A stretch of DNA of 64,000 nucleotides from positions 1,116,001-1,180,000 of the forward strand of contig NZ_CP063353.1 of NCBI RefSeq assembly GCF_014931565.1, read 5' to 3'. This DNA is from Clostridium sp. 'deep sea'. GTDB taxonomy: Bacteria > Bacillota > UBA994 > PWPR01. Below the pieces are notes generated by a model. The model saw only the letters and a program-made list of their open reading frames with translations, was not told the DNA's origin and did not search any database. Shown piece by piece: positions 1 to 64,000 of the stretch; positions within the stretch are counted from its first letter, which is position 1, and every line of letters begins with the position of its first letter. Both the position numbers and the translations under genes were made by a program.

Positions 1-527
1 AGTTCTAAACCTGACCAACCTTTATCTATACCAGAAAAGCCTAGCACATGTGAGGCCAAGCTTACGTTAGGGTAAAAGCGTTTACTCTCTTTAACTATGA
101 TTATACCCTGTAGGTTCTGCTCTCTTACTTTAGCAGAGACCTCAGGGTCCACTAATCTTTTTAAATATATTTGAGACTTATTAACAGATAACTTTGAATA
201 AAGTGTCTCTTCATCTATGCTTAAAATAGGGGCTAATACCTTAGCTGCTGCTTGTGCATTAACTATTTGTTTAGGAATAGCGGCAATAGTATCTGCGTTT
301 TTATTCATTGCCAGTGTTCGCTGTTTTGCATCTATAATGTTGCCTCTACGAGGGCTTACAGGAACACTTAAGACCCATTGACTTGATGCCCTCTCCTCTA
401 ACCAACTACTTTTATATATTTGCCAATAGGCAAGTCTACTTATCATAACTATTGTTAAAAGTAAAAATACTACCATTAAAAATAAAATTCTTTTTCGATG
501 TTTACTACTGGTCATACCGCTAGACAT
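1..527 (-). CDS. Penicillin-binding protein (class B transpeptidase, FtsI/SpoVD-like), N-terminal part only
   Basis: This is the first 175 codons of a class B penicillin-binding protein; the transpeptidase domain lies beyond the window edge. I translated it by hand. The start is the ATG at 527, preceded by GGAGG with six bases of spacing. A short basic stretch (KHRKR, residues 9-13) precedes one membrane anchor (about residues 14-34). Then comes the dimerization-domain signature RRGNIIDAKQRTLA (residues 60-73), which resembles the family pattern RGxIxDRxGxxLA, and the motif HVLGFSGID near the edge. These proteins crosslink septal or spore peptidoglycan outside the membrane. It is the fourth gene of the mraZ-rsmH-ftsL unit, which matches dcw order. 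Whether it is FtsI or SpoVD cannot be told without the C-terminus (PASTA domains). Confidence 0.9.
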   Translation of the reverse strand, partial: MSSGMTSSKHRKRILFLMVVFLLLTIVMISRLAYWQIYKSSWLEERASSQWVLSVPVSPRRGNIIDAKQRTLAMNKNADTIAAIPKQIVNAQAAAKVLAPILSIDEETLYSKLSVNKSQIYLKRLVDPEVSAKVREQNLQGIIIVKESKRFYPNVSLASHVLGFSGIDKGWSGLE

Positions 528-542
528 AACAATCCTCCATCT

Positions 543-896
543 TTATTGATAATGAACCGCTATAAATTGATCCTCCTCGGGAACTATTAAGCCATATGAC
601 TTTGCCATAGGTATAATACGATCTGGACTCTTTAACTCGGAAACCTTAAGTTGTATAGAACTATTATCTTCTTTAACAAGGCTTAGCTGTTTCTCAAGTC
701 GGAATATACGGTTTTGAGTTAAGTATATTTGGGTTGTTTGTATTAAAAAAATAAATAATATAATAGCTATAATACCCGAAATAAATAGTGTTTTACTTTT
801 GACTGATACCTTACTCTGTTCTTTAACTGCTAATCCTGGTGCACTAGTTGCGTATCTTTTCATTGCTGGATTCTTAACTACTACCAATTTATTCAC
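543..896 (-). CDS. ftsL: FtsL-like division protein
   Basis: Small bitopic protein of 117 residues: a basic cytoplasmic tail (residues 1-35), one membrane segment (about 36-56) and an outside heptad-like helix (about 60-90). This is the FtsL/DivIC layout. Such proteins form a complex in the divisome that activates septal wall synthesis. Sequence conservation in the family is poor, so the call rests on topology and on position between rsmH and a class B PBP, where ftsL sits in most Firmicutes. The GTG at 896 lies only about two bases after AAGGAG; the in-frame TTG at 887 (giving MVVVKNPAMKR) has better spacing and may be the true start. Confidence 0.85.
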   Translation of the reverse strand: MNKLVVVKNPAMKRYATSAPGLAVKEQSKVSVKSKTLFISGIIAIILFIFLIQTTQIYLTQNRIFRLEKQLSLVKEDNSSIQLKVSELKSPDRIIPMAKSYGLIVPEEDQFIAVHYQ

Positions 897-917
897 CTCT
901 CCTTAATCGTAGAACTC

Positions 918-1838
918 TTATAATTTTCTTGCATATCTTAATCGAGCACTTCTTGCTCTTAAATTTGCATTTACTTCGTTATTTTTGGGAATTAGTGGTT
1001 TTTTAACCTCAATAGTTGCTGTATTACCACAAGTACATATAGGTAATCCAGGAGGACAAGTGCATTTACCACTAAAGTTCTTAAATATATTTTTAACAAT
1101 TCTATCTTCCAAAGAATGAAATGTTATCACACAAATTACGCCATTCTTCTTTAATAAGTTAATAGCCTGAGGTAAAACCTGTTCAAGCACTTCTAACTCA
1201 TGATTTACTAATATTCTTAAAGCCTGAAAACTACGTCTTGCGGGATGCCCAGCTTGTCTTTCTTTAGGTGAAAAAGCTCTTTTAATTAATTCAGCTAATT
1301 GATAGGTTGTTTCGATAGGCTGTTGTTCGCGTGTTATACATATTAGTTTGGCTATTTTGGCTGCTTTTTTTTCTTCGCCATACTTATATAAACAGTCTCT
1401 AATATCTTTTTCGGGGTATGAATTTACAACATCATAAGCTGTGAGTTTTTGACGTTGATCCATGCGCATATCTAACACACCACTGTGCAGGTAGCTAAAA
1501 CCTCTTTCAGCTTGGTCTAATTGGGGTGAAGAAACCCCTAAATCAAATAATATTCCATCAATTTTTGATACACCTATTAATAAAAGTTCTTGCTCTAAAT
1601 TAGCAAAATTACTGTGAACTACCGTAACTCTAGGGTCTTCATGCCATAATTCTTCTGCTATATCTATGGCCGCTTGATCCTGATCGAAACAAATTAATCT
1701 ACCATCTGTAGATAATTTCTCTAATATTAGCTTACTATGTCCGCCTCGACCTAGTGTTGCATCAACATAAATGCCATCTGCCTTTATATTAAGTTTTTCA
1801 ATTGACTCATACAGCAATACACTGATATGTTCTGACAT
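918..1838 (-). CDS. rsmH: 16S rRNA m4C1402 methyltransferase RsmH (MraW)
   Basis: S-adenosylmethionine-dependent methyltransferase that modifies N4 of C1402 in 16S rRNA. At 306 residues it has the usual length. The SAM-binding motif VDATLGRGGHS is at residues 25-35; the conserved GILFDLGVSSPQLD follows near residue 95, then GHPARRSFQALRILVN, and HSLEDRIVKNIF towards the C-terminus. It starts 11 bases after mraZ ends and is followed by the ftsL-like gene, the standard dcw order, so it is probably transcribed from the mraZ promoter under MraZ control. No anomaly is seen. Confidence 0.98.
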   Translation of the reverse strand: MSEHISVLLYESIEKLNIKADGIYVDATLGRGGHSKLILEKLSTDGRLICFDQDQAAIDIAEELWHEDPRVTVVHSNFANLEQELLLIGVSKIDGILFDLGVSSPQLDQAERGFSYLHSGVLDMRMDQRQKLTAYDVVNSYPEKDIRDCLYKYGEEKKAAKIAKLICITREQQPIETTYQLAELIKRAFSPKERQAGHPARRSFQALRILVNHELEVLEQVLPQAINLLKKNGVICVITFHSLEDRIVKNIFKNFSGKCTCPPGLPICTCGNTATIEVKKPLIPKNNEVNANLRARSARLRYARKL

Positions 1839-1849
1839 AAACTCACCAC

Positions 1850-2281
1850 CTAAAATACTATGTCACCCAGTTTTTCTGCACTGTTCACAAAATCAGCTTC
1901 TGCTTGTTCGCTATAACCCTGCCAGATTTCAGATGACCAAATTTCAACTCTATTTGATACTCCAATAAAACTAACGTTTTTCTCAAGTATGGCGTATGAT
2001 CGTAGTTTACTTGTTATTAACACCCTACCCTGTTTATCACACTCGCACTCACTAGCACTCGAGAATAACATACGAGTAAAAGCTCTACTATCTTTTTTGG
2101 TAGACGAAAGTTGTTGTAAGTTAAGACAGATACGTTGCCACTCATCTTGTGACACCATCATCAAACATTTATCTAGCCACAAAGCGATAACGAATCTCTC
2201 TCCTAATTGTTCGCGAAAACGTGCAGGAATAATGACACGACCTTTACTGTCTATAGTATGCTGATATTCACCCATAAACAT
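1850..2281 (-). CDS. mraZ: MraZ, DNA-binding autorepressor of the dcw cluster
   Basis: Transcription factor of 143 residues with two SpoVT/AbrB-like repeats, seen as DSKGRVIIPARFRE near the N-terminus and DKQGRVLITSKLR in the second half; the second has IT where IP is usual. MraZ oligomerizes as a ring and binds direct repeats upstream of its own operon. An in-frame extension to 2335 exists, but it would encode CNCGGGGWFG across the operator and the ribosome binding site; the ATG at 2281, about ten bases after AGGAGG, matches the family start MFMGEYQH. First gene of the cluster with rsmH, ftsL and a PBP. Confidence 0.97.
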   Translation of the reverse strand: MFMGEYQHTIDSKGRVIIPARFREQLGERFVIALWLDKCLMMVSQDEWQRICLNLQQLSSTKKDSRAFTRMLFSSASECECDKQGRVLITSKLRSYAILEKNVSFIGVSNRVEIWSSEIWQGYSEQAEADFVNSAEKLGDIVF

Positions 2282-2310
2282 GCCGAACCAACCTCCTCCT
2301 CCACAATTAC

Positions 2311-2340
2311 ACCACTTTCCACCACTTTCCACCACTTTAC
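2311..2340 (-). promoter_or_regulatory. MraZ operator: three AAAGTGG boxes at 10-bp spacing
   Basis: On the minus strand the sequence AAAGTGG occurs three times (2332-2338, 2322-2328, 2312-2318), each separated by TGG, so the period is exactly 10 bp. This is the known MraZ box pattern AAAGTG(T/G)-N3 described for mollicutes and other bacteria. The boxes lie 31-57 bp upstream of the mraZ start and overlap the predicted -10, which fits autorepression. Confidence 0.85.
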
Positions 2341-2362
2341 CACTATAATTTCAAATAATCAA
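2334..2362 (-). promoter_or_regulatory. Predicted sigma-A promoter of the mraZ operon
   Basis: On the minus strand TTGATT (2357-2362), 17 bp, then TAAAGT (2334-2339) preceded by TG at the extended -10 position. The -10 shares bases with the first MraZ box. Prediction only; other AT-rich hexamers nearby are possible. Confidence 0.5.
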
Positions 2363-2393
2363 TGCTTTTATTGCTTAAAATTAATGTAAATAC

Positions 2394-2427
2394 AAAAAAA
2401 ATGCGCCATTTATAATGACACATTTTT
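2394..2427 (-). terminator. Terminator after the fumarase genes
   Basis: Read on the minus strand: a 14-bp stem with G-U pairs (AAAAATGTGTCATT against AATGGCGCATTTTT), a short ATA loop, and a T run. It lies 64 bp beyond the end of the fumarase beta gene and separates that unit from the mraZ promoter. Confidence 0.75.
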
Positions 2428-2490
2428 ACAAAGAAACACGTGTTCGTATTAACATAATTAGATTAATCTCGACACAATAAAAGATTTTTT

Positions 2491-3009
2491 TTATACAAAC
2501 AGACTATCGCCATTACTATCTATAGCTACAATAACTGGAAAATCTTTAACAGTAAGCTGTTTCACAGATTCTGTGCCTAAATCATGGTAAGCTAAAACCT
2601 CAATATCTTCTATTTTTCGAGCCAAAAGGGCACCAGCTCCTCCACATGCAATAAAGTACACACAACCGTATTGTTTGACAGCATTCTTTATATCTTTTGA
2701 TCTAGGACCTTTACCTATCATAGCAATAAGACCTTGTTGTAATAAAGGTATTGTAAATTTATCCATACGGGCTGATGTAGTTGGTCCCGCGGCTCCAATT
2801 ATGTGATCATTGGGTGCTGGACAGGGTCCCACATAATAGATAGTTTGGTTTTTTAAATCTATGGGAAGCTGCTCTTTGTTATTAATAGAGCCAACCAATC
2901 TTTTATGTGCCGCATCTCTACCCGTTAAAACAGTTCCTGTTAAGTAAACCAACTGACCTACTTTCAGCTCTTTAACCTTTTCTATTGTAAGTGGTAATTT
3001 TATTTTCAT
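2491..3009 (-). CDS. Fumarate hydratase class I, beta subunit
   Basis: Beta (swivel) subunit of the two-subunit, iron-sulfur class I hydro-lyase that converts fumarate and malate; the tartrate dehydratase beta subunit TtdB is a close relative. It is 172 residues, the normal size for a separate beta subunit. The family motif GAAGPTTSARMDKF is at about residues 72-85, with GPCPAPND before it and ACGGAGALLA later. It follows the alpha subunit by 9 bp on the same strand, so the two are co-translated as a complex. The ribosome binding site is AAGGAG, eight bases from ATG. Substrate choice between fumarate and tartrate cannot be settled by eye; fumarase is the usual role in Clostridia. Confidence 0.93.
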   Translation of the reverse strand: MKIKLPLTIEKVKELKVGQLVYLTGTVLTGRDAAHKRLVGSINNKEQLPIDLKNQTIYYVGPCPAPNDHIIGAAGPTTSARMDKFTIPLLQQGLIAMIGKGPRSKDIKNAVKQYGCVYFIACGGAGALLARKIEDIEVLAYHDLGTESVKQLTVKDFPVIVAIDSNGDSLFV

Positions 3010-3018
3010 TTTATCTCC

Positions 3019-3858
3019 TTAGATAACTGCTTTTGCATGGCGAGCAGCATGACACTGAATATTTATAGCCACTGGCAAACCAGCAATATGGGTAGGAAAT
3101 GTTGCTACATGCACAGCAAGGGCAGTTGTGTTTCCTCCTACACCTTGAACACCAATATTTAACTTATTTACTTCTGTTAAAATTTGCTGCTCTAAAGCAG
3201 CAATTTTAGGATCTTTAGCAGGGTCTCCTAATGGCCTTAGTAAACATCGCTTGGCAATTAGCGCTGCTTTTTCTACTGTGCCACCTATACCAACTCCTAT
3301 AACAATTGGTGGACATGGTTTTCCTCCTGCAATTTTAACCGCATCTACAACACTCTCTATTATTCCCTCTTCACCTGCTGTTGGATTAAGCATATATAAT
3401 CTACTCATATTTTCACTACCAAAACCTTTTGGCGCCACATAAACCTGAACTTTGTCTCCAGGTACAATATTGTAATGGATGATAGCAGGGGTATTATTAT
3501 TGGTATTAATTCTTGTTATAGGTGACGCAACTGAGTTTCTAAATTTACCTTGTTCATAGGCCTCAGCTACTTTTGTATTAATGATATCATTAATATCACC
3601 ATTAATTAAGTTTACCTCTTGGCCAATATCTATAAAAATTACAGCCATACCAGTGTCTTGACAAAGTGGCCATGATTTTTGTTTAGCTATTTCAGCGTTT
3701 TCAATTATTTGACTAAGCATAAATTTTGCAATATCATTATTTTCTGTAACACTAGCTTGATTAAGCTTAGCTAATACCTGCTGAGGCAGAACAGTATTTG
3801 CCTCTATCAGTAATGATTTTATGTTTTCTCCTACCAAATTAACATCAATTTGTCTCAT
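3019..3858 (-). CDS. Fumarate hydratase class I, alpha subunit
   Basis: Catalytic subunit holding the oxygen-labile 4Fe-4S cluster. Cysteines in the family positions are visible in PLCQDTGMA near residue 65, in GGKPCPPIVIGVGIGG near the middle and in NIQCHAARHAK at the C-terminus. The start is set at the ATG at 3858 because GGAG stands six bases before it; an upstream in-frame ATG at 3870 overlaps that site and has none of its own. It lies between hslO (13 bp upstream) and the beta subunit (9 bp downstream), apparently one operon with a redox-responsive chaperone. TtdA-type tartrate dehydratase is the alternative. Confidence 0.93.
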   Translation of the reverse strand: MRQIDVNLVGENIKSLLIEANTVLPQQVLAKLNQASVTENNDIAKFMLSQIIENAEIAKQKSWPLCQDTGMAVIFIDIGQEVNLINGDINDIINTKVAEAYEQGKFRNSVASPITRINTNNNTPAIIHYNIVPGDKVQVYVAPKGFGSENMSRLYMLNPTAGEEGIIESVVDAVKIAGGKPCPPIVIGVGIGGTVEKAALIAKRCLLRPLGDPAKDPKIAALEQQILTEVNKLNIGVQGVGGNTTALAVHVATFPTHIAGLPVAINIQCHAARHAKAVI

Positions 3859-3871
3859 AGTTATCTCCATA

Positions 3872-4750
3872 TTAATTTAATTTATTAACTAATTCTTGAA
3901 TATCTTCTTTTAAAAAAATGTAAGACTCATTACAGAACTGGCATTTTACTTCGGTTTCATTTTTATCTAGCAGTGACTCTAAATCCTCTTTACCTAGCGT
4001 TGTTAAAACAGCTTTTAAATAGTCTTTACTACAAAAACATTTAAACCTAAACTCATTTTTACCTTTTAGTATCTTTAATTCATGCTCAGCTAGCAAATAT
4101 TCCAGTATTGTCTCGGGACTATTTCCCTCTTTTAATAAAGTAGAAACTGGCTTAGCTTTACCTATTGTAGACTCTAACGAATCTATGATATCCTCAGTTG
4201 CTCCAGGTAACAATTGAATTAAATAACCACCTGCTTGTAATACAGTTCCTTCTTTACCAACTAAAACCCCAGCAGCAAAAATAGTGGGGATTTGCTCGGA
4301 CACTACAAAATATTTAGCTATGTCATCGGCTATTTCACCAGATAATAGCTCACAAGAGCCACTATATGGATCTCCAAAGCCTAAATCTTTGGTAACGTGT
4401 AACATTCCTATCTTACCTACACCACCAGCAACATTTAATTTTTCGGGTGACTTAGGTGGAATTATTACATGTGGATTTTTAACATGTCCACGCACATTTC
4501 CGTTATAGTCACAATCAGCACTTATAGTTCCTAAAGGACCATTACCTTTTACTTGTATTGACAGCTTTTGATTGTCTTTTAAAGTACTACTCATCACTGC
4601 TGAAGCAACCATTAGGCGACCCATAGCAGCTGATGCTGTAGGATTGCTTTGATGCCTTTTCTGTGCCTCTTTAACTGTATTTGTTAAGTTTATAGCAACA
4701 GCTCGTACCATATTGTTATAGGCCATTGCTCTTACTAAATAATCTTTCAT
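3872..4750 (-). CDS. hslO: Hsp33 redox-regulated chaperone
   Basis: Cytosolic holdase activated when oxidative stress releases zinc from its four C-terminal cysteines. These are present as CFC (residues 238-240) and CQFC (270-273), the CxC and CxxC pair that defines the family. Length 292 is normal. The N-terminus DYLVRAMAYNNMVRAVAIN and the segment GNGPLGTISADCDYNGNVRGHV are typical. The gene is followed by the two subunits of the oxygen-sensitive fumarase with almost no gap, which suggests co-expression. Ribosome binding site AAAGGAG upstream of ATG at 4750. Confidence 0.97.
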   Translation of the reverse strand: MKDYLVRAMAYNNMVRAVAINLTNTVKEAQKRHQSNPTASAAMGRLMVASAVMSSTLKDNQKLSIQVKGNGPLGTISADCDYNGNVRGHVKNPHVIIPPKSPEKLNVAGGVGKIGMLHVTKDLGFGDPYSGSCELLSGEIADDIAKYFVVSEQIPTIFAAGVLVGKEGTVLQAGGYLIQLLPGATEDIIDSLESTIGKAKPVSTLLKEGNSPETILEYLLAEHELKILKGKNEFRFKCFCSKDYLKAVLTTLGKEDLESLLDKNETEVKCQFCNESYIFLKEDIQELVNKLN

Positions 4751-4870
4751 AAAATTACTCTCCTTTAAAATTAATGTTATTAAGGATAATTATATAAGTT
4801 TAAGTTTCTCATAAATAACATAAAATACTTCTGCAATCACTTTAAAAATTCAATACAGGAGTTGGTTCAT

Positions 4871-5050
4871 ATGAGTCGTCGCCGCTCAATAATGTCTGAC
4901 AAGCTTAAATACGAGTTAGCAGAAGAGCTTGGTGTAGCTGAAACTGTCAGCAAACAAGGATGGGGCGCTGTATCATCACGCGACTGTGGTAATTTAGTTA
5001 AATTAGCACTACAACGTGCCGAAAGAACACTGGCTGAACGAAATAAGTGA
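4871..5050 (+). CDS. Alpha/beta-type small acid-soluble spore protein
   Basis: Short protein of 59 residues that coats and protects DNA in the dormant spore and is degraded by GPR at germination. The core KYELAEELGV, then GWGAVSSRDCGNLVKLAL, corresponds to the two conserved helices of the family (typically KYEIAxEFGV and a second helix after GxxGGxxxK); the second glycine pair is altered here to SSRDCGN. The ATG at 4871 is chosen because AGGAG lies nine bases upstream; an in-frame TTG at 4862 overlaps that site. Monocistronic, with its own terminator. Expression from a forespore sigma-G promoter is expected but no clear match was found. Confidence 0.9.
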   Translation: MSRRRSIMSDKLKYELAEELGVAETVSKQGWGAVSSRDCGNLVKLALQRAERTLAERNK

Positions 5051-5054
5051 TTGT

Positions 5055-5085
5055 AGGGGGCAATATTAATATTGTCCCTTTTATT
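5055..5085 (+). terminator. Terminator after spore protein gene
   Basis: GGGGCAATATT pairs with AATATTGTCCC (one G-U pair), followed by TTTTATTTATTTT. It begins five bases after the spore protein stop codon. Confidence 0.75.
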
Positions 5086-5182
5086 TATTTTAATTAAGGC
5101 AATACGCACATATATACCTTGTAGGAAATCTTCGTATTTTTCCGTATTTGTTTAGGCTATATTTTTAGTTATTCCCCACACT

Positions 5183-5213
5183 GGAACGGCACGGAGGCAC
5201 GTTCCCTACGAGT
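5183..5213. repeat. Variable-stem hairpin followed by CTACGAG
   Basis: GGAACG (5183-5188) pairs with CGTTCC (5200-5205) and is followed directly by CTACGAG. The same design, with other stem sequences, occurs at 47246-47270 and six times in the array at 35.6-36.7 kb. It abuts the 3' end of the AIR-synthase-like gene. Confidence 0.6.
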
Positions 5214-6193
5214 TATAATTTGACCTTCCAAATTTCATCGCTTTCGGGTGGTTCAACCACCTGTTTTTTGTCATCTATATCTATTAAATACTCTTGCTTG
5301 TCTGTAGTTTTACCTATAATAGCAGCAAAAATATTATTTTCATTAAGTTTTTTCACTAGTTTATCACCATATTTAGTAAAAATTAACATAGAGCCACTAG
5401 AAATTAACCTCAATACATCTAGGTTAAATACATCACATAAGGCTTTAGTTTCTGGAAGCACTGGTATCTTGTTATAGTCTATTATAAAGCCACATTTTCC
5501 AGCTTGAGCGACCTCATATAATGCACCTAATACTCCACCTTCTGTAACATCATGCATAGCAATAACTCCAATTTCAACAGCAATTCTGCTCTCTGGTACT
5601 ACACTTAAGTTTTTAAAATGATTTTTTGCTTTTTGTAATAATTTTCCATCTATATCATTCAGTTCTTTAAGCCCTGAATTTGCTAATATTGCTGTGCCTT
5701 CTATACCAGCACCTTTAGTTAAAACTATATCTAAATCACCTGTAACTTTAGCAGATATAACTAGCGTTTCAGTTAGCGGTATACCAAGTGCTGTAGTTGA
5801 AATAACTGGGCGATTAACTGCATCAGTAAGCTCTGTATGACCACCCAAAATATCTATATTAAGTTCACTGGCTGCTTGGCTGGCATCATTCATGATAGTA
5901 GCTATTGTTTTATTGTTGCAACCCTTTGGTAACAACAAGGTAAGCAATACTCCAACTGGTTCTGCACCATTAGCAGCTACATCGTTACAGGCAACGTGAA
6001 TTGCAAACCACCCTATGTTAGCAACCTCACCTGTAATTGGGTCAGTAGATAATACTATTGGCTTATTATTAGTAGTTAATATTGTGCTATCTTGACCAGT
6101 AGAAGATCGTACAAGAACTTCTTCTCTTCTATTTGTTAATTTATTTAGTATAAGCTGCTCCAATAATTCTGGAGGCAATTTTCCTATCTCCAT
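5213..6193 (-). CDS. AIR synthase-related protein (PurM/HypE/ThiL superfamily)
   Basis: ATP-binding protein of 326 residues from the PurM/HypE/SelD/ThiL superfamily. The N-terminal half carries STDPITGE near residue 50 and HVACNDVAANGAEPVGVLLT, the metal/ATP-binding signature of the superfamily; the second half has MHDVTEGGVLGALYEVA, the counterpart of the HDxTEGG motif of HypE. It lacks the C-terminal PRIC tail of true HypE, and no hydrogenase genes are nearby, so the substrate is unknown. Genes like this are usually annotated only as AIR synthase-related. Single gene, GAGGAGGG before ATG at 6193. Confidence 0.8.
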   Translation of the reverse strand: MEIGKLPPELLEQLILNKLTNRREEVLVRSSTGQDSTILTTNNKPIVLSTDPITGEVANIGWFAIHVACNDVAANGAEPVGVLLTLLLPKGCNNKTIATIMNDASQAASELNIDILGGHTELTDAVNRPVISTTALGIPLTETLVISAKVTGDLDIVLTKGAGIEGTAILANSGLKELNDIDGKLLQKAKNHFKNLSVVPESRIAVEIGVIAMHDVTEGGVLGALYEVAQAGKCGFIIDYNKIPVLPETKALCDVFNLDVLRLISSGSMLIFTKYGDKLVKKLNENNIFAAIIGKTTDKQEYLIDIDDKKQVVEPPESDEIWKVKL

Positions 6194-6493
6194 AATACCC
6201 TCCTCATAAAAACTAAGAAGCTTTTTTTATATAAAGTTTTCGTATCTTATTATAACAACTATTTTGTTAATAGCAATGTTTTTTATGCTTTATAAAAGTG
6301 TTTAAAAGCTTTTAATACATCCAGCTAAACTAATCCAAAACCTTTTTTTAGTTGAAAAGTTGGTATATCATTTTAGTTAATTGCTAAATAATACAATTAC
6401 ACCCTTTGATTTCTCGATTATCCGTATTTTTTATAGGATATTAATTCTAATTATTCTCAAAATATAAGTAAACATAAAAGGAGGTATTTGTTA
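6194..6493. other. AT-rich intergenic region, divergent promoters
   Basis: 300 bp between the divergently read AIR-synthase-like gene and a spore protein gene. It should hold both promoters, but I saw no convincing consensus match, repeat or RNA. Confidence 0.4.
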
Positions 6494-7009
6494 ATGGCAA
6501 AAGGAAGTTGGAATAAAAGAAAACATATTGTACCACAAGCACATCAAGCTATGGATAATTTTAAGTATGAGATAGCTGGGGAATTAGGTTTACCTGTTAA
6601 TAATAGTATGGGTGAAGACTATTGGGGTAACTTAACATCGAGAGAATGTGGTTCAGTTGGTGGAAGCATGGTTCGTAGAATGATAGCCATGGCTCAGCAA
6701 CAAATGGCTGGTGGAGCCACTACTATGGGAAATAGCTCTATGAATACAACTGGTTCATCATCAATGAATTCAACTAGTTCAGCAATGAATACAACTGGCT
6801 CAACTATGCAAAATACTTATACAAATACAGCAAGTCAAACATCTGGAACATATGGCATTTATGGAACCCAATACGGATCAAACACAAATACAACTGGTCA
6901 ACAAGGTCAACAAACTCAACAAGGCCAGCAAAGCCAAATGAAGGGCTCAACAACAAGCGGTAGTCAAAATTCAACATCAGGTAGCTCTGGAAACGGAAGC
7001 TCTTACTAA
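6494..7009 (+). CDS. Alpha/beta-type spore protein with long Ser/Thr/Asn/Gln/Gly-rich tail
   Basis: 171 residues. The first 75 contain an alpha/beta-type small acid-soluble spore protein domain: FKYEIAGELGLPVNN (about 24-38) and TSRECGSVGGSMVRRMIAMA (about 49-68). The remaining ~95 residues are low complexity: repeats of SMNTTGSS type, then TQYGSNTNTTGQQGQQTQQG, then a Ser/Gly end, with no Lys or Arg except one Lys. Normal family members are 60-75 residues and end soon after the second helix. A glutamine/asparagine-rich chain recalls gamma-type spore proteins, which serve as amino-acid stores. The start is ATG 6494 (AAAGGAGG nine bases upstream) rather than the TTG at 6488. Storage function of the tail is my inference. 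Confidence 0.88.
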   Translation: MAKGSWNKRKHIVPQAHQAMDNFKYEIAGELGLPVNNSMGEDYWGNLTSRECGSVGGSMVRRMIAMAQQQMAGGATTMGNSSMNTTGSSSMNSTSSAMNTTGSTMQNTYTNTASQTSGTYGIYGTQYGSNTNTTGQQGQQTQQGQQSQMKGSTTSGSQNSTSGSSGNGSSY

Positions 7010-7020
7010 TATATCTTCTT

Positions 7021-7057
7021 AAAAATACCCTGCTCGCAAGAGCAGGGTATTTTTTTG
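7021..7057 (+). terminator. Terminator after tailed spore protein
   Basis: AATACCCTGCTC, loop GCAA, GAGCAGGGTATT, then a run of T. Perfect 12-bp stem 12 bases after the stop codon. Confidence 0.93.
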
Positions 7058-7290
7058 GGGTTGGCTCGTTTTTTAAAAACTCGCGGGGTGGATATTTCAC
7101 CTTGTGAAATATGGGGTGGATTTGAGCTTCGCTCTGCATGGGGTGAGTTTGCTATGCAAACGGTATACTATACGTAGCGCTTCGCTAACGTGATAAAGCG
7201 ATGCCATAGCGAGCATATAACCCCGTGAGCAGAATGCAAACCCACCCCACTAAGCCAAAGGCAAGTCCACCTCGTTGATTTATGTAACAA
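7057..7290. repeat. Modular variable-hairpin repeat, locus 1
   Basis: A chain of small palindromes of unrelated sequence joined by a conserved G-rich linker. On the plus strand: GGGGTTGG, palindrome GTTTTTTAAAAAC; GGGGTGG, palindrome ATATTTCAC/GTGAAATAT; GGGGTGG, GAGC/GCTC; GGGGTGA, GTTTGC/GCAAAC. From about 7170 the same design runs on the minus strand, with linkers at 7238-7246 and 7267-7272 and a GTTGATTT/AAATCGAC hairpin at 7274-7296. Same family as 35245-35325, 37883-37984 and 58631-58815. No open reading frame here looks coding. Confidence 0.7.
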
Positions 7291-7296
7291 ATCGAC

Positions 7297-8664
7297 CTAC
7301 TTAATTAACTCCGCATTCTTCCAAGTTCCTTTATTAAACAAATGTAAGTTTAAGAAAAATCTTGTAACTATATCTATTAACATAGCAGACCATACCCCTA
7401 TAACTCCATAGCCCAATACTACTCCAAAAAGGTAAGAGAAAGGTACTCTTATTAGCCATAAGCCTAAACCAGCATATAACATAGGGCGTTTGGTCATACC
7501 AGCACCTCTTAAGGCTCCTATCATTACATCCGCTACCTGTTGAGGAAACTGTATTAATGCCATCATCATTAAATAGTATTTTGCTAGTTCTATTACGGCA
7601 ATTTCATCTGTAAATAAGCCTAGTATAAGTTTTGGCAAAAAGAATAAACATGAGGCAGTTATAGTCACCATTATTAAACACCATCTACGCAGTTCTTTTA
7701 CATAACGTTCTGCTAACTTAATATCTTTATTGCCCAAGCTTTGGCCCACAAAGGCTGTAGCAGCAATACTAAAGCCAACGCCGGGCATAAATGATAGTGA
7801 TTCTGCTGTTAATCCAAGTTGATGTGCTGCCAAAGAGATTGTTCCAAATTTAACAATCCATCTCATTATAATTATTGTAGCAAACTGCCAAAAAAGTGAT
7901 TGAGCAGCTACTGGTACTCCAATGTTTAAAATTCTTTTTATATCAAAAAAGGAAATCTCATATTTTTTTAAATGTCTCAAAGAAATTACTGCATTTGGTC
8001 TGTACAATACATATATGGCAATTACAGCACCAGTAGCTTGAGCTACTATGGCACCTATTGCAGCACCATTCACGCCAATTTCGGGGAAACCAAAGTTACC
8101 AAATATAAAGCAATAACTTACTACTATATTAATTATATTCATAATAAAAGCTATTAACATAGGAGTTCTGGTATTTCCTGCACCCCTTAAAGAGGCGCCA
8201 ACTATTTGCATAATTGCCATAAACGGCATACCCCAAACGTTTAGCTTTAAGAACCGCAATGCTACATTTAGTAAATCACCATCCGTACCAAACCACTCTA
8301 AAATTGGGCGTGCAAACACAAAAATAAGAATGGTAAATGTTAATACTAAAAATACTCCAATTATCAATGCTTGTAGGGCAATTTTTTTAGCCATGTTGTA
8401 GTCTTTAGCACCTATTGATCTTGCTACAAACACAGTAGCACCAGTACCTATTGCAGAAAATATAACCCATACAATGCCACCTATTCTGCTACCTAAACCT
8501 ACTGCCCCAATAGCAGTTGCGCCTAATCTGCCTACCATTGCAGTTGCAACAATACCAACCATCATCTGTAAAACTGATTCCATAGTAGCAGGCCAAATCA
8601 TGCTGAAAATATTTTTACGAAGTTGCTGTTGACTAATGGCCTCATTCTGTTTTATGTCTTTCAT
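7297..8664 (-). CDS. MATE family multidrug/sodium antiporter
   Basis: 455-residue, twelve-helix transporter of the MATE (NorM/DinF-like) family, which exports cationic drugs or toxic metabolites using a sodium or proton gradient. Two homologous halves are visible: the first begins IFSMIWPATMESVLQMMVGIVATAMVGRLG, the second has GVPVAAQSLFWQFATIIIMRWIVKFG. GASLRGAGNTRTPM and GALRGAGMTKRPM are the paired family motifs in the two halves. Ribosome binding site GGAGG, eight bases before ATG 8664. It is read towards the hairpin repeat at its 3' end and lies 27 bp downstream of nth on the same strand, so the two may be co-transcribed. Confidence 0.95.
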   Translation of the reverse strand: MKDIKQNEAISQQQLRKNIFSMIWPATMESVLQMMVGIVATAMVGRLGATAIGAVGLGSRIGGIVWVIFSAIGTGATVFVARSIGAKDYNMAKKIALQALIIGVFLVLTFTILIFVFARPILEWFGTDGDLLNVALRFLKLNVWGMPFMAIMQIVGASLRGAGNTRTPMLIAFIMNIINIVVSYCFIFGNFGFPEIGVNGAAIGAIVAQATGAVIAIYVLYRPNAVISLRHLKKYEISFFDIKRILNIGVPVAAQSLFWQFATIIIMRWIVKFGTISLAAHQLGLTAESLSFMPGVGFSIAATAFVGQSLGNKDIKLAERYVKELRRWCLIMVTITASCLFFLPKLILGLFTDEIAVIELAKYYLMMMALIQFPQQVADVMIGALRGAGMTKRPMLYAGLGLWLIRVPFSYLFGVVLGYGVIGVWSAMLIDIVTRFFLNLHLFNKGTWKNAELIK

Positions 8665-8691
8665 GATGTATCCTCCGCATTATGAAAGTTG

Positions 8692-9324
8692 TTAAATTTG
8701 CTTATCTGTATATGGACATAACTCTACTAGTAAACATTCTTTACAAAGAGGTTTACGAGCTTTACATGTTTCTCTACCATGATAAATTAACCAATGATGA
8801 GCATCCGACCATTTTTGTTTGGGAATCACCTGCATTAGCTCTTGCTCTACCTTAAGAACCTGCTCGCTGATAGCAAGTCCTAATCGTTTAGACACTCTAA
8901 ATACGTGTGTATCAACCGCTATCGCGTCTTGATTAAAGGCATTAGCAATAACAACATTTGCTGTTTTACGTCCTACACCAGGCAGAGTCTGTAACTCGTT
9001 GCGTGTTTTTGGCACCTCACCAGCAAAGTTTTCTATAATTGTTTTACAACTATTTATAATAAATTTAGTTTTATTTTTATATAAACCACAGGGCTTAATA
9101 ATCTGCGATAGTTCATCTACAATGGCGTTTGCATACTCATAAACGTTTTTATATTTTTTAAATAAAATTTCTGTGGTTTTATTAACCCTTACATCGGTAC
9201 ACTGTGCAGACAATATGGTGGCAATTAAGAGTTCTAGGGGTGTATTATAATTAAGTTCAGTGCCAGGAGATCCATACTTTTGCTCTAGTTTTTGCAAAAT
9301 CTTTTTTTGATTCTCTGTTATCAT
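8692..9324 (-). CDS. nth: Endonuclease III (DNA glycosylase/AP lyase)
   Basis: Base-excision repair enzyme that removes oxidized pyrimidines and cuts at the abasic site. The helix-hairpin-helix LPGVGRKTANVV contains the catalytic lysine, and AVDTHVFRVSKRLG supplies the catalytic aspartate. The 4Fe-4S cluster cysteines C187, C194, C197 and C203 have the classical C-x6-C-x2-C-x5-C spacing. Length 210 is standard. Start ATG 9324 after GGAGGGAGAAT. Followed by the MATE gene 27 bp on. Confidence 0.98.
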   Translation of the reverse strand: MITENQKKILQKLEQKYGSPGTELNYNTPLELLIATILSAQCTDVRVNKTTEILFKKYKNVYEYANAIVDELSQIIKPCGLYKNKTKFIINSCKTIIENFAGEVPKTRNELQTLPGVGRKTANVVIANAFNQDAIAVDTHVFRVSKRLGLAISEQVLKVEQELMQVIPKQKWSDAHHWLIYHGRETCKARKPLCKECLLVELCPYTDKQI

Positions 9325-9496
9325 ATTCTCCCTCCCAATAATTCCTTTTACATAATATTTATTTAAATTTAAGTAAACAAAAAAAGCTCTCTTTTAAATT
9401 GTTACATTATGAAAGCTTTATACTAATAATCTTGTTCACTGCACACCATACTAACATAAGAAGAACTTTTTTACTACATACTAAAGGAGTATTTTT

Positions 9497-9946
9497 ATGG
9501 GACAATTAATCTATGCAATTATTATTGCTGCCATTGCAGGTGGGCTGATGGCATTTCAGGGTTCAATGAACTCAACATTGAGTAAAACTGCTGGCTTATT
9601 AGGAGCTACTTTAGTAGTACACGTTATTGGTTTAATTACTATAATTCCTCTCTTGTTTTTTTTCAAAAATAGTTGGGACGGTTTAAAACATGTGTTTGAG
9701 GCTCCCAAATATGCCTATTTAGGAGGCATTATTTCGGTTGCAATAATATATCTTGTGGCAAGCTCAATTAGTAAGAGCGGCATGGTTTCGGCAACTACGG
9801 CTATAATTGGTGGACAAATTACAACTGCTGTTTTAATTGATTCTTTTGGATGGTTTGGAATAGATAAATGCCCCTTAACTTTATGGAAAATACTTGGTAT
9901 CATATTTCTTGGGTTAGGAACATATTTAACCATTAAACCATCTTAA
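9497..9946 (+). CDS. Small DMT-family transporter (DUF606/YdcZ-like)
   Basis: 149 residues and five predicted membrane helices, the size of the half-length DMT (EamA-related) proteins formerly called DUF606. The N-terminus AAIAGGLMAFQGSMNSTLSK is characteristic: a helix break with the QGxxN motif. Such short transporters act as dimers; substrates are mostly unknown. Clear AAAGGAG seven bases before ATG. The next gene, a flavodoxin-like reductase, begins 10 bp later and is probably co-translated. No regulatory signal is evident in the 170 bp upstream. Confidence 0.88.
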   Translation: MGQLIYAIIIAAIAGGLMAFQGSMNSTLSKTAGLLGATLVVHVIGLITIIPLLFFFKNSWDGLKHVFEAPKYAYLGGIISVAIIYLVASSISKSGMVSATTAIIGGQITTAVLIDSFGWFGIDKCPLTLWKILGIIFLGLGTYLTIKPS

Positions 9947-9956
9947 GGAGATTTTC

Positions 9957-10541
9957 ATGAATATTATAGTAATTAATGCTAGTTCAGCAACAAATGGGCA
10001 TACCGATGTTGCCGTAAAAACATATTTAAAAGTGTTTAAGAACAAAGCTAATATTAAGCATTATGACCTACGAAATTTAAATTATAGCGGATGTATAGAT
10101 TGTAAAAGTTGCTACAAAACTGGTGAGTGTATTTTTAAAGATGATATTACAGAGTTATACCATGATTATGATATTGCAGATATTGTAATAGTAGCTACTC
10201 CTATCTATTTTTTATCTGTAAGCTCCCAACTTAAAGCAGTTATAGACCGTACCCAAGCTATTTGGTCAAGTAAATACAAACTCAACAAATCTATTATTGA
10301 TAAAAATAAAAAGCGATTTGCTGTATTTATTGCCACTGCTGGATCAGATTTAGCAAGTAATGCAAATTTAGGGGCTAGAGCTGTAATAAATATGTATTTT
10401 AAAGCAATTAATGCAAAATATACTGATGAAATAATAATATATAATACAGATAATCTTGCTCTTAACAAAAATAATACTGAACAACTAAATCTAGTAAACA
10501 AAAGTGAGCAAATGTTCAAAATTATTAGTAAAATAATGTAG
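9957..10541 (+). CDS. NADPH-dependent FMN reductase / flavodoxin-fold oxidoreductase
   Basis: 194 residues with a flavodoxin-like fold: the FMN-phosphate loop NASSATNGHTDVA near the start, then the short cysteine segment CIDCKSCYKTGECIFKDD (about residues 43-60), then VATPIYFLSVSSQLKAVIDR. This cysteine-bearing region is shared with iron-sulfur flavoproteins and related NAD(P)H oxidoreductases, though full cluster binding is not proven here. It likely transfers electrons from NAD(P)H to an unknown acceptor. It follows the DMT gene by 10 bp; the aminotransferase downstream has its own promoter. Confidence 0.85.
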   Translation: MNIIVINASSATNGHTDVAVKTYLKVFKNKANIKHYDLRNLNYSGCIDCKSCYKTGECIFKDDITELYHDYDIADIVIVATPIYFLSVSSQLKAVIDRTQAIWSSKYKLNKSIIDKNKKRFAVFIATAGSDLASNANLGARAVINMYFKAINAKYTDEIIIYNTDNLALNKNNTEQLNLVNKSEQMFKIISKIM

Positions 10542-10548
10542 TAATTAA

Positions 10549-10577
10549 TTGACACATTAGACCAACACGACTAAAAT
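10549..10577 (+). promoter_or_regulatory. Strong sigma-A promoter before aminotransferase gene
   Basis: TTGACA (10549-10554), 17 bp, TAAAAT (10572-10577). Transcription would start near 10584, about 29 bases before the ATG. A near-consensus, unambiguous match. Confidence 0.85.
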
Positions 10578-10612
10578 TAGAGGGTCGATACTTGTTTAGG
10601 GGAGGATAATAA

Positions 10613-11809
10613 ATGAAAATTTCTAAAAGAGCTATAAGTATCCCAGCATCACCGATTCGTAAACTAATTCCTTTTGCTAATGAAGCTAAATCCAAAGGCA
10701 CAAAAGTGTATCATTTAAACATTGGTCAACCGGATATAGTAACGCCTTCTTTAATGTGGGACAACATTAAAAAAGTTGAAAACAAAGTGTTAGCTTATGG
10801 TCCATCTAATGGTTTATTAGAATTTAGAGAAAAGTTATCTGAGTACTACGCTAAATTCTCGGTAAACGTTTCACCCGCAGAAATGATAGTAACAACTGGT
10901 GGTAGTGAAGCGTTAATGTTTGCTATGTTAGTTATCTGTAACCCAGATGACGAAGTATTAATTCCTGAACCTTACTACGCAAACTATAATGGCTTTGGTA
11001 ACCTAACCCAAGTCAATGTTAAACCTATTACAACTTACGCAGAAAATGGATTCCACTTACCAACAATACAAGAAATAGAAAAAGGTATTACACCTAGAAC
11101 AAAGGCTATTCTTTTTAGTAACCCCGGAAATCCAACTGGCGTTGTTTACACAAAAGATGAACTTAACATGTTAATTAAAATTGCTAAAAAGCACAATCTA
11201 ATGCTTATAGCAGATGAAGTTTACCGTGAGTTTGTTTATGAGGGAGAATTTACAAGTTTATTAAGCATACCAGAGGCTGAGCAAATTACTATAATTGCAG
11301 ATAGTATTTCTAAACGTTATAGTGCTTGCGGTGCCAGAATTGGTTGTTTTGTTACAAAAAATAAAGAGGTTTTAGATGCTGCTATGAAGTATGCACAGGC
11401 TCGTTTATGCCCACCTACTTTGGAGCAAATTGGTGCTATAGGTGCTTTAAACGTTCCACATAGCTATTACGAAGAAATCCTAACAGAATATCGCTCACGC
11501 AGAGATACTGTACTAGATAAAATAAATAAAGTTGATGGAGTAATTTGTAAACAGCCAAAAGGCGCATTTTACTGCATTGCAAAACTACCAATAGATGATT
11601 GTGAAAAATTTGCAAAGTGGATGTTAACAGACTTTAATGTAGATGGGAAGACAACTATGGTTGCTCCTGCTACTGGTTTTTATGGAACCAAAGGCAGTGG
11701 CAAAGATGAAGTACGCATTGCTTATGTACTAAATAATGCAGATTTAGTAAAAGCAATGGATATTTTAGCCGAAGGAATTAGGGTCTATAAAGAAACATTT
11801 AATGTATAA
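10613..11809 (+). CDS. Class I/II (aspartate aminotransferase-like) PLP aminotransferase
   Basis: 398-residue fold-type I aminotransferase. The PLP-binding lysine is K234 in DSISKRYSACG; N170 in SNPGNPTG and D201 in IADEVYRE are the usual cofactor-contact motifs, and TTGGSEALMF binds the phosphate. Members of this group accept aspartate, aromatic or branched amino acids, and sequence alone does not decide which. Strong ribosome binding site GGGGAGG seven bases before ATG and a near-consensus promoter indicate high expression, as expected for an amino-acid fermenter. Monogenic, closed by a terminator at 11918. Confidence 0.93.
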   Translation: MKISKRAISIPASPIRKLIPFANEAKSKGTKVYHLNIGQPDIVTPSLMWDNIKKVENKVLAYGPSNGLLEFREKLSEYYAKFSVNVSPAEMIVTTGGSEALMFAMLVICNPDDEVLIPEPYYANYNGFGNLTQVNVKPITTYAENGFHLPTIQEIEKGITPRTKAILFSNPGNPTGVVYTKDELNMLIKIAKKHNLMLIADEVYREFVYEGEFTSLLSIPEAEQITIIADSISKRYSACGARIGCFVTKNKEVLDAAMKYAQARLCPPTLEQIGAIGALNVPHSYYEEILTEYRSRRDTVLDKINKVDGVICKQPKGAFYCIAKLPIDDCEKFAKWMLTDFNVDGKTTMVAPATGFYGTKGSGKDEVRIAYVLNNADLVKAMDILAEGIRVYKETFNV

Positions 11810-11917
11810 AAAAGTACTATAAAAGAATGATCTTCATAGGGAAGCTACAGATAACAAGTAAATTCAAGGCTGAATCGGTTGAGAGTTTATTATCTTAAGC
11901 AACTCTGTGATGCAGAC

Positions 11918-11956
11918 AATCCCCAATCACTATAAAAAGTGATTGGGGATTTTTCC
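11918..11956 (+). terminator. Terminator of aminotransferase transcript
   Basis: AATCCCCAATCAC pairs with GTGATTGGGGATT across an 8-base loop, followed by a short T run. The 100 bases before it (11815-11917) do not code and contain a second small hairpin, AGAGTT/AACTCT at 11883-11907. Confidence 0.9.
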
Positions 11957-12046
11957 ATTCTATAAAGTTTATCTCGTTACCATCTAACTAAGTTGCGATA
12001 AATGGCCTGACCATAATCAAATTATCCATTCGCTTTCTTTAGCACA

Positions 12047-12973
12047 TTATATTTCATTGTCGTTTCTAAGTACAATCATCTCTGGAACAGGCAAATCATA
12101 TTTTTCATAACAGGCAGTTGACGTATCAACCAAATATTGCTTTAGCTGTTCTGTGGTTGAAAACTTTGTCATCTGATAAGGTGCCAATGGATTTGTTTTT
12201 TCAATAAATAACAATCCATCATCATTCTCAATTAAAACACCTACGTGGGAGTGCTCAATCTTCACACCACTCTCTTTTTCAATTACAGACCAAATGGTAA
12301 TAAGAGAAGCAGCACTGTTATCAAAGGACACTGCAAATTTTTTCCATTGATCCTGTATTTGCTTTACAAAACCTTCCTTTTTGTCTGTGTCAAACACAGG
12401 GTGAAACAGAGTGAAATATGCAGGATATTTGTCCTCCTTAATGTCAACCAATTCATAGTCTGTTAATGTGGCATAGTCACCATATAAAAAATCATCTTCA
12501 TTCGAAACACCCCAATGCTCCTTTTTAAGGGGAGACTCTACCTGTATTGCGTCCTGCATCAACAAGAATGCCAGCGTACGACAATAGGCATCATTATAGT
12601 CACGACCGTTATACCATTTTTTCATCTGGAAATAGTAATCTCCATAATTGATATAACTGTCCTCCGTGGTTGTAAAGCCGCTTTGAAATGCAAAAAGATC
12701 ACTTTCCTCCATGTAGTCTTTATCAGCTTCATTGAATACGGTCATATGTTTATTGTAATCGTTAATCAAGCTTAATGCGCCATCAATATGATTTTGGTCA
12801 ATTTCTGCTTTTTTCAAAACACTGCCTAACATAACCTTTGATTCTTCATCAATTAAATTTGAATATACAAGTTTATCGTCTGCACCAGAAGTTACAGTAT
12901 CTTTTTTCAAACTACAACTAGTAAATGTGGATATTGTTAAAACTACCATTAGTAATGTAACGAGTTTCTTCAT
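12047..12973 (-). CDS. Lipoprotein, DUF4300-like
   Basis: 308 residues. A lipoprotein signal peptide is clear: MKKLVTLLMVVLTISTFTSC with the lipidated cysteine at residue 20. The mature part begins with a charged linker, then YSNLIDEESKVMLGSVL and IDGALSLINDYN, which I associate with DUF4300 lipoproteins of Firmicutes; function is unknown. It is exported and membrane anchored. The gene is alone between a plus-strand terminator and the flavo-diiron operon terminator. Its bases look less AT-rich than its neighbours and codons such as CTG and GGC are commoner, so recent transfer is possible. GGGAG precedes ATG 12973. Confidence 0.75.
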   Translation of the reverse strand: MKKLVTLLMVVLTISTFTSCSLKKDTVTSGADDKLVYSNLIDEESKVMLGSVLKKAEIDQNHIDGALSLINDYNKHMTVFNEADKDYMEESDLFAFQSGFTTTEDSYINYGDYYFQMKKWYNGRDYNDAYCRTLAFLLMQDAIQVESPLKKEHWGVSNEDDFLYGDYATLTDYELVDIKEDKYPAYFTLFHPVFDTDKKEGFVKQIQDQWKKFAVSFDNSAASLITIWSVIEKESGVKIEHSHVGVLIENDDGLLFIEKTNPLAPYQMTKFSTTEQLKQYLVDTSTACYEKYDLPVPEMIVLRNDNEI

Positions 12974-13088
12974 GCAAATGTCTCCCTAAATAAAATGTAA
13001 AATTCACTCATCCTGCACACATGTTACAAATACAGGAAATTATTTTCCATACCTAGTATACCATAGACCTTTACTCTTAAGCTTAACG

Positions 13089-13120
13089 CAAAAAAAATAG
13101 GAGGAATTTTTTCCTCCTAA
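13089..13120 (-). terminator. Terminator of the flavo-diiron operon
   Basis: On the minus strand TAGGAGGAA/TTCCTCCTA (perfect stem, AAAA loop) followed by TTTTTTTT. It lies 44 bp beyond the small gene at 13164. Confidence 0.9.
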
Positions 13121-13163
13121 AGTTTATTTATTATTTTTGGCATACACCACCAAAAAAATTAAG

Positions 13164-13376
13164 CTATTTTTCAAACTGTTTAGACTCAATTTCATGCTTA
13201 ACACAGTTAACCTTGTTACTTGTTAATCCTAATAACTCAAATTTTTGTTTTAAGCCACATGTAAGACCATGCTTTAAAGTATTATAATCTACAAATTTGA
13301 TCAACAATTTAATTGCTACAAATATTAAAACCCCTACTCTAACCAGCTTGTTAAATTTTTTTATCGCTTTAATCAC
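13164..13376 (-). CDS. Small hypothetical protein, GTG start overlapping fprA stop
   Basis: Possible 70-residue protein: basic N-terminus (IKAIKKFNKLVR), one hydrophobic helix (residues 13-27), and a C-terminal half with two cysteines (C40, C58). Its GTG shares TAGTG with the stop codon of the flavo-diiron gene, which suits translational coupling, and the operon terminator comes only after it. No family recognised. There is no separate ribosome binding site, so it may be non-coding 3' sequence. Confidence 0.45.
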   Translation of the reverse strand: MIKAIKKFNKLVRVGVLIFVAIKLLIKFVDYNTLKHGLTCGLKQKFELLGLTSNKVNCVKHEIESKQFEK

Positions 13377-14557
13377 TATTTTATACTCATAGCAAAGTCA
13401 TAACCAAACTTACGACACTGCTCTAATTGCTCTTCATTTGGAGTAAATAACACTTTCAAAGGCTCAAAATCTACCTTAAATTTAGCATCTTTAAGCATTT
13501 GGTCTGCTAACTTTGGAGCTTCTCCACTCCAGCCGTAGCTACCAAATGCAGCAGCGTGTTTGCCTGTAAAACGCATGCCCTTAAACTCATTAATTAGAGA
13601 AATTATTTCACCAAGCATGGTATTATTTATGGTAGAGCTACCCATCAAAATACCTTTAGCTTTAAATGCCTCTGTAACTATATCACTATGGGGGAGTTTA
13701 TCTGCGGCTACCACTTTATAAGATAGCCCAGTTTTTGCTACACCTTCCGCGATCGCTTGGGCCATTTTTTCAGTATTGCCCCACATAGTATCAAATAATA
13801 TCAATACGCTGCCATCGTTATAACCCTTTGCCCATTCCAAGTACTGGTCAACAATTTGCATAGGATTATCTCTCCAAATTAAACCATGGCTTGGAGCAAT
13901 CATATCTATTGGTACGTTTAAGTCTAAGAGTTGCTTAATTTTAGGAGGAATTAACCTACCAAATGGGGTTAATATATTGGCATAGTATTTGAGAGTTTCA
14001 TCATACAATGCACACTGATCTACCTCATCATTAAAGAACTCAGATGTAGCATAGTGCTGGCCAAAGGCATCGTTAGATAACAACACATTAACACCGCTAA
14101 TGTAGGTCATCATTGTATCTGGCCAGTGCAACATAGGTGCTTCTATAAACGTAAGTGTATTTTTACCCAAATTTAAGGTGTCCCCTGTTTTAACAGTAAC
14201 AAAATCCCAGTCTTTGTGGTGCTGTGCTTTAATTATATTTACACCCTTTGCTGTACAATAAATAGGGGTATCAGGTATGCGCTCCATTAACCGATATAAG
14301 GAACCACTGTGGTCTGTTTCTGAATGATTACAAACAATATAATCAATGTTTTCGAGACCAACTTCACGCTCTAATTTTTCTACAAACTCATCTGCAAATG
14401 GCTCAAAAACTGCATCTACTAAGGCAATTTTCTCATCTTTTATTAAATAACTATTATAGGTTGCACCTCTTGGTGTTAAAAAGTGATTACCGTGAAAAGA
14501 TTTTAGTCCCCAATCTTTTATACCAACCCAATATAGTTCATCTTTTATTTGGAACAT
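13376..14557 (-). CDS. fprA: Flavo-diiron protein (A-type flavoprotein, O2/NO reductase)
   Basis: 393 residues, a metallo-beta-lactamase-like diiron domain followed by a flavodoxin domain. Diiron ligands are visible: H78, E80, D82 and H83 in HSETDHSGS, the later LHWPDTMMTY, and SHGLIW. The flavodoxin part starts near residue 250 with LFDTMWGNTEKMAQAIAEG. These cytosolic enzymes reduce oxygen to water, or NO to nitrous oxide, with electrons from rubredoxin, and protect anaerobes. No rubredoxin domain is fused or adjacent. GGAGG ahead of ATG 14557. Confidence 0.96.
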   Translation of the reverse strand: MFQIKDELYWVGIKDWGLKSFHGNHFLTPRGATYNSYLIKDEKIALVDAVFEPFADEFVEKLEREVGLENIDYIVCNHSETDHSGSLYRLMERIPDTPIYCTAKGVNIIKAQHHKDWDFVTVKTGDTLNLGKNTLTFIEAPMLHWPDTMMTYISGVNVLLSNDAFGQHYATSEFFNDEVDQCALYDETLKYYANILTPFGRLIPPKIKQLLDLNVPIDMIAPSHGLIWRDNPMQIVDQYLEWAKGYNDGSVLILFDTMWGNTEKMAQAIAEGVAKTGLSYKVVAADKLPHSDIVTEAFKAKGILMGSSTINNTMLGEIISLINEFKGMRFTGKHAAAFGSYGWSGEAPKLADQMLKDAKFKVDFEPLKVLFTPNEEQLEQCRKFGYDFAMSIK

Positions 14558-14623
14558 AATTTATCCTCCGTTGAATATATACTTCATCTATATTATACCC
14601 TATAATTAAGGCTTTAAAGCAAC

Positions 14624-15952
14624 TTAAAATAAACTAATTAGGCTCCTGCTGCGGAAAAATACTATTAACAATTCTATAAATGCCCCAGAAGTCATAGCTA
14701 AAGCACCAATGCTTCCGCCAAAATTTGGAGCAATCATACTTAAAACAGTTGCAGTTCCTACAATTCCAATAATACTACCGATTTTTGCGACTGTGATAGT
14801 AGGAGTACGCTTATTTAACATCAATAAACCAGTAAATATCTCTACTCCGCATAATACTAATGGCATTATTGAGTACCAACCTACAACCCTTGCTGCCATA
14901 ATTGCCATAGACTGCTCTACCCCAATTATTGAGTGTAAGGCCCATTTTCCTAAAGGGGTTACCCCACACAAAAACAGTATAAAGGCCATTACTATACTCA
15001 ACAATGAAGAAAATAAAGCAACCTTTTTAAGACTTTTTTTATCTTTGACAAATACTAAAACAATTTGGTGAACACTATATAGTAAAACTATGAAAATCAT
15101 GGCAAAACTGTGTGCTACCTGATAGCTTGCTAATGCCGCCTCAGGGTTTGATACTCTTGCTAAGCCAGCATTGATACCAGGTCTTGAAAAAGTTTGCACA
15201 AATATTGCACCTATTAAAGGTATATAAAAAATTAAGGCATCTCTTATAGTAATTGAACAATCACGGGTAGGTTTATTTGGAAAATCTTTTTTGTAAAACA
15301 AAGCCGTTATCAAGGCAAGTAAAGCCTCTGTACCTATTCCACATACCAGTAAAATAGAGCCAACCATTCCACCCGATAAAGACTCTATACCTAACAATAA
15401 GTTAGTTAGTAAAATCATAACAACTAATCGTATTGACACATTAATTGTTAGCCAAAAAGTCTTTTTACGTACAATCAACATTCCCTGAAAATATCCTCTA
15501 ATACCAGAGATTAGTGGCAAAAGCATAAACAGTTTAAATGCCTTTATAACCTCGGGAAAAAGCTCGGGGTTAATACCCACCATATTGATGAAAACAATTT
15601 TTCCTAAACCAGTAAACGCAATTACTGCCATGATGCTAATACTTGTGGCTATAACACCAGCACCAACCACAAAAATACTTTTAAGAGAAGTTTGGTCATC
15701 AAATAATGCCGTAGCCATTCTTCTAACATGGTAACAAGGTGATTCAAACATCATTGAAATACTACTTGCTACTGCAAAAGCCGCAATGGCAATTTCAGCC
15801 TCTGCTGTTCTTGCCATTGCTGAGCTTATAATAGAGTGAGAAGACATCATTAACATAGCGCTTAAAGCTAGTGGTAAAAAAAAGGCAATTAACTGACCAT
15901 AACTTACTTGTGATTTTACTTGAGACTTTTGTAGTGTAGTATCATTTACCAT
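14624..15952 (-). CDS. MOP-superfamily (MATE/ANKH-like) membrane protein, paralog A
   Basis: 442 residues with about twelve membrane helices in two similar halves. The first half has FFLPLALSAMLMMSSHSIISSAMAR, the second FYIPLIGAIFVQTFSRPGINAGLAR; this internal repeat (PL..., then an Ala-Arg end) resembles the ANKH/progressive-ankylosis branch of the MOP flippase superfamily more than drug-exporting MATE proteins. Substrate unknown. It lies 14 bp downstream of a close paralog and third in a run starting with an MFS transporter, so the three are one operon. Ribosome binding site GGAGG before ATG 15952. Confidence 0.75.
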   Translation of the reverse strand: MVNDTTLQKSQVKSQVSYGQLIAFFLPLALSAMLMMSSHSIISSAMARTAEAEIAIAAFAVASSISMMFESPCYHVRRMATALFDDQTSLKSIFVVGAGVIATSISIMAVIAFTGLGKIVFINMVGINPELFPEVIKAFKLFMLLPLISGIRGYFQGMLIVRKKTFWLTINVSIRLVVMILLTNLLLGIESLSGGMVGSILLVCGIGTEALLALITALFYKKDFPNKPTRDCSITIRDALIFYIPLIGAIFVQTFSRPGINAGLARVSNPEAALASYQVAHSFAMIFIVLLYSVHQIVLVFVKDKKSLKKVALFSSLLSIVMAFILFLCGVTPLGKWALHSIIGVEQSMAIMAARVVGWYSIMPLVLCGVEIFTGLLMLNKRTPTITVAKIGSIIGIVGTATVLSMIAPNFGGSIGALAMTSGAFIELLIVFFRSRSLISLF

Positions 15953-15966
15953 AAAACTTCCTCCGT

Positions 15967-17307
15967 TTAAACAACTTGTTTTTTGGGATCTGAAATAAAC
16001 TGCTTTTCAACATTTCGTGAGAAACCAAATAGGATTATTAGCTCTACAGCATAACCCACTACTGATGCCCATCCACCAATGGCAGCACCCATGTTAGGAA
16101 CCATAGATTGAAGAATAAAAACTGTGGTAATAAGTGTAGCAACATTGCAAAATTTGCCTAGAGTTATTACCGGTGTTTTATTATTTTTAATTAGTAAACC
16201 TGCATAGATTTCGGTTTGAGATAAAATGAAGGGTACAAAACTTAAAGAGAAAATTGTACTCATAGACATCACCATTAGCTCTTGATCTACACCAATAATA
16301 TTTGTTAATATCCACTCGCCGATTGGTGTTACAGCTATAATCATTAAAATTATTGCTTGGGAAATACCTAAAACTAAAGCAAACCTTCTTACCTTAAGCC
16401 AGCTCTCTTTATTTTTAGCAAATACTAAAATTAACTGATGAACCCTACCAAACATGCCTATAAAAATCCAGGCAAAACTCCTGCCCACCTGATAAGCCGC
16501 TAAAGATACCTCGGGGTTAACTGCACGTGCTAATCCAGCATTTACAGAAGGCTGGCCCCAGGTCATGGCAAACTGAGCTACAACTAAGGGTATAAAAAAC
16601 AGCCACAAACCACCAAAATCTAGTTCATCTTTGTCGGGGCTTGTTTGCGGCAACTGTTTAAGATATTTTTTACCAAAAATAAAAGCAAACACTGCCTCTG
16701 TGAGTATACCTGATATCATTAATACAGAGCCTATAATACTACCGGTAATAAACTGAGTATTAGTAATAATAGCAGCTAGTGAAAACATAACAACTGCTCT
16801 AACTGCGGTTGCGATAGTAAGTAGATAGGTTTTACGGCATACTGTGATTACCCCTTGATAAATAGAGCGAACAGCTGCTAATAAAGGCATAAAAAAAAGT
16901 ATTGTCATAGCTCTTATGGTGTGTGGTAATAACTCTTCACTTACACCAATTAGCTTTAAAAAAACAAATTTACTTAGAGGAGTAAAAACAATAACGCCCA
17001 TAGCTATTAAAGATATTATTAAAGTAATACCAGTTAGCTTTAATACCTTATCAAATGATTCTTTACTTTTAAATCTAGCAACACAAAGCCGTCTTAGGGT
17101 TATACAGGGTGATTGAAACATATTAGATACTGACTTTGCAACAGAATAAGAAGCTATTGCTATAGCCGCATCAGTAGTACGTGCTAAGGCAGAACTAACT
17201 ACAGAGTGGGTAGACATCATTATCATTAAACTTAAAGCGATAGGTAAGAAAAAGGCAATTAACTCGCTATAACTGACAATATTACTATTAAAATTCTTAG
17301 AGCTCAC
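15967..17307 (-). CDS. MOP-superfamily (MATE/ANKH-like) membrane protein, paralog B
   Basis: About 446 residues, a full-length paralog of the next gene: LIAFFLPIALSLMIMMSTHSVVSSALARTTDAAIAI aligns along the same first-half repeat, and GQPSVNAGLARAVNPEVSLAAYQVGRSFAW is the second-half copy. I chose the GTG at 17307, giving VSSKNFNSNIVSYSEL, because it matches the paralog N-terminus and has GGGAG nine bases upstream; it overlaps the MFS gene end by 11 bp, which implies translational coupling. The reading frame remains open to 17346. A tandem duplication kept in one operon suggests that the two form a heterodimer or have split substrates (inference). Confidence 0.75.
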   Translation of the reverse strand: MSSKNFNSNIVSYSELIAFFLPIALSLMIMMSTHSVVSSALARTTDAAIAIASYSVAKSVSNMFQSPCITLRRLCVARFKSKESFDKVLKLTGITLIISLIAMGVIVFTPLSKFVFLKLIGVSEELLPHTIRAMTILFFMPLLAAVRSIYQGVITVCRKTYLLTIATAVRAVVMFSLAAIITNTQFITGSIIGSVLMISGILTEAVFAFIFGKKYLKQLPQTSPDKDELDFGGLWLFFIPLVVAQFAMTWGQPSVNAGLARAVNPEVSLAAYQVGRSFAWIFIGMFGRVHQLILVFAKNKESWLKVRRFALVLGISQAIILMIIAVTPIGEWILTNIIGVDQELMVMSMSTIFSLSFVPFILSQTEIYAGLLIKNNKTPVITLGKFCNVATLITTVFILQSMVPNMGAAIGGWASVVGYAVELIILFGFSRNVEKQFISDPKKQVV

Positions 17308-18571
17308 TACCTGCCACTCCCATCCTTTTTTTTCTCTTAGGGTCATATATGAAAAATTTATAGAAGAAGATGGTTGAAATAATATAGAAAACTAACGCAA
17401 TAACAAATAAATACGAGTATCCTACTGTAACAATAATATAACCAGCAACGAACATAGCTATTGACCTTGCTCCATTACCAGCGGCATTTAATATACCATT
17501 TGCCGTAGCTCTAGTTTGTTTATTTAGGCCACTCATTATAAAAGTATCTTGTAGTGGACCAGACATTTGTTGAAAGGTATTTCGTGCCATATAGGCAATA
17601 GCAACTGCCCATAATGAGGGCACAAAACCCATTATAATAAACATCGGGAAAGAGAAGATTCTGGTTATTACAATTGCCTTCTCCATACCTAATTTGTCAC
17701 AAATACTAGGTGCTAATGTAATACCAAGTATTACAGCAAAATTTGATATTGAAAATATTAAGCCAGTGGTTTCTGGCCCTGCCCCAAATCTTTTTAAAAA
17801 GAATGTGTTCATAAATGGTAAAAACATACCTGCCCCAAACATTATTGAACCTCGTACTAAAACAAATTTAAAAATAAAAGCCAAGTCATCTTTAGGTAAA
17901 GATTTAATCTCCGCAATAAATCCTTTTTTCTCTTTTTTCGATAATTGAGATTCAGCCTCAGAGGGTTTCATAGCAAATAATTGTAAAAATCCAAATAAAG
18001 CAATTACCAATGAAAAAGTAAATATAATTCTATATACTACAATAGTGCTTATATTGGGAGCAAATTGTAAAATTGCAAGTGGCAGTAAGCCTCCTAACAG
18101 ATTACCAAAGATATTGGAAACTCGCATAAAAATGCCTCTTATACTATAAGCATGAATTCGATTTTCTGGTGTTGCATTCTCATATATAAATGGGCTAACA
18201 GTTGACATATATAAAGCAATAAAAATTCCATGTATTACATGTGATCCATATAAAACAGGAATAAAAACTATAAAGGCTCTGGTTATAAAGGTAATTTTAG
18301 AAACACCAATACCAGCTATTAAGCTATTTCTTCTACCAATTCTATCTGATATAATTCCAGCAAAAATAGCAAAAATAGCAGTCATAATAGTAGCCGTTCC
18401 CATCAAAGAACCATATAAATCCTCTTGATGCCCTAACTCCAATAGATATCTTGGAAAGTATAGAACATAAACTGAAATAGATAACTGATTGCATAAGTCA
18501 AATATCAAAAATGATCTAATATTTTTGTTAAACGACTTCCATTGATACAAATATTCTCTAATTATTTTCAT
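17297..18571 (-). CDS. Major facilitator superfamily transporter
   Basis: 424 residues, twelve helices. The loop 2-3 signature GIISDRIGRRNSLIAGIG (near residue 80) is the classic MFS motif, and SICDKLGMEKAIVI is its weaker copy in the second half. The start is the ATG at 18571 with GGAGG eight bases upstream; the frame continues to a TTG at 18589 without a site. First gene of a three-membrane-protein operon with two ANKH-like paralogs. Substrate unknown. The operon is read divergently from a threonine-synthase-like gene. Confidence 0.88.
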   Translation of the reverse strand: MKIIREYLYQWKSFNKNIRSFLIFDLCNQLSISVYVLYFPRYLLELGHQEDLYGSLMGTATIMTAIFAIFAGIISDRIGRRNSLIAGIGVSKITFITRAFIVFIPVLYGSHVIHGIFIALYMSTVSPFIYENATPENRIHAYSIRGIFMRVSNIFGNLLGGLLPLAILQFAPNISTIVVYRIIFTFSLVIALFGFLQLFAMKPSEAESQLSKKEKKGFIAEIKSLPKDDLAFIFKFVLVRGSIMFGAGMFLPFMNTFFLKRFGAGPETTGLIFSISNFAVILGITLAPSICDKLGMEKAIVITRIFSFPMFIIMGFVPSLWAVAIAYMARNTFQQMSGPLQDTFIMSGLNKQTRATANGILNAAGNGARSIAMFVAGYIIVTVGYSYLFVIALVFYIISTIFFYKFFIYDPKRKKRMGVAGSEL

Positions 18572-18750
18572 AGCTCTTACCTCCGGCAACGTAATATATT
18601 ATACTTATCTATGACAGTAAGGTAAATACCTTTTATACACAAAAGTTTCGTTTGTCGTAATATTTTTAAGTAACATATTCCGTATTATTCATTAGCTAGT
18701 AAATTTTTCATAAAAGTGAAAAAAGAGAATTGTATGTGGAGGTAAAAACT

Positions 18751-19878
18751 ATGAAATTACACTGTTTTTGTTGTAAAAAAGACTATTCTTTGGAAAAAGC
18801 CATTTGGAGATGTGATTGTGGAAATTATTTAAAGCTCATTGATATAAATGCCAATGGATTGAAGCAATCTTTAATTAATAATAGTGAAGTGGGATTTTGG
18901 CGTTACAAGAATGTTATGCCTTTTATAAGTCATAATATTAGCATTGGCGAAGGCATTACCCCTCTAAGTAAAGTTTGTTTCGATAATAGAGATTATTTTA
19001 TGAAACTCGACTATCTCTTACCTACAGGTTCTTACAAAGACCGAGGTGTAGCTACTATGGTGAGTCAACTAAAACAATGGAATTTAGATTTTGTAGTTGA
19101 AGACTCCTCGGGAAATGCTGGTTCCAGTGTGGCTGCCTATTGTAGTAAAGCGAACATAAAATGTGATGTATATATTCCAGACTACACCTCACAAGGCAAA
19201 GCAGCGCAAATTGAAATGTATGGAGCAAATTTAGTTAAGGTAGCTGGCACTAGAGAAGATACTAGAAACAGTGCTGTTGCAGCAGGAGAAAAGAGCTTTT
19301 ATGCTAGCCATAATTGGAGCCCATTCTTTGAACATGGTGTAAAAACATATGTGTACGAAATATGGGAGCAACTGAATAGGCAGTTACCAGATATTATTGT
19401 TGCTCCTTGTGGCAATGGTAGTTTAATTACTTCTGCCTATATTGCTATAAATGAATTACTAAACGCAGGTTTGGCATCAAAAAGACCTAAAATAGTGGCT
19501 GTACAAACTGAAAACTGTGCTCCCCTAGCATTGGCATGGCAACAAGGCAAACATAAACGTGTAAGCATTATAAAAAAAGAGACAATTGCTGAAGGTATTA
19601 GCAGTGCAGAGCCACTCAAAGATAGAGACATACTTGAAGCTGTAGTTAATACAAATGGCTGTTTTGTTACAGTAAGTGATTCTGAGGTATGGCAGGCACT
19701 TTTAGAACTTGCTAAACAAGGAATATTAATTGAACCTACAAGCGCAACTGCTCCTGCTGCCCTTAAAAAGCTTAATGCACAGGGTTATTTTAAGAAAAAC
19801 GATTCAATAGTTGTAGAACTCACTGGAAATGGATTAAAAGCTACTGATAAAATATTAAAACTACAAAGCAAAAAATAA
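18751..19878 (+). CDS. Threonine synthase-like PLP-dependent enzyme
   Basis: 375 residues, fold-type II PLP enzyme. The PLP lysine is K96 in GSYKDRG. At the N-terminus there is a zinc-ribbon-like set of cysteines (C5, C7, C8, C21, C23), as in many threonine synthases. VEDSSGNAGSSVAAYC and IVAPCGNGSLI are cofactor-contact motifs. True threonine synthase converts O-phosphohomoserine to threonine, but no homoserine genes are nearby and the product may be another lyase. ATG 18751 is used since GGAGG is eight bases upstream; the frame opens at a TTG at 18730 inside non-coding sequence. Divergent from the MFS operon. Confidence 0.82.
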   Translation: MKLHCFCCKKDYSLEKAIWRCDCGNYLKLIDINANGLKQSLINNSEVGFWRYKNVMPFISHNISIGEGITPLSKVCFDNRDYFMKLDYLLPTGSYKDRGVATMVSQLKQWNLDFVVEDSSGNAGSSVAAYCSKANIKCDVYIPDYTSQGKAAQIEMYGANLVKVAGTREDTRNSAVAAGEKSFYASHNWSPFFEHGVKTYVYEIWEQLNRQLPDIIVAPCGNGSLITSAYIAINELLNAGLASKRPKIVAVQTENCAPLALAWQQGKHKRVSIIKKETIAEGISSAEPLKDRDILEAVVNTNGCFVTVSDSEVWQALLELAKQGILIEPTSATAPAALKKLNAQGYFKKNDSIVVELTGNGLKATDKILKLQSKK

Positions 19879-20076
19879 TTTAACTCATTTTTAAAATAAA
19901 ATATTTAGTAAAGTTAATAGCTGTATTTACAATATTTTGTATTTATTCTTTTTATTTGCTATAATATTTGATAGTAAATAGATATATTAATAAATATTAT
20001 AAAGTCATACTAACTAGTATTATATTTCATTATAAATAAAGAGAATAATAGTTGGCGTAAGATGAGGTGTTTATAA

Positions 20077-20676
20077 TTGCCAAAGCAAACGTTTTTTAAT
20101 CTGCCCTATTTTAAAAGAAACTTAATTATTAATAATACATATGATTTGTTTATTAATAATGATTATAAGGATATAACAATAAGGGCTATTGCTAAAAATG
20201 CCAATATCTCTATCGGCAGTTTTTATCAATACTTTGAAGATAAAGATGACATGTATTTATACTTAATAATAGCTATAGAAGAAAAGGTATTCATGAAGTT
20301 TAAAGAACTGCATGGAACTATTTTTACTGAAAAAGATGATTTAATTTTAGAAAAGATTCTTTCACCTAAAGAGTTAGCTTTTGACAATACTTGGTACAAT
20401 GCACCTATTGAAGTTATGATGAAATTTTACTTTGGAAAGTTTAGCAGAAAGCTAAATCACTCTATTTATATAGAGCTACAAGAATATAAAAATAAAGGTA
20501 AGCTAAAAGATTTTGTGGATGTTGAACTAGTTTTTTATCATTATGTAACCTCTATGTTTAACATGATAATGTACTTTAGAGAGAATAATATCACTGATGA
20601 AGAGGTAAAGACAGAAATAAAAAACAACTTTTACATAGACGTGTTTTTGCATGGTATTCTTAAAAAAGAAGCATAA
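20077..20676 (+). CDS. TetR family transcriptional regulator
   Basis: 199 residues with an N-terminal TetR helix-turn-helix: ITIRAIAKNANISIGSFYQYFEDKDD (about residues 35-60), including the YQYF recognition-helix end typical of the family. The C-terminal ligand domain is not recognisable. TTG start at 20077 with GAGGTG seven bases upstream; there is no better ATG. Genes of this type usually repress a neighbouring transporter, here possibly nothing adjacent on the same strand. Own terminator follows. Confidence 0.9.
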   Translation: MPKQTFFNLPYFKRNLIINNTYDLFINNDYKDITIRAIAKNANISIGSFYQYFEDKDDMYLYLIIAIEEKVFMKFKELHGTIFTEKDDLILEKILSPKELAFDNTWYNAPIEVMMKFYFGKFSRKLNHSIYIELQEYKNKGKLKDFVDVELVFYHYVTSMFNMIMYFRENNITDEEVKTEIKNNFYIDVFLHGILKKEA

Positions 20677-20713
20677 AAGAGCATTTGTTTAGTTATATCA
20701 AATGCTCTTTTGT
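20675..20713 (+). terminator. Terminator after tetR-type gene
   Basis: AAAAGAGCATTTG pairs with CAAATGCTCTTTT over an 11-base loop. It starts within the stop codon region of the regulator. Confidence 0.85.
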
Positions 20714-20791
20714 TATTCAAGATAACTCTGTTAATGCTACTAAGTTTATAATAGCAGTTATTAAAGGTAATAAGAGAATTTATCTATTATA

Positions 20792-21982
20792 TTACTCTAG
20801 TACCTTTTTAATTCTATCAATAGCCCAGTCTAACTCTTCTTTATTAATAATAAGTGGAGGGGCTAATCTTATCACGTTATCATGGGTTTCTTTACATAAT
20901 AAACCTAACTCTTTTAGTTGCTCACAATAGGGTCTGGCAGATTGATTTAACTCAATACCAATAAATAATCCTCTACCACGCAAGTGAGTTATTTTATCGC
21001 TCTTAATTTCTTTTAACTTATTAAGCAAATAGCTACCTAATTCATTAGATCTTTCAGCTAATTTTTCATTAAGTAGTACATCTATTGCTGCTATTGATAC
21101 AGCACAAGCTAGTGGATTACCACCAAAGGTAGAGCCATGAGAGCCTGGTTCAAAAACTTCCAAAATTTCTTTATTGGCAGCAACACATGAAGCCGGTAAA
21201 ATACCGCCACTTAGTGCCTTACCAATAATATAAATATCTGGAACAACATTCTCCCAATCACAGGCAAACATTCTACCAGTTCTACCTAAACCAGTTTGAA
21301 TTTCATCAGCAATCATTAAAACATTATTTTTGCTACAAATTTCTCTTACTTTTGCCACATAACCCTGTGCAGGAATATTTATTCCAGCTTCACCCTGAAT
21401 AGGCTCAAATAAAAATGCAGCTGTATTTGGTGTAATAGCTGCGGCTAATGCTTCAGCATCACCATAGGGCACTAACTTAATGCCTGGCAACATAGGACCA
21501 AAACCACGTTTATAAGCTGGCTCAGAGGACAATGATACTGCAGCCATTGTACGCCCGTGAAAGTTACCTGTACAAGCTATAATTTCAGCTTGATTATCAG
21601 CTATTCCTTTTACAAAATAACCCCATCTGCGAGCAGCTTTTATAGCGGTTTCTACTGCTTCAGCACCAGTATTCATTGGTAAAACTAAGTCTTTACCAGT
21701 AACCTTAACAACCTTTTCATAAAAAGAACCTAATTTATCGTTATGAAAAGCCCTAGAAGTTAAAGTTACTCTTTGAGCTTGCTCTAGTAACGCCTCTATA
21801 ATTTTAGGATGACGATGGCCTTGATTAACTGCTGAATAAGCACTCAGCATATCCATATACTTGTTACCCTCTGGATCTTCTACCCAAATACCCTCTGCCT
21901 TAGAAATAACTATATTAAGCGGTTTATAGTTTTTGGCTCCAAATTTATTAGCCAGATCAATAACTTGTTGTGAATTAGACAT
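20792..21982 (-). CDS. rocD: Ornithine aminotransferase
   Basis: 396 residues, class III aminotransferase that turns ornithine plus 2-oxoglutarate into glutamate semialdehyde and glutamate in arginine/ornithine breakdown. Family landmarks: [66 protein letters not shown] and [14 protein letters not shown], where the lysine carries PLP, and [13 protein letters not shown]. Length and motifs match RocD rather than acetylornithine aminotransferase. GGAGG precedes ATG 21982. A PucR-type regulator is next upstream and may control it. Confidence 0.93.
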
Positions 21983-22352
21983 ATAATTTACCTCCGCATT
22001 ATTTTATGTTATAAGAAAATTACTTAAAATCAAATAATAGCGTAACCAATTTGTAAGCAAAAAGCAAATAAATTAATTATACTAGCTGTTTAGATATTAA
22101 CATAGAACAGTTAAAACATAATTATTGTGTTAAGATAAAGTCTTAGTTTCTATGCAAAAATCTAAACACTCTCATAACATAATATCTATTATTATTTTAG
22201 CTTAAAACTTCATAATTAAGTATTGTAATATGTTAAAAAAAAAGAGTATATTAATTGTAACAATTACAGGTAATTAACTCAGTATGTAAGCTATATTTAA
22301 ATCATTTTTTAGCTCTATACTATTATAATATAAACTACATATATTTATATTT
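21983..22352. other. AT-rich intergenic region upstream of rocD
   Basis: 370 bp holding the rocD promoter and the 3' side of the pucR-type gene. I see no clear -35/-10 pair, terminator, riboswitch or repeat. Confidence 0.35.
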
Positions 22353-23501
22353 TTATTTCAATGAAAATAGTTTATAGAGTTTTACGGCAATGCTCAACTC
22401 ATGATAAAAATCTTGAACATAATTATTTTCATCTAAAACCTTTTTTATTTTATTTATACGGTACCTAATTGTATTTGTATGTTGAAACATACGCTGGGCA
22501 GTTAATTTAATGTCTCCATTATTTTCAACATAGATTAGGGCTGTTTTAACTAAGTTAACATCATTATGTTTATCATATTCTAGTAAAGGAGTTATCATTT
22601 CATTTAGGTATTTTTTAACCCACAAGTTATCTAGCACAGGTATTAAAATTTTACTTGTTCCTATTCTATAAAAATAAGAAATATTATTATCAGTAGTTAA
22701 GGTATGGGTATATGCAAACATGCTTTCATTAATGGAAAGATACAATTGATCTAGTTTGTAATAAAGGCTACTAACTCCTATATTATAATCTTTACAATTA
22801 AATCCTATGTCACTTAATCTATTAATAATAATAGTTTCATAATCTGCCTCTTTTAATTGTTGAAATGTATATATAATTAAATAACCATTATTATAAGGAA
22901 TTATTGAATTATACCTATTAAATGGTTTAAACTTTTGTAAGAACTGCCAAATGCTAAGTGCTTTATTAGTATTTTTTGCTTTGCAAAAAACCACTGCGTG
23001 TTTTTCTGCGAAATTTCTATTAATTTTTAAGGCTAATTTTTTTATTGCAGTTGTATTCAAATTACCAGTTAAAATATTGTCTATTTTTAGACTTACTGTT
23101 TCAATACATTGTTTGTCTTTTATGGCATTGACTATACTAGTTATAATATCTTCGTAGAATACTTCCTGAAAAATAAATATTGGAAAATTATTTTCGTCAG
23201 CAAAATCAATTACATTTTGAGGTATATTACTAAAATAAATATCTTTTATGGCTAAACCACTCGTATTAGCTTGTACAAGATTTCGTACATAGTCAAATAA
23301 TTTGCTTGCATTATTTTTAATAATAAAAAAGGTACTTATTACAAACTCACCTTTCTCATAACTACCAATTATCATATCCTCAGTCTCATGGTCTATTATT
23401 CCTACTTTATCTACTAAATTAGTTAAACCATCTTTACCGGCTAATAATTTATGATTTTTAAACACCTCTAGCTGAAGAATATCCTTAATCATAACAGACA
23501 T
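22353..23501 (-). CDS. PucR-type transcriptional regulator, paralog 1
   Basis: 382 residues. N-terminal PucR-type sensory domain: IKDILQLEVFKNHKLLAGKDGL through VGIIDHETEDMI. C-terminal PucR helix-turn-helix: YVENNGDIKLTAQRMFQHTNTIRYRINKI. Such proteins regulate purine or amino-acid breakdown genes, often next door. Start at ATG 23501 with AAGGAGGTG just upstream; the frame extends to 23543 without a better site. Closely similar to the protein at 25821-26960, so the two arose by duplication. Its upstream position suggests control of rocD (inference). Confidence 0.88.
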   Translation of the reverse strand: MSVMIKDILQLEVFKNHKLLAGKDGLTNLVDKVGIIDHETEDMIIGSYEKGEFVISTFFIIKNNASKLFDYVRNLVQANTSGLAIKDIYFSNIPQNVIDFADENNFPIFIFQEVFYEDIITSIVNAIKDKQCIETVSLKIDNILTGNLNTTAIKKLALKINRNFAEKHAVVFCKAKNTNKALSIWQFLQKFKPFNRYNSIIPYNNGYLIIYTFQQLKEADYETIIINRLSDIGFNCKDYNIGVSSLYYKLDQLYLSINESMFAYTHTLTTDNNISYFYRIGTSKILIPVLDNLWVKKYLNEMITPLLEYDKHNDVNLVKTALIYVENNGDIKLTAQRMFQHTNTIRYRINKIKKVLDENNYVQDFYHELSIAVKLYKLFSLK

Positions 23502-23695
23502 ATCTATACACCTCCTTACCTTGCTACAAAACAGACTATTCATATCTTAACTCAAAATTCATGATAATTGTAGTCTTAATTTAACAATATAAATAAAAAC
23601 AGCCAAATAGCTTTATTAGACTTGCTGTACACTAAATACATACTGGCAATAATTAAATAAAGTATTATTTAATTATTATTTTTCTCAATAAAGTT

Positions 23696-24493
23696 TTAGA
23701 ATTCTTCTGTTAATACTAAGTAAATAACCTTAACTATCTGGGGATCATAATTTATCTTACGTAGTCTAAAATATAAACTTCTTAAGTAATTTTTAGCATT
23801 AAAATTACCTTGGCAACAATCTAGGTATTCACCTTCTATTTTCTTAAACTTTTTAATATAACTTGCTATTTCATGTTCTTTTAAATTCTTGTTATTAAAT
23901 ATAACTTCTGTTGCTCTTGCCATACGCTCATCTTCACCATAAATATAAGTAAAAGAATTATCCGTTGTTTTTTTGTGAATAAGTTCAAGCATCATTTTTA
24001 GGCTTTGGGCTGTTGCTTTATTATGAGCTGCCAGACTTACTAAAACGTCGGCTAAATGAGCTGTAGAGTGAGCCCATCCTTTACATTCTACATAACCCCT
24101 TAAATCTAACTCTTTATGTCCATAATCTAGTACTCTATCTACAATTAAAGTATAATTTATGTTTTCTAGCTTTGCTACTAAAACACCTATTATGAGATTT
24201 GAAAATGTACGGTTAAATACCGTATCATGCTCAATCTCACCTAGCCCTAAAAAAAGATGTTCATTAGATAATAAATCTTTTAAAATAACGTTTTGCTGTT
24301 TTATTGAAACATCATCTCTCTCTATAAGTGTCCATAAACACGAGAGAATTAACTCATCTCTAAACACTGGATCAATATCACCAATACATTTAACCATATT
24401 GTTAGTTAAATCGTTTGCATCAACTGATTTAGGAATTTCAAAATTTGTTTTTTTCATTTTTAATAATAAAGTCTTCAGTTCCTGTCGGTTCAT
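23696..24493 (-). CDS. DUF2785-like protein
   Basis: 265 residues, mostly helical, soluble, no signal peptide. The phrase RGYVECKGWAHSTAHLADVLVSLA (about residues 130-155) is the landmark I associate with DUF2785, a domain of unknown function, sometimes described as having alpha-helical repeats. GAGTAAATTATG with AAGGAG gives a clear start at 24493. It sits between the two pucR-type paralogs together with an EamA transporter; whether they form a regulatory unit is unknown. Confidence 0.75.
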   Translation of the reverse strand: MNRQELKTLLLKMKKTNFEIPKSVDANDLTNNMVKCIGDIDPVFRDELILSCLWTLIERDDVSIKQQNVILKDLLSNEHLFLGLGEIEHDTVFNRTFSNLIIGVLVAKLENINYTLIVDRVLDYGHKELDLRGYVECKGWAHSTAHLADVLVSLAAHNKATAQSLKMMLELIHKKTTDNSFTYIYGEDERMARATEVIFNNKNLKEHEIASYIKKFKKIEGEYLDCCQGNFNAKNYLRSLYFRLRKINYDPQIVKVIYLVLTEEF

Positions 24494-24700
24494 AATTTAC
24501 TCCTTAATTCTTTTTTATGTAAACTAACTTAATTATAGCTTATTTTAAGATAATCTTAGGATATTACACAAGATAATTACATAATAATTAGCATTATTTG
24601 AGTTCATTGAGTAAAAAAAGATGTAATTAAGCATATCTTATTAAAATATATTAATTAACTAGTCAAACTAGATACTCGTTTACCAACTTAGTGATATGCA

Positions 24701-24757
24701 AAAAAGCTGCTACATTAGCTCTTTTTTTGCTAATGAGGCAGCCCATTTTTTTATTTT
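24701..24757. terminator. Terminator, possibly bidirectional
   Basis: GCTGC-ACATTAGC pairs with GCTAATG-GGCAGC around a T-rich loop, with A/T runs on both sides. It closes the EamA gene on the minus strand and could also stop plus-strand reading. Confidence 0.85.
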
Positions 24758-24826
24758 TATAAAATGCTTTAAAGTTATTTAACTATAGTTAACAAGTGAT
24801 ATACTTAACTTGCAATTAAGTTTTAA

Positions 24827-25720
24827 TTAATCAGCTACGCTAACATTTTTTTTATTATTAAAAATTTTTTTAAAATTTATTTCGGTAAATAACATTCCAC
24901 TAACTATTAACAAAGCACCAACATAACCTTTTATGCTCAATACTTCATGTAAAAATATATAAGCAAACACAGCAGCAAACACTGGCTCAGTAGTATATAT
25001 TAAAGCTGTATGTGTTGCGCTAGTATACCTTTGAGCAACACTTTGCACAATATAAGCACCCGAAGTACATACCACACTAAGTATAAATATATTTCTCCAA
25101 ATATTAAAGTCAGTTGGTAGTACAGGCTGTTCATATACTAAAGAGGTTATTAGGCTTAATACCGCGCATACCCCTATTTGCACCACAGCAAAAGCTATAG
25201 AATTAGTTTTTTTAGTATATTTACCAGTTAGTAAAATATGAAATGCACAGGCAATAGCACAAATAAAGGTATAAAAATCACCAATGTTTATTCCCTGGAT
25301 ATTTTTATTTATTGTTAACAATCCTAATCCTATAAAAGCAATAATAACACTTAATATTGTTTTTTTATTAGGAGCTTTTTTTAATAAAATAGTAGAGAGT
25401 AAAGGAACCAACATTACATTAATCCCTGTAATAAATGCTGATTTTGAGGCTGTAGTATAGTTTAAACCCAAAGTCTGCAAGGCAAATGTAGCATATAATA
25501 CTAGGCCTATTAATAAACCATATTTTAGAGTAGCTTTATCTATGCATAACATTTGTTTTATAAATATCAAAGAAGAAATTATAAATGCAACAAAAAATCT
25601 TATAGCTAAGAAGTTAAAAGTATTTAAATGAGCTAGAGAACTCTTTGTTAAAAAAAACGATGCTCCCCACCCCATAGTTACTATAAATAATGCTAAATCT
25701 GCTTTTATTTTTTTAGTCAT
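24827..25720 (-). CDS. EamA/DMT-family transporter
   Basis: 297 residues and ten predicted helices made of two EamA domains. The family pattern is seen in FIVTMGWGASFFLTKSSL at the start and in TSATHTALIYTTEPVFAAVFAYIFL in the second half. Proteins of this family export amino acids or other metabolites. Start ATG 25720, with GGAG eight bases before; the frame runs to 25738. Possibly under the upstream pucR-type regulator, which is read in the same direction 100 bp away. Confidence 0.92.
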   Translation of the reverse strand: MTKKIKADLALFIVTMGWGASFFLTKSSLAHLNTFNFLAIRFFVAFIISSLIFIKQMLCIDKATLKYGLLIGLVLYATFALQTLGLNYTTASKSAFITGINVMLVPLLSTILLKKAPNKKTILSVIIAFIGLGLLTINKNIQGINIGDFYTFICAIACAFHILLTGKYTKKTNSIAFAVVQIGVCAVLSLITSLVYEQPVLPTDFNIWRNIFILSVVCTSGAYIVQSVAQRYTSATHTALIYTTEPVFAAVFAYIFLHEVLSIKGYVGALLIVSGMLFTEINFKKIFNNKKNVSVAD

Positions 25721-25820
25721 CAACTGCACTCCTCTCATTCATTGCCTTACCTATCTTAACCTATTGAAGAGAAAAAAGCATTGTAAAAATATAAAAAAGC
25801 ATTAAAGTATTTTGTAATTT

Positions 25821-26960
25821 TTATAAAGAAAAAGGTTTTAATAGATAGGTACTTATAGCTAAACTAAGCTCTAAGTAAAAGTCGTTTACCCCAGCTTCAC
25901 ATGTTATTAGTTGCTTTATTTTATTAATACGGTATCTTACAGTATTACTGTGTTGAATTAACTCTTTAGCTGTTAATTTTATGTCTCCGTTATTTTTCAC
26001 ATAACAGATAGCTGTTTTAAGTAGTGTAAAATCATTTTGCAAGTCATATGTTAGTAACGGGGTAATAACTTTTTTGGCATAACTGGTAAGCCATTCATTA
26101 TTTTGCAAAGGTAACAATGCTCTATTTATACCTAAATCATTATAGGAGATTATTTCTAAGTTAAATTTAAATGCATACTCACAGGCATATAAACTTTCAT
26201 TTATAGATTTAGTTAAATCATATAATTGGCTGTAATTGTTACTAACACCTATTACGTAGCTGTTAGTTGTTATTCCTATGTTAGCTAATGAATTTATAAG
26301 ATACTCTACTTTAAAAGCTCTGTTTGCAGTAAATATAGCCAGTACTCCCTCTTTATATGGAATAATAGAGTGAGTATTATGATATTTAACTAGTGAAGTT
26401 GATACTGCTTGACCTGTTAATGAGAGATTTTTATGTGGTTTACAAAACGCTACATAGTGATTATTTTTAAATCCTTTATTTATAGATAGTGCCTGCTGCT
26501 TAATATCATTTTTTTTTAACTTTCCGCACTTTATATCGTTTAGTTTATGTTGCAATGATATAATGCATTGTTTTTCCTTATTAGCATTTAAAACACTCAT
26601 TATTATGTCTTCGTAATAAACCTTACTGTAAATAAAAATTGGAAAAGCATGTTTATTTGCATAGTTTATAATATTTTGAGGCAACTGCCTAAAAAAGATA
26701 TCTTTAATTGCAAGACCACTTACTCTAGCCTTAATTAACTCTTGCACATAAATAAGTAACTGCTCGGGATTTTCTTTAATACCTAAGAAGGTACTTAATA
26801 CAAACTCATTTACCTCAAAACTGTTAATAATCATATCTTGGGTCTCGTGATCAATAATACCAACCTTTTTAACATAATTATGTAAACCCTCTTTGCCAGC
26901 CACTAGTTTAAAACTACTAAACGTTGGTAAATTGAGCATTTCATTTATTGTAATTTGCAT
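25821..26960 (-). CDS. PucR-type transcriptional regulator, paralog 2
   Basis: 379 residues and the same plan as the protein at 22353-23501: sensory domain with LPTFSSFKLVAGKEGLHNYVKKVGIIDHETQDMI, then C-terminal YVKNNGDIKLTAKELIQHSNTVRYRINKI with the helix-turn-helix. Start ATG 26960 with GAGGTG six bases upstream; the frame begins at a GTG at 26969 inside that site. Two paralogs 2.3 kb apart surround the DUF2785 and EamA genes. Effector and target unknown. Confidence 0.88.
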   Translation of the reverse strand: MQITINEMLNLPTFSSFKLVAGKEGLHNYVKKVGIIDHETQDMIINSFEVNEFVLSTFLGIKENPEQLLIYVQELIKARVSGLAIKDIFFRQLPQNIINYANKHAFPIFIYSKVYYEDIIMSVLNANKEKQCIISLQHKLNDIKCGKLKKNDIKQQALSINKGFKNNHYVAFCKPHKNLSLTGQAVSTSLVKYHNTHSIIPYKEGVLAIFTANRAFKVEYLINSLANIGITTNSYVIGVSNNYSQLYDLTKSINESLYACEYAFKFNLEIISYNDLGINRALLPLQNNEWLTSYAKKVITPLLTYDLQNDFTLLKTAICYVKNNGDIKLTAKELIQHSNTVRYRINKIKQLITCEAGVNDFYLELSLAISTYLLKPFSL

Positions 26961-27169
26961 ATTAATCACCTCGTATGTATTGTAGCATATTGATAGATGG
27001 TTTTACTTTCTATCAAGTGTTGCTTCAATAATTATAGTATAATTGATGGTGTTATTGTATGATAATTTGCATAACAAAAAACACTACTATCTCAGCGTTA
27101 TACACAAAAATCTTCCCAAAATATGTTAGCCATATTATGTTTAGGAAGATTTATGCTATTTCTTAATCT
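26961..27169. other. Intergenic region with one hairpin
   Basis: Upstream region of the second pucR-type gene. AAATCTTCC (27108) can pair with GGAAGATTT (27144), a possible terminator or regulatory hairpin. The tandem array starts after it. Confidence 0.4.
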
Positions 27170-28110
27170 AGCTTCAATTCTGTACGCAGAATGTTTTACA
27201 ATCAAAGCGCTAAAAAATACTACTATGCAAAACTATACATAAGGTATGCTGAGGTTAGTATTTTTTTGAGCAACGCCATATTTTATTATCAAAAAAGCAC
27301 TCCCAACATGGAAGTGCCTTTATAACTATTAACTTAAAGATTAGATCTAGGGATTCAGAAATGTTTCAAGATCAAGGCGCATAAAAATTTTTGGGTGAAG
27401 CTATACATGCAGTATGCTGAACTCAGAAATTTTCATAAAACATTTACGGAATTTGACTAAAAAGCACTCCCCTAAAGAAGTGCTCTTAAAACCTAATCTG
27501 CGAAATCTAGTTTAGAATTTCAGAAATGTTTTGCAATCAAGGTGCCACAAAAATACTAGGCGAAGCTATACATGTCGTATGCTGGAGGTTAGTATTTTTT
27601 TGAGCAACGCCATATTTTATTATCAAAAAAGCACTCCCAACATGGAAGTGCCTTTATAACTATTAACTTAAAGATTAGATCTAGGGATTCAGAAATGTTT
27701 CAAGATCAAGGTGCATAAAAATTTTTGGGTGAAGCTATACATGCAGTATGCTGAACTCAGAAATTTTCATAAAACATTTACGGAAGTTGACTAAAAAGCA
27801 CTCCCTAAAGAAGTGCTCTTAAAACCTAATCTGTGAAATCTAGTTTAGAATTTCAGAAATGTTTTGCAATCAAGGTGCCACAAAAATACTAGGCGAAGCT
27901 ATACATGTCGTATGCTGAGGTTAGTATTTTTTTGAGCAACGCCATATTTTATTATCAAAAAAGCACTCCCAACATGGAAGTGCCTTTATAACTATTAACT
28001 TAAAGATTAGATCTAGGGATTCAGAAATGTTTCAAGATCAAGGTGCATAAAAATTTTTGGGTGAAGCTATACATGCAGTATGCTGAACTCAGAAATTTTT
28101 AGGCAACGAC
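27170..28110. repeat. Tandem array of 333-bp units (about 2.8 copies)
   Basis: The marker GCACTCCCAACATGG occurs at 27297, 27631 and 27963, so the unit is 332-334 bp. Each unit holds two hairpin elements (flank TTCAGAAATGTTT, CAAGGCGC or CAAGGTGC, a stem such as AAAAATACTA/TAGTATTTTT, inner GCTATACATG..GTATGC, then GAGCAACGC) and two terminator-like hairpins (GCACTTCC..GGGAGTGC on the minus strand, and GCACTTC..GAGTGC). Copies differ by a few bases only. It lies directly 3' of secF. No coding. Confidence 0.92.
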
Positions 28111-28132
28111 GAGCTTGTGCATTTATGAAGCA

Positions 28133-28993
28133 CTAGGCTGATCTTTTTTTCCAGTCAACCCATATAGGACTGGCAAAGAAAATAGAAGAATATGTTCCGC
28201 TAATAATACCCACAAATAACGCTAAAGCGAATGGTCTTAATGTTGCTCCACCTAAGAACAATAATGAACCAACTGCTAATAGTGTTGTTATTGAGGTGTT
28301 GATTGAGCGTCTCATTGTTTGTTGTAAGCTATAATTAACTGTTTCTTCAATTGGCTCACCACGTTTACGACGTTTTAAGTTTTCTCTGATACGGTCAAAT
28401 ATTACAATAGTATCATTTATTGAGTAACCAACAATTAAAAGAATAGCAGCAACAAAACTACTATTAAGTTCAATTTGTGCAATTGAAAATACTGTTAATA
28501 CCACAATAACATCATGTAATAAAGCTAAAATAGCTGCAATTGCAAACTTAAATTCAAAACGCCAAGTAATATAAATTACCATTAAAAAGTTGGCAATTAA
28601 TAAAGCGAAAAAGGCCTGACGTGCCAATTCCTTACCAAAAATAGGATCAACTAAATCCGCTTTTTCTAAAGTAGACTCAGGATAAGTCTCTCTTAGTTTA
28701 GTTAATAAAGATTGACGGTGATCATCAGATAAAGTTTCGGTCTTTATTTGAACTACATTAGACTCACCAAGTTTTCTAACAACAGGCTCTTGAGTTAAAT
28801 CCATTTCATTAACTATTGCTCTTACATCACCTGTTGGTACATCTTGTTTTAAATCAATCTCTAAAATTGTACCACTTGTAAAGTCTATACCTAGGTTTAG
28901 ACCTCTTACAAATAGTGATCCAATACCAATAATTAAAATAATGGCAGAAAGCAAATAAAACTTTTTACGATTTTTAATAATTTGTAGTTTCAT
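28133..28993 (-). CDS. secF: Protein-export membrane protein SecF
   Basis: 286 residues, six helices with a large outside loop after the first. SecF works with SecD to pull pre-proteins through SecYEG using the ion gradient. Landmarks: GLNLGIDFTSGTILEID after helix 1 and the RND-type segment IVGYSINDTIVIFDRIRENLKRR. The ATG overlaps the secD stop (TAATG), so translation is coupled. The tandem repeat array starts 23 bp after its stop codon. Confidence 0.98.
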   Translation of the reverse strand: MKLQIIKNRKKFYLLSAIILIIGIGSLFVRGLNLGIDFTSGTILEIDLKQDVPTGDVRAIVNEMDLTQEPVVRKLGESNVVQIKTETLSDDHRQSLLTKLRETYPESTLEKADLVDPIFGKELARQAFFALLIANFLMVIYITWRFEFKFAIAAILALLHDVIVVLTVFSIAQIELNSSFVAAILLIVGYSINDTIVIFDRIRENLKRRKRGEPIEETVNYSLQQTMRRSINTSITTLLAVGSLLFLGGATLRPFALALFVGIISGTYSSIFFASPIWVDWKKRSA

Positions 28994-30243
28994 TATTTAA
29001 CTGCCTCCTTTACTCCACCAATTGCTTTTTTAGTTTTAATGAGTCCGCTATTAACTGAAAGCCTTAATAACCATCTGGTTATAAACACAGCTGTTATCAT
29101 ACTTCCTAAGATACTCATTGTTAAAGTAACTGCAAAACCTCTAATTGGACCACTACCAAACCAGTATAAAACTGCTGCGGCTATAAGTGTGGTAATATTT
29201 GAGTCTAAAATTGTAACTATAGCCCGAGAAAAACCAGTTTCAATACCAGAGCGAATTGAGTGACCGTTTCTAATCTCGTCCTTTACTCTTTCAAATATAA
29301 TTATATTTGCATCTACTGCCATACCTATACCAAGTATTAAACCTGCTAAACCTGGTAGGGTGATAGTAGAATTAGTTACTATTAAACCTGCCATAACTAT
29401 TGTCATATAACTTGCTAAAGCAATATCTGCTACTAAACCAAAAGCTCTATAGAAAAATATCATAAAACATAGAACTAAAATAGCACCAATAATTCCAGCT
29501 TTCATACTTGTACTCAAGGAGTCTTGTCCTAATTTTGGACCTATCGCGCGCGTTTCACGAGCTACTAATGGAATAGGCAATGAACCAGAGCGAAGTAATA
29601 GTGCTAACTTACCAGCTTGCTCATCTGTAAACGAGCCAGAAATACTAGCATCTTTACCAACCTCTTGTTCTATTCGAGGTGTTGAAATAGCAACATCATC
29701 AAGAGTAATGTAGAGTAGTTCTCCTACATTTTTGCCTGTAAACTCTTTCATTTTTGCACCAGCTTCATCATTAAAAGTTAAAGCTACATAAGGTTTGCCG
29801 TATTGGTCAAACTTAACTACAGCCTCTTTTAAATCTTTACCAGAAACAATTTGAGTATATTCAACTTGTCCATCAACTACTTTGGCCGATTTAAACTCAA
29901 GCAAAGCAGTTTTTCCTACTAAATCTAAAACCTGTTCTTGATCTTGTACTCCAGGTATTGCAATACGAATTCTATTACCACCCTCAATTGTTATCTCAGG
30001 CTCTTTGGTACCCAGTTGATCAACACGGTTTTGTATGATAGCCTTAGCTTTTTCTAAATCATCTTTGGTCACTGTAACACCATCTGCTACATCGGCCTCT
30101 AACAACACGTATACTCCACCTTCTAGGTCGAGTCCCAAAGCTAATGCATCTTTGTTAAAAATTTCATAATAAACATAAGCTCCTGCACCGCCAATTATGA
30201 CAATTAGCAAAATTAGAGCTATTATGCTTTTAGATGAGCGCAT
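28993..30243 (-). CDS. secD: Protein-export membrane protein SecD
   Basis: 416 residues, six helices with a long periplasmic-side P1 domain. Landmarks: GLDLEGGVYVLLEAD after helix 1, AKAIIQNRVDQLGTKEPEI, and LAGLILGIGMAVDANIIIFERVKDE in helix 4, which carries the conserved aspartate thought to conduct ions. Start ATG 30243, with AGGAG eight bases before it; a GTG at 30270 opens the frame but overlaps this site. Couples to SecF as one operon. Confidence 0.98.
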   Translation of the reverse strand: MRSSKSIIALILLIVIIGGAGAYVYYEIFNKDALALGLDLEGGVYVLLEADVADGVTVTKDDLEKAKAIIQNRVDQLGTKEPEITIEGGNRIRIAIPGVQDQEQVLDLVGKTALLEFKSAKVVDGQVEYTQIVSGKDLKEAVVKFDQYGKPYVALTFNDEAGAKMKEFTGKNVGELLYITLDDVAISTPRIEQEVGKDASISGSFTDEQAGKLALLLRSGSLPIPLVARETRAIGPKLGQDSLSTSMKAGIIGAILVLCFMIFFYRAFGLVADIALASYMTIVMAGLIVTNSTITLPGLAGLILGIGMAVDANIIIFERVKDEIRNGHSIRSGIETGFSRAIVTILDSNITTLIAAAVLYWFGSGPIRGFAVTLTMSILGSMITAVFITRWLLRLSVNSGLIKTKKAIGGVKEAVK

Positions 30244-30345
30244 TTCATCTTCTCCTCTCCGTACATACACATCCTTAACATTATAACCTGACCCATTTTA
30301 TGGTGTCAATGAATGATTACTACTTATCACATACTTATAACAAAC

Positions 30346-31017
30346 TTATAATAGCTGGTATTTGTTTATAACTAAATTAAACCTTGCATTTAGAAACTCA
30401 GCAGCCCTTCTACACATTACCATACGGGTTAAAAAAATCTCAAAGTATTCCATTACCTGTGATATTGACGTGTCTATATTAATATCTAAAACAATGTGGT
30501 TTCCGTCTTTATCATTTTTTACTATTAATGCGGACTTTTGAGATGCAAAGTTTACCCTATCATGAATATCAAATGTCGACTTATCTCTATTACGTACTCG
30601 TGAACGATGTACATCTGATTTATCAGCTAAAATTAAAGCGGCAGATACTTCACTTATAATTTGGCCATTTGTTTCTTCATGGTTGCCGATAGCTGATACA
30701 ATTGTGGCTACTTCATCGTAAGGCATTTTTAAATCCTCAAGGATTCTCATAGCTATAATAGCTCCTGTTTGTCCATGTTCATCTCTACTAACAAAGTTAC
30801 CAATATCATGTAAGTAACCTGCTATTTCTGCCAGTTCACAGGTTCGTTTAGGGTACTTTAGCTCGTGCAAAATATTATAGGCAATTTTACTAACAACACC
30901 AGCATGGCGTAAACCATGATCGGTATAGCCTTTTACACCCAAAAACTCATTTCCTTTTTCTAAGTAAACCTTTACTTGATCAAGGTTTTTTATGTCTTCT
31001 AATACATATTGATTCAA
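30346..31017 (-). CDS. HD-domain phosphohydrolase
   Basis: 223 residues. Metal ligands of an HD domain are present: GLRHAGVVSKIA (about residues 35-46), then YLHDIGN with HD (about 68-74), and later ALILADKSDVHRSRVRNRD. The IGNHEE segment between them is also conserved in this group. It hydrolyses a phosphoester, probably of a nucleotide or of a signalling nucleotide; substrate unknown. TTG start at 31017 with GGAGG seven bases upstream. Single gene between secD and a 400-bp gap. Confidence 0.85.
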   Translation of the reverse strand: MNQYVLEDIKNLDQVKVYLEKGNEFLGVKGYTDHGLRHAGVVSKIAYNILHELKYPKRTCELAEIAGYLHDIGNFVSRDEHGQTGAIIAMRILEDLKMPYDEVATIVSAIGNHEETNGQIISEVSAALILADKSDVHRSRVRNRDKSTFDIHDRVNFASQKSALIVKNDKDGNHIVLDINIDTSISQVMEYFEIFLTRMVMCRRAAEFLNARFNLVINKYQLL

Positions 31018-31418
31018 CTTTAAACCTCCAATATATGATTTAACTAATTTAAAATTAGCTTATTTAAACTATATTAGTTATTAAACACTTACCTATATTA
31101 TCATTAATACCCGTTTACTATAGTCTCTAATAACCACAAAATGTTCCTAAATATCTAACTTTTAATTAATATCGATATTAAAAAATTACAGCATTTAACA
31201 TTATACCATGCTCTTTTAAATCTTACATTAAAAAATTAAAAATACTCTAAAGTACTTTAGTAGGTAATTTAAATAAGTTATTTTTAACTTATTTGATTTG
31301 CATTCTTAAAAAAAAGCCTACATTATATTTACTTAAAATAAATTATTACAGGCTTCATGTTTTATATGTTAGCTACTGTGGTATAATTATAATACATTTA
31401 TATTGGAGGTAAATGGCA
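31018..31418. other. AT-rich intergenic region with two perfect palindromes
   Basis: Contains CTAAAGTACTTTAG (31247-31260), a perfect 14-bp palindrome, and a hairpin AAATAAGTTA-TTTT-TAACTTATTT (31271-31294). TATAAT at 31382-31387 may be the -10 for the UPF0182 gene; no good -35 is seen. One of the palindromes may be an operator. Confidence 0.45.
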
Positions 31419-34208
31419 ATGCGAAAACGATTAATAGCAATAATTGCGACAGTTTTCATTATAATCGCTGTGCTGTTTCAATTTTTAGCCTTATATACTG
31501 ATTGGGTATGGTTTCATTCAATCAACTTCGGTAGCATTTTTACCAGAACTCTGTTCTTAAAAGTGTTATCTGGGGCTACTATTGGCCTAATAGTCTTTAT
31601 TATTATCTACATAAATTTGTCGATAGCAAGAAAACTCTTAGCCAAAACACCATCACATAACGATTTTTCAGAAGATAACATTGAGTTTCTTAAAAAAAGA
31701 CTTACAACTGCAGATTATATAACAGAATTTGTTAAAGGAAAATATGCCAAAATCATTATCTTGTTAGCATCACTTTTCTTTGGCATTGCAGCAGGTATAT
31801 CTGGTAGTCAAAGCTGGATGCAATTTGCCCAGTTTTTAAATGCGACACCATTTGGAATAGCAGATCCAATCTTTGGAACCGATATTGGATACTACATATT
31901 TAAATTGCCTTTCTTTTTAACAATAAATAAAACACTTGTAAGTATCTCATTTATTGCTGCTATCGGTGTGGCTGCAATCTACTACTTTGTAGGCCTTTTT
32001 CAAAAGTTTCAATCACACCCTGGCTCAGAGCGTACTTTTAATAGTGCTATAAGCCATTTATCTATTATTGGCGCATTTGCACTTTTATTAAAAGGACTTG
32101 GTTACAAACTTAGTGCAGATCAGTTAATGTATTCTCCTCGAGGGGTTGCCTTTGGTGCAAGTTATACAGACTTATATGCTTCTAGGCCAATTTATTTTTT
32201 ACTTATTTTCATGGCAATTATTGGTGCAGTTATATTTTTAGCTAATATTAAACTTAAACGTGTACGTTTACTTGTTATTGTACCCGTAGTTTTAATTGCC
32301 TTTAGTACCATTGTAGGTAGTATATATCCATCTATAATACAATCTTTTGTGGTTAAACCAAACGAACTCGAAAAAGAGTCACCTTATATTGAAAACAATA
32401 TAACCTTTACTCGACAGGCTTATGGTTTATCTAATATGGCTGAAAAGTATTTTCCTGCTACCACAAACTTAACTAAAAAGGACTTAGACAATAATCTAAA
32501 TACTATTGACAATATTCGTTTACACGACCTTAGACCATTAATTGATACCTATAATCAGATTGAAGCGATTCGTCCTTACTACGACTTTCTTGATGTAGAT
32601 ATAGATCGCTATATGATTAATGGGGAGTTACGTCAGTTAATGCTTAGTCCTCGTGAGCTTAATATTGAAAAGCTTGAGGGTTCAGCAAAAACATGGATTA
32701 ATACTCACTTAAAATATACCCATGGACAAGGTGCTGTTGTTTCACCTGTAAATGAGGCTTCTGCTCAAGGTTTGCCAACATTTATGGTACACCAGATACC
32801 ACCAAAGTCTTACTCGGAAGACATTGAAATTGAACAACCCGATATTTATTTTGGTGAGCAAACAGATCATTACATTATTACAAATACGGACACACCTGAA
32901 ATTGATTTTACTAGTGCTGACGGTCCTATAACAACTTACTATACCGGCAGTGATGGTATTAAGCTTAATTTCTTAAATAAACTACTATATAGTGCAAGAC
33001 TTAATACTCTTAAACTTGTTCTCAATCAAGACATTAATAGTGAAAGTAAACTTTTAATAAACCGTAATATTAAGGATAGAGTTTCAAAAATTGCTCCATT
33101 TTTACTTTATGATTCTGATCCTTATCTAGTTATTAATGATAAAAAGCTATACTGGATGATAGATGCTTATACTTATACTAAGTATTATCCATATTCACAA
33201 CCATATCAAGATGGTTTAAACTATATTAATAACTCAGTTAAAGTTGTTATAGATGCCTATAATGGAACAACCAATTTTTATATGTATAAAAACAAAGATC
33301 CATTAGTTGAAACATATAATAAAATATTCCCTGGCTTATTTACAGATATAAGTAATATGCCAGCTGGACTTAAACAACATGTTAGGTATCCGGAAACTTT
33401 ATTTAAGGTGCAGTCTCAAATGTTACTGCATTATCATATGACTGATGTTAATACCTTCTTTTATAAAGATGATGCCTGGAAAGTAGCCAACGAGGTTTAT
33501 TCACAGAGTGGTCAGGTTCAAGTTGATCCTACCTACTTGTTAATGCGTTTGCCAGACGAAGATAAAGAAGAATTTATTTTAATGCTTCCTTTTACTCCAG
33601 CTGAACGCAATAACTTAGTTGCACTTATGGCAGCACGTATGGATAATGAGCATTATGGAGAGTTAGTTCTCTATCAGTTACCCCGACAAGAGTTTATAAA
33701 TGGTACTCTAAACATAGAGAATCGTATTGACCAAGATACTGAAATATCTCAGCAATTAACTCTTTGGTCACAGCAAGGCTCGGGGGTAATAAGAGGTAAT
33801 ATGTTGGTTATACCAATAGAACAATCTTTACTTTATGTTGAACCTATTTATCTTAAAGCTAGCGCTCAGGGTTTGCCAGAGCTTAAACGAATAGTTGTAG
33901 CTTATGGTGATGTATTGGTTATGGAAAAAACCTTAGATGAAGCATTACTTAGAATATTTGGGGAAGGCAAAAAACCCGATATTCCTGAACCACCAATTGA
34001 GGGTTATGACACCATTAAAGAGCTAGCAACATATGCAAAACAGCTCTACGCAAAAATGAATAGTGCCTCTCAAGCAGGTAATTGGGCTGAATATGGTAAG
34101 CACTTAGAAGAACTAAGTAAGGTATTGGCACAATTAGAAAGCAAAGCTAACGAAATTGCCCCAACTGCACCTGTTTTACCAGATACTCCAGATCAACCTA
34201 CGGAATAA
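31419..34208 (+). CDS. UPF0182 family membrane protein
   Basis: 929 residues. About seven helices in the first 320 residues (for example LIAIIATVFIIIAVLFQFLALYTDWVWF), followed by a very large outside region that contains the family segments NELEKESPYIENNITFTRQAYGL, YYDFLDVDIDRYMINGE and GYYIFKLPFF in the membrane part. COG1615 members are widespread in Firmicutes and actinobacteria, with no established function. The start is at ATG 31419 because GGAGG is nine bases away; the earlier ATG at 31413 is only three bases from it. The C-terminal 70 residues form a helical, Glu/Lys-rich end and a Pro-rich tip. Confidence 0.95.
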   Translation: MRKRLIAIIATVFIIIAVLFQFLALYTDWVWFHSINFGSIFTRTLFLKVLSGATIGLIVFIIIYINLSIARKLLAKTPSHNDFSEDNIEFLKKRLTTADYITEFVKGKYAKIIILLASLFFGIAAGISGSQSWMQFAQFLNATPFGIADPIFGTDIGYYIFKLPFFLTINKTLVSISFIAAIGVAAIYYFVGLFQKFQSHPGSERTFNSAISHLSIIGAFALLLKGLGYKLSADQLMYSPRGVAFGASYTDLYASRPIYFLLIFMAIIGAVIFLANIKLKRVRLLVIVPVVLIAFSTIVGSIYPSIIQSFVVKPNELEKESPYIENNITFTRQAYGLSNMAEKYFPATTNLTKKDLDNNLNTIDNIRLHDLRPLIDTYNQIEAIRPYYDFLDVDIDRYMINGELRQLMLSPRELNIEKLEGSAKTWINTHLKYTHGQGAVVSPVNEASAQGLPTFMVHQIPPKSYSEDIEIEQPDIYFGEQTDHYIITNTDTPEIDFTSADGPITTYYTGSDGIKLNFLNKLLYSARLNTLKLVLNQDINSESKLLINRNIKDRVSKIAPFLLYDSDPYLVINDKKLYWMIDAYTYTKYYPYSQPYQDGLNYINNSVKVVIDAYNGTTNFYMYKNKDPLVETYNKIFPGLFTDISNMPAGLKQHVRYPETLFKVQSQMLLHYHMTDVNTFFYKDDAWKVANEVYSQSGQVQVDPTYLLMRLPDEDKEEFILMLPFTPAERNNLVALMAARMDNEHYGELVLYQLPRQEFINGTLNIENRIDQDTEISQQLTLWSQQGSGVIRGNMLVIPIEQSLLYVEPIYLKASAQGLPELKRIVVAYGDVLVMEKTLDEALLRIFGEGKKPDIPEPPIEGYDTIKELATYAKQLYAKMNSASQAGNWAEYGKHLEELSKVLAQLESKANEIAPTAPVLPDTPDQPTE

Positions 34209-34222
34209 AAATTAATAAAACT

Positions 34223-34248
34223 AAAAAGGGGGTAACCCCTTTTTTTGT
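34223..34248 (+). terminator. Terminator after UPF0182 gene
   Basis: AAAAGGGG, loop GTAA, CCCCTTTT, followed by more T. 15 bases after the stop codon. Confidence 0.9.
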
Positions 34249-34324
34249 TTCAGTTAAAAGTTTAATAGCTAAATTATTAATATATTTTAGGTTTATTAAA
34301 ATAAGGCATGATAATCTAACAAAT

Positions 34325-34372
34325 AAAAAAAGCTGTATTTTAGCAATAACTTACTAAAATACAGCTTCTTCG
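34325..34372 (-). terminator. Terminator of the CBS-domain gene
   Basis: On the minus strand AAGCTGTATTTTAG pairs with CTAAAATACAGCTT, followed by a T run. 23 bp after the stop codon. Confidence 0.9.
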
Positions 34373-34394
34373 TTTTTAATTTGTTGTGAGTAAA

Positions 34395-34799
34395 TTACTT
34401 TTTAAACTTTTCATAGAAGAATTGTAATATTGTTTTTCTTGTTACTATACCTATATATGTACCCTGGTCATCAACCACAGGTACAAAGTTTTGATTAGTT
34501 GCTAACTCAAGTAACTCTTCTATCTCTGCGTGCACAGGAACTGATTTGTTCTGTACTCTTCTTACAACTGCCATTATTGAAGCATCTTCTAACATAAATA
34601 AATCGGGAAAGTCTTTTTGTTTTAGGTACCATAATAAATCTCCTTCTGTTATAGTACCAACGTATTTTCCGCCTTCATCAATTATAGGTACTGCTGTATA
34701 ACTATGATGCTCCATTTTTTCAAGCGTTTGTCTTACAGACGATTCAGTTGAAATGTAAATAGTTTCACTCTTTGGCTTGAGAAAAAATGCGATATTCAA
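34395..34799 (-). CDS. CBS-domain protein
   Basis: 134 residues made of two CBS motifs and nothing else: YTAVPIIDEGGKYVGTITEGDLLWYL (about 35-60) and FVPVVDDQGTYIGIVTRKTILQFF (about 105-129). Such pairs form a Bateman module that binds adenine nucleotides and usually senses energy state. Stand-alone members have no known partner. TTG start at 34799 with GGAG eight bases before. Own terminator. Confidence 0.93.
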   Translation of the reverse strand: MNIAFFLKPKSETIYISTESSVRQTLEKMEHHSYTAVPIIDEGGKYVGTITEGDLLWYLKQKDFPDLFMLEDASIMAVVRRVQNKSVPVHAEIEELLELATNQNFVPVVDDQGTYIGIVTRKTILQFFYEKFKK

Positions 34800-34916
34800 T
34801 ATGGTAACTCCTTTTTTCTATTTACAATTCTATTATAAAAGGCATTTGATGAATTGTTAAGAGGTAAATTTAGATTTTATCAGCTAAATAGTGTTATAAT
34901 ATCCTTAGGTGATACT

Positions 34917-35219
34917 ATGATTGTTAGATTATTTGCACAGGTTTGGAATCTATTACGTAATAAAAGTGTTAAATTTACAACAAAATTAATATACCTGCTA
35001 TTAGTTGGAACATATACCTTGGCTCCTGACCTATTACCATTTTTACCATTCGACGATTTAGTAGTAATTTGGATAGGGAGTAAGATATTTGTAAATATAG
35101 CTAATAAAGAAGCAGGTGTTAAAAAAAACAACAATATATTTGATATATTTAAAAACCGTAAAAAATATGACATTGATGCTGAGGGCGAATTTGTTGATGA
35201 AGATGAAAAGAATAAATGA
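34917..35219 (+). CDS. YkvA-like protein (DUF1232)
   Basis: 100 residues. The stretch TKLIYLLLVGTYTLAPDLLPFLPFDDLVVIW (about residues 20-50) is the DUF1232 signature: a short hydrophobic region with P-D-L-L-P and D-D-L-V. The C-terminal third is highly charged. Function unknown; the family is associated with membranes. Start ATG 34917 after AGGTG; an earlier in-frame TTG at 34854 lies in promoter sequence (TATAAT at 34895). Followed by modular hairpins. Confidence 0.85.
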   Translation: MIVRLFAQVWNLLRNKSVKFTTKLIYLLLVGTYTLAPDLLPFLPFDDLVVIWIGSKIFVNIANKEAGVKKNNNIFDIFKNRKKYDIDAEGEFVDEDEKNK

Positions 35220-35244
35220 ATTTTGGACTGGTCCCTTAGACTTC

Positions 35245-35325
35245 ATGGGGTGAGCTGTAAATTCATTACTGCGGAGTGGGTATGCCTAACGGCATACGGT
35301 TTGGGCTGTCGCGGAATTCATCATG
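35245..35325 (+). repeat. Modular variable-hairpin repeat, locus 2
   Basis: Linker GGGGTGA, hairpin around GCTGTAAATTCATTACTGC; linker GGAGTGG, hairpin GTATGCC-TAAC-GGCATAC; terminal linker GGTTTGG then GCTGTCGCGG. The GTATGCC stem also occurs in locus 4 and the GGTTTGGGCT end also in locus 3. It lies 25 bp after the YkvA-like gene. Confidence 0.7.
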
Positions 35326-35516
35326 TTATTGGTTAATTCAAACTGTATTTTTTCGATTTACTTTAAAGCATAGACAAACATGAAATGTAAGGGCGCTCAA
35401 TTGGCGTCCTTTTTGTATTAAGAAAACCTATATAAAAAATGCGATTGTTCGCCTGTTTTGGTTACTAGGAAACCTATTATAAAAAACTCCCCCAAACGTC
35501 TGGCTATCCTCATGGT

Positions 35517-35612
35517 GGGGTCTGACCTCTTTTACATAAGCTTAGATTAACTTGTTTAGTTTTTCTGTATTTAAAAAGGCTATATATCTTAATAAGCAAG
35601 AGGTCTGACCCC
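35517..35612. mobile_element. 96-bp MITE-like element with inverted ends
   Basis: Left end GGGGTCTGACCTCTT (35517-35531) is matched at the right by AAGAGGTCTGACCCC (35598-35612), the reverse complement except one central base. The interior is AT-rich and does not code. Ends of the GGGGTCAGACC type are known from REP/RAYT-related and other small elements; no transposase is in the window. Confidence 0.6.
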
Positions 35613-35634
35613 TGTTATAATTAAAACATAAGGC

Positions 35635-36710
35635 ATTGAGAAACGTTTCAAAACAGTTGTTTGGCAAACGTCATGCTAAATTAAAAGGCACACGTACTAT
35701 AAAGTTAACGTAATGCAACAGCGGTACGCATGCAATGCGTACCCTACAAGTTATTTACCTTAATCATCTTAGGATTTCAGAAATGTTTCAAGATCAAGGC
35801 GCTAGAAATTTAAAAGGCACACGTAATATATTTAGATAACAAAGTTAACGTAATGCCAAACAGCGGTACGCATGCAATGCGTACCCTACAAGTTATTTAC
35901 CTTAATAATCTTAGGATTTCAGAAATGTTTCGAGATCAAGGCGCTAGAAATTTAAAAGGCACACATACTATATTTTGATATTAAAGTTAACGTAATGCCA
36001 AACAGCGGTACGCATGCAATGCGTACCCTACAAGTTATTTACCTTAATAATCTTAGGGTTTCAGAAATGTTTCAAGATCAAGGCGCCAACAAATCTCTAG
36101 GCGAAGCTATACATATAGTATGCTGAGGTTAGAGATTTGTTGAACAACGCAGAGATTGGGCATTTATACACTTACTTTTTAAAATCTCGAGAATGTCTCA
36201 ATACCAAGGCGCTAGAAATTTAAAAGACACACATACTATATTTTGATATTAAAGTTAACGTAATGCCAAACAGCGGTACGCATGCAATGCGTACCCTACA
36301 AGTTATTTACCTTAATAGTCTTAGGATTTCAAAAATGTTTCAAGATCAAGGCACTAGAAATTTAAAAGGCACACGTAATATATTTAGATAACAAAGTTAA
36401 CGTAATGCCAAACAGCGGTACGCATACAATGCGTACCCTACAAGTTATTTACCTTAATAATCTTAGGATTTCAAAAATGTTTCAAGATCAAGGCGCTAGA
36501 AATTTAAAAGGCACACGTAATATATTTAGATAACAAAGTTAACGTAATGCCAAACAGCGGTACGCATGCAATGCGTACCCTACAAGTTATTTACCTTAAT
36601 AATCTTAGGATTTCAGAAATGTTTCAAGATCAAGACGCTAGAAATTTAAAAGGCACACGTAATACTTTAGTATACGTGTGATTTTTAAATTTCGTACAAC
36701 GCAGTTAGTG
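35635..36710. repeat. Tandem array of 142-bp units (six copies, one interrupted)
   Basis: The marker GCGGTACGCATGCAATGCG or a one-base variant occurs at 35721, 35863, 36005, 36273, 36415 and 36557. Spacing is 142 bp each time except 268 between copies 3 and 4, where 126 bp with a complete hairpin element (36063-36190, stem ACAAATCTCTA/TAGAGATTTGT) is inserted. Each unit joins the left half of the CAAGGCGC hairpin element to a GGTACGCAT/ATGCGTACC hairpin followed by CTACAAG. The last copy ends in an intact element with the 20-bp stem GAAATTTAAAA..CACACGTA (36634-36695). Confidence 0.93.
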
Positions 36711-36727
36711 TGCATTCTCTCGAGATT

Positions 36728-37792
36728 TTAAAGGAGCCATTCGGGTGGGGTTTTAATATACGGCCGCTGCACCCCAAACTGTTGCTCATATTCTTTTAGC
36801 AATGCCTTCATTTTATCCTCATCACCAACAGACTCTTTCACCTTATCTACTTTTAAACCGTTTACAAATGGGCAACTACTTATACATATTCCACAGTCTG
36901 TACCAACATGTCGCCAAAGTCTGTAACACGAGGTTTGACTAAAGTCCCATTTTGCTCCTTGCTCTGTTTGTCTACTGTGTTCTCTGCTTATGGCCTGTGC
37001 TGGACAGTTACGAGCACACCTATTGCAGATTTCGCAGAATTCTTTTATACCAAAATTTTGGGGTTTGTCTACTTCTAAAGGCAGTGATGTAGTAACAACA
37101 CCTATTCGTACCGCAGAACCGTTCTCAGGGGTAATTAGTAAGCCACTACGCCCTATTTCACCTAATCCTGCTAGTTCGGCTGGACTTTTTACACCTAAAA
37201 GATAGTTGGAGTCCATATGATTACGGGCTTCATAACCTAAAGCTCTTATATAATAGGCTAAAACCATGCCTATTATTGCTGCTTTTACATAGCCATGTGA
37301 TGTTTCAATCACCTCAGCTAGTTGGGGGCCACGATTAATCATGTCTTTGTCCATTTCTACTGTAAATACTATTCCGTATGGTTTATCTTTCTCATCAACC
37401 ACATCACCATAGTTTTCTGACCATCTGCCACGAAAGCTATAATAATACTCAGGTTTCATAGAAATAATACCAACCGACAATGCTCCATATTTTTTTGCTA
37501 ATCCCTTAAGGCGTTTGGTTATTAGTTTGCTATCTACTACTGTTTTTTGAGTATTAGCTGCACCGCTAGCTAAATGCCTAATATCACCTAAAAACTGAAA
37601 AACAGCATCAGCTATTGGCGCATTTATAGGGTCATAGGTAGCTGTTCCCTCTCCACAAATTGGGGGTAAAGCCCTTAGCTCATCGTCCTCATCTTTTAAA
37701 CTAGGATTTTTAGAATAATAATCTTTATAAGCCTCTGAATTTTTGGACCAAGCCATACGGGCAAAAATTGTATCTCGTTCGTCTCTACTCAT
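36728..37792 (-). CDS. Reductive-dehalogenase-like Fe-S protein without Tat signal
   Basis: 354 residues. RDTIFARMAWSKNSEAYKDYY at the start, GLAKKYGALSVGIISMKPEYYYSFRGR, and EARNHMDSNYLLGVKSPAELAGLGEIGRSGLLITPENGSAVR in the middle resemble reductive dehalogenases. Two 4Fe-4S motifs follow: CEICNRCARNCP and, later, CYRLWRHVGTDCGICISSCPF. It lacks the Tat signal of respiratory RdhA and has no rdhB anchor next to it, like the cytoplasmic members. Corrinoid binding and substrate are unproven; QueG epoxyqueuosine reductase is a more distant relative. GGGAGGG eight bases before ATG. Confidence 0.78.
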   Translation of the reverse strand: MSRDERDTIFARMAWSKNSEAYKDYYSKNPSLKDEDDELRALPPICGEGTATYDPINAPIADAVFQFLGDIRHLASGAANTQKTVVDSKLITKRLKGLAKKYGALSVGIISMKPEYYYSFRGRWSENYGDVVDEKDKPYGIVFTVEMDKDMINRGPQLAEVIETSHGYVKAAIIGMVLAYYIRALGYEARNHMDSNYLLGVKSPAELAGLGEIGRSGLLITPENGSAVRIGVVTTSLPLEVDKPQNFGIKEFCEICNRCARNCPAQAISREHSRQTEQGAKWDFSQTSCYRLWRHVGTDCGICISSCPFVNGLKVDKVKESVGDEDKMKALLKEYEQQFGVQRPYIKTPPEWLL

Positions 37793-37882
37793 TTTTAGTA
37801 CCCTCCCAAGATTTGTTTATATCTAAAACATTAAGTTACTCGAAACAATCTGTCAAGTGGCTCTACTAGCTTTTATTTTTTA

Positions 37883-37984
37883 AACCCCGCACCAGCCCAA
37901 ACCGTAACACGCAGGGTTACCCACACCGTAGTTGATTTATCAACTACCCACCCCACGAAATCGAAGATGAGTCTACCCCGTGTT
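37883..37984 (-). repeat. Modular variable-hairpin repeat, locus 3
   Basis: On the minus strand: GGGGTAG, hairpin near ATCTTCGAT; GGGGTGG, perfect GTAGTTGAT/ATCAACTAC; GGTGTGG, GTAAC/GTTAC; GGTTTGG, then GCTGGTGCGG. Lies between splB and the dehalogenase-like gene. Confidence 0.7.
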
Positions 37985-37999
37985 AAAAAACACCCATTG

Positions 38000-39010
38000 C
38001 TAAATAATATATTTTATTCTCCACTTATCTCCCATGTTTTTAATATGGTTTTCAAAAAATTGTTTCATTTCCTGCATTTTTTCTTTAGGATAAATATATT
38101 TACCATAACCAAACTGTCCAAACTTAAACTTACGGTCTTCTTCACTCATTGGCAACTCACTATTGGGGTGCAGGCTTAAAATAGTCTCTTTGGCTTTAGC
38201 TGTAAACCTATGAGATATCACCTCTATAACAATAGGCTTTTTAATGTTTTTAAACTGATTATTTATATTATTTAACAGCCCTAAATAGTCATCTTGCCAG
38301 TTTCCTTCTAACATAACTGGGGCAATAATAAAACCTAAAGCATAGCCAGATTTGGCTATTTTATGGGCTGCTTCTAACCTAAGCCTAAGGTTAGGCGTAC
38401 GGTGTTCAAATTTTTTTATAACACTATCTATATTAAGACTAAACCTTATTGTGGTATGGTTATTATGGTTAAGCTTTAAGAGTGAATCAACACTATTGTA
38501 TTTAGTAACAAAGGTAAATCTAGCTTTTTTATTGTTAGCAAAAAATTCGATGCTTTTAGCTAAAGCTCCCGTGTAAGGCTCTACAGGAACAGGATCAGAA
38601 ACTGCTGCTCCCTCAAAGATTGTAATATCCTCTCGTTCCTTGATATAGTCTTCAGCCTTAGCTAATATTTCTGGTATGTTAACATAAAGTTTTGTAAAAG
38701 GAGATTTACTAAACCTAGTCTGCAAATAACAGTATTCACAGTTACCCATACAACCGGTAACTAAAGGCAACTGATAGTGAGCTGAAGGTTTACAGGTTTG
38801 AAATTTTAAGGATTTCCTAACTGCCACTACTAAGCTATTTTTTCCATGTTGATGCCTATTTTGCATTGAATCGGTAGGTAAACCAGTTACTCTATTACCT
38901 TTCAGTAATATTATTTCACTATTTGTGTTTTTAAAGTATTCATGTATTTTCTTGCCAAGCGAGTAGTCTAATGCATCTTTTTCTATGTACACATATTTAG
39001 GTTTAAACAT
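38000..39010 (-). CDS. splB: Spore photoproduct lyase
   Basis: 336 residues, radical-SAM enzyme that reverses the UV-induced thymine dimer (spore photoproduct) in germinating spores. The 4Fe-4S motif is CMGNCEYC (C-x3-C-x2-C, about residues 87-94). ATG 39010 chosen because GAGGTG precedes it; the frame reaches 39022. A cysteine at residue 73 (KFQTCKPS) precedes the motif. In Bacillus the hydrogen-donor cysteine lies later, in a segment that reads here EGAAVSDPVPVEP with valine at the place; clostridial enzymes are reported to use an earlier cysteine. Not in an operon with splA. The substrate matches the spore genes elsewhere in the window. Confidence 0.93.
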   Translation of the reverse strand: MFKPKYVYIEKDALDYSLGKKIHEYFKNTNSEIILLKGNRVTGLPTDSMQNRHQHGKNSLVVAVRKSLKFQTCKPSAHYQLPLVTGCMGNCEYCYLQTRFSKSPFTKLYVNIPEILAKAEDYIKEREDITIFEGAAVSDPVPVEPYTGALAKSIEFFANNKKARFTFVTKYNSVDSLLKLNHNNHTTIRFSLNIDSVIKKFEHRTPNLRLRLEAAHKIAKSGYALGFIIAPVMLEGNWQDDYLGLLNNINNQFKNIKKPIVIEVISHRFTAKAKETILSLHPNSELPMSEEDRKFKFGQFGYGKYIYPKEKMQEMKQFFENHIKNMGDKWRIKYII

Positions 39011-39079
39011 AAAGCACCTCATTTCTTATACTTATGTTTGGTTTATCCACTAAATATAAATGTTATACAATTCTCGGCT

Positions 39080-39122
39080 ATTTAAAAAAATAAACTGTCT
39101 ATAGTAGACAGCTTATTTAATC
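39080..39122 (-). terminator. Terminator of the hemolysin III-like gene
   Basis: On the minus strand AAATAAGCTGTCTA pairs with TAGACAGTTTATTT, then T run. It ends 28 bp from the gene. Confidence 0.85.
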
Positions 39123-39149
39123 TTAAGTTATATTCAGTTTTATATAAAT

Positions 39150-39791
39150 TTATTTAATTAACTTAATAACCATGAAGTAATGCAATGCACTACCAAACAT
39201 TACAAAAATATGAAATAACTCATGAAAACCAAAGTGTTTGAAGTTGATAAAAGTAAACTTGGTACCATATATTATTCCACCTATAGTATAACAAAGTCCA
39301 CCAGCTAAAAGTAGTATTAATGCTACTGTTGATAAGTTAGATACTAACTGTACTATGGCAACTAATGCAAACCAACCCATAGCAATATAAATCACTGAAC
39401 ACACCCAGCGGGGCATATTCATCCATAAGGCTTTTAGTACAATACCTATAATTGCTAATGCCCAGATTGTGATAAGTAAGGCGTAACCTAAGGTGCCTTT
39501 TAAAGCAACCAAACATATAGGTGTGTATGTTCCAGCTATTAATACAAAAATCATCATGTGATCAATTTTTCTAAAAACCTTAATAATTGAATCCTTAACC
39601 GTTACACCGTGATAAGTAGCACTCGCTGAATAAAGCAATATTAAGCTAATCCCAAAAACAATATAGCTAACTAAATGAACTGTTGTACCATACTTTAAGG
39701 CATAAAGTATTAAAAATACTAGTCCTGGAATAGCAGCAATTGCTCCAATCATATGAGTTATTGAGCTTACAGGATCTCTCAGTTTTTTCAC
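39150..39791 (-). CDS. Hemolysin III / YqfA family membrane protein
   Basis: 213 residues, seven predicted helices. DPVSSITHMIGAIAAIPGLVFLI at the start and SATYHGV, KIDHMMIFVLIAGTYTPICLVAL are conserved in the hemolysin III/PAQR-related family; histidines in SxxYH, DH and the later FHELFHIFVM fit the family's metal-binding set. Despite the name, no hemolysis is expected; the role is probably lipid- or membrane-related. GTG start at 39791, with GAGGTG five bases before. Confidence 0.94.
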   Translation of the reverse strand: MKKLRDPVSSITHMIGAIAAIPGLVFLILYALKYGTTVHLVSYIVFGISLILLYSASATYHGVTVKDSIIKVFRKIDHMMIFVLIAGTYTPICLVALKGTLGYALLITIWALAIIGIVLKALWMNMPRWVCSVIYIAMGWFALVAIVQLVSNLSTVALILLLAGGLCYTIGGIIYGTKFTFINFKHFGFHELFHIFVMFGSALHYFMVIKLIK

Positions 39792-39977
39792 ATAATCACC
39801 TCATTATTTTTTATTATGCCATATATAAAACACAATCATATGTGCTATAAATATTGTTTAATATATTATACTACTAAAAGATATAGCTAGCAATTATAGT
39901 TAAATAAACTCTAAGTAATGTAAGATATCAAGTCTATTTCTTTTATATTACGATAATTATTATATTTACAACATAAA

Positions 39978-41177
39978 CTAATCTTTGTTGTCTATTCTAC
40001 CGGTCCAATTTATTTGAGAATTTACCTCAATTTTAAAATCGATATTTTGGAATTCTTGCGGCCAATTATCCTTAATTAATTCCCAATGTTTAGGGTGCTT
40101 TTTATATATAAAGTCACCAAAATCAAATATATCTGCCTTAACTGATTGCGCTTTTTTTAGGGCCATAGTTAATTCTTCTTTTAATGTTTTATCAAGTTGT
40201 TTGCCTATTTTACTCATAATCTCTGGTTTAGATATATCTAAATTAAAATCATGTTTTTCATTAATATAACCCCTTGATTTTACTTTTATATCTATTATAA
40301 GATTACCATTGTTTAGTTGTGGTTTTATCGATGTTTTGATAGTGCTTACATTTACATTTAACAACAAGCTAGGGTTACGAGGACTTGGTATGTCTACTGC
40401 TGTTACTTTTATTCTATTTTGAAGTAATAGTAAACCTCTAGTTTCTTTTTTATTTAAAACACCAATCATTTTAAAATCATCAAAAATTGCTGTTTCATGA
40501 AAATCAACCAACTTGCTACTCTCTTCTGAGTATCCACCACTATCTTTTTTTGAACTACCTGATTTTACTTCTTCTTCATCACTTCTACCAATAGTTTCTC
40601 TTAAACTTACTAATGGAGCAAACGCACAGCTTGAAGAGCAAGCAGCTTTTTTACTAAAACAATGTAAATCTATAGCAGCTACATCTGTATGGGCTGAGGA
40701 TGTTTCCATAATTACAGATATGCCTGTTGATGGTATTACATTAAGTTTATTTTGGGTTTTTAAAATGTCCTCAATTTTATCATCTGCTATTATTATCCAA
40801 GCTCGTCTTCTTATCTCTTCATTACGTTTAAAATAATCTAAAGCCTCTCTTATGCCTCTTTCTGCTGCATTTTTACTAAACATTAATACTCGTGTATGGG
40901 AAAAAGAAGGGTCTCGTCCAGTTATTACTTTTGTTTCTAACAAAGCATCTGCAACTGTTTTTCCTTTAGTTGTAATATCCCAAATTAAGTTAGGATCCCC
41001 ACCCGTGGTACCTCCTAGTACAGCTTTAGCAGCCTCAGAAGGAACTATTTGACAAGTAACCTTAAACTTATCACCCTCTATATCTACCCCTATGCCTTCA
41101 ACAAGAGCCCTTTGGGACAACTCTTGGCTATCCCAACATCCTGATAAAAAAAATAACAATATAAGTATAATCAACAA
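39978..41177 (-). CDS. Spore germination lipoprotein, Ger(x)C family
   Basis: About 400 residues. C subunit of a nutrient germinant receptor, exported and anchored to the spore inner membrane. The lipobox is LSGC, followed by WDSQELSQRALVEGIGVD, the family's conserved start. The first standard start codon, TTG 41177, gives a signal peptide without the positive residues normally found; in-frame codons further up read ATC ATA AAA ATA GCT AAA, which would add IKIAK, with GGTGA suitably upstream of an ATA. No ATG, GTG or TTG lies between this and an in-frame stop. Last gene of the operon after the A and B subunits. Confidence 0.93.
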   Translation of the reverse strand: MLIILILLFFLSGCWDSQELSQRALVEGIGVDIEGDKFKVTCQIVPSEAAKAVLGGTTGGDPNLIWDITTKGKTVADALLETKVITGRDPSFSHTRVLMFSKNAAERGIREALDYFKRNEEIRRRAWIIIADDKIEDILKTQNKLNVIPSTGISVIMETSSAHTDVAAIDLHCFSKKAACSSSCAFAPLVSLRETIGRSDEEEVKSGSSKKDSGGYSEESSKLVDFHETAIFDDFKMIGVLNKKETRGLLLLQNRIKVTAVDIPSPRNPSLLLNVNVSTIKTSIKPQLNNGNLIIDIKVKSRGYINEKHDFNLDISKPEIMSKIGKQLDKTLKEELTMALKKAQSVKADIFDFGDFIYKKHPKHWELIKDNWPQEFQNIDFKIEVNSQINWTGRIDNKD

Positions 41178-41188
41178 TTTAGCTATTT

Positions 41189-42280
41189 TTATGATGTTTC
41201 ACCAACTTTTTTAATTTTAGTAATTATTAGTAAAATTAATGGAATAACACACTGCATAATAAAGTAAGGAATAAACAAAATTTCTGCAATAAGAAAATGT
41301 AAAAATGCCGAACTACGCATTGTTATCAATGACAAAATAACTAAAAATGCTGCAGTAGGAATTACTACATTTATCTTTTCTTTTACTTTAAACACTTGTG
41401 ATAAACAGGTGACAGCACAATAGAAAAACACAGCTATTTTTATTACTAAACTACTTGTCCAAATAAAAAGCAAAAATGACTCTGGTCTTTCAAATGAGTT
41501 TGAGATCTTTATATACCTAACTAGTTCTAAATAAGGATTGGTTAAAGATTCTATTTCATCTCCAAATACAGCTACTAAGGTAATTGCTGAAATAGTTAGG
41601 ATCAGAGATATTGAAATTATTGTTATAATGGTTATTTTATATCCGTTTTTAGGTTTTTTTAAAAATGGAAAAATGATTAATAAAACTGATAACTCTCCAT
41701 ACCAAATTGTACCTATTTTACTGCCCTCAATTACAGGCATTATGCCTTTAGCTAAAACTGGTTTAATATTAGATAAATCCATATTTGGTATATTAAGCAA
41801 TGGAAATATAACAATTGCGATTAAATATAGGGGCATAATAACATCAGCTACCCTGCCTATAATACCTAAACCTTTATAAGCTACATAACTAGCTACCATA
41901 ACAATGGTAATAGCAAAAAACCATAGTGGAGTACTTGGATAAAAGGGACCTGCTAAAAGCTCTACAAACTCACCTATAATAATACTAGTAAGTTGAAGAA
42001 AGAATACACAGTACAATAAACCAATAATAGTTCCTATTTTATTCCCAACTATCTCTTTACTATATTCTACAATTGTTTTATCTTTAAATTTTAAGGCCAA
42101 TTTTACTATGATATACCCAACAATTACTCCAAAAATACCTAAAATTATAGAAATCATCCAGTTATCATGTTTTGCACTCTCAAAGGAGTCTTTAGATAGG
42201 ATAAATTCAGCTGTTGAATATATTACTATTAGAAGTATATAAACCACCTGACGACACTCAAGTTTTATTCTTTTATCCAT
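41189..42280 (-). CDS. Spore germination permease, GerB family
   Basis: 363 residues and ten helices, APC-type fold. B subunit of the germinant receptor, the part thought to bind the nutrient. Family landmarks: QVVYILLIVIYSTAEFIL at the start and STPLWFFAITIVMVASYVAYKGLGIIGRVADVIMPLYLI in the middle. It lies between the A and C subunits, 11 bp on either side, so the three are one operon, expected to be made in the forespore. Germinant cannot be predicted by eye; amino acids are the usual ligands. Confidence 0.96.
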   Translation of the reverse strand: MDKRIKLECRQVVYILLIVIYSTAEFILSKDSFESAKHDNWMISIILGIFGVIVGYIIVKLALKFKDKTIVEYSKEIVGNKIGTIIGLLYCVFFLQLTSIIIGEFVELLAGPFYPSTPLWFFAITIVMVASYVAYKGLGIIGRVADVIMPLYLIAIVIFPLLNIPNMDLSNIKPVLAKGIMPVIEGSKIGTIWYGELSVLLIIFPFLKKPKNGYKITIITIISISLILTISAITLVAVFGDEIESLTNPYLELVRYIKISNSFERPESFLLFIWTSSLVIKIAVFFYCAVTCLSQVFKVKEKINVVIPTAAFLVILSLITMRSSAFLHFLIAEILFIPYFIMQCVIPLILLIITKIKKVGETS

Positions 42281-42291
42281 AACATACCTCC

Positions 42292-43923
42292 TTAAGATTT
42301 ATCATCTTCATTTTCAATAATAAATTCACCATCACTCAAAGGTTTTAAGGCAGATTTTGGATTTTGTTTAACAATATTATTTTCAGCAAACTCATTTGGT
42401 CGCTCTAGGTCAGCCCAAATTGGTGCTTTAAGTAATTCATCACGCTGATCTTTTAAGTTAAAAGGAGCTATAGGAGCCATATAAGGTATGCCAAATGAGG
42501 TTAGTGCTGACATATGGGCAAGTAAAAATATTAGTCCTAAGCTTATCCCATATATACCAGCACAGCCCCCTAGCAGAATGAAAAAAACCCTTAATATGGT
42601 TATTGGACCTGCCAAGATTGGTACTACAAAGGTAGATAAACCTGAAACTGCTGTAACCATTACTGCAGGAGCTCCTACTAGTCCTGCTGTAATTGCAGCA
42701 TCTCCTAACACCAATGCTCCTACAATACTAGTTGCTGTACCAATAGAGCGAGGCATCCTTATACCTGCCTCTCTCAAAATTACAAAAAAAGTGCTCATCA
42801 ATAATATTTCTATAACACCTGAAAAAGGTACACCCTCTTGTGCTGCAGCAATTGTAAACATTAACTTGGTAGGTATCATTTCGTAATGAAAGGCTTGAGC
42901 AGCAACATAAAAACCAGGTAATGCCACAGCTAAAAAATAAGTGATCCATCTTATTATTCTAAAAACACTACTAACTATAAAATTGGAGTAATAGTCTCCA
43001 GGGCTCTGAAAAACCTCTGCAAATAAAAAAGGGGCTGTTAAAACAGTAGGGGTACTATCTGTTACAATTGCAATTCTACCCTCTAGCAGTTTAGATGACA
43101 CAATATCTGGTTTTTCAGTATGACCTAATGTTGGGAAAATTGAAAAAGATGAGTCATTAATATACTGCTCTATGTATCCAGACTCTAATATTCCATCTAT
43201 ATCTATCTTGTTAATTCTTTTGCGTGCCTCATTAATTATTTCTTCGTTAGCAATTCCCTTGATATATGCTAAACAGACTTTAGTTTTTGAGTACCTACCT
43301 AAGGTAAATGATTCAAATCGTAAATTATGGTTTTTTATTCTACGCCTAATCATGGCGGTATTTGTTCTTATACTCTCAGTAAACCCCTCGTGTGAACCCC
43401 TTATACTAATGTCGTTTTGGGGTTCAGTAACACCTCTTTTATCCCAGCCTTTACTATACATAGAAATTGCTTCATGTTCTCCGTTAATTATCAATACTGT
43501 ATTACCACTAAATATTGAGCTTAATATATCTTGATAAGTAGTTACAGGAGTAAGGCAGCCTACAGTCAACATATTATTTTGTAAAAATTCAAAAATACTC
43601 TCCTCATTTGAATTAGACAATTTATCATCTGTGCTTTGAGTATATTCATACATTAGTGGTTTTAAGATGTTTTCATTAATAGTATCTTTTTTTATGAGTC
43701 CCCTAATGTAAATTAACATTGCAGCTATCGGCTGATCTATGTTAATGGTTAAATTTCTATAAATAATGTCATCACTATCACCTAAAATATGTTCTAGTCG
43801 TTTTTGATTAACAAATAAGCTTTTAGCAATTTGCCGCTCTAATCTTGGGTCAGTTTTTGATTTATCATGACTTGGCATACTCTCTATTTGCTGTTTATAT
43901 TTATTTTTAATCCACTTTAACAT
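42292..43923 (-). CDS. Spore germination protein, GerA family
   Basis: 543 residues: N-terminal cytosolic domain (about 1-290, with KRLEHILGDSDDIIYRNLTIN and GHTEKPDIVSSKLLEGRIAIVTDSTPTVLTAPFLFAE), then about five helices, and a short cytosolic C-terminus. In the helical part PRSIGTATSIVGALVLGDAAITAGLVGAPAVMV is typical of GerA. Recent structural work on the family shows an oligomeric ion channel opened by germinant binding. First gene of the receptor operon, GGAG before ATG 43923. No second receptor is in the window. Confidence 0.97.
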   Translation of the reverse strand: MLKWIKNKYKQQIESMPSHDKSKTDPRLERQIAKSLFVNQKRLEHILGDSDDIIYRNLTINIDQPIAAMLIYIRGLIKKDTINENILKPLMYEYTQSTDDKLSNSNEESIFEFLQNNMLTVGCLTPVTTYQDILSSIFSGNTVLIINGEHEAISMYSKGWDKRGVTEPQNDISIRGSHEGFTESIRTNTAMIRRRIKNHNLRFESFTLGRYSKTKVCLAYIKGIANEEIINEARKRINKIDIDGILESGYIEQYINDSSFSIFPTLGHTEKPDIVSSKLLEGRIAIVTDSTPTVLTAPFLFAEVFQSPGDYYSNFIVSSVFRIIRWITYFLAVALPGFYVAAQAFHYEMIPTKLMFTIAAAQEGVPFSGVIEILLMSTFFVILREAGIRMPRSIGTATSIVGALVLGDAAITAGLVGAPAVMVTAVSGLSTFVVPILAGPITILRVFFILLGGCAGIYGISLGLIFLLAHMSALTSFGIPYMAPIAPFNLKDQRDELLKAPIWADLERPNEFAENNIVKQNPKSALKPLSDGEFIIENEDDKS

Positions 43924-44100
43924 GGGTAATTTCTCCTAATTCTAATTTTAATATGTATCTATAATAAGGTTTCCAAATATAGATCAAAATATTATTATTA
44001 CAGCAATTTTAATAAAGCATTAAGTAAGAAAATCTATTAAAATATATTATTTTGTTAATCTCCTACAATCTTTTATGTAGTTTCATTTCACTGATTTATG
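43924..44100. other. Intergenic, gerA promoter region
   Basis: AT-rich; must hold the forespore promoter of the germination operon on the minus strand. No clear sigma-G match found. Confidence 0.35.
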
Positions 44101-44129
44101 TTGACACATTAAAGAATATATGCTAAATT
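44101..44129 (+). promoter_or_regulatory. Sigma-A promoter of the lysine riboswitch transcript
   Basis: TTGACA (44101-44106), 17 bp, TAAATT (44124-44129), preceded by TG at the extended -10 position. Transcription would begin near 44136, about 65 bases before the riboswitch. Confidence 0.75.
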
Positions 44130-44201
44130 AGCTTTCAATGTACTGAAAATATTAGAGTTAAGTAGTACCTTAACTAAATTACAGTATGTTTAAATTAAAT
44201 A

Positions 44202-44400
44202 TCGCGCTATCCCGTCTAGAGGAGCAAAAGTCATTAGTATTATTACTTAGAAAGGCATCGTTGAGGTAATAAAAAAGGGTCTTTTGCCGAAGTAAAAAAG
44301 CTGCCAAAGTTTGTTTACTGGGGTTAAGTTTAAGAGACTTAACACTGTCGTAATTATTTTTTTAGTTACGGAGCGCTATTGAGGGGGAGATTGACTGTGA
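44202..44400 (+). ncRNA. Lysine riboswitch (L-box)
   Basis: Conserved L-box pieces occur in order: TAGAGGAGC, TCATTAGTAT, GCCGAAG (44285), CTGGGGTTAAG with its partner CTTAACACTGTCGT, and ACGGAGCGCTAT followed by GAGGGGGAGA. These match the known aptamer (AGAGGxGC ... GCCGAAG ... GGAGxGCTAT). A terminator hairpin follows before the gene. High lysine should stabilise the aptamer and favour termination. Edges are approximate. Confidence 0.93.
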
Positions 44401-44423
44401 CAGTCTTTACAAAGGTTTTTTGT

Positions 44424-44466
44424 AGACGTATAACAAGTGTATCTCTTGTTATACGTCTTTTTTGTT
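44424..44466 (+). terminator. Riboswitch-controlled terminator
   Basis: AGACGTATAACAAG pairs with CTTGTTATACGTCT, followed by TTTTTT. It lies between the L-box and the permease start codon and is the expected lysine-controlled expression platform. Confidence 0.92.
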
Positions 44467-44500
44467 TCCATTTTTAAAACAAAATCATTTGGAGGTAGCT

Positions 44501-45837
44501 ATGAATAAATTACGCAGAGAATTAGGTTTATTTGATGCAATAACTATTATTATAGGAATTATGATAGGTTCAGGAATATTTTTTATTCCAACTTTTGTTT
44601 TTAATAGAGCTGGAGCTCCTGGTATGGCGTTAATGGTATGGCTTGTTGCTGGTATTATTTCTCTTGTTTCTGGTCTTTGTTATGCTGAGCTAGGTGCTGC
44701 AATGCCTAAGTGTGGAGGAAGTTATGTTTATTTAAAAGAAGCCTTTGGACCCATATGGGGATTTTTAAGTACGTGGACAGGATTTTTAGTTGGTGGTCCA
44801 GGCTCTATAGCTGCTTTAGCAGTAGCCTTTGCAAGCTATGCTAATTTCTTTTTAAATATATCTGCTTTAGGTGTTAAATTATTAAGTATTTTTGCTGTAA
44901 TTTTTTTAACTGCTATAAATATAATTGGTGTTAAACAAGGTGCCTGGGTTCAAAAAGTATTTACAGTTGCCAAGGTAATTCCTATTGTAGCCATAATTGC
45001 TTTTGGTTTAATGTTTGGTACCTCGGCTGAGTTTAGTCCACTTTTACCTCAAGGCTCTTTAGGGTCAACTGCAAGTGCTTTTGGTCTGGCTTTAATTGCT
45101 GCTTTATGGGCATTTGATGGTTGGGCAAACGTTACTACCATAGCAGAAGAAATTAAAAATCCAGAGCGTAATTTACCACTATCTATGGTTATTGGGATAG
45201 GTGGTGTTACTCTTTTATATGCGTTATTTAATATTGCCTTACTAAGGGTATTGCCTGTAGCTAGTATTATAAATTCTAATACGCCAGCAGCGATGCAGCA
45301 AAAACTCTATTTGGTGGTATTGGGGGTATCGTTATTACAGGGGGAGCTTTAATATCTATTTTAGGCTCAACCAATGGCTGTGTTTTGGCTTTTCCTCGTT
45401 CGTATTATGCTATGTCACGAGATGGCTTATTTTTTAAACAACTAGCCACCATACACCCTAAATTTGGTACACCAGTAACCTCATTAATTATTTCAGCAGT
45501 TTTATCAATAGTTTTAATTTTAAGTGGAACTTTTTCGCAATTAACAACCTTAGTTATTTTTACAGGCATGGTATTTTCGACTATGGTTATTGCAGGACTA
45601 TTTATTTTAAGAAGGAAACAACCTAATTTAAAACGCCCCTATAAAGTTTGGGGATATCCTCTAGTTCCAATATTAGTACTTATGATTAATGTAGCACTGT
45701 TACTAAACACCCTAATAAACGATTTTAAATCTTCATTATTGGGTTTAGTTGTGCCAGTGTTAGGCATACCAGTGTATTTGTGGTTTCAACGTAAGAGTGA
45801 GTGTGTTACAAACGTAGAGTTTAAGATTGCAGATTAA
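44501..45837 (+). pseudogene. APC/LAT-type amino-acid permease under lysine riboswitch, frameshifted
   Basis: Twelve-helix amino-acid permease (SteT/LAT-like): LGLFDAITIIIGIMIGSGIFF at the start and CYAELGAAMPKCGGSYVYLKEAFG after it. Reading stops early at 45352 in one frame (VLGVSLLQGEL), while a second frame continues with AAKTLFGGIGGIVITGG to FPRSYYAMSRDGLFFKQLA and ends at 45837. Joined, the protein would be about 446 residues, the normal length. One base is missing near 45290-45296: GCAGCGATGCAGCA should read as PAA-DAAKT. Either a real inactivation, a programmed shift, or a sequence error. Ribosome binding site GGAGG before ATG 44501. The riboswitch makes lysine the likely substrate. 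Confidence 0.88.
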
Positions 45838-45957
45838 CGAACAAGTGTCTTTGATTTTTAGGGTTGTGGATATTTCCTTTTCAAAGTACCTCCTAAAAGT
45901 GTACAATAGCCCTCCACGACCCTTTTTTTTTAACATCAGGTTTATGGACCTTACTAT

Positions 45958-45994
45958 AGCAAAAAGTGGTCGCATTTAGCCGATCACTTTTTAA
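45958..45994. terminator. Terminator, both directions
   Basis: AAAAAGTGGTCG pairs with CGATCACTTTTT (one G-U pair). It lies between the convergent permease and pilin-like genes and has A/T runs on both sides. Confidence 0.85.
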
Positions 45995-46000
45995 TTTCTT

Positions 46001-46939
46001 TTAATATAGTCTGTCAATACGTATATCCCTTATATACACTCTACTACTTCCCCATGTTCTAAAACCAAAGTATTTTACATTACTGTTTAGGGTATTTATT
46101 ACTACAACTTTATTTTCGGTTATTTCCTTGTTATCTATATATACCTTAACCCTTTTTTCGGTATCGCTAATTTTTAAAACCTCAACTTCAACTTTATGCT
46201 CCGTGTTCCAATAACTATTTTCATCAAAACTCTCATAAACATCAAGGGGATCTATTTTTATAAAGGGAGCGTGTTCATGTCCATTTGTTCTTTTTCTAAA
46301 AATAAACATACCATTATCATAACCATAGTCAAACTGAAAAATATAGCCGTCATCTTTAGCATCATTATCTGTTACCGAATCAAAAAATATTCCATAACCA
46401 TTTTCACCACTTAAAATAACATTGCTAGTTATTTTATAGCTCTCTAAGCTATTTTCTAAAAAAAATCTATTCTGACCTACTGAATTATTAGTATAAAAAA
46501 CATTTCCATTATGATGTGTAAAATCCCAGTCATCTAACTCATGAAATATTATATTCTCAATGAGTGATTGATTAAAACTGCTATCAAAAAAATTGTAGTA
46601 AATATATTCTTCGTTAGTTACACTTAAATAAACAGCACCATGCACAGGACATATAAGTTTATTATCTGAAAATGTAAAATCATATCCATGTGGACAACTA
46701 ACTTCTTTTGTAAAATAGTCATTTATATTTTTATAATAGGTTTCAAAGCTAAGATTTGGTGTTAAAATCTTTTGCAATCTATAATTTTTTACTATTTGAT
46801 CTCGATTTAATAGACATACAATCCTTTTATTGTTACTAATAGTCTTAAATATTTTAGGTGCTACTATACTAACCACTACTGTTAAGATAGCAAGTACAGC
46901 TATTAACTCACACAAGGTAAATCCTTTATCTTTTTTCAT
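46001..46939 (-). CDS. Type IV pilin-like protein with C-terminal lectin-like region
   Basis: 312 residues. MKKDKGFTLCELIAVLAILT has the prepilin peptidase site (G6/F7) and glutamate at mature position 5, followed by a helix. The segment SCPHGYDFTFSDNKLICPVHG (residues about 78-98) holds two cysteine-histidine pairs found in clostridial pilins. The rest is beta-rich, from EYIYYNFFDSSFNQS to the end, with DGYIFQFDYGYDNGMFIFRKR and YWNTEHKVEVEVL recalling concanavalin-type or LamG folds. No other pilus gene is near. Secretion-dependent surface binding is my inference. AGGGGA before ATG 46939. Confidence 0.75.
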   Translation of the reverse strand: MKKDKGFTLCELIAVLAILTVVVSIVAPKIFKTISNNKRIVCLLNRDQIVKNYRLQKILTPNLSFETYYKNINDYFTKEVSCPHGYDFTFSDNKLICPVHGAVYLSVTNEEYIYYNFFDSSFNQSLIENIIFHELDDWDFTHHNGNVFYTNNSVGQNRFFLENSLESYKITSNVILSGENGYGIFFDSVTDNDAKDDGYIFQFDYGYDNGMFIFRKRTNGHEHAPFIKIDPLDVYESFDENSYWNTEHKVEVEVLKISDTEKRVKVYIDNKEITENKVVVINTLNSNVKYFGFRTWGSSRVYIRDIRIDRLY

Positions 46940-47293
46940 GCTACATTATCCCCTAAGTAAATAATTACAATTATGAAATTAAAAAAGTATCTACTAGAAT
47001 TATAATAATTTTATTTATAATTACAACACTTTTTAAAATATTTTTTTCTTTATTAAATATTTTATATAATCTTAATAAACATAATAAAAAATCACTTTAT
47101 ATTCTAAACACTTTGCTAATTTAAATATTTACAGTTTAAAATGTAGCTGGTTAAAAATATCGGTATTTAGATTATTTTAAACTAAAAGATTATCTAATTT
47201 ATTACTGTACCTTTGTAGAGTTGAAACTTTTTTACCAATAATTAAGGCAGACACCAAGGCCTGCCACTACAATTATTGCTATTATTTTAAGTT
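46940..47293. other. AT-rich gap with one hairpin
   Basis: 354 bp. Only the hairpin at 47246-47270 stands out (see that entry). It also serves as a plausible stop for rnhA: the flanking AATAATT/AATTATT bases extend the stem. Confidence 0.4.
47246..47270. repeat. Variable-stem hairpin followed by ACTAC
   Basis: GGCAG pairs with CTGCC around ACACCAAGGC and is followed by ACTAC. Same form as 5183-5213 and the array copies: stem of changing sequence, then (C/A)CTAC. Confidence 0.5.
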
Positions 47294-47758
47294 TTAATTA
47301 TTATTGGTTAGAACCTCATCCATGGCAATATTGGCTAATTCATCTGCTCTATTATTACCAACATTTGTAGAATGACCCTTAACTTTAATAAACTCTACTC
47401 TCTCAAATTTTTCTATTAACTCAAGTAGTTTAAACCAATATTCTTTATTTTTTACGGGCTCTTTTTTAGAATTAATCCAACCATTTTTTTTCCAATTAGT
47501 TATCCAGCCTTGCTTAAAGGCATTAACTACATAGGCACTATCAGAAAAAATACTTACGGGTATTGATTTTTTTTTAATTGCCTCTAAAGCCTTAATACAC
47601 GATGTTAGCTCCATAATATTATTAGTTGTATTTACAGCACCACCACGCAATTCTTTTACGTGCCCTTGATACTGCAATAATACTCCCCAACCACCAACAT
47701 TACTGTTAGCCTGATTATTTCTACAGCCACCATCACAATAGGCCTCTATTTTATTCAT
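47294..47758 (-). CDS. rnhA: Ribonuclease HI
   Basis: 154 residues from ATG 47758 (GAGG six bases upstream; the frame opens at 47776). Degrades the RNA strand of RNA-DNA hybrids. The catalytic residues are seen in AYCDGGCRNN (Asp), NNIMELTSCIKALE (Glu), IFSDSAYVVNAF (Asp) and GNNRADELANIAM (His/Asp region). KGHSTNVGNN is typical of the RNase HI handle region. Normal length and no partner genes. Confidence 0.96.
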   Translation of the reverse strand: MNKIEAYCDGGCRNNQANSNVGGWGVLLQYQGHVKELRGGAVNTTNNIMELTSCIKALEAIKKKSIPVSIFSDSAYVVNAFKQGWITNWKKNGWINSKKEPVKNKEYWFKLLELIEKFERVEFIKVKGHSTNVGNNRADELANIAMDEVLTNNN

Positions 47759-47850
47759 AATATGCCTCATTTTCATTAATAATTATTTCTAATTACATTA
47801 TATCTTAAAAATAATTGCTTAACTAGTTATAATAATTGACTTATTAATTA

Positions 47851-48735
47851 TTAAGAGTTAGGTGCTGATTTACCTGAGAAATCATGTTTCTCAAGTATAT
47901 CAAAGCCAAAATTCTTTAATACTTGAGTGTAATGTAAATTGTGATTTGCCATAATATCTGCATTATATTTTTTATAACCATAATATCTACATACTTGAGG
48001 AATACTACCTCGTTGCTTTAAATAACTAACAGCTTCATCAGCAAACTGTTTGCCCTCTACATTATTACAAACACGGTGTATTTCAGATAAATACTCCTGT
48101 TTAAGCTCTAAGTCCTTATCAAACTTTTGATATATCTTATTTAAGAAATCTTTATCTGATTTATATTCATACTCGTTCATATGGCATAACATATCTAGCT
48201 CTAATTTGTGTTTAATGCTGGGCTTTTGTTTAGGATAACCAAAACTTACAAGGTTAATTGGCATTACTTGATTAGGTAAATTAAATAATTCTTTTAACTC
48301 ATAAAAACACTCTAACACGGTGCCGTAAATACAACTGCCCAAGCCAACTGAGTCTGCTGCTGTACATACAGATTGCATGTGACACATAACATCTTGAAAA
48401 GCTATCCAGAAATGTCTAAAGCTTTTATGAGCAGTATAAGCCATATGCTCTAACTCAGCCCAGCGTTTAGTTCTATATAAATCAAGGCAAAAGAGCATAA
48501 GTACAGGAACTTTAGTAGCAAATTTAAAATATGGTAGTTTAGCTAGCTCTTCTTTTTTTGCTTTATCTGTAATAACAATTATACTAACTGGTTGGAGATT
48601 TCCACCAGAAGCAGCATGTTTAGCAGTAAGCAATATTTGTTTCAATACTTCATTACTTACTGGCTTGTCTGTAAATGCTCTCACACTGCCACGTTCATAC
48701 AGTAAATTTAAAGTCTCATTAGTTTCATTATACAT
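47851..48735 (-). CDS. Nitroreductase family protein
   Basis: 294 residues, FMN-dependent. RGSVRAFTDKPVSNEVLKQIL and AASGGNLQPVSIIVI are the start of a nitroreductase fold, with SVGLGSCIYGTVLE and INLVSFGYPKQKP as the cofactor-contact motifs. The last 90 residues (NKIYQKFDKDLELKQEYL onward) are a helical extension. Electrons from NAD(P)H reduce nitro or quinone substrates; real substrate unknown. It follows the M19 peptidase gene by 15 bp and may be co-transcribed. Confidence 0.9.
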   Translation of the reverse strand: MYNETNETLNLLYERGSVRAFTDKPVSNEVLKQILLTAKHAASGGNLQPVSIIVITDKAKKEELAKLPYFKFATKVPVLMLFCLDLYRTKRWAELEHMAYTAHKSFRHFWIAFQDVMCHMQSVCTAADSVGLGSCIYGTVLECFYELKELFNLPNQVMPINLVSFGYPKQKPSIKHKLELDMLCHMNEYEYKSDKDFLNKIYQKFDKDLELKQEYLSEIHRVCNNVEGKQFADEAVSYLKQRGSIPQVCRYYGYKKYNADIMANHNLHYTQVLKNFGFDILEKHDFSGKSAPNS

Positions 48736-48750
48736 TTTTACTCCTCCTTA

Positions 48751-49821
48751 TTACCATACTTCTTTAAATACTCTTAACCAGTTTTCACCTAGGATTTTTT
48801 TAATATTGGTATCACTATATCCTTTTGCTACTAAGCCTCTAGTTATATTTTTAAACTGCCTATAATCCTTAAATCCTTTTACATATTCAGTAGATGGTCC
48901 ATCTCCTTTTGCAAAGCCTATGGTATGAGTAATATGTTTTTTAAACTTTGTAGCCATCCACGTAGTTTGGGGCATTGGCCAATCTGTACCTATTGCTACG
49001 TGGTCTACCCCAACTAAATTAATAATATATTCGAGGTGATTTATAAAATCGTTTAGACTTGTATTTTGAGGGTCTTCTGCTATAAACCACGGAACAGCAA
49101 ATACACCAATAACTCCTCCCGTATCGGCTATTGCTTTTATTTCATCATCACTTTTAGCTCTGTTATGTTTATATACTTTTTCTACAGCTGTATGGCTAGC
49201 TATAACAGGTGCGTTCGAGTATTTACAGGCATCTAAAGTGGTTTGTTTATTACAATGGCCTGTGTCAACTACTATGCCTAACTCGTTTAATTTTTTAATA
49301 AATTTTTGACCAAAAACTGAAATGCCACCAGCGTGTGGCTCCATACAACCAGAGCCAACTAAGTTTTGATTATTATAGGTTAATTGAACAACTCGTAAGC
49401 CAAAGTCATAAACAGTATCTAATAAATTAAGATTTTTACCAAAGCCAATGGTGCTTTGGCAAGTAACAATTCCTGCTTTTTTATTCTCTTTTTTTGCTTT
49501 AATGATGTCATTAACAGTTTTAGCTTTTATTAACCAGTCAAAATTATCGAACTGAACTTGAACATTACACATAGAATGTAAAATGCTCTCTAAACTATCT
49601 ACTGCCAGTTGTCTGTTGCCAGCAGTAATCCCACTTTCATACCAGCAATCAAAATAAAGCTTTGTCATACTACCATTTAATGACCACTTATGTATTAAGC
49701 TAGCTGCCTCCCGTATTTGTGCTACTTCATCATGAGGGTATTTTGCATTAACAATTTTAGCTAACTCGTCGCTTAACGTTTGAGGAATTGCATAAGTACC
49801 AATTGGTCCTTGAAATAACAT
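48751..49821 (-). CDS. Membrane dipeptidase (M19, renal dipeptidase family)
   Basis: 356 residues from the first standard start. Zinc-dependent dipeptidase; ligands in VVDTGHCNKQT (His), VIASHTA (His) and VAIGTDWPMPQ (Asp). The N-terminal H-x-D zinc motif of the family is replaced by DMLFQGPIG. Coding continues upstream of ATG 49821 in the same frame for 27 codons, reading LSLEHEKRAKKVHNEAVIVD, up to an ATA at 49902 that has AGGGGG eight bases ahead; no ATG, GTG or TTG lies there. So the true start may be ATA. Peptide-using metabolism fits. Followed by the nitroreductase gene. Confidence 0.87.
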   Translation of the reverse strand: MLFQGPIGTYAIPQTLSDELAKIVNAKYPHDEVAQIREAASLIHKWSLNGSMTKLYFDCWYESGITAGNRQLAVDSLESILHSMCNVQVQFDNFDWLIKAKTVNDIIKAKKENKKAGIVTCQSTIGFGKNLNLLDTVYDFGLRVVQLTYNNQNLVGSGCMEPHAGGISVFGQKFIKKLNELGIVVDTGHCNKQTTLDACKYSNAPVIASHTAVEKVYKHNRAKSDDEIKAIADTGGVIGVFAVPWFIAEDPQNTSLNDFINHLEYIINLVGVDHVAIGTDWPMPQTTWMATKFKKHITHTIGFAKGDGPSTEYVKGFKDYRQFKNITRGLVAKGYSDTNIKKILGENWLRVFKEVW

Positions 49822-50059
49822 GTCAACTATTACAGCCTCATTATGAACTTTTTTTGCCCTTTTTTCATGCTCTAAGCTTAAATTAAATTGAAAATTCTCT
49901 ATTGGTAAAACCCCCTATTTAGTAATTTTTTACTATCTAATTAATTTTAAACTATCACATAAAAAATATATTAACAAGTAAAATGAAAGTTTTTGTTTAA
50001 ATAGTAATGCAATTAATTTTTTAAGATTACTTAAGAAGTTAATAATTGATTTTATTTAT

Positions 50060-50112
50060 ACAAAAAAGCCCACTTAAAATAGATTTTGATTATCTATTTT
50101 GAGCAAGCTTTA
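50060..50112 (-). terminator. Terminator of the M29 peptidase gene
   Basis: On the minus strand the stem AGC..AAAATAGAT pairs with ATCTATTTT..GGGCT around AATCAAA, ending in TTTTTTG. 27 bp after the stop codon. Confidence 0.8.
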
Positions 50113-50138
50113 TTATTATTAATATTTAACTGTTATCA

Positions 50139-51368
50139 CTAAAATGTCCAGTGCCCATTTTTAAAGATATCTATCTCTTTACCATCTTTGTCAACACCAA
50201 TAATGCTAAGGTCTTTTGTCCCTACCATAAAATCTACATGAGTTAAGGAATGGTTTACACCTTTTGCTTCTTTTTCTTCTGCAGTTAACTTAACACCATC
50301 TTTTATGCAAGAAGGATAAGCTCTACCTAAGGCAAAGTGACAACTAGCATTTTCATCAAAAAGGGTACTATAAAACATAACACCCATTTCTGAAATTGGA
50401 GAGTTATAGGAAACCAAGGCAATCTCACCTAAGTATTTTGCACCTTCGTCAATCGCAAAAATATTATCTAAAACCTGTTTGCCTGATTTTGCAGAGTAAT
50501 CTACTACCTTACCATCTTTAAACTCAAATCTAAAATCTTCAACTAGTTGTCCGCCACGGTTTAATGGCATTGAACTTACTAAGGTACCATTAACTTTGTA
50601 TTTGTGTGGTAAACTAAATATCTCTTCTGTAGGTATATTTGGCAAATACTCTAATCCTGCAGGGGTTTTGCTGGTTACACCTTCCCAAATATGACCTTCT
50701 GGCATACCAACTGTTAGGTCTGTACCTAAACTATTAGTATATTTAAACTCTATAAATTTCTTTTCATTTAAAAATTCTTTTCTTTTATCTATATTTTCTT
50801 TGTGTTCTTGCCAAGCGGCTACGGGGTTTTGTTGGTCTAAGCGAATTGCCTTAAGAACTTTGTTCCACAGCTCTTCTAGGGCTTTATCTTCTGGTAAATT
50901 TGGAAAAACCTTTTTAGCCCAAGATAATGAAGGATATGCTACTACAACCCACGGATTATGTCCTTGCATAAAAATTTCCATATAGTTTTTAAAAGCGATA
51001 CTGCTTGCTTTTTGAGCTTCACCCATTTTTTTAGAGTCAGAACCTTTATACAAGTCTGGATCTACATAAGCAATATTTATAAAAGTAGCTTGTTTATTAG
51101 CATAGTATTCTCGAGAATTAATTTTCCACTGAGGAATATCTTTTAATACCTCTAAGTCCATATTATCTAGTCGCATCCTAGCATTTTTTCCATCGCTATA
51201 TCTTACTTCAACCTCCCTAGCTCCATTTTCATAAGCTAATTTGGTTATTTCTCTAGCAAAATCTACACATTGTACAGGGCTGTCAATCACTACTGTATGA
51301 CCCTTATCTACTTTAACTGCAAAATCAACAATAAGCTTAGCATAATTGTGAATAACTTTTTGATTCAT
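50139..51368 (-). CDS. Aminopeptidase, M29 family (AmpS-like)
   Basis: 409 residues from ATG 51368 (AGGAG seven bases upstream; frame opens at 51383). Intracellular metallo-aminopeptidase that frees N-terminal amino acids from peptides. Family landmarks: GHTVVIDSPVQCVDFAREI near the N-terminus, NSLGTDLTVGMPEGHIWEGV in the middle, FSLPHKYKVNGT, and near the end LVSYNSPISEMGVMFYSTLFDENASCHFALGRAYPS, NHSLTHVDFMVGTKDLSI. The last two hold the metal ligands. Fits a peptide fermenter. Single gene. Confidence 0.94.
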   Translation of the reverse strand: MNQKVIHNYAKLIVDFAVKVDKGHTVVIDSPVQCVDFAREITKLAYENGAREVEVRYSDGKNARMRLDNMDLEVLKDIPQWKINSREYYANKQATFINIAYVDPDLYKGSDSKKMGEAQKASSIAFKNYMEIFMQGHNPWVVVAYPSLSWAKKVFPNLPEDKALEELWNKVLKAIRLDQQNPVAAWQEHKENIDKRKEFLNEKKFIEFKYTNSLGTDLTVGMPEGHIWEGVTSKTPAGLEYLPNIPTEEIFSLPHKYKVNGTLVSSMPLNRGGQLVEDFRFEFKDGKVVDYSAKSGKQVLDNIFAIDEGAKYLGEIALVSYNSPISEMGVMFYSTLFDENASCHFALGRAYPSCIKDGVKLTAEEKEAKGVNHSLTHVDFMVGTKDLSIIGVDKDGKEIDIFKNGHWTF

Positions 51369-51533
51369 TAAAATTCTCCTCAACCATATTTTTGTTAAAG
51401 CGTCTTATAGTTTAGTAACCTCACTAAATACAAATAATTCCGATAAAGGAATAATAATATTAGTGCTATTATATCACTATTGTATCTATAAAATAAATAC
51501 TAAGCATCTAAATTAATGTAAAGTACCTTTGTT

Positions 51534-52424
51534 CTATGCCCCTCCAAGGACTACTGAGCCAAGTGCTATAAAAGTCATAATTAAAAAATCTTGCAAGAAA
51601 TGAATAGTCCATGACCAAAACATACCTTTAGTTTCAAGAATGCTCTTACTCAAAAACCACCCTAGGAATCCTGCCATTAACACCCCTGAAACTCCGTAAG
51701 GAGCACCATAGTAATGTCCCATGGCAAAAACAAATGTTGTTAAATATAAGGCCTGTTTATTACCTAAAAAATCTTTTAGGGTTGCTAAAAATGATATTCT
51801 ATAGATAATATTTTCACTGAAAGAATTAATAACTGCAAAAATAATTACATACGGCAATAATGGAATTACATTTGCAATTTCGTTGATAGACGGTATGCCG
51901 GATAAGAGTAAAAAGATAAGGGTTATGCCACATATGTACACCGACATAGTTGTTCCTACTTTTTTCCAAGGAGTTGGTTTATCTACTACAAATTTTGCTG
52001 GTAGTGCAGTTGCATTAATATCACCTTTACATAAGAAAAATTTATGCCTATCTTTCTTAATTATAAATAAAAACAAGATAATTACAGCCGCAATTGCTAA
52101 ACGAGGTAAAATCATATAAGCATATTTATTAATAAAATTATTACTATCACTAAATAGATTAAAGAAAAAACTTTTTTCAAACAAAATAAGTGCTTTTAAT
52201 AACACTATAAACATACAGTAAGAAAAGAGTGCTTTTAGCTTACTGCATACTAAACAAGCAATTAACATAATTATAGATACAACTAAAACTACTTTATTAA
52301 ACCATAATACTTCTTTCACCTTAAACACTTCTTTTAGGATAATAACCGGTAGTTCTGAGATTACTATTGTAAAAATCCAAGTAATAGTTAAGAATATTTT
52401 ATCTCTGTTTTTAAGCTTCTCCAT
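51534..52424 (-). CDS. CPBP-family intramembrane protease-like protein
   Basis: 296 residues, eight predicted helices. Motif 1 of CPBP (Abi) proteases is normally EExxxR; here it reads SENIIYR, so the second glutamate is asparagine. Motif 2 FAMGHYYG and motif 3 TIHFLQD are present. The family covers CAAX-type proteases and bacterial self-immunity proteins. The changed glutamate could weaken metalloprotease action, but it may be a natural variant. The ATG at 52424 is chosen since GGAG lies eight bases before; the frame opens at 52445. It is 25 bp downstream of a PadR gene, probably its target. Confidence 0.85.
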   Translation of the reverse strand: MEKLKNRDKIFLTITWIFTIVISELPVIILKEVFKVKEVLWFNKVVLVVSIIMLIACLVCSKLKALFSYCMFIVLLKALILFEKSFFFNLFSDSNNFINKYAYMILPRLAIAAVIILFLFIIKKDRHKFFLCKGDINATALPAKFVVDKPTPWKKVGTTMSVYICGITLIFLLLSGIPSINEIANVIPLLPYVIIFAVINSFSENIIYRISFLATLKDFLGNKQALYLTTFVFAMGHYYGAPYGVSGVLMAGFLGWFLSKSILETKGMFWSWTIHFLQDFLIMTFIALGSVVLGGA

Positions 52425-52449
52425 AACCAAATCTCCTCTGTTCATTATT

Positions 52450-53013
52450 TTATTTTTTTATGTCTTTTAATATTCTTAAACAATGTGTACACCATTCTAT
52501 GTTTGCGTTAATCTCAAGCTTTCCTCTTAAAACAGTCATCAACTGATAACTCAATTGCTGAGATTTGTTTTGATTATTTACCATTAATTCATTTATGACA
52601 GATTCAATTTGTTCTAAGCTTTTTAACAGGTTTTCTTTTTCTTTTTTTTCTACTAAAATCCTACTCATATTCTCTTCTATAGATAAATTACTGCCAAAAA
52701 ACAGTTTTAGAGAAAGCTCATCTCTTATTTTCTCATTATCTACTTTCTTTTTTAGCCAATTTATAAATGTATTATGACCTTGTTTTGTAATTGTATATAT
52801 TTTACTATTTGGCGTAGATACATTATTGACTTCCTTTTTTGTTATTAAGCCATCTTCACATAGTTTTTTTAAAGTAGGATAAATCGAACCATAGTTTTCA
52901 CTCCAAAAGTAACCTATGCTCTGCTCAATATATTTCTTAATATCGTACCCCGTCATTGGTTTAACATTTAGTAGTCCTAATATGGCATATTGAGTTTTCC
53001 TAGCTCTAGCCAT
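52450..53013 (-). CDS. PadR family regulator
   Basis: 187 residues. The winged-helix part QYAILGLLNVKPMTGYDIKKYIE then FWSENYGSIYPTLKKLCEDGLI is a standard PadR N-terminus, and a C-terminal AphA-like helical dimerization part follows (KKEKENLLKSLEQIESVINELM). Its gene comes just after a 56-bp perfect inverted-repeat operator and precedes the CPBP gene, so it likely represses itself and that gene. Ligand unknown. ATG 53013 with a GGGTGGGTG site. Confidence 0.93.
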   Translation of the reverse strand: MARARKTQYAILGLLNVKPMTGYDIKKYIEQSIGYFWSENYGSIYPTLKKLCEDGLITKKEVNNVSTPNSKIYTITKQGHNTFINWLKKKVDNEKIRDELSLKLFFGSNLSIEENMSRILVEKKEKENLLKSLEQIESVINELMVNNQNKSQQLSYQLMTVLRGKLEINANIEWCTHCLRILKDIKK

Positions 53014-53039
53014 TTAATCACCCACCCTTTACGCTACAA

Positions 53040-53095
53040 GATTATTTATATCAAACTGATATATAAGGTATTATATCAGTTTGATATAAATAATC
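53040..53095. promoter_or_regulatory. PadR operator: 24-bp perfect inverted repeat made of two dyads
   Basis: The arms 53040-53063 and 53072-53095 are exact reverse complements, spaced by TAAGGTAT. Each arm contains a small dyad TATATCA-N3-TGATATA. Two PadR dimers could bind side by side. It is 27 bp upstream of the padR-type start codon. Confidence 0.82.
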
Positions 53096-53157
53096 AAGTA
53101 CTTACTTGATAATTATTAACCTAAGATTTATTAAATAATTAACCACAGAGCCTTAAA

Positions 53158-53198
53158 ATAAAAAAATACACCTCTTTTTTAGAGAGATATATTTTTAC
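53158..53198 (-). terminator. Terminator of the tnaA-linked regulator
   Basis: On the minus strand AAAAATATATCTCTC pairs with GAGGTGTATTTTT (G-U pairs), followed by TTT. 40 bp after the regulator stop codon. Confidence 0.75.
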
Positions 53199-53237
53199 TT
53201 AAGCTTTATAAGTAAACATTTTAACCATCTTTATACT

Positions 53238-54560
53238 TTACTTTAAAACCAACTTAATAATCCTGCTTGGTCTTCCTGATTTGGAGACCACTCTTTTTCC
53301 TATTATTTTTGCGTAATTTTTTTCTTCTAATTTATTTATTATTCTATTTACTGATCGAATCGATAGGTTTAAATAATCGGCCAATTCACTCGATGTAAAG
53401 TAATCTTTTTTTTGCTGCTCTATTATACAGCATAAACTAAAAATTCTATTGATACTTAAGCCAGTTAAGTCAGCTATTTTACTATACTTACTGTCTATTA
53501 ATTGATGCTGCTTGTTTGTATTTTTTTCATAATATATAGGCCCTATGTACTTACCATTTTCAACTACATAAGCTTTATTGCCTCCAGTTTTAAACGCTCT
53601 AATCATACCCAAATTAGCATTATACTTAGCCTCTCGAGCTGTTACTCCATAACCTATGCCTAAACTAATAGTATAGTTAGTATTTTTTCCTACATCTTTT
53701 AATAAATCAATATTTTTAAGTTCATTAGTTTCATTTTCTAATATATTCTTGGTACTAAATAATAAATAACCCTTAAACCCTAACTCTACAACAGCAGCTT
53801 GAATTTTTTGAGCAAATTTATAAATTTCTGCTGTTACCTTCATTTTATTTAACATAACCTGATACTCATTTTCATTAATTATTGAAAACTCATTTTCATT
53901 ATCTATTTCAACAGACAGTGCAACAATATGACGTTCTTGGCTTATTTTTGTTTTATGTTTATAGATTATGGTTTGTACAGTTTCCTTTATTAAACTATCT
54001 GTAGCTTCTATTAAAATACATGGTATTTTTTTATCTACTAAGAATTCATAAATACTCGTTATAGCTGTCATACAAAATGTAACATTGTTAAGAACATAGT
54101 TTTCTACATGAAAAGACTTTAATCTATTGAGTAAATCTGAGTCAATTTCTATACTCTCTAGACTATAAACATGGCTCAAATTATTTAGAATGCCAATGTC
54201 GTGGTAAACAGAATTTACTAACTTAGTATCATAGGAATCTATGCTAACATTTAAAATATCGTAACCGTAAACATAGCTAGCTTTTAACAATGCTCTGGTT
54301 AACTGACTATGCTTTCTTTCAATATAACTCCAAGGAATTTTAGATATCATAGCTTTATTCATGTATTCGTAAGGTATATTACCGGTAAACATAATGCCAT
54401 CTAAATTACGCTCTAACGATTTTAAATAAGCTACTAGCGAAGGTATTTGATCTACGTCTACAAAATCTATATCTATGGTATCTATATTACTAAAGAATTT
54501 ATCAATAACGTTTTTTATTTTTTGAATGCTTTTATTATGACCAACTAAACCAAGTTTCAT
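53238..54560 (-). CDS. Regulator with winged-helix C-terminus and degenerate cyclase-like domain, divergent from tnaA
   Basis: 440 residues. The N-terminal part (MKLGLVGHNKSIQKI, about 1-180) is an unassigned sensor. The middle HIVALSVEIDNENEF to TISLGIGYGVTAREAKYNANLGMIRAFKTGGNKAYVV resembles a degenerate GGDEF/cyclase-type domain without its signature. The C-terminal 60 residues form a winged helix, with FTSSELADYLNLSIRSVNRIINKLEEKNY. It is divergent from tnaA with 130 bp between and direct repeats in it; control of tryptophan breakdown is inferred. ATG 54560, with GAGGTG upstream; frame opens at GTG 54569. Confidence 0.78.
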   Translation of the reverse strand: MKLGLVGHNKSIQKIKNVIDKFFSNIDTIDIDFVDVDQIPSLVAYLKSLERNLDGIMFTGNIPYEYMNKAMISKIPWSYIERKHSQLTRALLKASYVYGYDILNVSIDSYDTKLVNSVYHDIGILNNLSHVYSLESIEIDSDLLNRLKSFHVENYVLNNVTFCMTAITSIYEFLVDKKIPCILIEATDSLIKETVQTIIYKHKTKISQERHIVALSVEIDNENEFSIINENEYQVMLNKMKVTAEIYKFAQKIQAAVVELGFKGYLLFSTKNILENETNELKNIDLLKDVGKNTNYTISLGIGYGVTAREAKYNANLGMIRAFKTGGNKAYVVENGKYIGPIYYEKNTNKQHQLIDSKYSKIADLTGLSINRIFSLCCIIEQQKKDYFTSSELADYLNLSIRSVNRIINKLEEKNYAKIIGKRVVSKSGRPSRIIKLVLK

Positions 54561-54608
54561 ATACTTCACCTCATGTATTTAGGTATCTATATATTAGTAT
54601 AACCTTAA

Positions 54609-54649
54609 TTAAAGACAAATTAAAGACAATATACAGACAAATGTCTTAA
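54609..54649. promoter_or_regulatory. Phased TTAAAGACA repeats between regulator and tnaA
   Basis: TTAAAGACA begins at 54609 and 54620, ATACAGACA at 54631, and the inverse TGTCTTAA at 54642. All are 11 bp apart, the pitch of DNA. Likely binding sites of the divergent regulator. Confidence 0.6.
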
Positions 54650-54690
54650 TGCTAGTATTAAATTACTAAGTTAAATATTAGGAGGTAATT

Positions 54691-56070
54691 ATGAAAAAAT
54701 ACGTTGCTGAACCTTTTAAAATTAAAATGGTTGAACCTATTAAAATGACTACCCGTGAAGAACGTGAAGAAATACTTAAACAAGCAAACTATAACTTATT
54801 TGCAATTAAATCTGATGATATTTATATAGATTTAATGACAGATAGTGGAACAGGTGCTATGAGTGACTCTCAGTGGGCTGGAATAATGCGTGGTGATGAA
54901 TCATATGCTGGAGCCCGTGGCTACTTTAGAGTAGAAAAAACTGTACAAGAAATTTTTGGTTACCAGTATGTGCAACCTGTACATCAAGGTAGAGCCGCTG
55001 AGAAAGTATTATTACCTCTTTTGATAAAAAAAGGTCAATATGTTTTATCTAATATGCACTTTGATACAACTAGAGCTCACGTTGAGTTAGCTGGTGGTAG
55101 GGCTGTTGATTTGGTGGTTAAAGAAGCCAAGGATACTATTAATTATGCTCCATTTAAAGGAAATATGGATGTAGAAAAAATGGAACAGTTTATTATTGAA
55201 CATAAAAAAGAGAACATTGCATGCATTATTATGACTATCACCAATAATAGTGCTGGAGGTCAGCCTGTATCTGTTGCTAATATGCGTGAAGTAAGAGAAG
55301 TTGCCAACAAATATGGTTTAAAAGTTGTTGTAGACTCAGCTCGTTACGCTGAAAACGCTTACTTTATAAAAGAGCGTGAAGAAGGCTATGCAGATAAAGA
55401 GATTATTGATATTGTACGTGAAGTATATAGCTATGCAGATGCTTTAACAATGAGTGCCAAAAAAGATGCTATTGTTAACATGGGTGGTTTAATTGCAGTT
55501 AAAGATGATGAAGAATTATTTAATGCAGTAAAAGGTTTAACTATACCATACGAGGGATTTGTAACCTATGGTGGTTTAGCAGGTAGAGATTTAGAAGCCC
55601 TAGCTATTGGTTTAAAAGAAGGTATTGAGTATGACTTCTTAAAATACCGTATTGGTCAAGTTGAATACTTAGGCGCATGTTTACAAGAATATAAGGTACC
55701 ATTTCAATACCCAGTTGGTGGTCATGCCGTATTTTTAGATGCTAAAGAATTGTTACCTCATATTCCATATTACCAATTTCCAGGTCATGCTTTAGCTTGT
55801 GAGTTATACCTTGAAGCAGGTATTCGCTCTTGCGACATTGGTTCGTATTTATTAGGTGTTGATCCAGATACAGGTGAACAATTACAATCAGAAATGGAAT
55901 TTACTCGCTTGGCTATTCCTCGCAGAGTATATACACAAGCTCACTTTGATGTAGTTGCTGAGGCATTAAAGTCAATTAAAAAAAGAGCTAATAAAGTAAA
56001 AGGTTATGAAATAGTGTGGCAACCAAAAATACTACGCCACTTTACTTCTAAACTTAAACCAGTTGAATAA
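54691..56070 (+). CDS. tnaA: Tryptophanase (tryptophan indole-lyase)
   Basis: 459 residues, PLP enzyme that splits tryptophan to indole, pyruvate and ammonia. The PLP lysine is in [15 protein letters not shown] separated it from tyrosine phenol-lyase by three sites: FDTT where the tyrosine enzyme has Thr in [13 protein letters not shown] where that enzyme has Arg-Gly (the phenol-binding arginine), and RHFTSKL with His where that enzyme has Phe. The best match is tryptophanase. There is no Trp-codon leader peptide in the 120 bp upstream, so no TnaC-type control. TTAGGAGG before ATG. Confidence 0.93.
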
Positions 56071-56071
56071 T

Positions 56072-56112
56072 ACCAAAACACCCCTTTTGCTAAATAGGGG
56101 TGTTTTTTATTT
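56072..56112 (+). terminator. Terminator of tnaA
   Basis: AAAACACCCC pairs with GGGGTGTTTT over TTTTGCTAAATA, followed by T. Confidence 0.9.
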
Positions 56113-56333
56113 GGTGTATATTTTTTTACTAGTTTTAGTAAGTATAATTAAACTAAAATAACTTAACATAATTATTATCTCACCAAAATATGCTTTACAT
56201 ATTCATAATTTACTCTATTTTGTCATAAATTTACTGTAGTTTTTGTTATTATTATTGTAGATAAAAATAATTTTTAATTACTCTCTACTAATATTTTAAA
56301 AATAAAGATTGACTAATACCACAACTCTACTTC

Positions 56334-56552
56334 TTAAATATGTTTACGTGGTAAATCGGTAACTACTTTATACTTTTTACCTCTATTATTCATGTTTTCT
56401 ATTTTACTTAAACTTGAGAAATCATATTTACCAAAAATATACGTAATATTATCATTTATTACATGTTGGCTTATACATACCCACTCTCCAGAACTTAAAA
56501 GCTTATTAGCTTCTTCAACTGACTTAGCCTCTTTTAACTCTTTTAACAACAT
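56334..56552 (-). CDS. Small hypothetical protein
   Basis: 72 residues. A leading helix LLKELKEAKSVEEANKLLSSGEWVCISQHV then ITYIFGKYDFSSL and a basic end (RGKKYKVVTDLPRKHI). Well-placed GAGGTGG immediately before ATG 56552 and coding-like composition support a real gene. The EANKLLSSGEW phrase recalls short proteins of mobile elements, but I recognise no family. Between two long AT-rich gaps. Confidence 0.6.
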   Translation of the reverse strand: MLLKELKEAKSVEEANKLLSSGEWVCISQHVINDNITYIFGKYDFSSLSKIENMNNRGKKYKVVTDLPRKHI

Positions 56553-56842
56553 GCCACCTCAACTCTGAATATTGCAAATAATAAACAGCTATCTATTACT
56601 TGTTTTCTTATAATAGCTATCATTTAGTTAAAAATAATAGCTTGTTTATTCTTAAAAATAAAACCAAATTAAACACTAAATTATATACATTTCTGAAATT
56701 AATTGTATAGCACCTTTATGGTGCTGTCAATACTATACGACATAGGTAATTTAACGAATATTTATTAATCGCCCCGTTTCGGTGCTTAATGTTGATTGAG
56801 ATACTAGGGTACAGTACAATTTTTTAAATGAGGTGTTTTTGA
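56553..56842. other. Intergenic region upstream of XRE regulator
   Basis: 290 bp. AGCACC/GGTGCT hairpin at 56709-56725, a second small GC hairpin near 56773-56788 (GCCCCG/CGGTGC), and GTACAGTAC (56810-56818), a near palindrome which could be the regulator's own operator. No riboswitch match. Confidence 0.4.
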
Positions 56843-57223
56843 TTGAAGAGACTAAGAGAATTAAGAATGAGTATAAAATTAAGCCAAAAAGAAGTTGCTA
56901 ATATATTGGGTATATCTAGGCAAGCTTACAATAGATATGAGTTAGGTAAAAGAAACCCGGATAACACCATGTTAATAAAATTAGCAACTTTTTATGATGT
57001 TTCTATAGATTATTTACTTGAAAAAACTGCATTAAAAAAAACTGCTAGTCAAAGCATTAATGAACTAACAAACCATTACAAGGATAAAAAATGTTGTTAT
57101 GATATTGATACTGATAAAGTTTCTGCTAACTATTTAAAATTAGCTTATGAACTGCAAGAAATGAATATAGATCCTGATGATATAAGAACTATAGCTGGCA
57201 TAATAAAAAAGAATCATAGATAA
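56843..57223 (+). CDS. XRE (Cro/CI) family regulator
   Basis: 126 residues. LRELRMSIKLSQKEVANILGISRQAYNRYELGKRNPDNTMLIKLATFYDVSIDYLLE is a complete XRE helix-turn-helix (residues 3-58). The C-terminal half is helical and ends in DPDDIRTIAGIIKKN, common in Firmicutes regulators of this type. TTG start with GAGGTG seven bases upstream. No target gene is adjacent on the same strand. Confidence 0.92.
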   Translation: MKRLRELRMSIKLSQKEVANILGISRQAYNRYELGKRNPDNTMLIKLATFYDVSIDYLLEKTALKKTASQSINELTNHYKDKKCCYDIDTDKVSANYLKLAYELQEMNIDPDDIRTIAGIIKKNHR

Positions 57224-57242
57224 AAATACATATTTACATAGC

Positions 57243-57272
57243 AAATAGGGGTCGTATTGCGAGCCCTTTTTA
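57243..57272 (+). terminator. Terminator of XRE gene
   Basis: AGGGGTCG pairs with CGAGCCCT (one mismatch), followed by TTTTTAG. Confidence 0.6.
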
Positions 57273-57728
57273 GTCTACATGTTTTTTTTGATAATCATGT
57301 AATTTTGTATAAAGTTTAACAACTCTATATGTAGATGTTATAACATATGCAATACAAGTTACAAACATTGCAACAATAACATTACTGGTATTATAATCTT
57401 TAAAAATAAAACAACTAATAACTATTGCTGAAAATGCTATAGCTATTGGTATAGCAAAGTAGTTTTTTATTTTTATGTCAACCATTTTAATATCAAAATG
57501 AGGTGCAATATAATTAAAATCTATGTTTGTGTAAAGCAATACATAAATTATTGTTATTACTCCCATAGCAACAATATTAAGCATTAAGAAGGAAATAGCA
57601 ATCAGCTTTAATGCGGTATCATATTGCCACAAATCTCCTGTCACCAATACACTAAAAACAGCGGTTACAACAGTTATGATAACAACAACTTTGTCCTCTG
57701 GCATCTTAAAATATTTTAAATTATTCAT
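57270..57728 (-). CDS. Hypothetical membrane protein
   Basis: 152 residues from ATG 57728 (GGAGGG close upstream; frame opens at 57770). Four predicted helices, in two pairs: about residues 15-35, 40-64, 92-113 and 118-137, with a soluble loop IDFNYIAPHFDIKMVDIKIKN between pairs. This recalls small membrane proteins of unknown function called Pycsar-type effectors in defence systems, but no cyclase partner is near; I give no function. Confidence 0.65.
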   Translation of the reverse strand: MNNLKYFKMPEDKVVVIITVVTAVFSVLVTGDLWQYDTALKLIAISFLMLNIVAMGVITIIYVLLYTNIDFNYIAPHFDIKMVDIKIKNYFAIPIAIAFSAIVISCFIFKDYNTSNVIVAMFVTCIAYVITSTYRVVKLYTKLHDYQKKHVD

Positions 57729-58018
57729 ATAACCCTCCATTTTAGCTTTGAACACTATTCTATTTATCAAAAACTACCTATTCTATAATCATAATTACTC
57801 TGTTTATAAAGAATAGAAACTTTAGAAGTTATACTAACATTTACATTATAATCTTTTTAAATACTCTTCAAAGCAATTAAGTATCATTTTATATAATTTT
57901 ATAACATATGTAAACATAAATTGTAAATATTTATATTTTTAGCATAATAACTTTATTCATTTTAGATAAAAGTTTAGATTATACCTATGTATAAAAAAGC
58001 TTAATGCTATTGTTATAA
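57729..58018. other. AT-rich intergenic region
   Basis: 290 bp divergent region. Apart from the udg4 promoter at its right end I see nothing specific. Confidence 0.3.
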
Positions 58019-58048
58019 TTGTAATAAAATTTTAATTGGGTGTATAAT
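58019..58048 (+). promoter_or_regulatory. Promoter of the uracil-DNA glycosylase gene
   Basis: TTGTAA (58019-58024), 18 bp, TATAAT (58043-58048), 32 bases from the ATG. Confidence 0.65.
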
Positions 58049-58080
58049 ATAAGCAGATAATTAATTAAGGAGAAACAATT

Positions 58081-58632
58081 ATGTTGCAATGGAATGAACT
58101 AAAACAGGTTTGTAGTTCTTGTACAAAATGTAAACTAGCAAATAGCAGAAAAAATCTAGTTTTTGGAGAAGGCAATGAAAATGCCAAGCTAATGTTTATT
58201 GGAGAAGCACCAGGAGAACAAGAAGATTTACAGGGCATACCTTTTGTAGGAAGATCAGGCCAACTATTAGATAAAATACTAAAGGCAGTAGATTTAAGCC
58301 GACAAGATGTATATATTGCTAACATATTAAAATGCCGACCTCCTAATAATAGAGATCCCTTAAAAGAGGAAAAAAATATGTGCATTAACTACTTACGTAA
58401 TCAGGTTTATTTAATAAAGCCTAAAATTATTGTATGTTTAGGTAGAGTTGCAGCACAAACAATAATTAACCCAAGCTTTAAAATAACTCAACAACATGGC
58501 AAATGGGTAGAACGTAAGGGATACTACTTAACAGCCGTTTACCACCCGTCTGCATTGCTAAGAGACCCTCATAAAAAAAGACCTACTTGGGAAGATTTTA
58601 AAGAGATTAAAAAAAAGTATGATAGCCTTTAA
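58081..58632 (+). CDS. Uracil-DNA glycosylase, family 4
   Basis: 183 residues. Removes uracil from DNA; family 4 holds a 4Fe-4S cluster. Motif 1 GEAPGEQED and motif 2 HPSALLRDP are clear. Cluster cysteines: CSSCTKCK near the start (CxxC), then C in NILKCRPP, and C in IIVCLGR. Length normal. Ribosome binding site AAGGAG before ATG. Plain single gene; modular hairpins begin at its stop codon. Confidence 0.95.
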   Translation: MLQWNELKQVCSSCTKCKLANSRKNLVFGEGNENAKLMFIGEAPGEQEDLQGIPFVGRSGQLLDKILKAVDLSRQDVYIANILKCRPPNNRDPLKEEKNMCINYLRNQVYLIKPKIIVCLGRVAAQTIINPSFKITQQHGKWVERKGYYLTAVYHPSALLRDPHKKRPTWEDFKEIKKKYDSL

Positions 58633-58815
58633 GCTCAGAGCATTTAGCTCTCAGCGTGGTGAGTTGTAAAAATTTTTATTAATATTTTACAACGTGGTGA
58701 GCTCGTTACACTCGCGTGGTGGGTATGCCTCTTTATTTGAGATACTTTTTTGATTATTTTTCATATAACTCCATAAATAAACTTAGGCATACGGTGTGTG
58801 CTAGCGCGGGTTTTA
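58631..58815 (+). repeat. Modular variable-hairpin repeat, locus 4
   Basis: AGAGC/GCTCT hairpin; linker GTGGTGA, GTTGTAAAA/TTTTACAAC (perfect 9-bp stem); GTGGTGA, GAG..CTC; GTGGTGG, GTATGCCT ... AGGCATAC with a 75-base interior; end GGTGTGT, then GCTAGCGCGG. The GTATGCC stem equals that of locus 2, where its loop is only 4 bases, so a 75-bp insertion in the loop is likely. Confidence 0.7.
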
Positions 58816-58909
58816 TTAAACGCTATTCTTAAAATTAGTATCAGTGTGCTGACGTGGGGCTTAACATATGTAGTGGCTCACCTTGTCTGTTATAAAATAA
58901 GTATTAAGA

Positions 58910-58946
58910 AAGTCGGAGTTCTGATTTTTCAGTCTCCGACTATCTT
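58910..58946 (-). terminator. Terminator of the APC permease gene
   Basis: AGTCGGAG pairs with CTCCGACT across 13 bases; on the minus strand it is followed by TTTCTT. It abuts the stop codon. Confidence 0.7.
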
Positions 58947-60272
58947 TTAATTAACAGCTTGCTTTTTATAAAACAATAAGCCAGATAAAAATACTATAAG
59001 GGATATGCCTACATCTATCAGTACTGAGGGTTTAGATAAACCGCCATATACTACAATTGCTGCTCCAATTAAAGCAAAGATAGGAATAATGAAACGCTTA
59101 ATAAAAGATAAGTCTTTCATTTTTGCCATATAAGCGATATAAATAAAAATGTATAAACCGTAAATTGTAGCAATTGGCAACTCCGAAATATCTACAAACA
59201 CAGCTTTAGGAAATAGCTTAGCAAAATTAAAATACCAAACCAATAAGTAAAAAGCTACTAATACTATATTAGCTATAGATGAATAGGTTGGTACATTGGT
59301 TTTTTTAGCAATTTTAGAGAACAGTTCAGGTTTAATGCCTTGTCCTCTAATAGATAACGAGTAAAAAGAACGAGAACCACCTAAAACTAAACCATTAAGA
59401 GTACCTAAACAAGAAACAACAATAAATGCTGTTAAGAGTGTAGCTCCAAAACTGCCAAATACAACATTTGCTGCTGCATTAATTGCAGTATCACCTTCGC
59501 TTAAAATAGTATCAGCAGGTATTACCCCTACTATTCCTAAAAAGTAAGATACATAAATAACTACAATTGCTATTGTGCCAAAAGTTAAAGCCTTAGGTAA
59601 AGTACGTTTAGAGTCTTTAATTTCTTGGTTGATAGTTGTAGCAATAATCCAGCCTTCATAAGCAAATGCAGTTGCCAATACTGCAGCCGCAAAACCATTA
59701 CCACCAGCTAAAGCTTTAGTAGTACTTGCAAAGTTATTTAACATAACTCCATTCTTTAAGCCCATAATTATACCTACTACAGCTATTAAAATTAAAGGTA
59801 TAATTTTAACAGTAGTAGCCCCTATTTGAAACTTGCCAGATAGTATTGGTGACAAATAATTTAGTAAAAATGCTGCCATCATATAAATAGCAGCTAAAAT
59901 CCATACAAAATTACCTTTTTTTCCAACCAACACAGCTGTATAATTAGCTGAAACCCAGGCTAACACAGCAGCTAAAGCAGGGTAGTAAAGAATAGAATTA
60001 AACCAGCCTACTAAGTAAGCAAATTTTTTAGAAACCATACTTTCAGCATAATCAACAATACCATTAGATTTCTCAAATCTATTAGAACATTCCGCAAATA
60101 CTAGAGCACCAAAAATCATTGATACTGCACCAACTAACCACGCTAATAATGCTACCTTAACACTACCACCAGCTGCAATTAAAACATTATCGGCTTTAAA
60201 GAAAACTCCAGAACCAATTACAATACCAACAACCATTGCTATAGCTGTCCATATCCCATACTTCTTATTCAT
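58947..60272 (-). CDS. APC family amino-acid permease
   Basis: 441 residues and about twelve helices. GIWTAIAMVVGIVIGSGVFFKADNVL is the APC signature at the N-terminus; FGALVFAECSNRFEKSNGIVDYAESMV follows, and LATAFAYEGWIIATTINQEIKDSKRTLPKAL is the middle APC motif. It resembles the SteT/LAT branch, as does the frameshifted permease at 44.5 kb; specific substrate unknown. Start ATG 60272 with GGAG eight bases upstream; frame opens at 60281. No regulatory RNA seen upstream. Confidence 0.93.
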   Translation of the reverse strand: MNKKYGIWTAIAMVVGIVIGSGVFFKADNVLIAAGGSVKVALLAWLVGAVSMIFGALVFAECSNRFEKSNGIVDYAESMVSKKFAYLVGWFNSILYYPALAAVLAWVSANYTAVLVGKKGNFVWILAAIYMMAAFLLNYLSPILSGKFQIGATTVKIIPLILIAVVGIIMGLKNGVMLNNFASTTKALAGGNGFAAAVLATAFAYEGWIIATTINQEIKDSKRTLPKALTFGTIAIVVIYVSYFLGIVGVIPADTILSEGDTAINAAANVVFGSFGATLLTAFIVVSCLGTLNGLVLGGSRSFYSLSIRGQGIKPELFSKIAKKTNVPTYSSIANIVLVAFYLLVWYFNFAKLFPKAVFVDISELPIATIYGLYIFIYIAYMAKMKDLSFIKRFIIPIFALIGAAIVVYGGLSKPSVLIDVGISLIVFLSGLLFYKKQAVN

Positions 60273-60479
60273 GTCTCTCACTCCACCTATATTTCAATGC
60301 ATAAATATTAATAATTCTGTATATTATATCATCGATGTTTCGAATTGCAACCTTTTTTATTAAATTTCTTTAACAGATTAAAGAATTATTTTTAGTTATT
60401 TATGATATATTTATAAGAAATGACCTAAATATTATGATATTATTAAATATAATTACATTAATCAATTTAGGAGCTAATA

Positions 60480-61049
60480 ATGACAAATCAACTATTTAAC
60501 GAAATTAATTTTAAAGAGTACTTGGTAAGGAGAAAACAAGATATTCTCAACTCTATAAAAGCTATGAGAATCTCAAATTTTAATGATTATTACAGCCTTG
60601 CTGCAGAGTTTGTTCACTCAAAAAAAATAGCTCCCTTGCTATTGCAAGAGAGCCACATAAAACTTATATCTAAAGCAGATGACTTTAAGGGCACAAGCCC
60701 CTATATACCAGTTAGGCTTAAAATTCCCTATGTGGGTGATTCATTACTATTCACTTGTATTACTGAGGAGACACCAACCAACAATGCTCCAGCAGCTCAA
60801 ATTGCGGATAACCACATAATTATTACCTTAAGCTTAAATATATCACTAGACAAAGAAAAATACCGAAAAGGCTTACAAACGATAATTAAGCAAATTAATA
60901 GTTATATTTATGAAGTAAATAAACAGGTACACATCTTTAATAAATGGTTAGATACAGAGGTACCATTATTAATTAAGGAAAGATACGAGTATGTTGTAAC
61001 TGTGCAAAAGGCCTTAGATAGCTTGGGATTAGGTTATGATGTACAGTAA
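60480..61049 (+). CDS. Hypothetical protein
   Basis: 189 residues, soluble. A leading helical domain (residues 1-60), a beta-rich central part GTSPYIPVRLKIPYVGDSLLFTCITEE with IIITLSLNISL, then a long helical end with KYRKGLQTIIKQINSYIYEVNKQVHIFNKWL. No family recognised; the arrangement of a central beta sheet flanked by helices is seen in several small mobile-element proteins. Ribosome binding site TAGGAG before ATG 60480. Single gene with its own terminator, facing the three-gene cluster at 61144-62394. Confidence 0.6.
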   Translation: MTNQLFNEINFKEYLVRRKQDILNSIKAMRISNFNDYYSLAAEFVHSKKIAPLLLQESHIKLISKADDFKGTSPYIPVRLKIPYVGDSLLFTCITEETPTNNAPAAQIADNHIIITLSLNISLDKEKYRKGLQTIIKQINSYIYEVNKQVHIFNKWLDTEVPLLIKERYEYVVTVQKALDSLGLGYDVQ

Positions 61050-61068
61050 GTATAGTAATAATAAGACC

Positions 61069-61112
61069 AAAAAAACACAAGGAGTTTATATTACTTCTTT
61101 GTGTTTTTGTTT
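61069..61112 (+). terminator. Terminator, convergent genes
   Basis: AAAAACACAA pairs with TTGTGTTTTT over an inner loop, followed by T. Closes the hypothetical gene. Confidence 0.8.
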
Positions 61113-61143
61113 TATTATAATCTATAACAATAATTTGCTTTAA

Positions 61144-61893
61144 TCATAATACATCTTTACCGCTATTCTTTATACTTAACACACTAACAGATTTATTATA
61201 TAAATCTGTAGCTAGTTTTTTCTCAGCTAATCCTGAAAAGGCACCAATGATAAAGGCAAACTCATTGCTATTAGGCGAATTAGCACTAAAACTTCCTGAT
61301 GATATATTTATTACTCCATTCTTCATTAATAGCAATACAAATGTTGCGGTTATACTAGTGAATATTAAACGAATTAGGGGGCTCATTTTATCATTTTCTA
61401 AGCTAAATAAGTCTTCAAATTTTAATTCCATTTTTCTAATTGCAAAAGACATCCAAGTTCCAACCATTGCTCCAATCCAAACAAAACAGTATGCTAACAA
61501 ATTTTTATTGGTATTAGAAAAAATAAAAGCCAAAATTAAGAATACAATGGATAAAGCTAAGGCATTTAATCCTAACTTAATCATATAATTATTTTTTATG
61601 TTTCCTCCTTCTCTTTCTAAAATCTCTTTTTTTAATCCCTCTAAAGATATTACAGCTAGTTCAGGCTTAGCAAATTCACCAACAGCACCCGCTTGTGCTG
61701 TTCTTAGTAGTCTTTTAAAATACCTATTTTTATTGGCTTCATTTCTTTCATAAACTTTGTTTATAACTGAATTTATTAGCTGAACTTCTTTTATTAAATC
61801 TGAATAAACCTCTGGAATTTCTTTATTTTCATTTAAACTAAATATAATATCATACTTTTCATTAGGGTTTTCGTAAACCTTAAAATAGCTCAT
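61144..61893 (-). CDS. Four-helix membrane protein, third gene of a small cluster
   Basis: 249 residues. N-terminal 100 are soluble and helical (with LINSVINKVYERNEANKNRYFKRLLR), then helices at about 104-127, 132-152, 173-195 and 210-226; the last includes FAFIIGAFSGLAEKKLATDL. The pattern of a final helix with F-x-x-G-F-S-x-x-x-E/A is common in membrane proteins thought to act as effectors, but no family assignment is safe. It starts 9 bp after the preceding small gene. GGGTGA before ATG 61893. Confidence 0.6.
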   Translation of the reverse strand: MSYFKVYENPNEKYDIIFSLNENKEIPEVYSDLIKEVQLINSVINKVYERNEANKNRYFKRLLRTAQAGAVGEFAKPELAVISLEGLKKEILEREGGNIKNNYMIKLGLNALALSIVFLILAFIFSNTNKNLLAYCFVWIGAMVGTWMSFAIRKMELKFEDLFSLENDKMSPLIRLIFTSITATFVLLLMKNGVINISSGSFSANSPNSNEFAFIIGAFSGLAEKKLATDLYNKSVSVLSIKNSGKDVL

Positions 61894-61902
61894 AGGTTCA
61901 CC

Positions 61903-62115
61903 CTACTTCCCACAACAAGGACATCTCTTAATTGGTGCAGCAAGGGTTCTTTTTGCAACAACTTTTTGAGCATTAAGAGAACATAAATCTTCACTAGATA
62001 ATACTAAATTTTCTTCGATTAAACATAACTCTTTAAGCAATGCAATTTCTACCTTTAACGGATTAGCTTTATTAGAAATATCATTCTTTATTGACTTTAG
62101 TAAAGGTGTTAACAT
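61903..62115 (-). CDS. Small protein with C-terminal CPCC, second gene of a small cluster
   Basis: 70 residues. Helical, charged N-terminal part with two cysteines (CLIEE, EDLCSLNA) and the end IKRCPCCGK, half of a zinc-ribbon motif; the matching cysteines may be the earlier two. No transmembrane helix. GGAGG seven bases before ATG 62115. Ends 9 bp before the membrane-protein gene. Unknown function. Confidence 0.6.
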   Translation of the reverse strand: MLTPLLKSIKNDISNKANPLKVEIALLKELCLIEENLVLSSEDLCSLNAQKVVAKRTLAAPIKRCPCCGK

Positions 62116-62193
62116 ATTAATACCTCCATAAAATTTTAATTATTAATTTCTATATAAAAACTAAAATCCCTTTAATAACCAATTAATATCTAT

Positions 62194-62394
62194 TTAATTA
62201 CTTAACAACCTAATAATATAATTAGATAATAACAAACCAAAGATGTTTATAAATATAATTAAGCCTATAAACATCATAAAACTCATTTCGGAGTAGGTTT
62301 TATTTTTTACTTCTTTAGGTAACATCTCCCACAGTATTATAGATACTAATAAGTAACAAGCTGCTCTTATTAGCAATATGGTTATTCCGCTCAA
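62194..62394 (-). CDS. Two-helix membrane peptide, first gene of a small cluster
   Basis: 66 residues: helix about 5-23, charged link PKEVKNKTYSEM, second helix about 37-58. TTG start at 62394 with AGGGGTG eight bases upstream. No family known. 78 bp separate it from the next gene. With the other two it makes an apparent small operon of membrane proteins and a cysteine-rich linker. Confidence 0.55.
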   Translation of the reverse strand: MSGITILLIRAACYLLVSIILWEMLPKEVKNKTYSEMSFMMFIGLIIFINIFGLLLSNYIIRLLSN

Positions 62395-62512
62395 TTAATC
62401 TACACCCCTTTTTTTACATGCTAGTTTGAGAAGATTTATATGAATTTTATGTAATTATAGTATTGTTTGGTTTTTTACACTAATAATATATCATATTTTT
62501 AGATATTATTGT

Positions 62513-62556
62513 TACAAAAAGGAGCTGTCTCTCAGAATTTGAGTAACAACTCCTTT
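62513..62556 (-). terminator. Terminator of the YciI-like gene
   Basis: On the minus strand AAAGGAG pairs with CTCCTTT, with inner pairs (TGT/ACA and CTCA/TGAG), followed by TTTTTG. Confidence 0.85.
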
Positions 62557-62570
62557 CAATTCTCTTACTT

Positions 62571-62852
62571 TTAGTGAGAAGATAATACAATCTCCCACTC
62601 TACTAATTCATATTTATACAAACCTCGTACTATTAGAGGGTCACCTTCGGCAACTTTTTTTGCCTCTAATAAATCTTTGGCAATAAAAATTATCATGCCA
62701 CCAGGGTTATTTATAAAACCACCTCCGTAAAACTCAGTTTGTTCTGCTATATTTTTAAGGTAGTTAAGATGATCATTAAAATCTTCACTAGTTACTTTTT
62801 TGCCTTCTACTTTATAATCAGTTCTCACAAAGTATTTTTTTCCCATTTTCAA
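62571..62852 (-). CDS. YciI-like protein
   Basis: 93 residues. YFVRTDYKV then DHLNYLKNIAEQTEFYGGGFINNPGGMIIFIA and AEGDPLIVRGLYKYELVEWEI are the YciI/dimeric ferredoxin-like fold, in which a His-Asp pair is conserved (NDHLNYL, GDPL). Function of these small proteins is mostly unknown. The start may be TTG 62852 or ATG 62846. Confidence 0.85.
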   Translation of the reverse strand: MKMGKKYFVRTDYKVEGKKVTSEDFNDHLNYLKNIAEQTEFYGGGFINNPGGMIIFIAKDLLEAKKVAEGDPLIVRGLYKYELVEWEIVLSSH

Positions 62853-62912
62853 TACTACTCATCCCTTTATTGTATTTTTTTTATTACAGTTATATAATAA
62901 GACCTTTTTGTC

Positions 62913-63761
62913 TTAAAATATTTCATAACCAAGCCTATAATTATCATATTTTTCTAAAACCTTTGCTTTAAACCCAGCAAAAGATAAATAGTTCAGCATA
63001 CCATTAATAGATAAGCTATCACCAGCTAATTGCTCTTTAATATGCTGGCTATTGCTTTCGTTTAGGTATTTTACAAACCAATAGCCTATAATATAATTTG
63101 ATAATGGCTCAGTTTGTAAACTTTGCTCATTATAATTTTTTAAAGTCTCTAGGGTACTATGTTTTACTTTTTGTATGTTTAGAATAGTTTCTAAAGTATT
63201 TAAGGTTAGGCCTTCTATTAACCATTGAGGATATTGGTACTTGTTTAAAGAATGGGTAATTAGTTCATGGATTACTAAGTGGGTTATAACCTCGTTATCG
63301 CCATTTTTTTTGTAAAAAATGGCACTCTCTTTATCTTTAGAATAATAATTATTTTTATGCTTCATAAGTGTAAGGTCTTTAATACCTATTATATATTTAT
63401 CATTATAGCTTTTACTCCAACCACCTATAGCTGGCCACAACTTTTTCATTTTGCGATTCAGTAACATTAAATGAAAACCCACAAAAGGCCATAAAAACAA
63501 GGGCGTAGACACATAAACAAATCCTTGCCAACTATTCATTATAAAAATTTTAAGATTTTGCGGAGGAACTAAATTATAGCTTATTTTCAGTTCTCTTGTT
63601 ACATTCTTAAAACTCTGTTTTACTAGATTTAAGGTTTTTATGTTTTTATCTTTATAATATATTTTACTGTTACACAATTTTTCTTTTTTGTAAAATAACA
63701 TGTTACCACCCCATGTATATAAAGTGCTTAAATCACCTTTATAATAAATTAGTGGTAACAT
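62913..63761 (-). CDS. Putative zinc metallopeptidase (HExxH)
   Basis: 282 residues. The zinc motif HELITH (VIHELITHSLNKYQYPQWLIEGL, near residue 166) has the gluzincin form HExxH and downstream WLIEGL with the third ligand glutamate, as in peptidase MA-like proteins. There is one hydrophobic stretch earlier (STPLFLWPFVGFHLMLL, residues about 84-100). No signal peptide; start could instead be the ATG at 63701. No partner genes. Substrate unknown. Confidence 0.7.
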   Translation of the reverse strand: MLPLIYYKGDLSTLYTWGGNMLFYKKEKLCNSKIYYKDKNIKTLNLVKQSFKNVTRELKISYNLVPPQNLKIFIMNSWQGFVYVSTPLFLWPFVGFHLMLLNRKMKKLWPAIGGWSKSYNDKYIIGIKDLTLMKHKNNYYSKDKESAIFYKKNGDNEVITHLVIHELITHSLNKYQYPQWLIEGLTLNTLETILNIQKVKHSTLETLKNYNEQSLQTEPLSNYIIGYWFVKYLNESNSQHIKEQLAGDSLSINGMLNYLSFAGFKAKVLEKYDNYRLGYEIF

Positions 63762-63958
63762 AGCTAAAACCTTTTTTAAAAGTGTAAAAAATAATTTTCT
63801 TTAATGTAGCACATAAAATAATTTTCTTTACAAACCTTAGTGACTTATTGACACTACGTTGTGAACACGATACTATATAGTCTTTAAGACGCGCATCTAC
63901 AGATGCTTTACCTAAGTATTGTCTGCTCTTAAATAAAGTTATTAACATAGTTTTGCAA

Positions 63959-63978
63959 ATATCCACAACTTATTCACA
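63959..63978 (+). promoter_or_regulatory. Two DnaA-box-like sites
   Basis: ATATCCACA (63959-63967) and TTATTCACA (63970-63978), each one base from the consensus TTATCCACA and two bases apart. The flanking region is AT-rich. Not sufficient to call an origin. Confidence 0.35.
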
Positions 63979-64000
63979 TACTTTTTCACTTATTGGCAAC

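Follow-up and report, generated by a model that had tools for sequence, protein, structure and literature searches.

The window, a 64,000-nucleotide stretch of contig NZ_CP063353.1 of Clostridium sp. 'deep sea', contains at positions 6494-7009 of the forward strand a single open reading frame that begins with ATG and encodes, in 171 codons, a protein of 171 aa. This product is an alpha/beta-type spore protein (SASP) whose C terminus bears a low-complexity tail that is unusual and specific to the lineage. A syntenic ortholog of 196 aa is present in the second genome of the genus (G001, locus L038, isolate PL25a_bin.78). The gene, its parts, and its signals are as follows.

6436-6464, + strand: possible sigma-G-type promoter, GGATA - 17 nt - CAAAATA (position, conservation)
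6480-6484, + strand: ribosome-binding site GGAGG (read directly; kept in the G001 ortholog)
6494-7009, + strand: whole gene, alpha/beta SASP with a long, predicted disordered tail (open reading frame, PF00269 match, ortholog)
6494-6709, + strand: alpha/beta-type SASP head, residues 1-72 (PF00269; SspC, 2z3x_A)
6563-6583, + strand: GPR cleavage site KYEIA|GE, residues 24-30 (unchanged in the G001 ortholog)
6710-7006, + strand: Ser/Thr/Gly/Gln/Asn low-complexity tail of 99 aa, residues 73-171 (composition, AlphaFold2, repeats)
6740-6798, + strand: 21-bp imperfect tandem repeat in the tail, unit about MNTTGSS (DNA repeat search)
6896-6932, + strand: 9/18-bp tandem repeat in the tail, GQQTQQ-type units (DNA repeat search)
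7021-7054, + strand: terminator hairpin with a 15-bp stem, a GCAA loop, and a T run (-28.1 kcal/mol, z = -7.6)

The head was recognized over residues 9-71 by the SASP profile PF00269 (model positions 1-59 of 59, 91.1 bits, 4.2e-26), for which the curated cut-off is 22 bits, and resembles in sequence the SspC protein in PDB 2z3x, a structure of SASP bound to DNA. A low-confidence AlphaFold2 model places its helices at residues 14-30 and 49-72. Known alpha/beta SASPs have fewer than 100 residues (PMC8452069); at 171 aa, the protein lies above the usual size of the family (under about 100 aa), a trait that describes the family and does not define it.

The pair of promoter-like boxes also occurs upstream of the G001 ortholog, in identical form and at an equal distance (-58), and the sister SASP genes carry at -59 the related pairs GCATA-18-AATAATA (own genome) and GCATA-18-CATAATA (G001). 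Since the consensus score of the candidate (10/12) does not by itself exceed that of shuffles, the evidence for a sigma-G promoter is weak; position and conservation only are suggestive of one. The terminator hairpin starts 11 bases past the stop codon, and the gene forms a single-gene unit. No Rfam element was detected between positions 4500 and 9500 of the window.

The window and G001 have in common the gene order Hsp33, SspF-like SASP, AIR-synthase-like protein, SASP, MATE transporter, and endonuclease III. The SspF-like gene (4871-5050, + strand; MSRRRSIMSDKLKYELAEELGV..., PF00269 28.4 bits) occupies the same place at the G001 locus; in the window, it is overlapped by a longer, spurious minus-strand open reading frame. 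The AIR-synthase-like protein (5213-6193, - strand; HypE/PurM fold, PF00586 and PF02769) adjoins the SASP genes in both species. Downstream of the terminator, the intergenic stretch 7056-7300 contains several inverted repeats, has a z of -5.7 as RNA, and belongs to a dispersed, strongly folded repeat family, with 30 mostly partial genome matches of 66-97% identity and about 20 sites in genome G000 (including L154, L155, and L156).

The initial annotation described an alpha/beta SASP followed by a repeat tail of about 95 residues and held that the proposal would fall if no homolog carried the tail or if a frameshift accounted for it. The architecture was confirmed, with a tail of 99 residues, and both objections fail because the G001 ortholog carries both parts and the gene has no frameshift. 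The heads of the two proteins are 82% identical over 74 codons, with 25 synonymous and 13 nonsynonymous codon differences, and the tail of the ortholog comprises 124 aa, of which 84% are Ser, Thr, Asn, Gln, Gly, or Tyr (STNQGY). Both alternative frames of the tail contain stops, the codon positions are coding-like (third-position GC of 0.23 in an AT-rich genome), and the terminator lies directly 3' of the stop codon. An assembly error, a frameshift, or a chance open frame is thus excluded for practical purposes by a syntenic ortholog of identical architecture in a separately assembled genome, its tail compositionally like that of the window protein, by the stops in the other frames, and by the outlying composition of the tail. 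The fusion, which the initial annotation had regarded as undescribed, was likewise absent from the literature that we searched, a scope outside of which the main survey of gamma SASPs falls.

The tail of the window protein consists mainly of Ser (22%), Thr (21%), Gly (17%), Gln (13%), Asn (10%), Met (6%), and Tyr (5%), contains a single Lys and no Asp, Glu, or Arg, and is 89% STNQGY. A ranking of the 511 frames that reach 100 aa in 464 kb of this genome, each by its best 95-aa stretch, put this protein first for these residues (89.5%, versus 58.9% for the runner-up frame and a median of 36.8%). The tail contains 9 four-residue peptide repeats, compared to 2.2 in shuffles (P = 0.005), and repeated peptides are more numerous than in shuffled tails in both species. 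A search for tail-like sequence elsewhere in the genome returned only the tail itself. A match to the NCBIfam family esterase_phb (E = 0.029), far below the cut-off of the family, was rejected as a compositional artefact. AlphaFold2 predicted no secondary structure past residue 72; since confidence was low throughout the model (mean pLDDT of 41.9, two sequences), the assignment of the tail as disordered relies mainly on composition. Hydrophilins, which respond to or protect against water loss, usually have a Gly content above 6% and high hydrophilicity, limits inside which both tails would fall, with 17% Gly and a GRAVY of -1.10 in the window protein and 20% and -1.35 in the ortholog (whole-protein GRAVY of -0.86 and -1.05, respectively). 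Aligned with each other, the two tails scored no better than shuffled sequences, since 75 of 500 shuffles did equally well, and their homology is therefore unsupported by alignment. Composition and internal repeats, and no demonstrable sequence, are what they have in common.

Among the many SASP heads found in 398 genomes of the phylum and in the whole class, a long tail was present in only these two proteins. A tree calculated from 90 SASP heads places the SASPs that carry an EDYWG insertion in a single clade of 31 members (support of 100/99), where the two tailed proteins pair as sisters (99/98); the tree was built on few columns and does not settle where in the clade this pair belongs. The 29 other members end 5 to 31 residues after the core, compared to 102 and 127 residues for the pair, which is most simply accounted for by a gain of the tail in this genus. 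Across 93 distinct alpha/beta SASP sequences of the phylum, the C-terminal length after the core has a median of 25 and ranges up to 132, the median not being an unbiased estimate because the set was picked for long frames. Other alpha/beta SASPs in the phylum bear shorter tails, of 50 to 70 residues in several families; those following MVRRMI comprise 74 aa in L124, 72 aa in L134, and 54 aa in L140. The alpha/beta SASP of L124 (genome G125), which belongs to another family, carries a glutamine-rich repeat tail (QQLQQQQFQQPLQQQQFQQPLGGQQFQQQ) of 74 residues that includes QQLQQQQFQQPLQQQQFQQP, apparently a second, independent low-complexity tail. The orthologs of family f66 (L086-L090 and L092) have a different type of extension, in which about 35 aa are conserved and the end is acidic (ISISGEKTTKIGNGAAGSEAEYMNK). 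The C terminus of alpha/beta SASPs is thus a tolerant site at which low-complexity tails grew in several clades, a growth hidden by annotation as "small protein."

The initial annotation further proposed that the protease GPR could release both DNA and amino acids from the protein. The EIA motif is the GPR cutting site in other spores (PMC8452069), the KYEIA|GE site is intact in the head, and a GPR gene is present in the genome, in agreement with that part of the proposal. This gene (L060; G000:C1:2743596-2744465) matches positions 2-243 and 301-343 of the family profile with only about 12 codons between the two segments, and its predicted product seems to lack about 45 residues of the profile. 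Neither tail contains an acidic GPR-type site. Looser GPR-like motifs, QYGSN in the window tail and SYASN and QFASN in the ortholog tail, jointly reached P = 0.015 against shuffles, and are a lead only because the pattern was chosen after they had been seen.

The description of the tail as gamma-type was not supported. The SASP_gamma profile (PF04259) found no match in the genome, even at E ≤ 1, and the tail was rejected as a gamma SASP for want of a profile match and of acidic GPR-type sites. It is also poorer in amide residues and nitrogen than SspE: Gln plus Asn amount to 23% of the window tail and 20% of the ortholog tail, versus 39% in SspE, and the tail has 1.24 nitrogen atoms per residue versus 1.55. 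Ser and Thr make up 43% of the tail, which is not nitrogen-rich. A tail that replaces the missing gamma SASP, as a store of amino acids attached to the DNA-coating protein and digested at outgrowth, would accommodate the absence of SASP_gamma genes over the cut-off from this genome and 40 relatives (the Bacillus subtilis control being positive), which leaves the gamma-SASP niche empty and fits the absence of gamma SASPs from clostridia (PMC3533761, PMC8452069). The scarcity of hydrophobic residues, the abundance of Gln, Asn, Gly, Ser, and Thr, the Gln-rich character of some of the shorter tails in the phylum (as in L124), and the loose GPR-like motifs point in the same direction. Set against this, the acidic site is lacking from both tails, the amide and nitrogen contents fall short of those of SspE, and a long tail is missing from most of the relatives that lack gamma SASPs. 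We consider such a replacement rather unlikely, and the case for gamma-like storage is weak. Because any abundant SASP also supplies amino acids, storage as a special role is difficult to tell apart from this general supply. A store as a by-product is possible, since the tail would leave with the C-terminal GPR fragment, and nothing points to it specifically.

The best explanation of the whole, to which we give an even chance, is that a DNA-coating head acquired a slippage-grown, uncharged, hydrophilic, and disordered tail. The protein would be made in the forespore, where its head, like those of other family members, is expected to bind and protect spore DNA in the usual way. Slippage at short repeats in this genus would have expanded the C terminus into a long tail, which would stay unfolded and, within the dry core of the spore, project from the SASP-DNA filament. 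That the tail acts there as a hydrophilic brush on the filament is the least certain step, and we hold it at somewhat below even chance. At germination, GPR would cut the head at its conserved site, freeing the DNA together with a C-terminal fragment bearing the whole tail, and peptidases would then convert the freed tail into amino acids. This scheme draws on two tailed genomes only, in which the head, the GPR site, and the composition of the tail are kept.

The lack of demonstrable homology between the two tails beyond composition also fits a nearly neutral low-complexity expansion. Slippage would then have lengthened a free C terminus, with selection keeping no more than an open frame and a soluble, uncharged product. 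The tandem repeats at the DNA level, the wide variation of C-terminal length over the alpha/beta SASPs of the phylum (in the 93 sequences enriched for long frames), and tails that are not demonstrably conserved while the heads are 82% identical all agree with such drift. It accounts less readily for a composition (84 to 89% STNQGY, few charges) and a length that were kept in both species despite sequence divergence, and about 100 extra residues would be costly if the protein is abundant in spores, as it may be. We regard this expansion as possible, on the doubtful side. Low-complexity domains on eukaryotic nucleic-acid-binding proteins promote condensation, and a prion-like tail might by analogy condense SASP-coated DNA through Tyr-bearing motifs ([S/G/Q/N/T]Y[S/G/Q/N/T]) set among Ser, Gly, Gln, and Asn residues. 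The ortholog tail, with 10 Tyr, has 9 motifs of this kind, here on a DNA-binding protein, and the window tail has 3. The latter has only 5 Tyr and no Arg, and the likeness is one of composition alone; we hold condensation to be improbable. It is also a long shot that Firmicutes lacking gamma SASPs have a class of DNA-coating spore proteins whose disordered tails both alter the SASP-DNA filament in its physical state, as a hydration brush or a condensate, and serve as an amino-acid reserve. If this were true, two SASP functions would be joined in one molecule. A tailed SASP bears on amino-acid supply at outgrowth and on core packing in gamma-less, clostridia-like spore formers, and comparison of the head alone with the head plus tail makes the question addressable on a single gene.

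Similar to SspA, SspB, and SspC of Bacillus and to the clostridial alpha/beta SASPs, the window protein has the whole domain with its two helices, the GPR site, and the GSVGG..MVRRMI core, and its clade is marked by an EDYWG insertion between the helices; it differs from them by 99 extra C-terminal residues. Other tailed alpha/beta SASPs also extend past helix 2, often with a sequence rich in Gln, Pro, Gly, and Thr, but these proteins fall into different SASP clades, and their shorter extensions mostly include one further conserved stretch (A..V..GF..). Hydrophilins and the disordered tails of nucleic-acid-binding proteins share with the tail a Gly-rich, hydrophilic, low-entropy composition, with no sequence relation shown. 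Gamma SASPs (SspE, PF04259) resemble it in being of low complexity, in containing Gln and Asn, in their repeats, and in their few hydrophobic residues. They are, however, rich in Gln and Ala and carry charges, whereas the tail is Ser/Thr-rich, nearly uncharged, outside the gamma profile, and devoid of TEFASE-type (TEFA|SE) GPR sites. In contrast to a gamma SASP, the tail is fused to a full alpha/beta head, so that the protein, judged from its sequence, would be expected to bind DNA.
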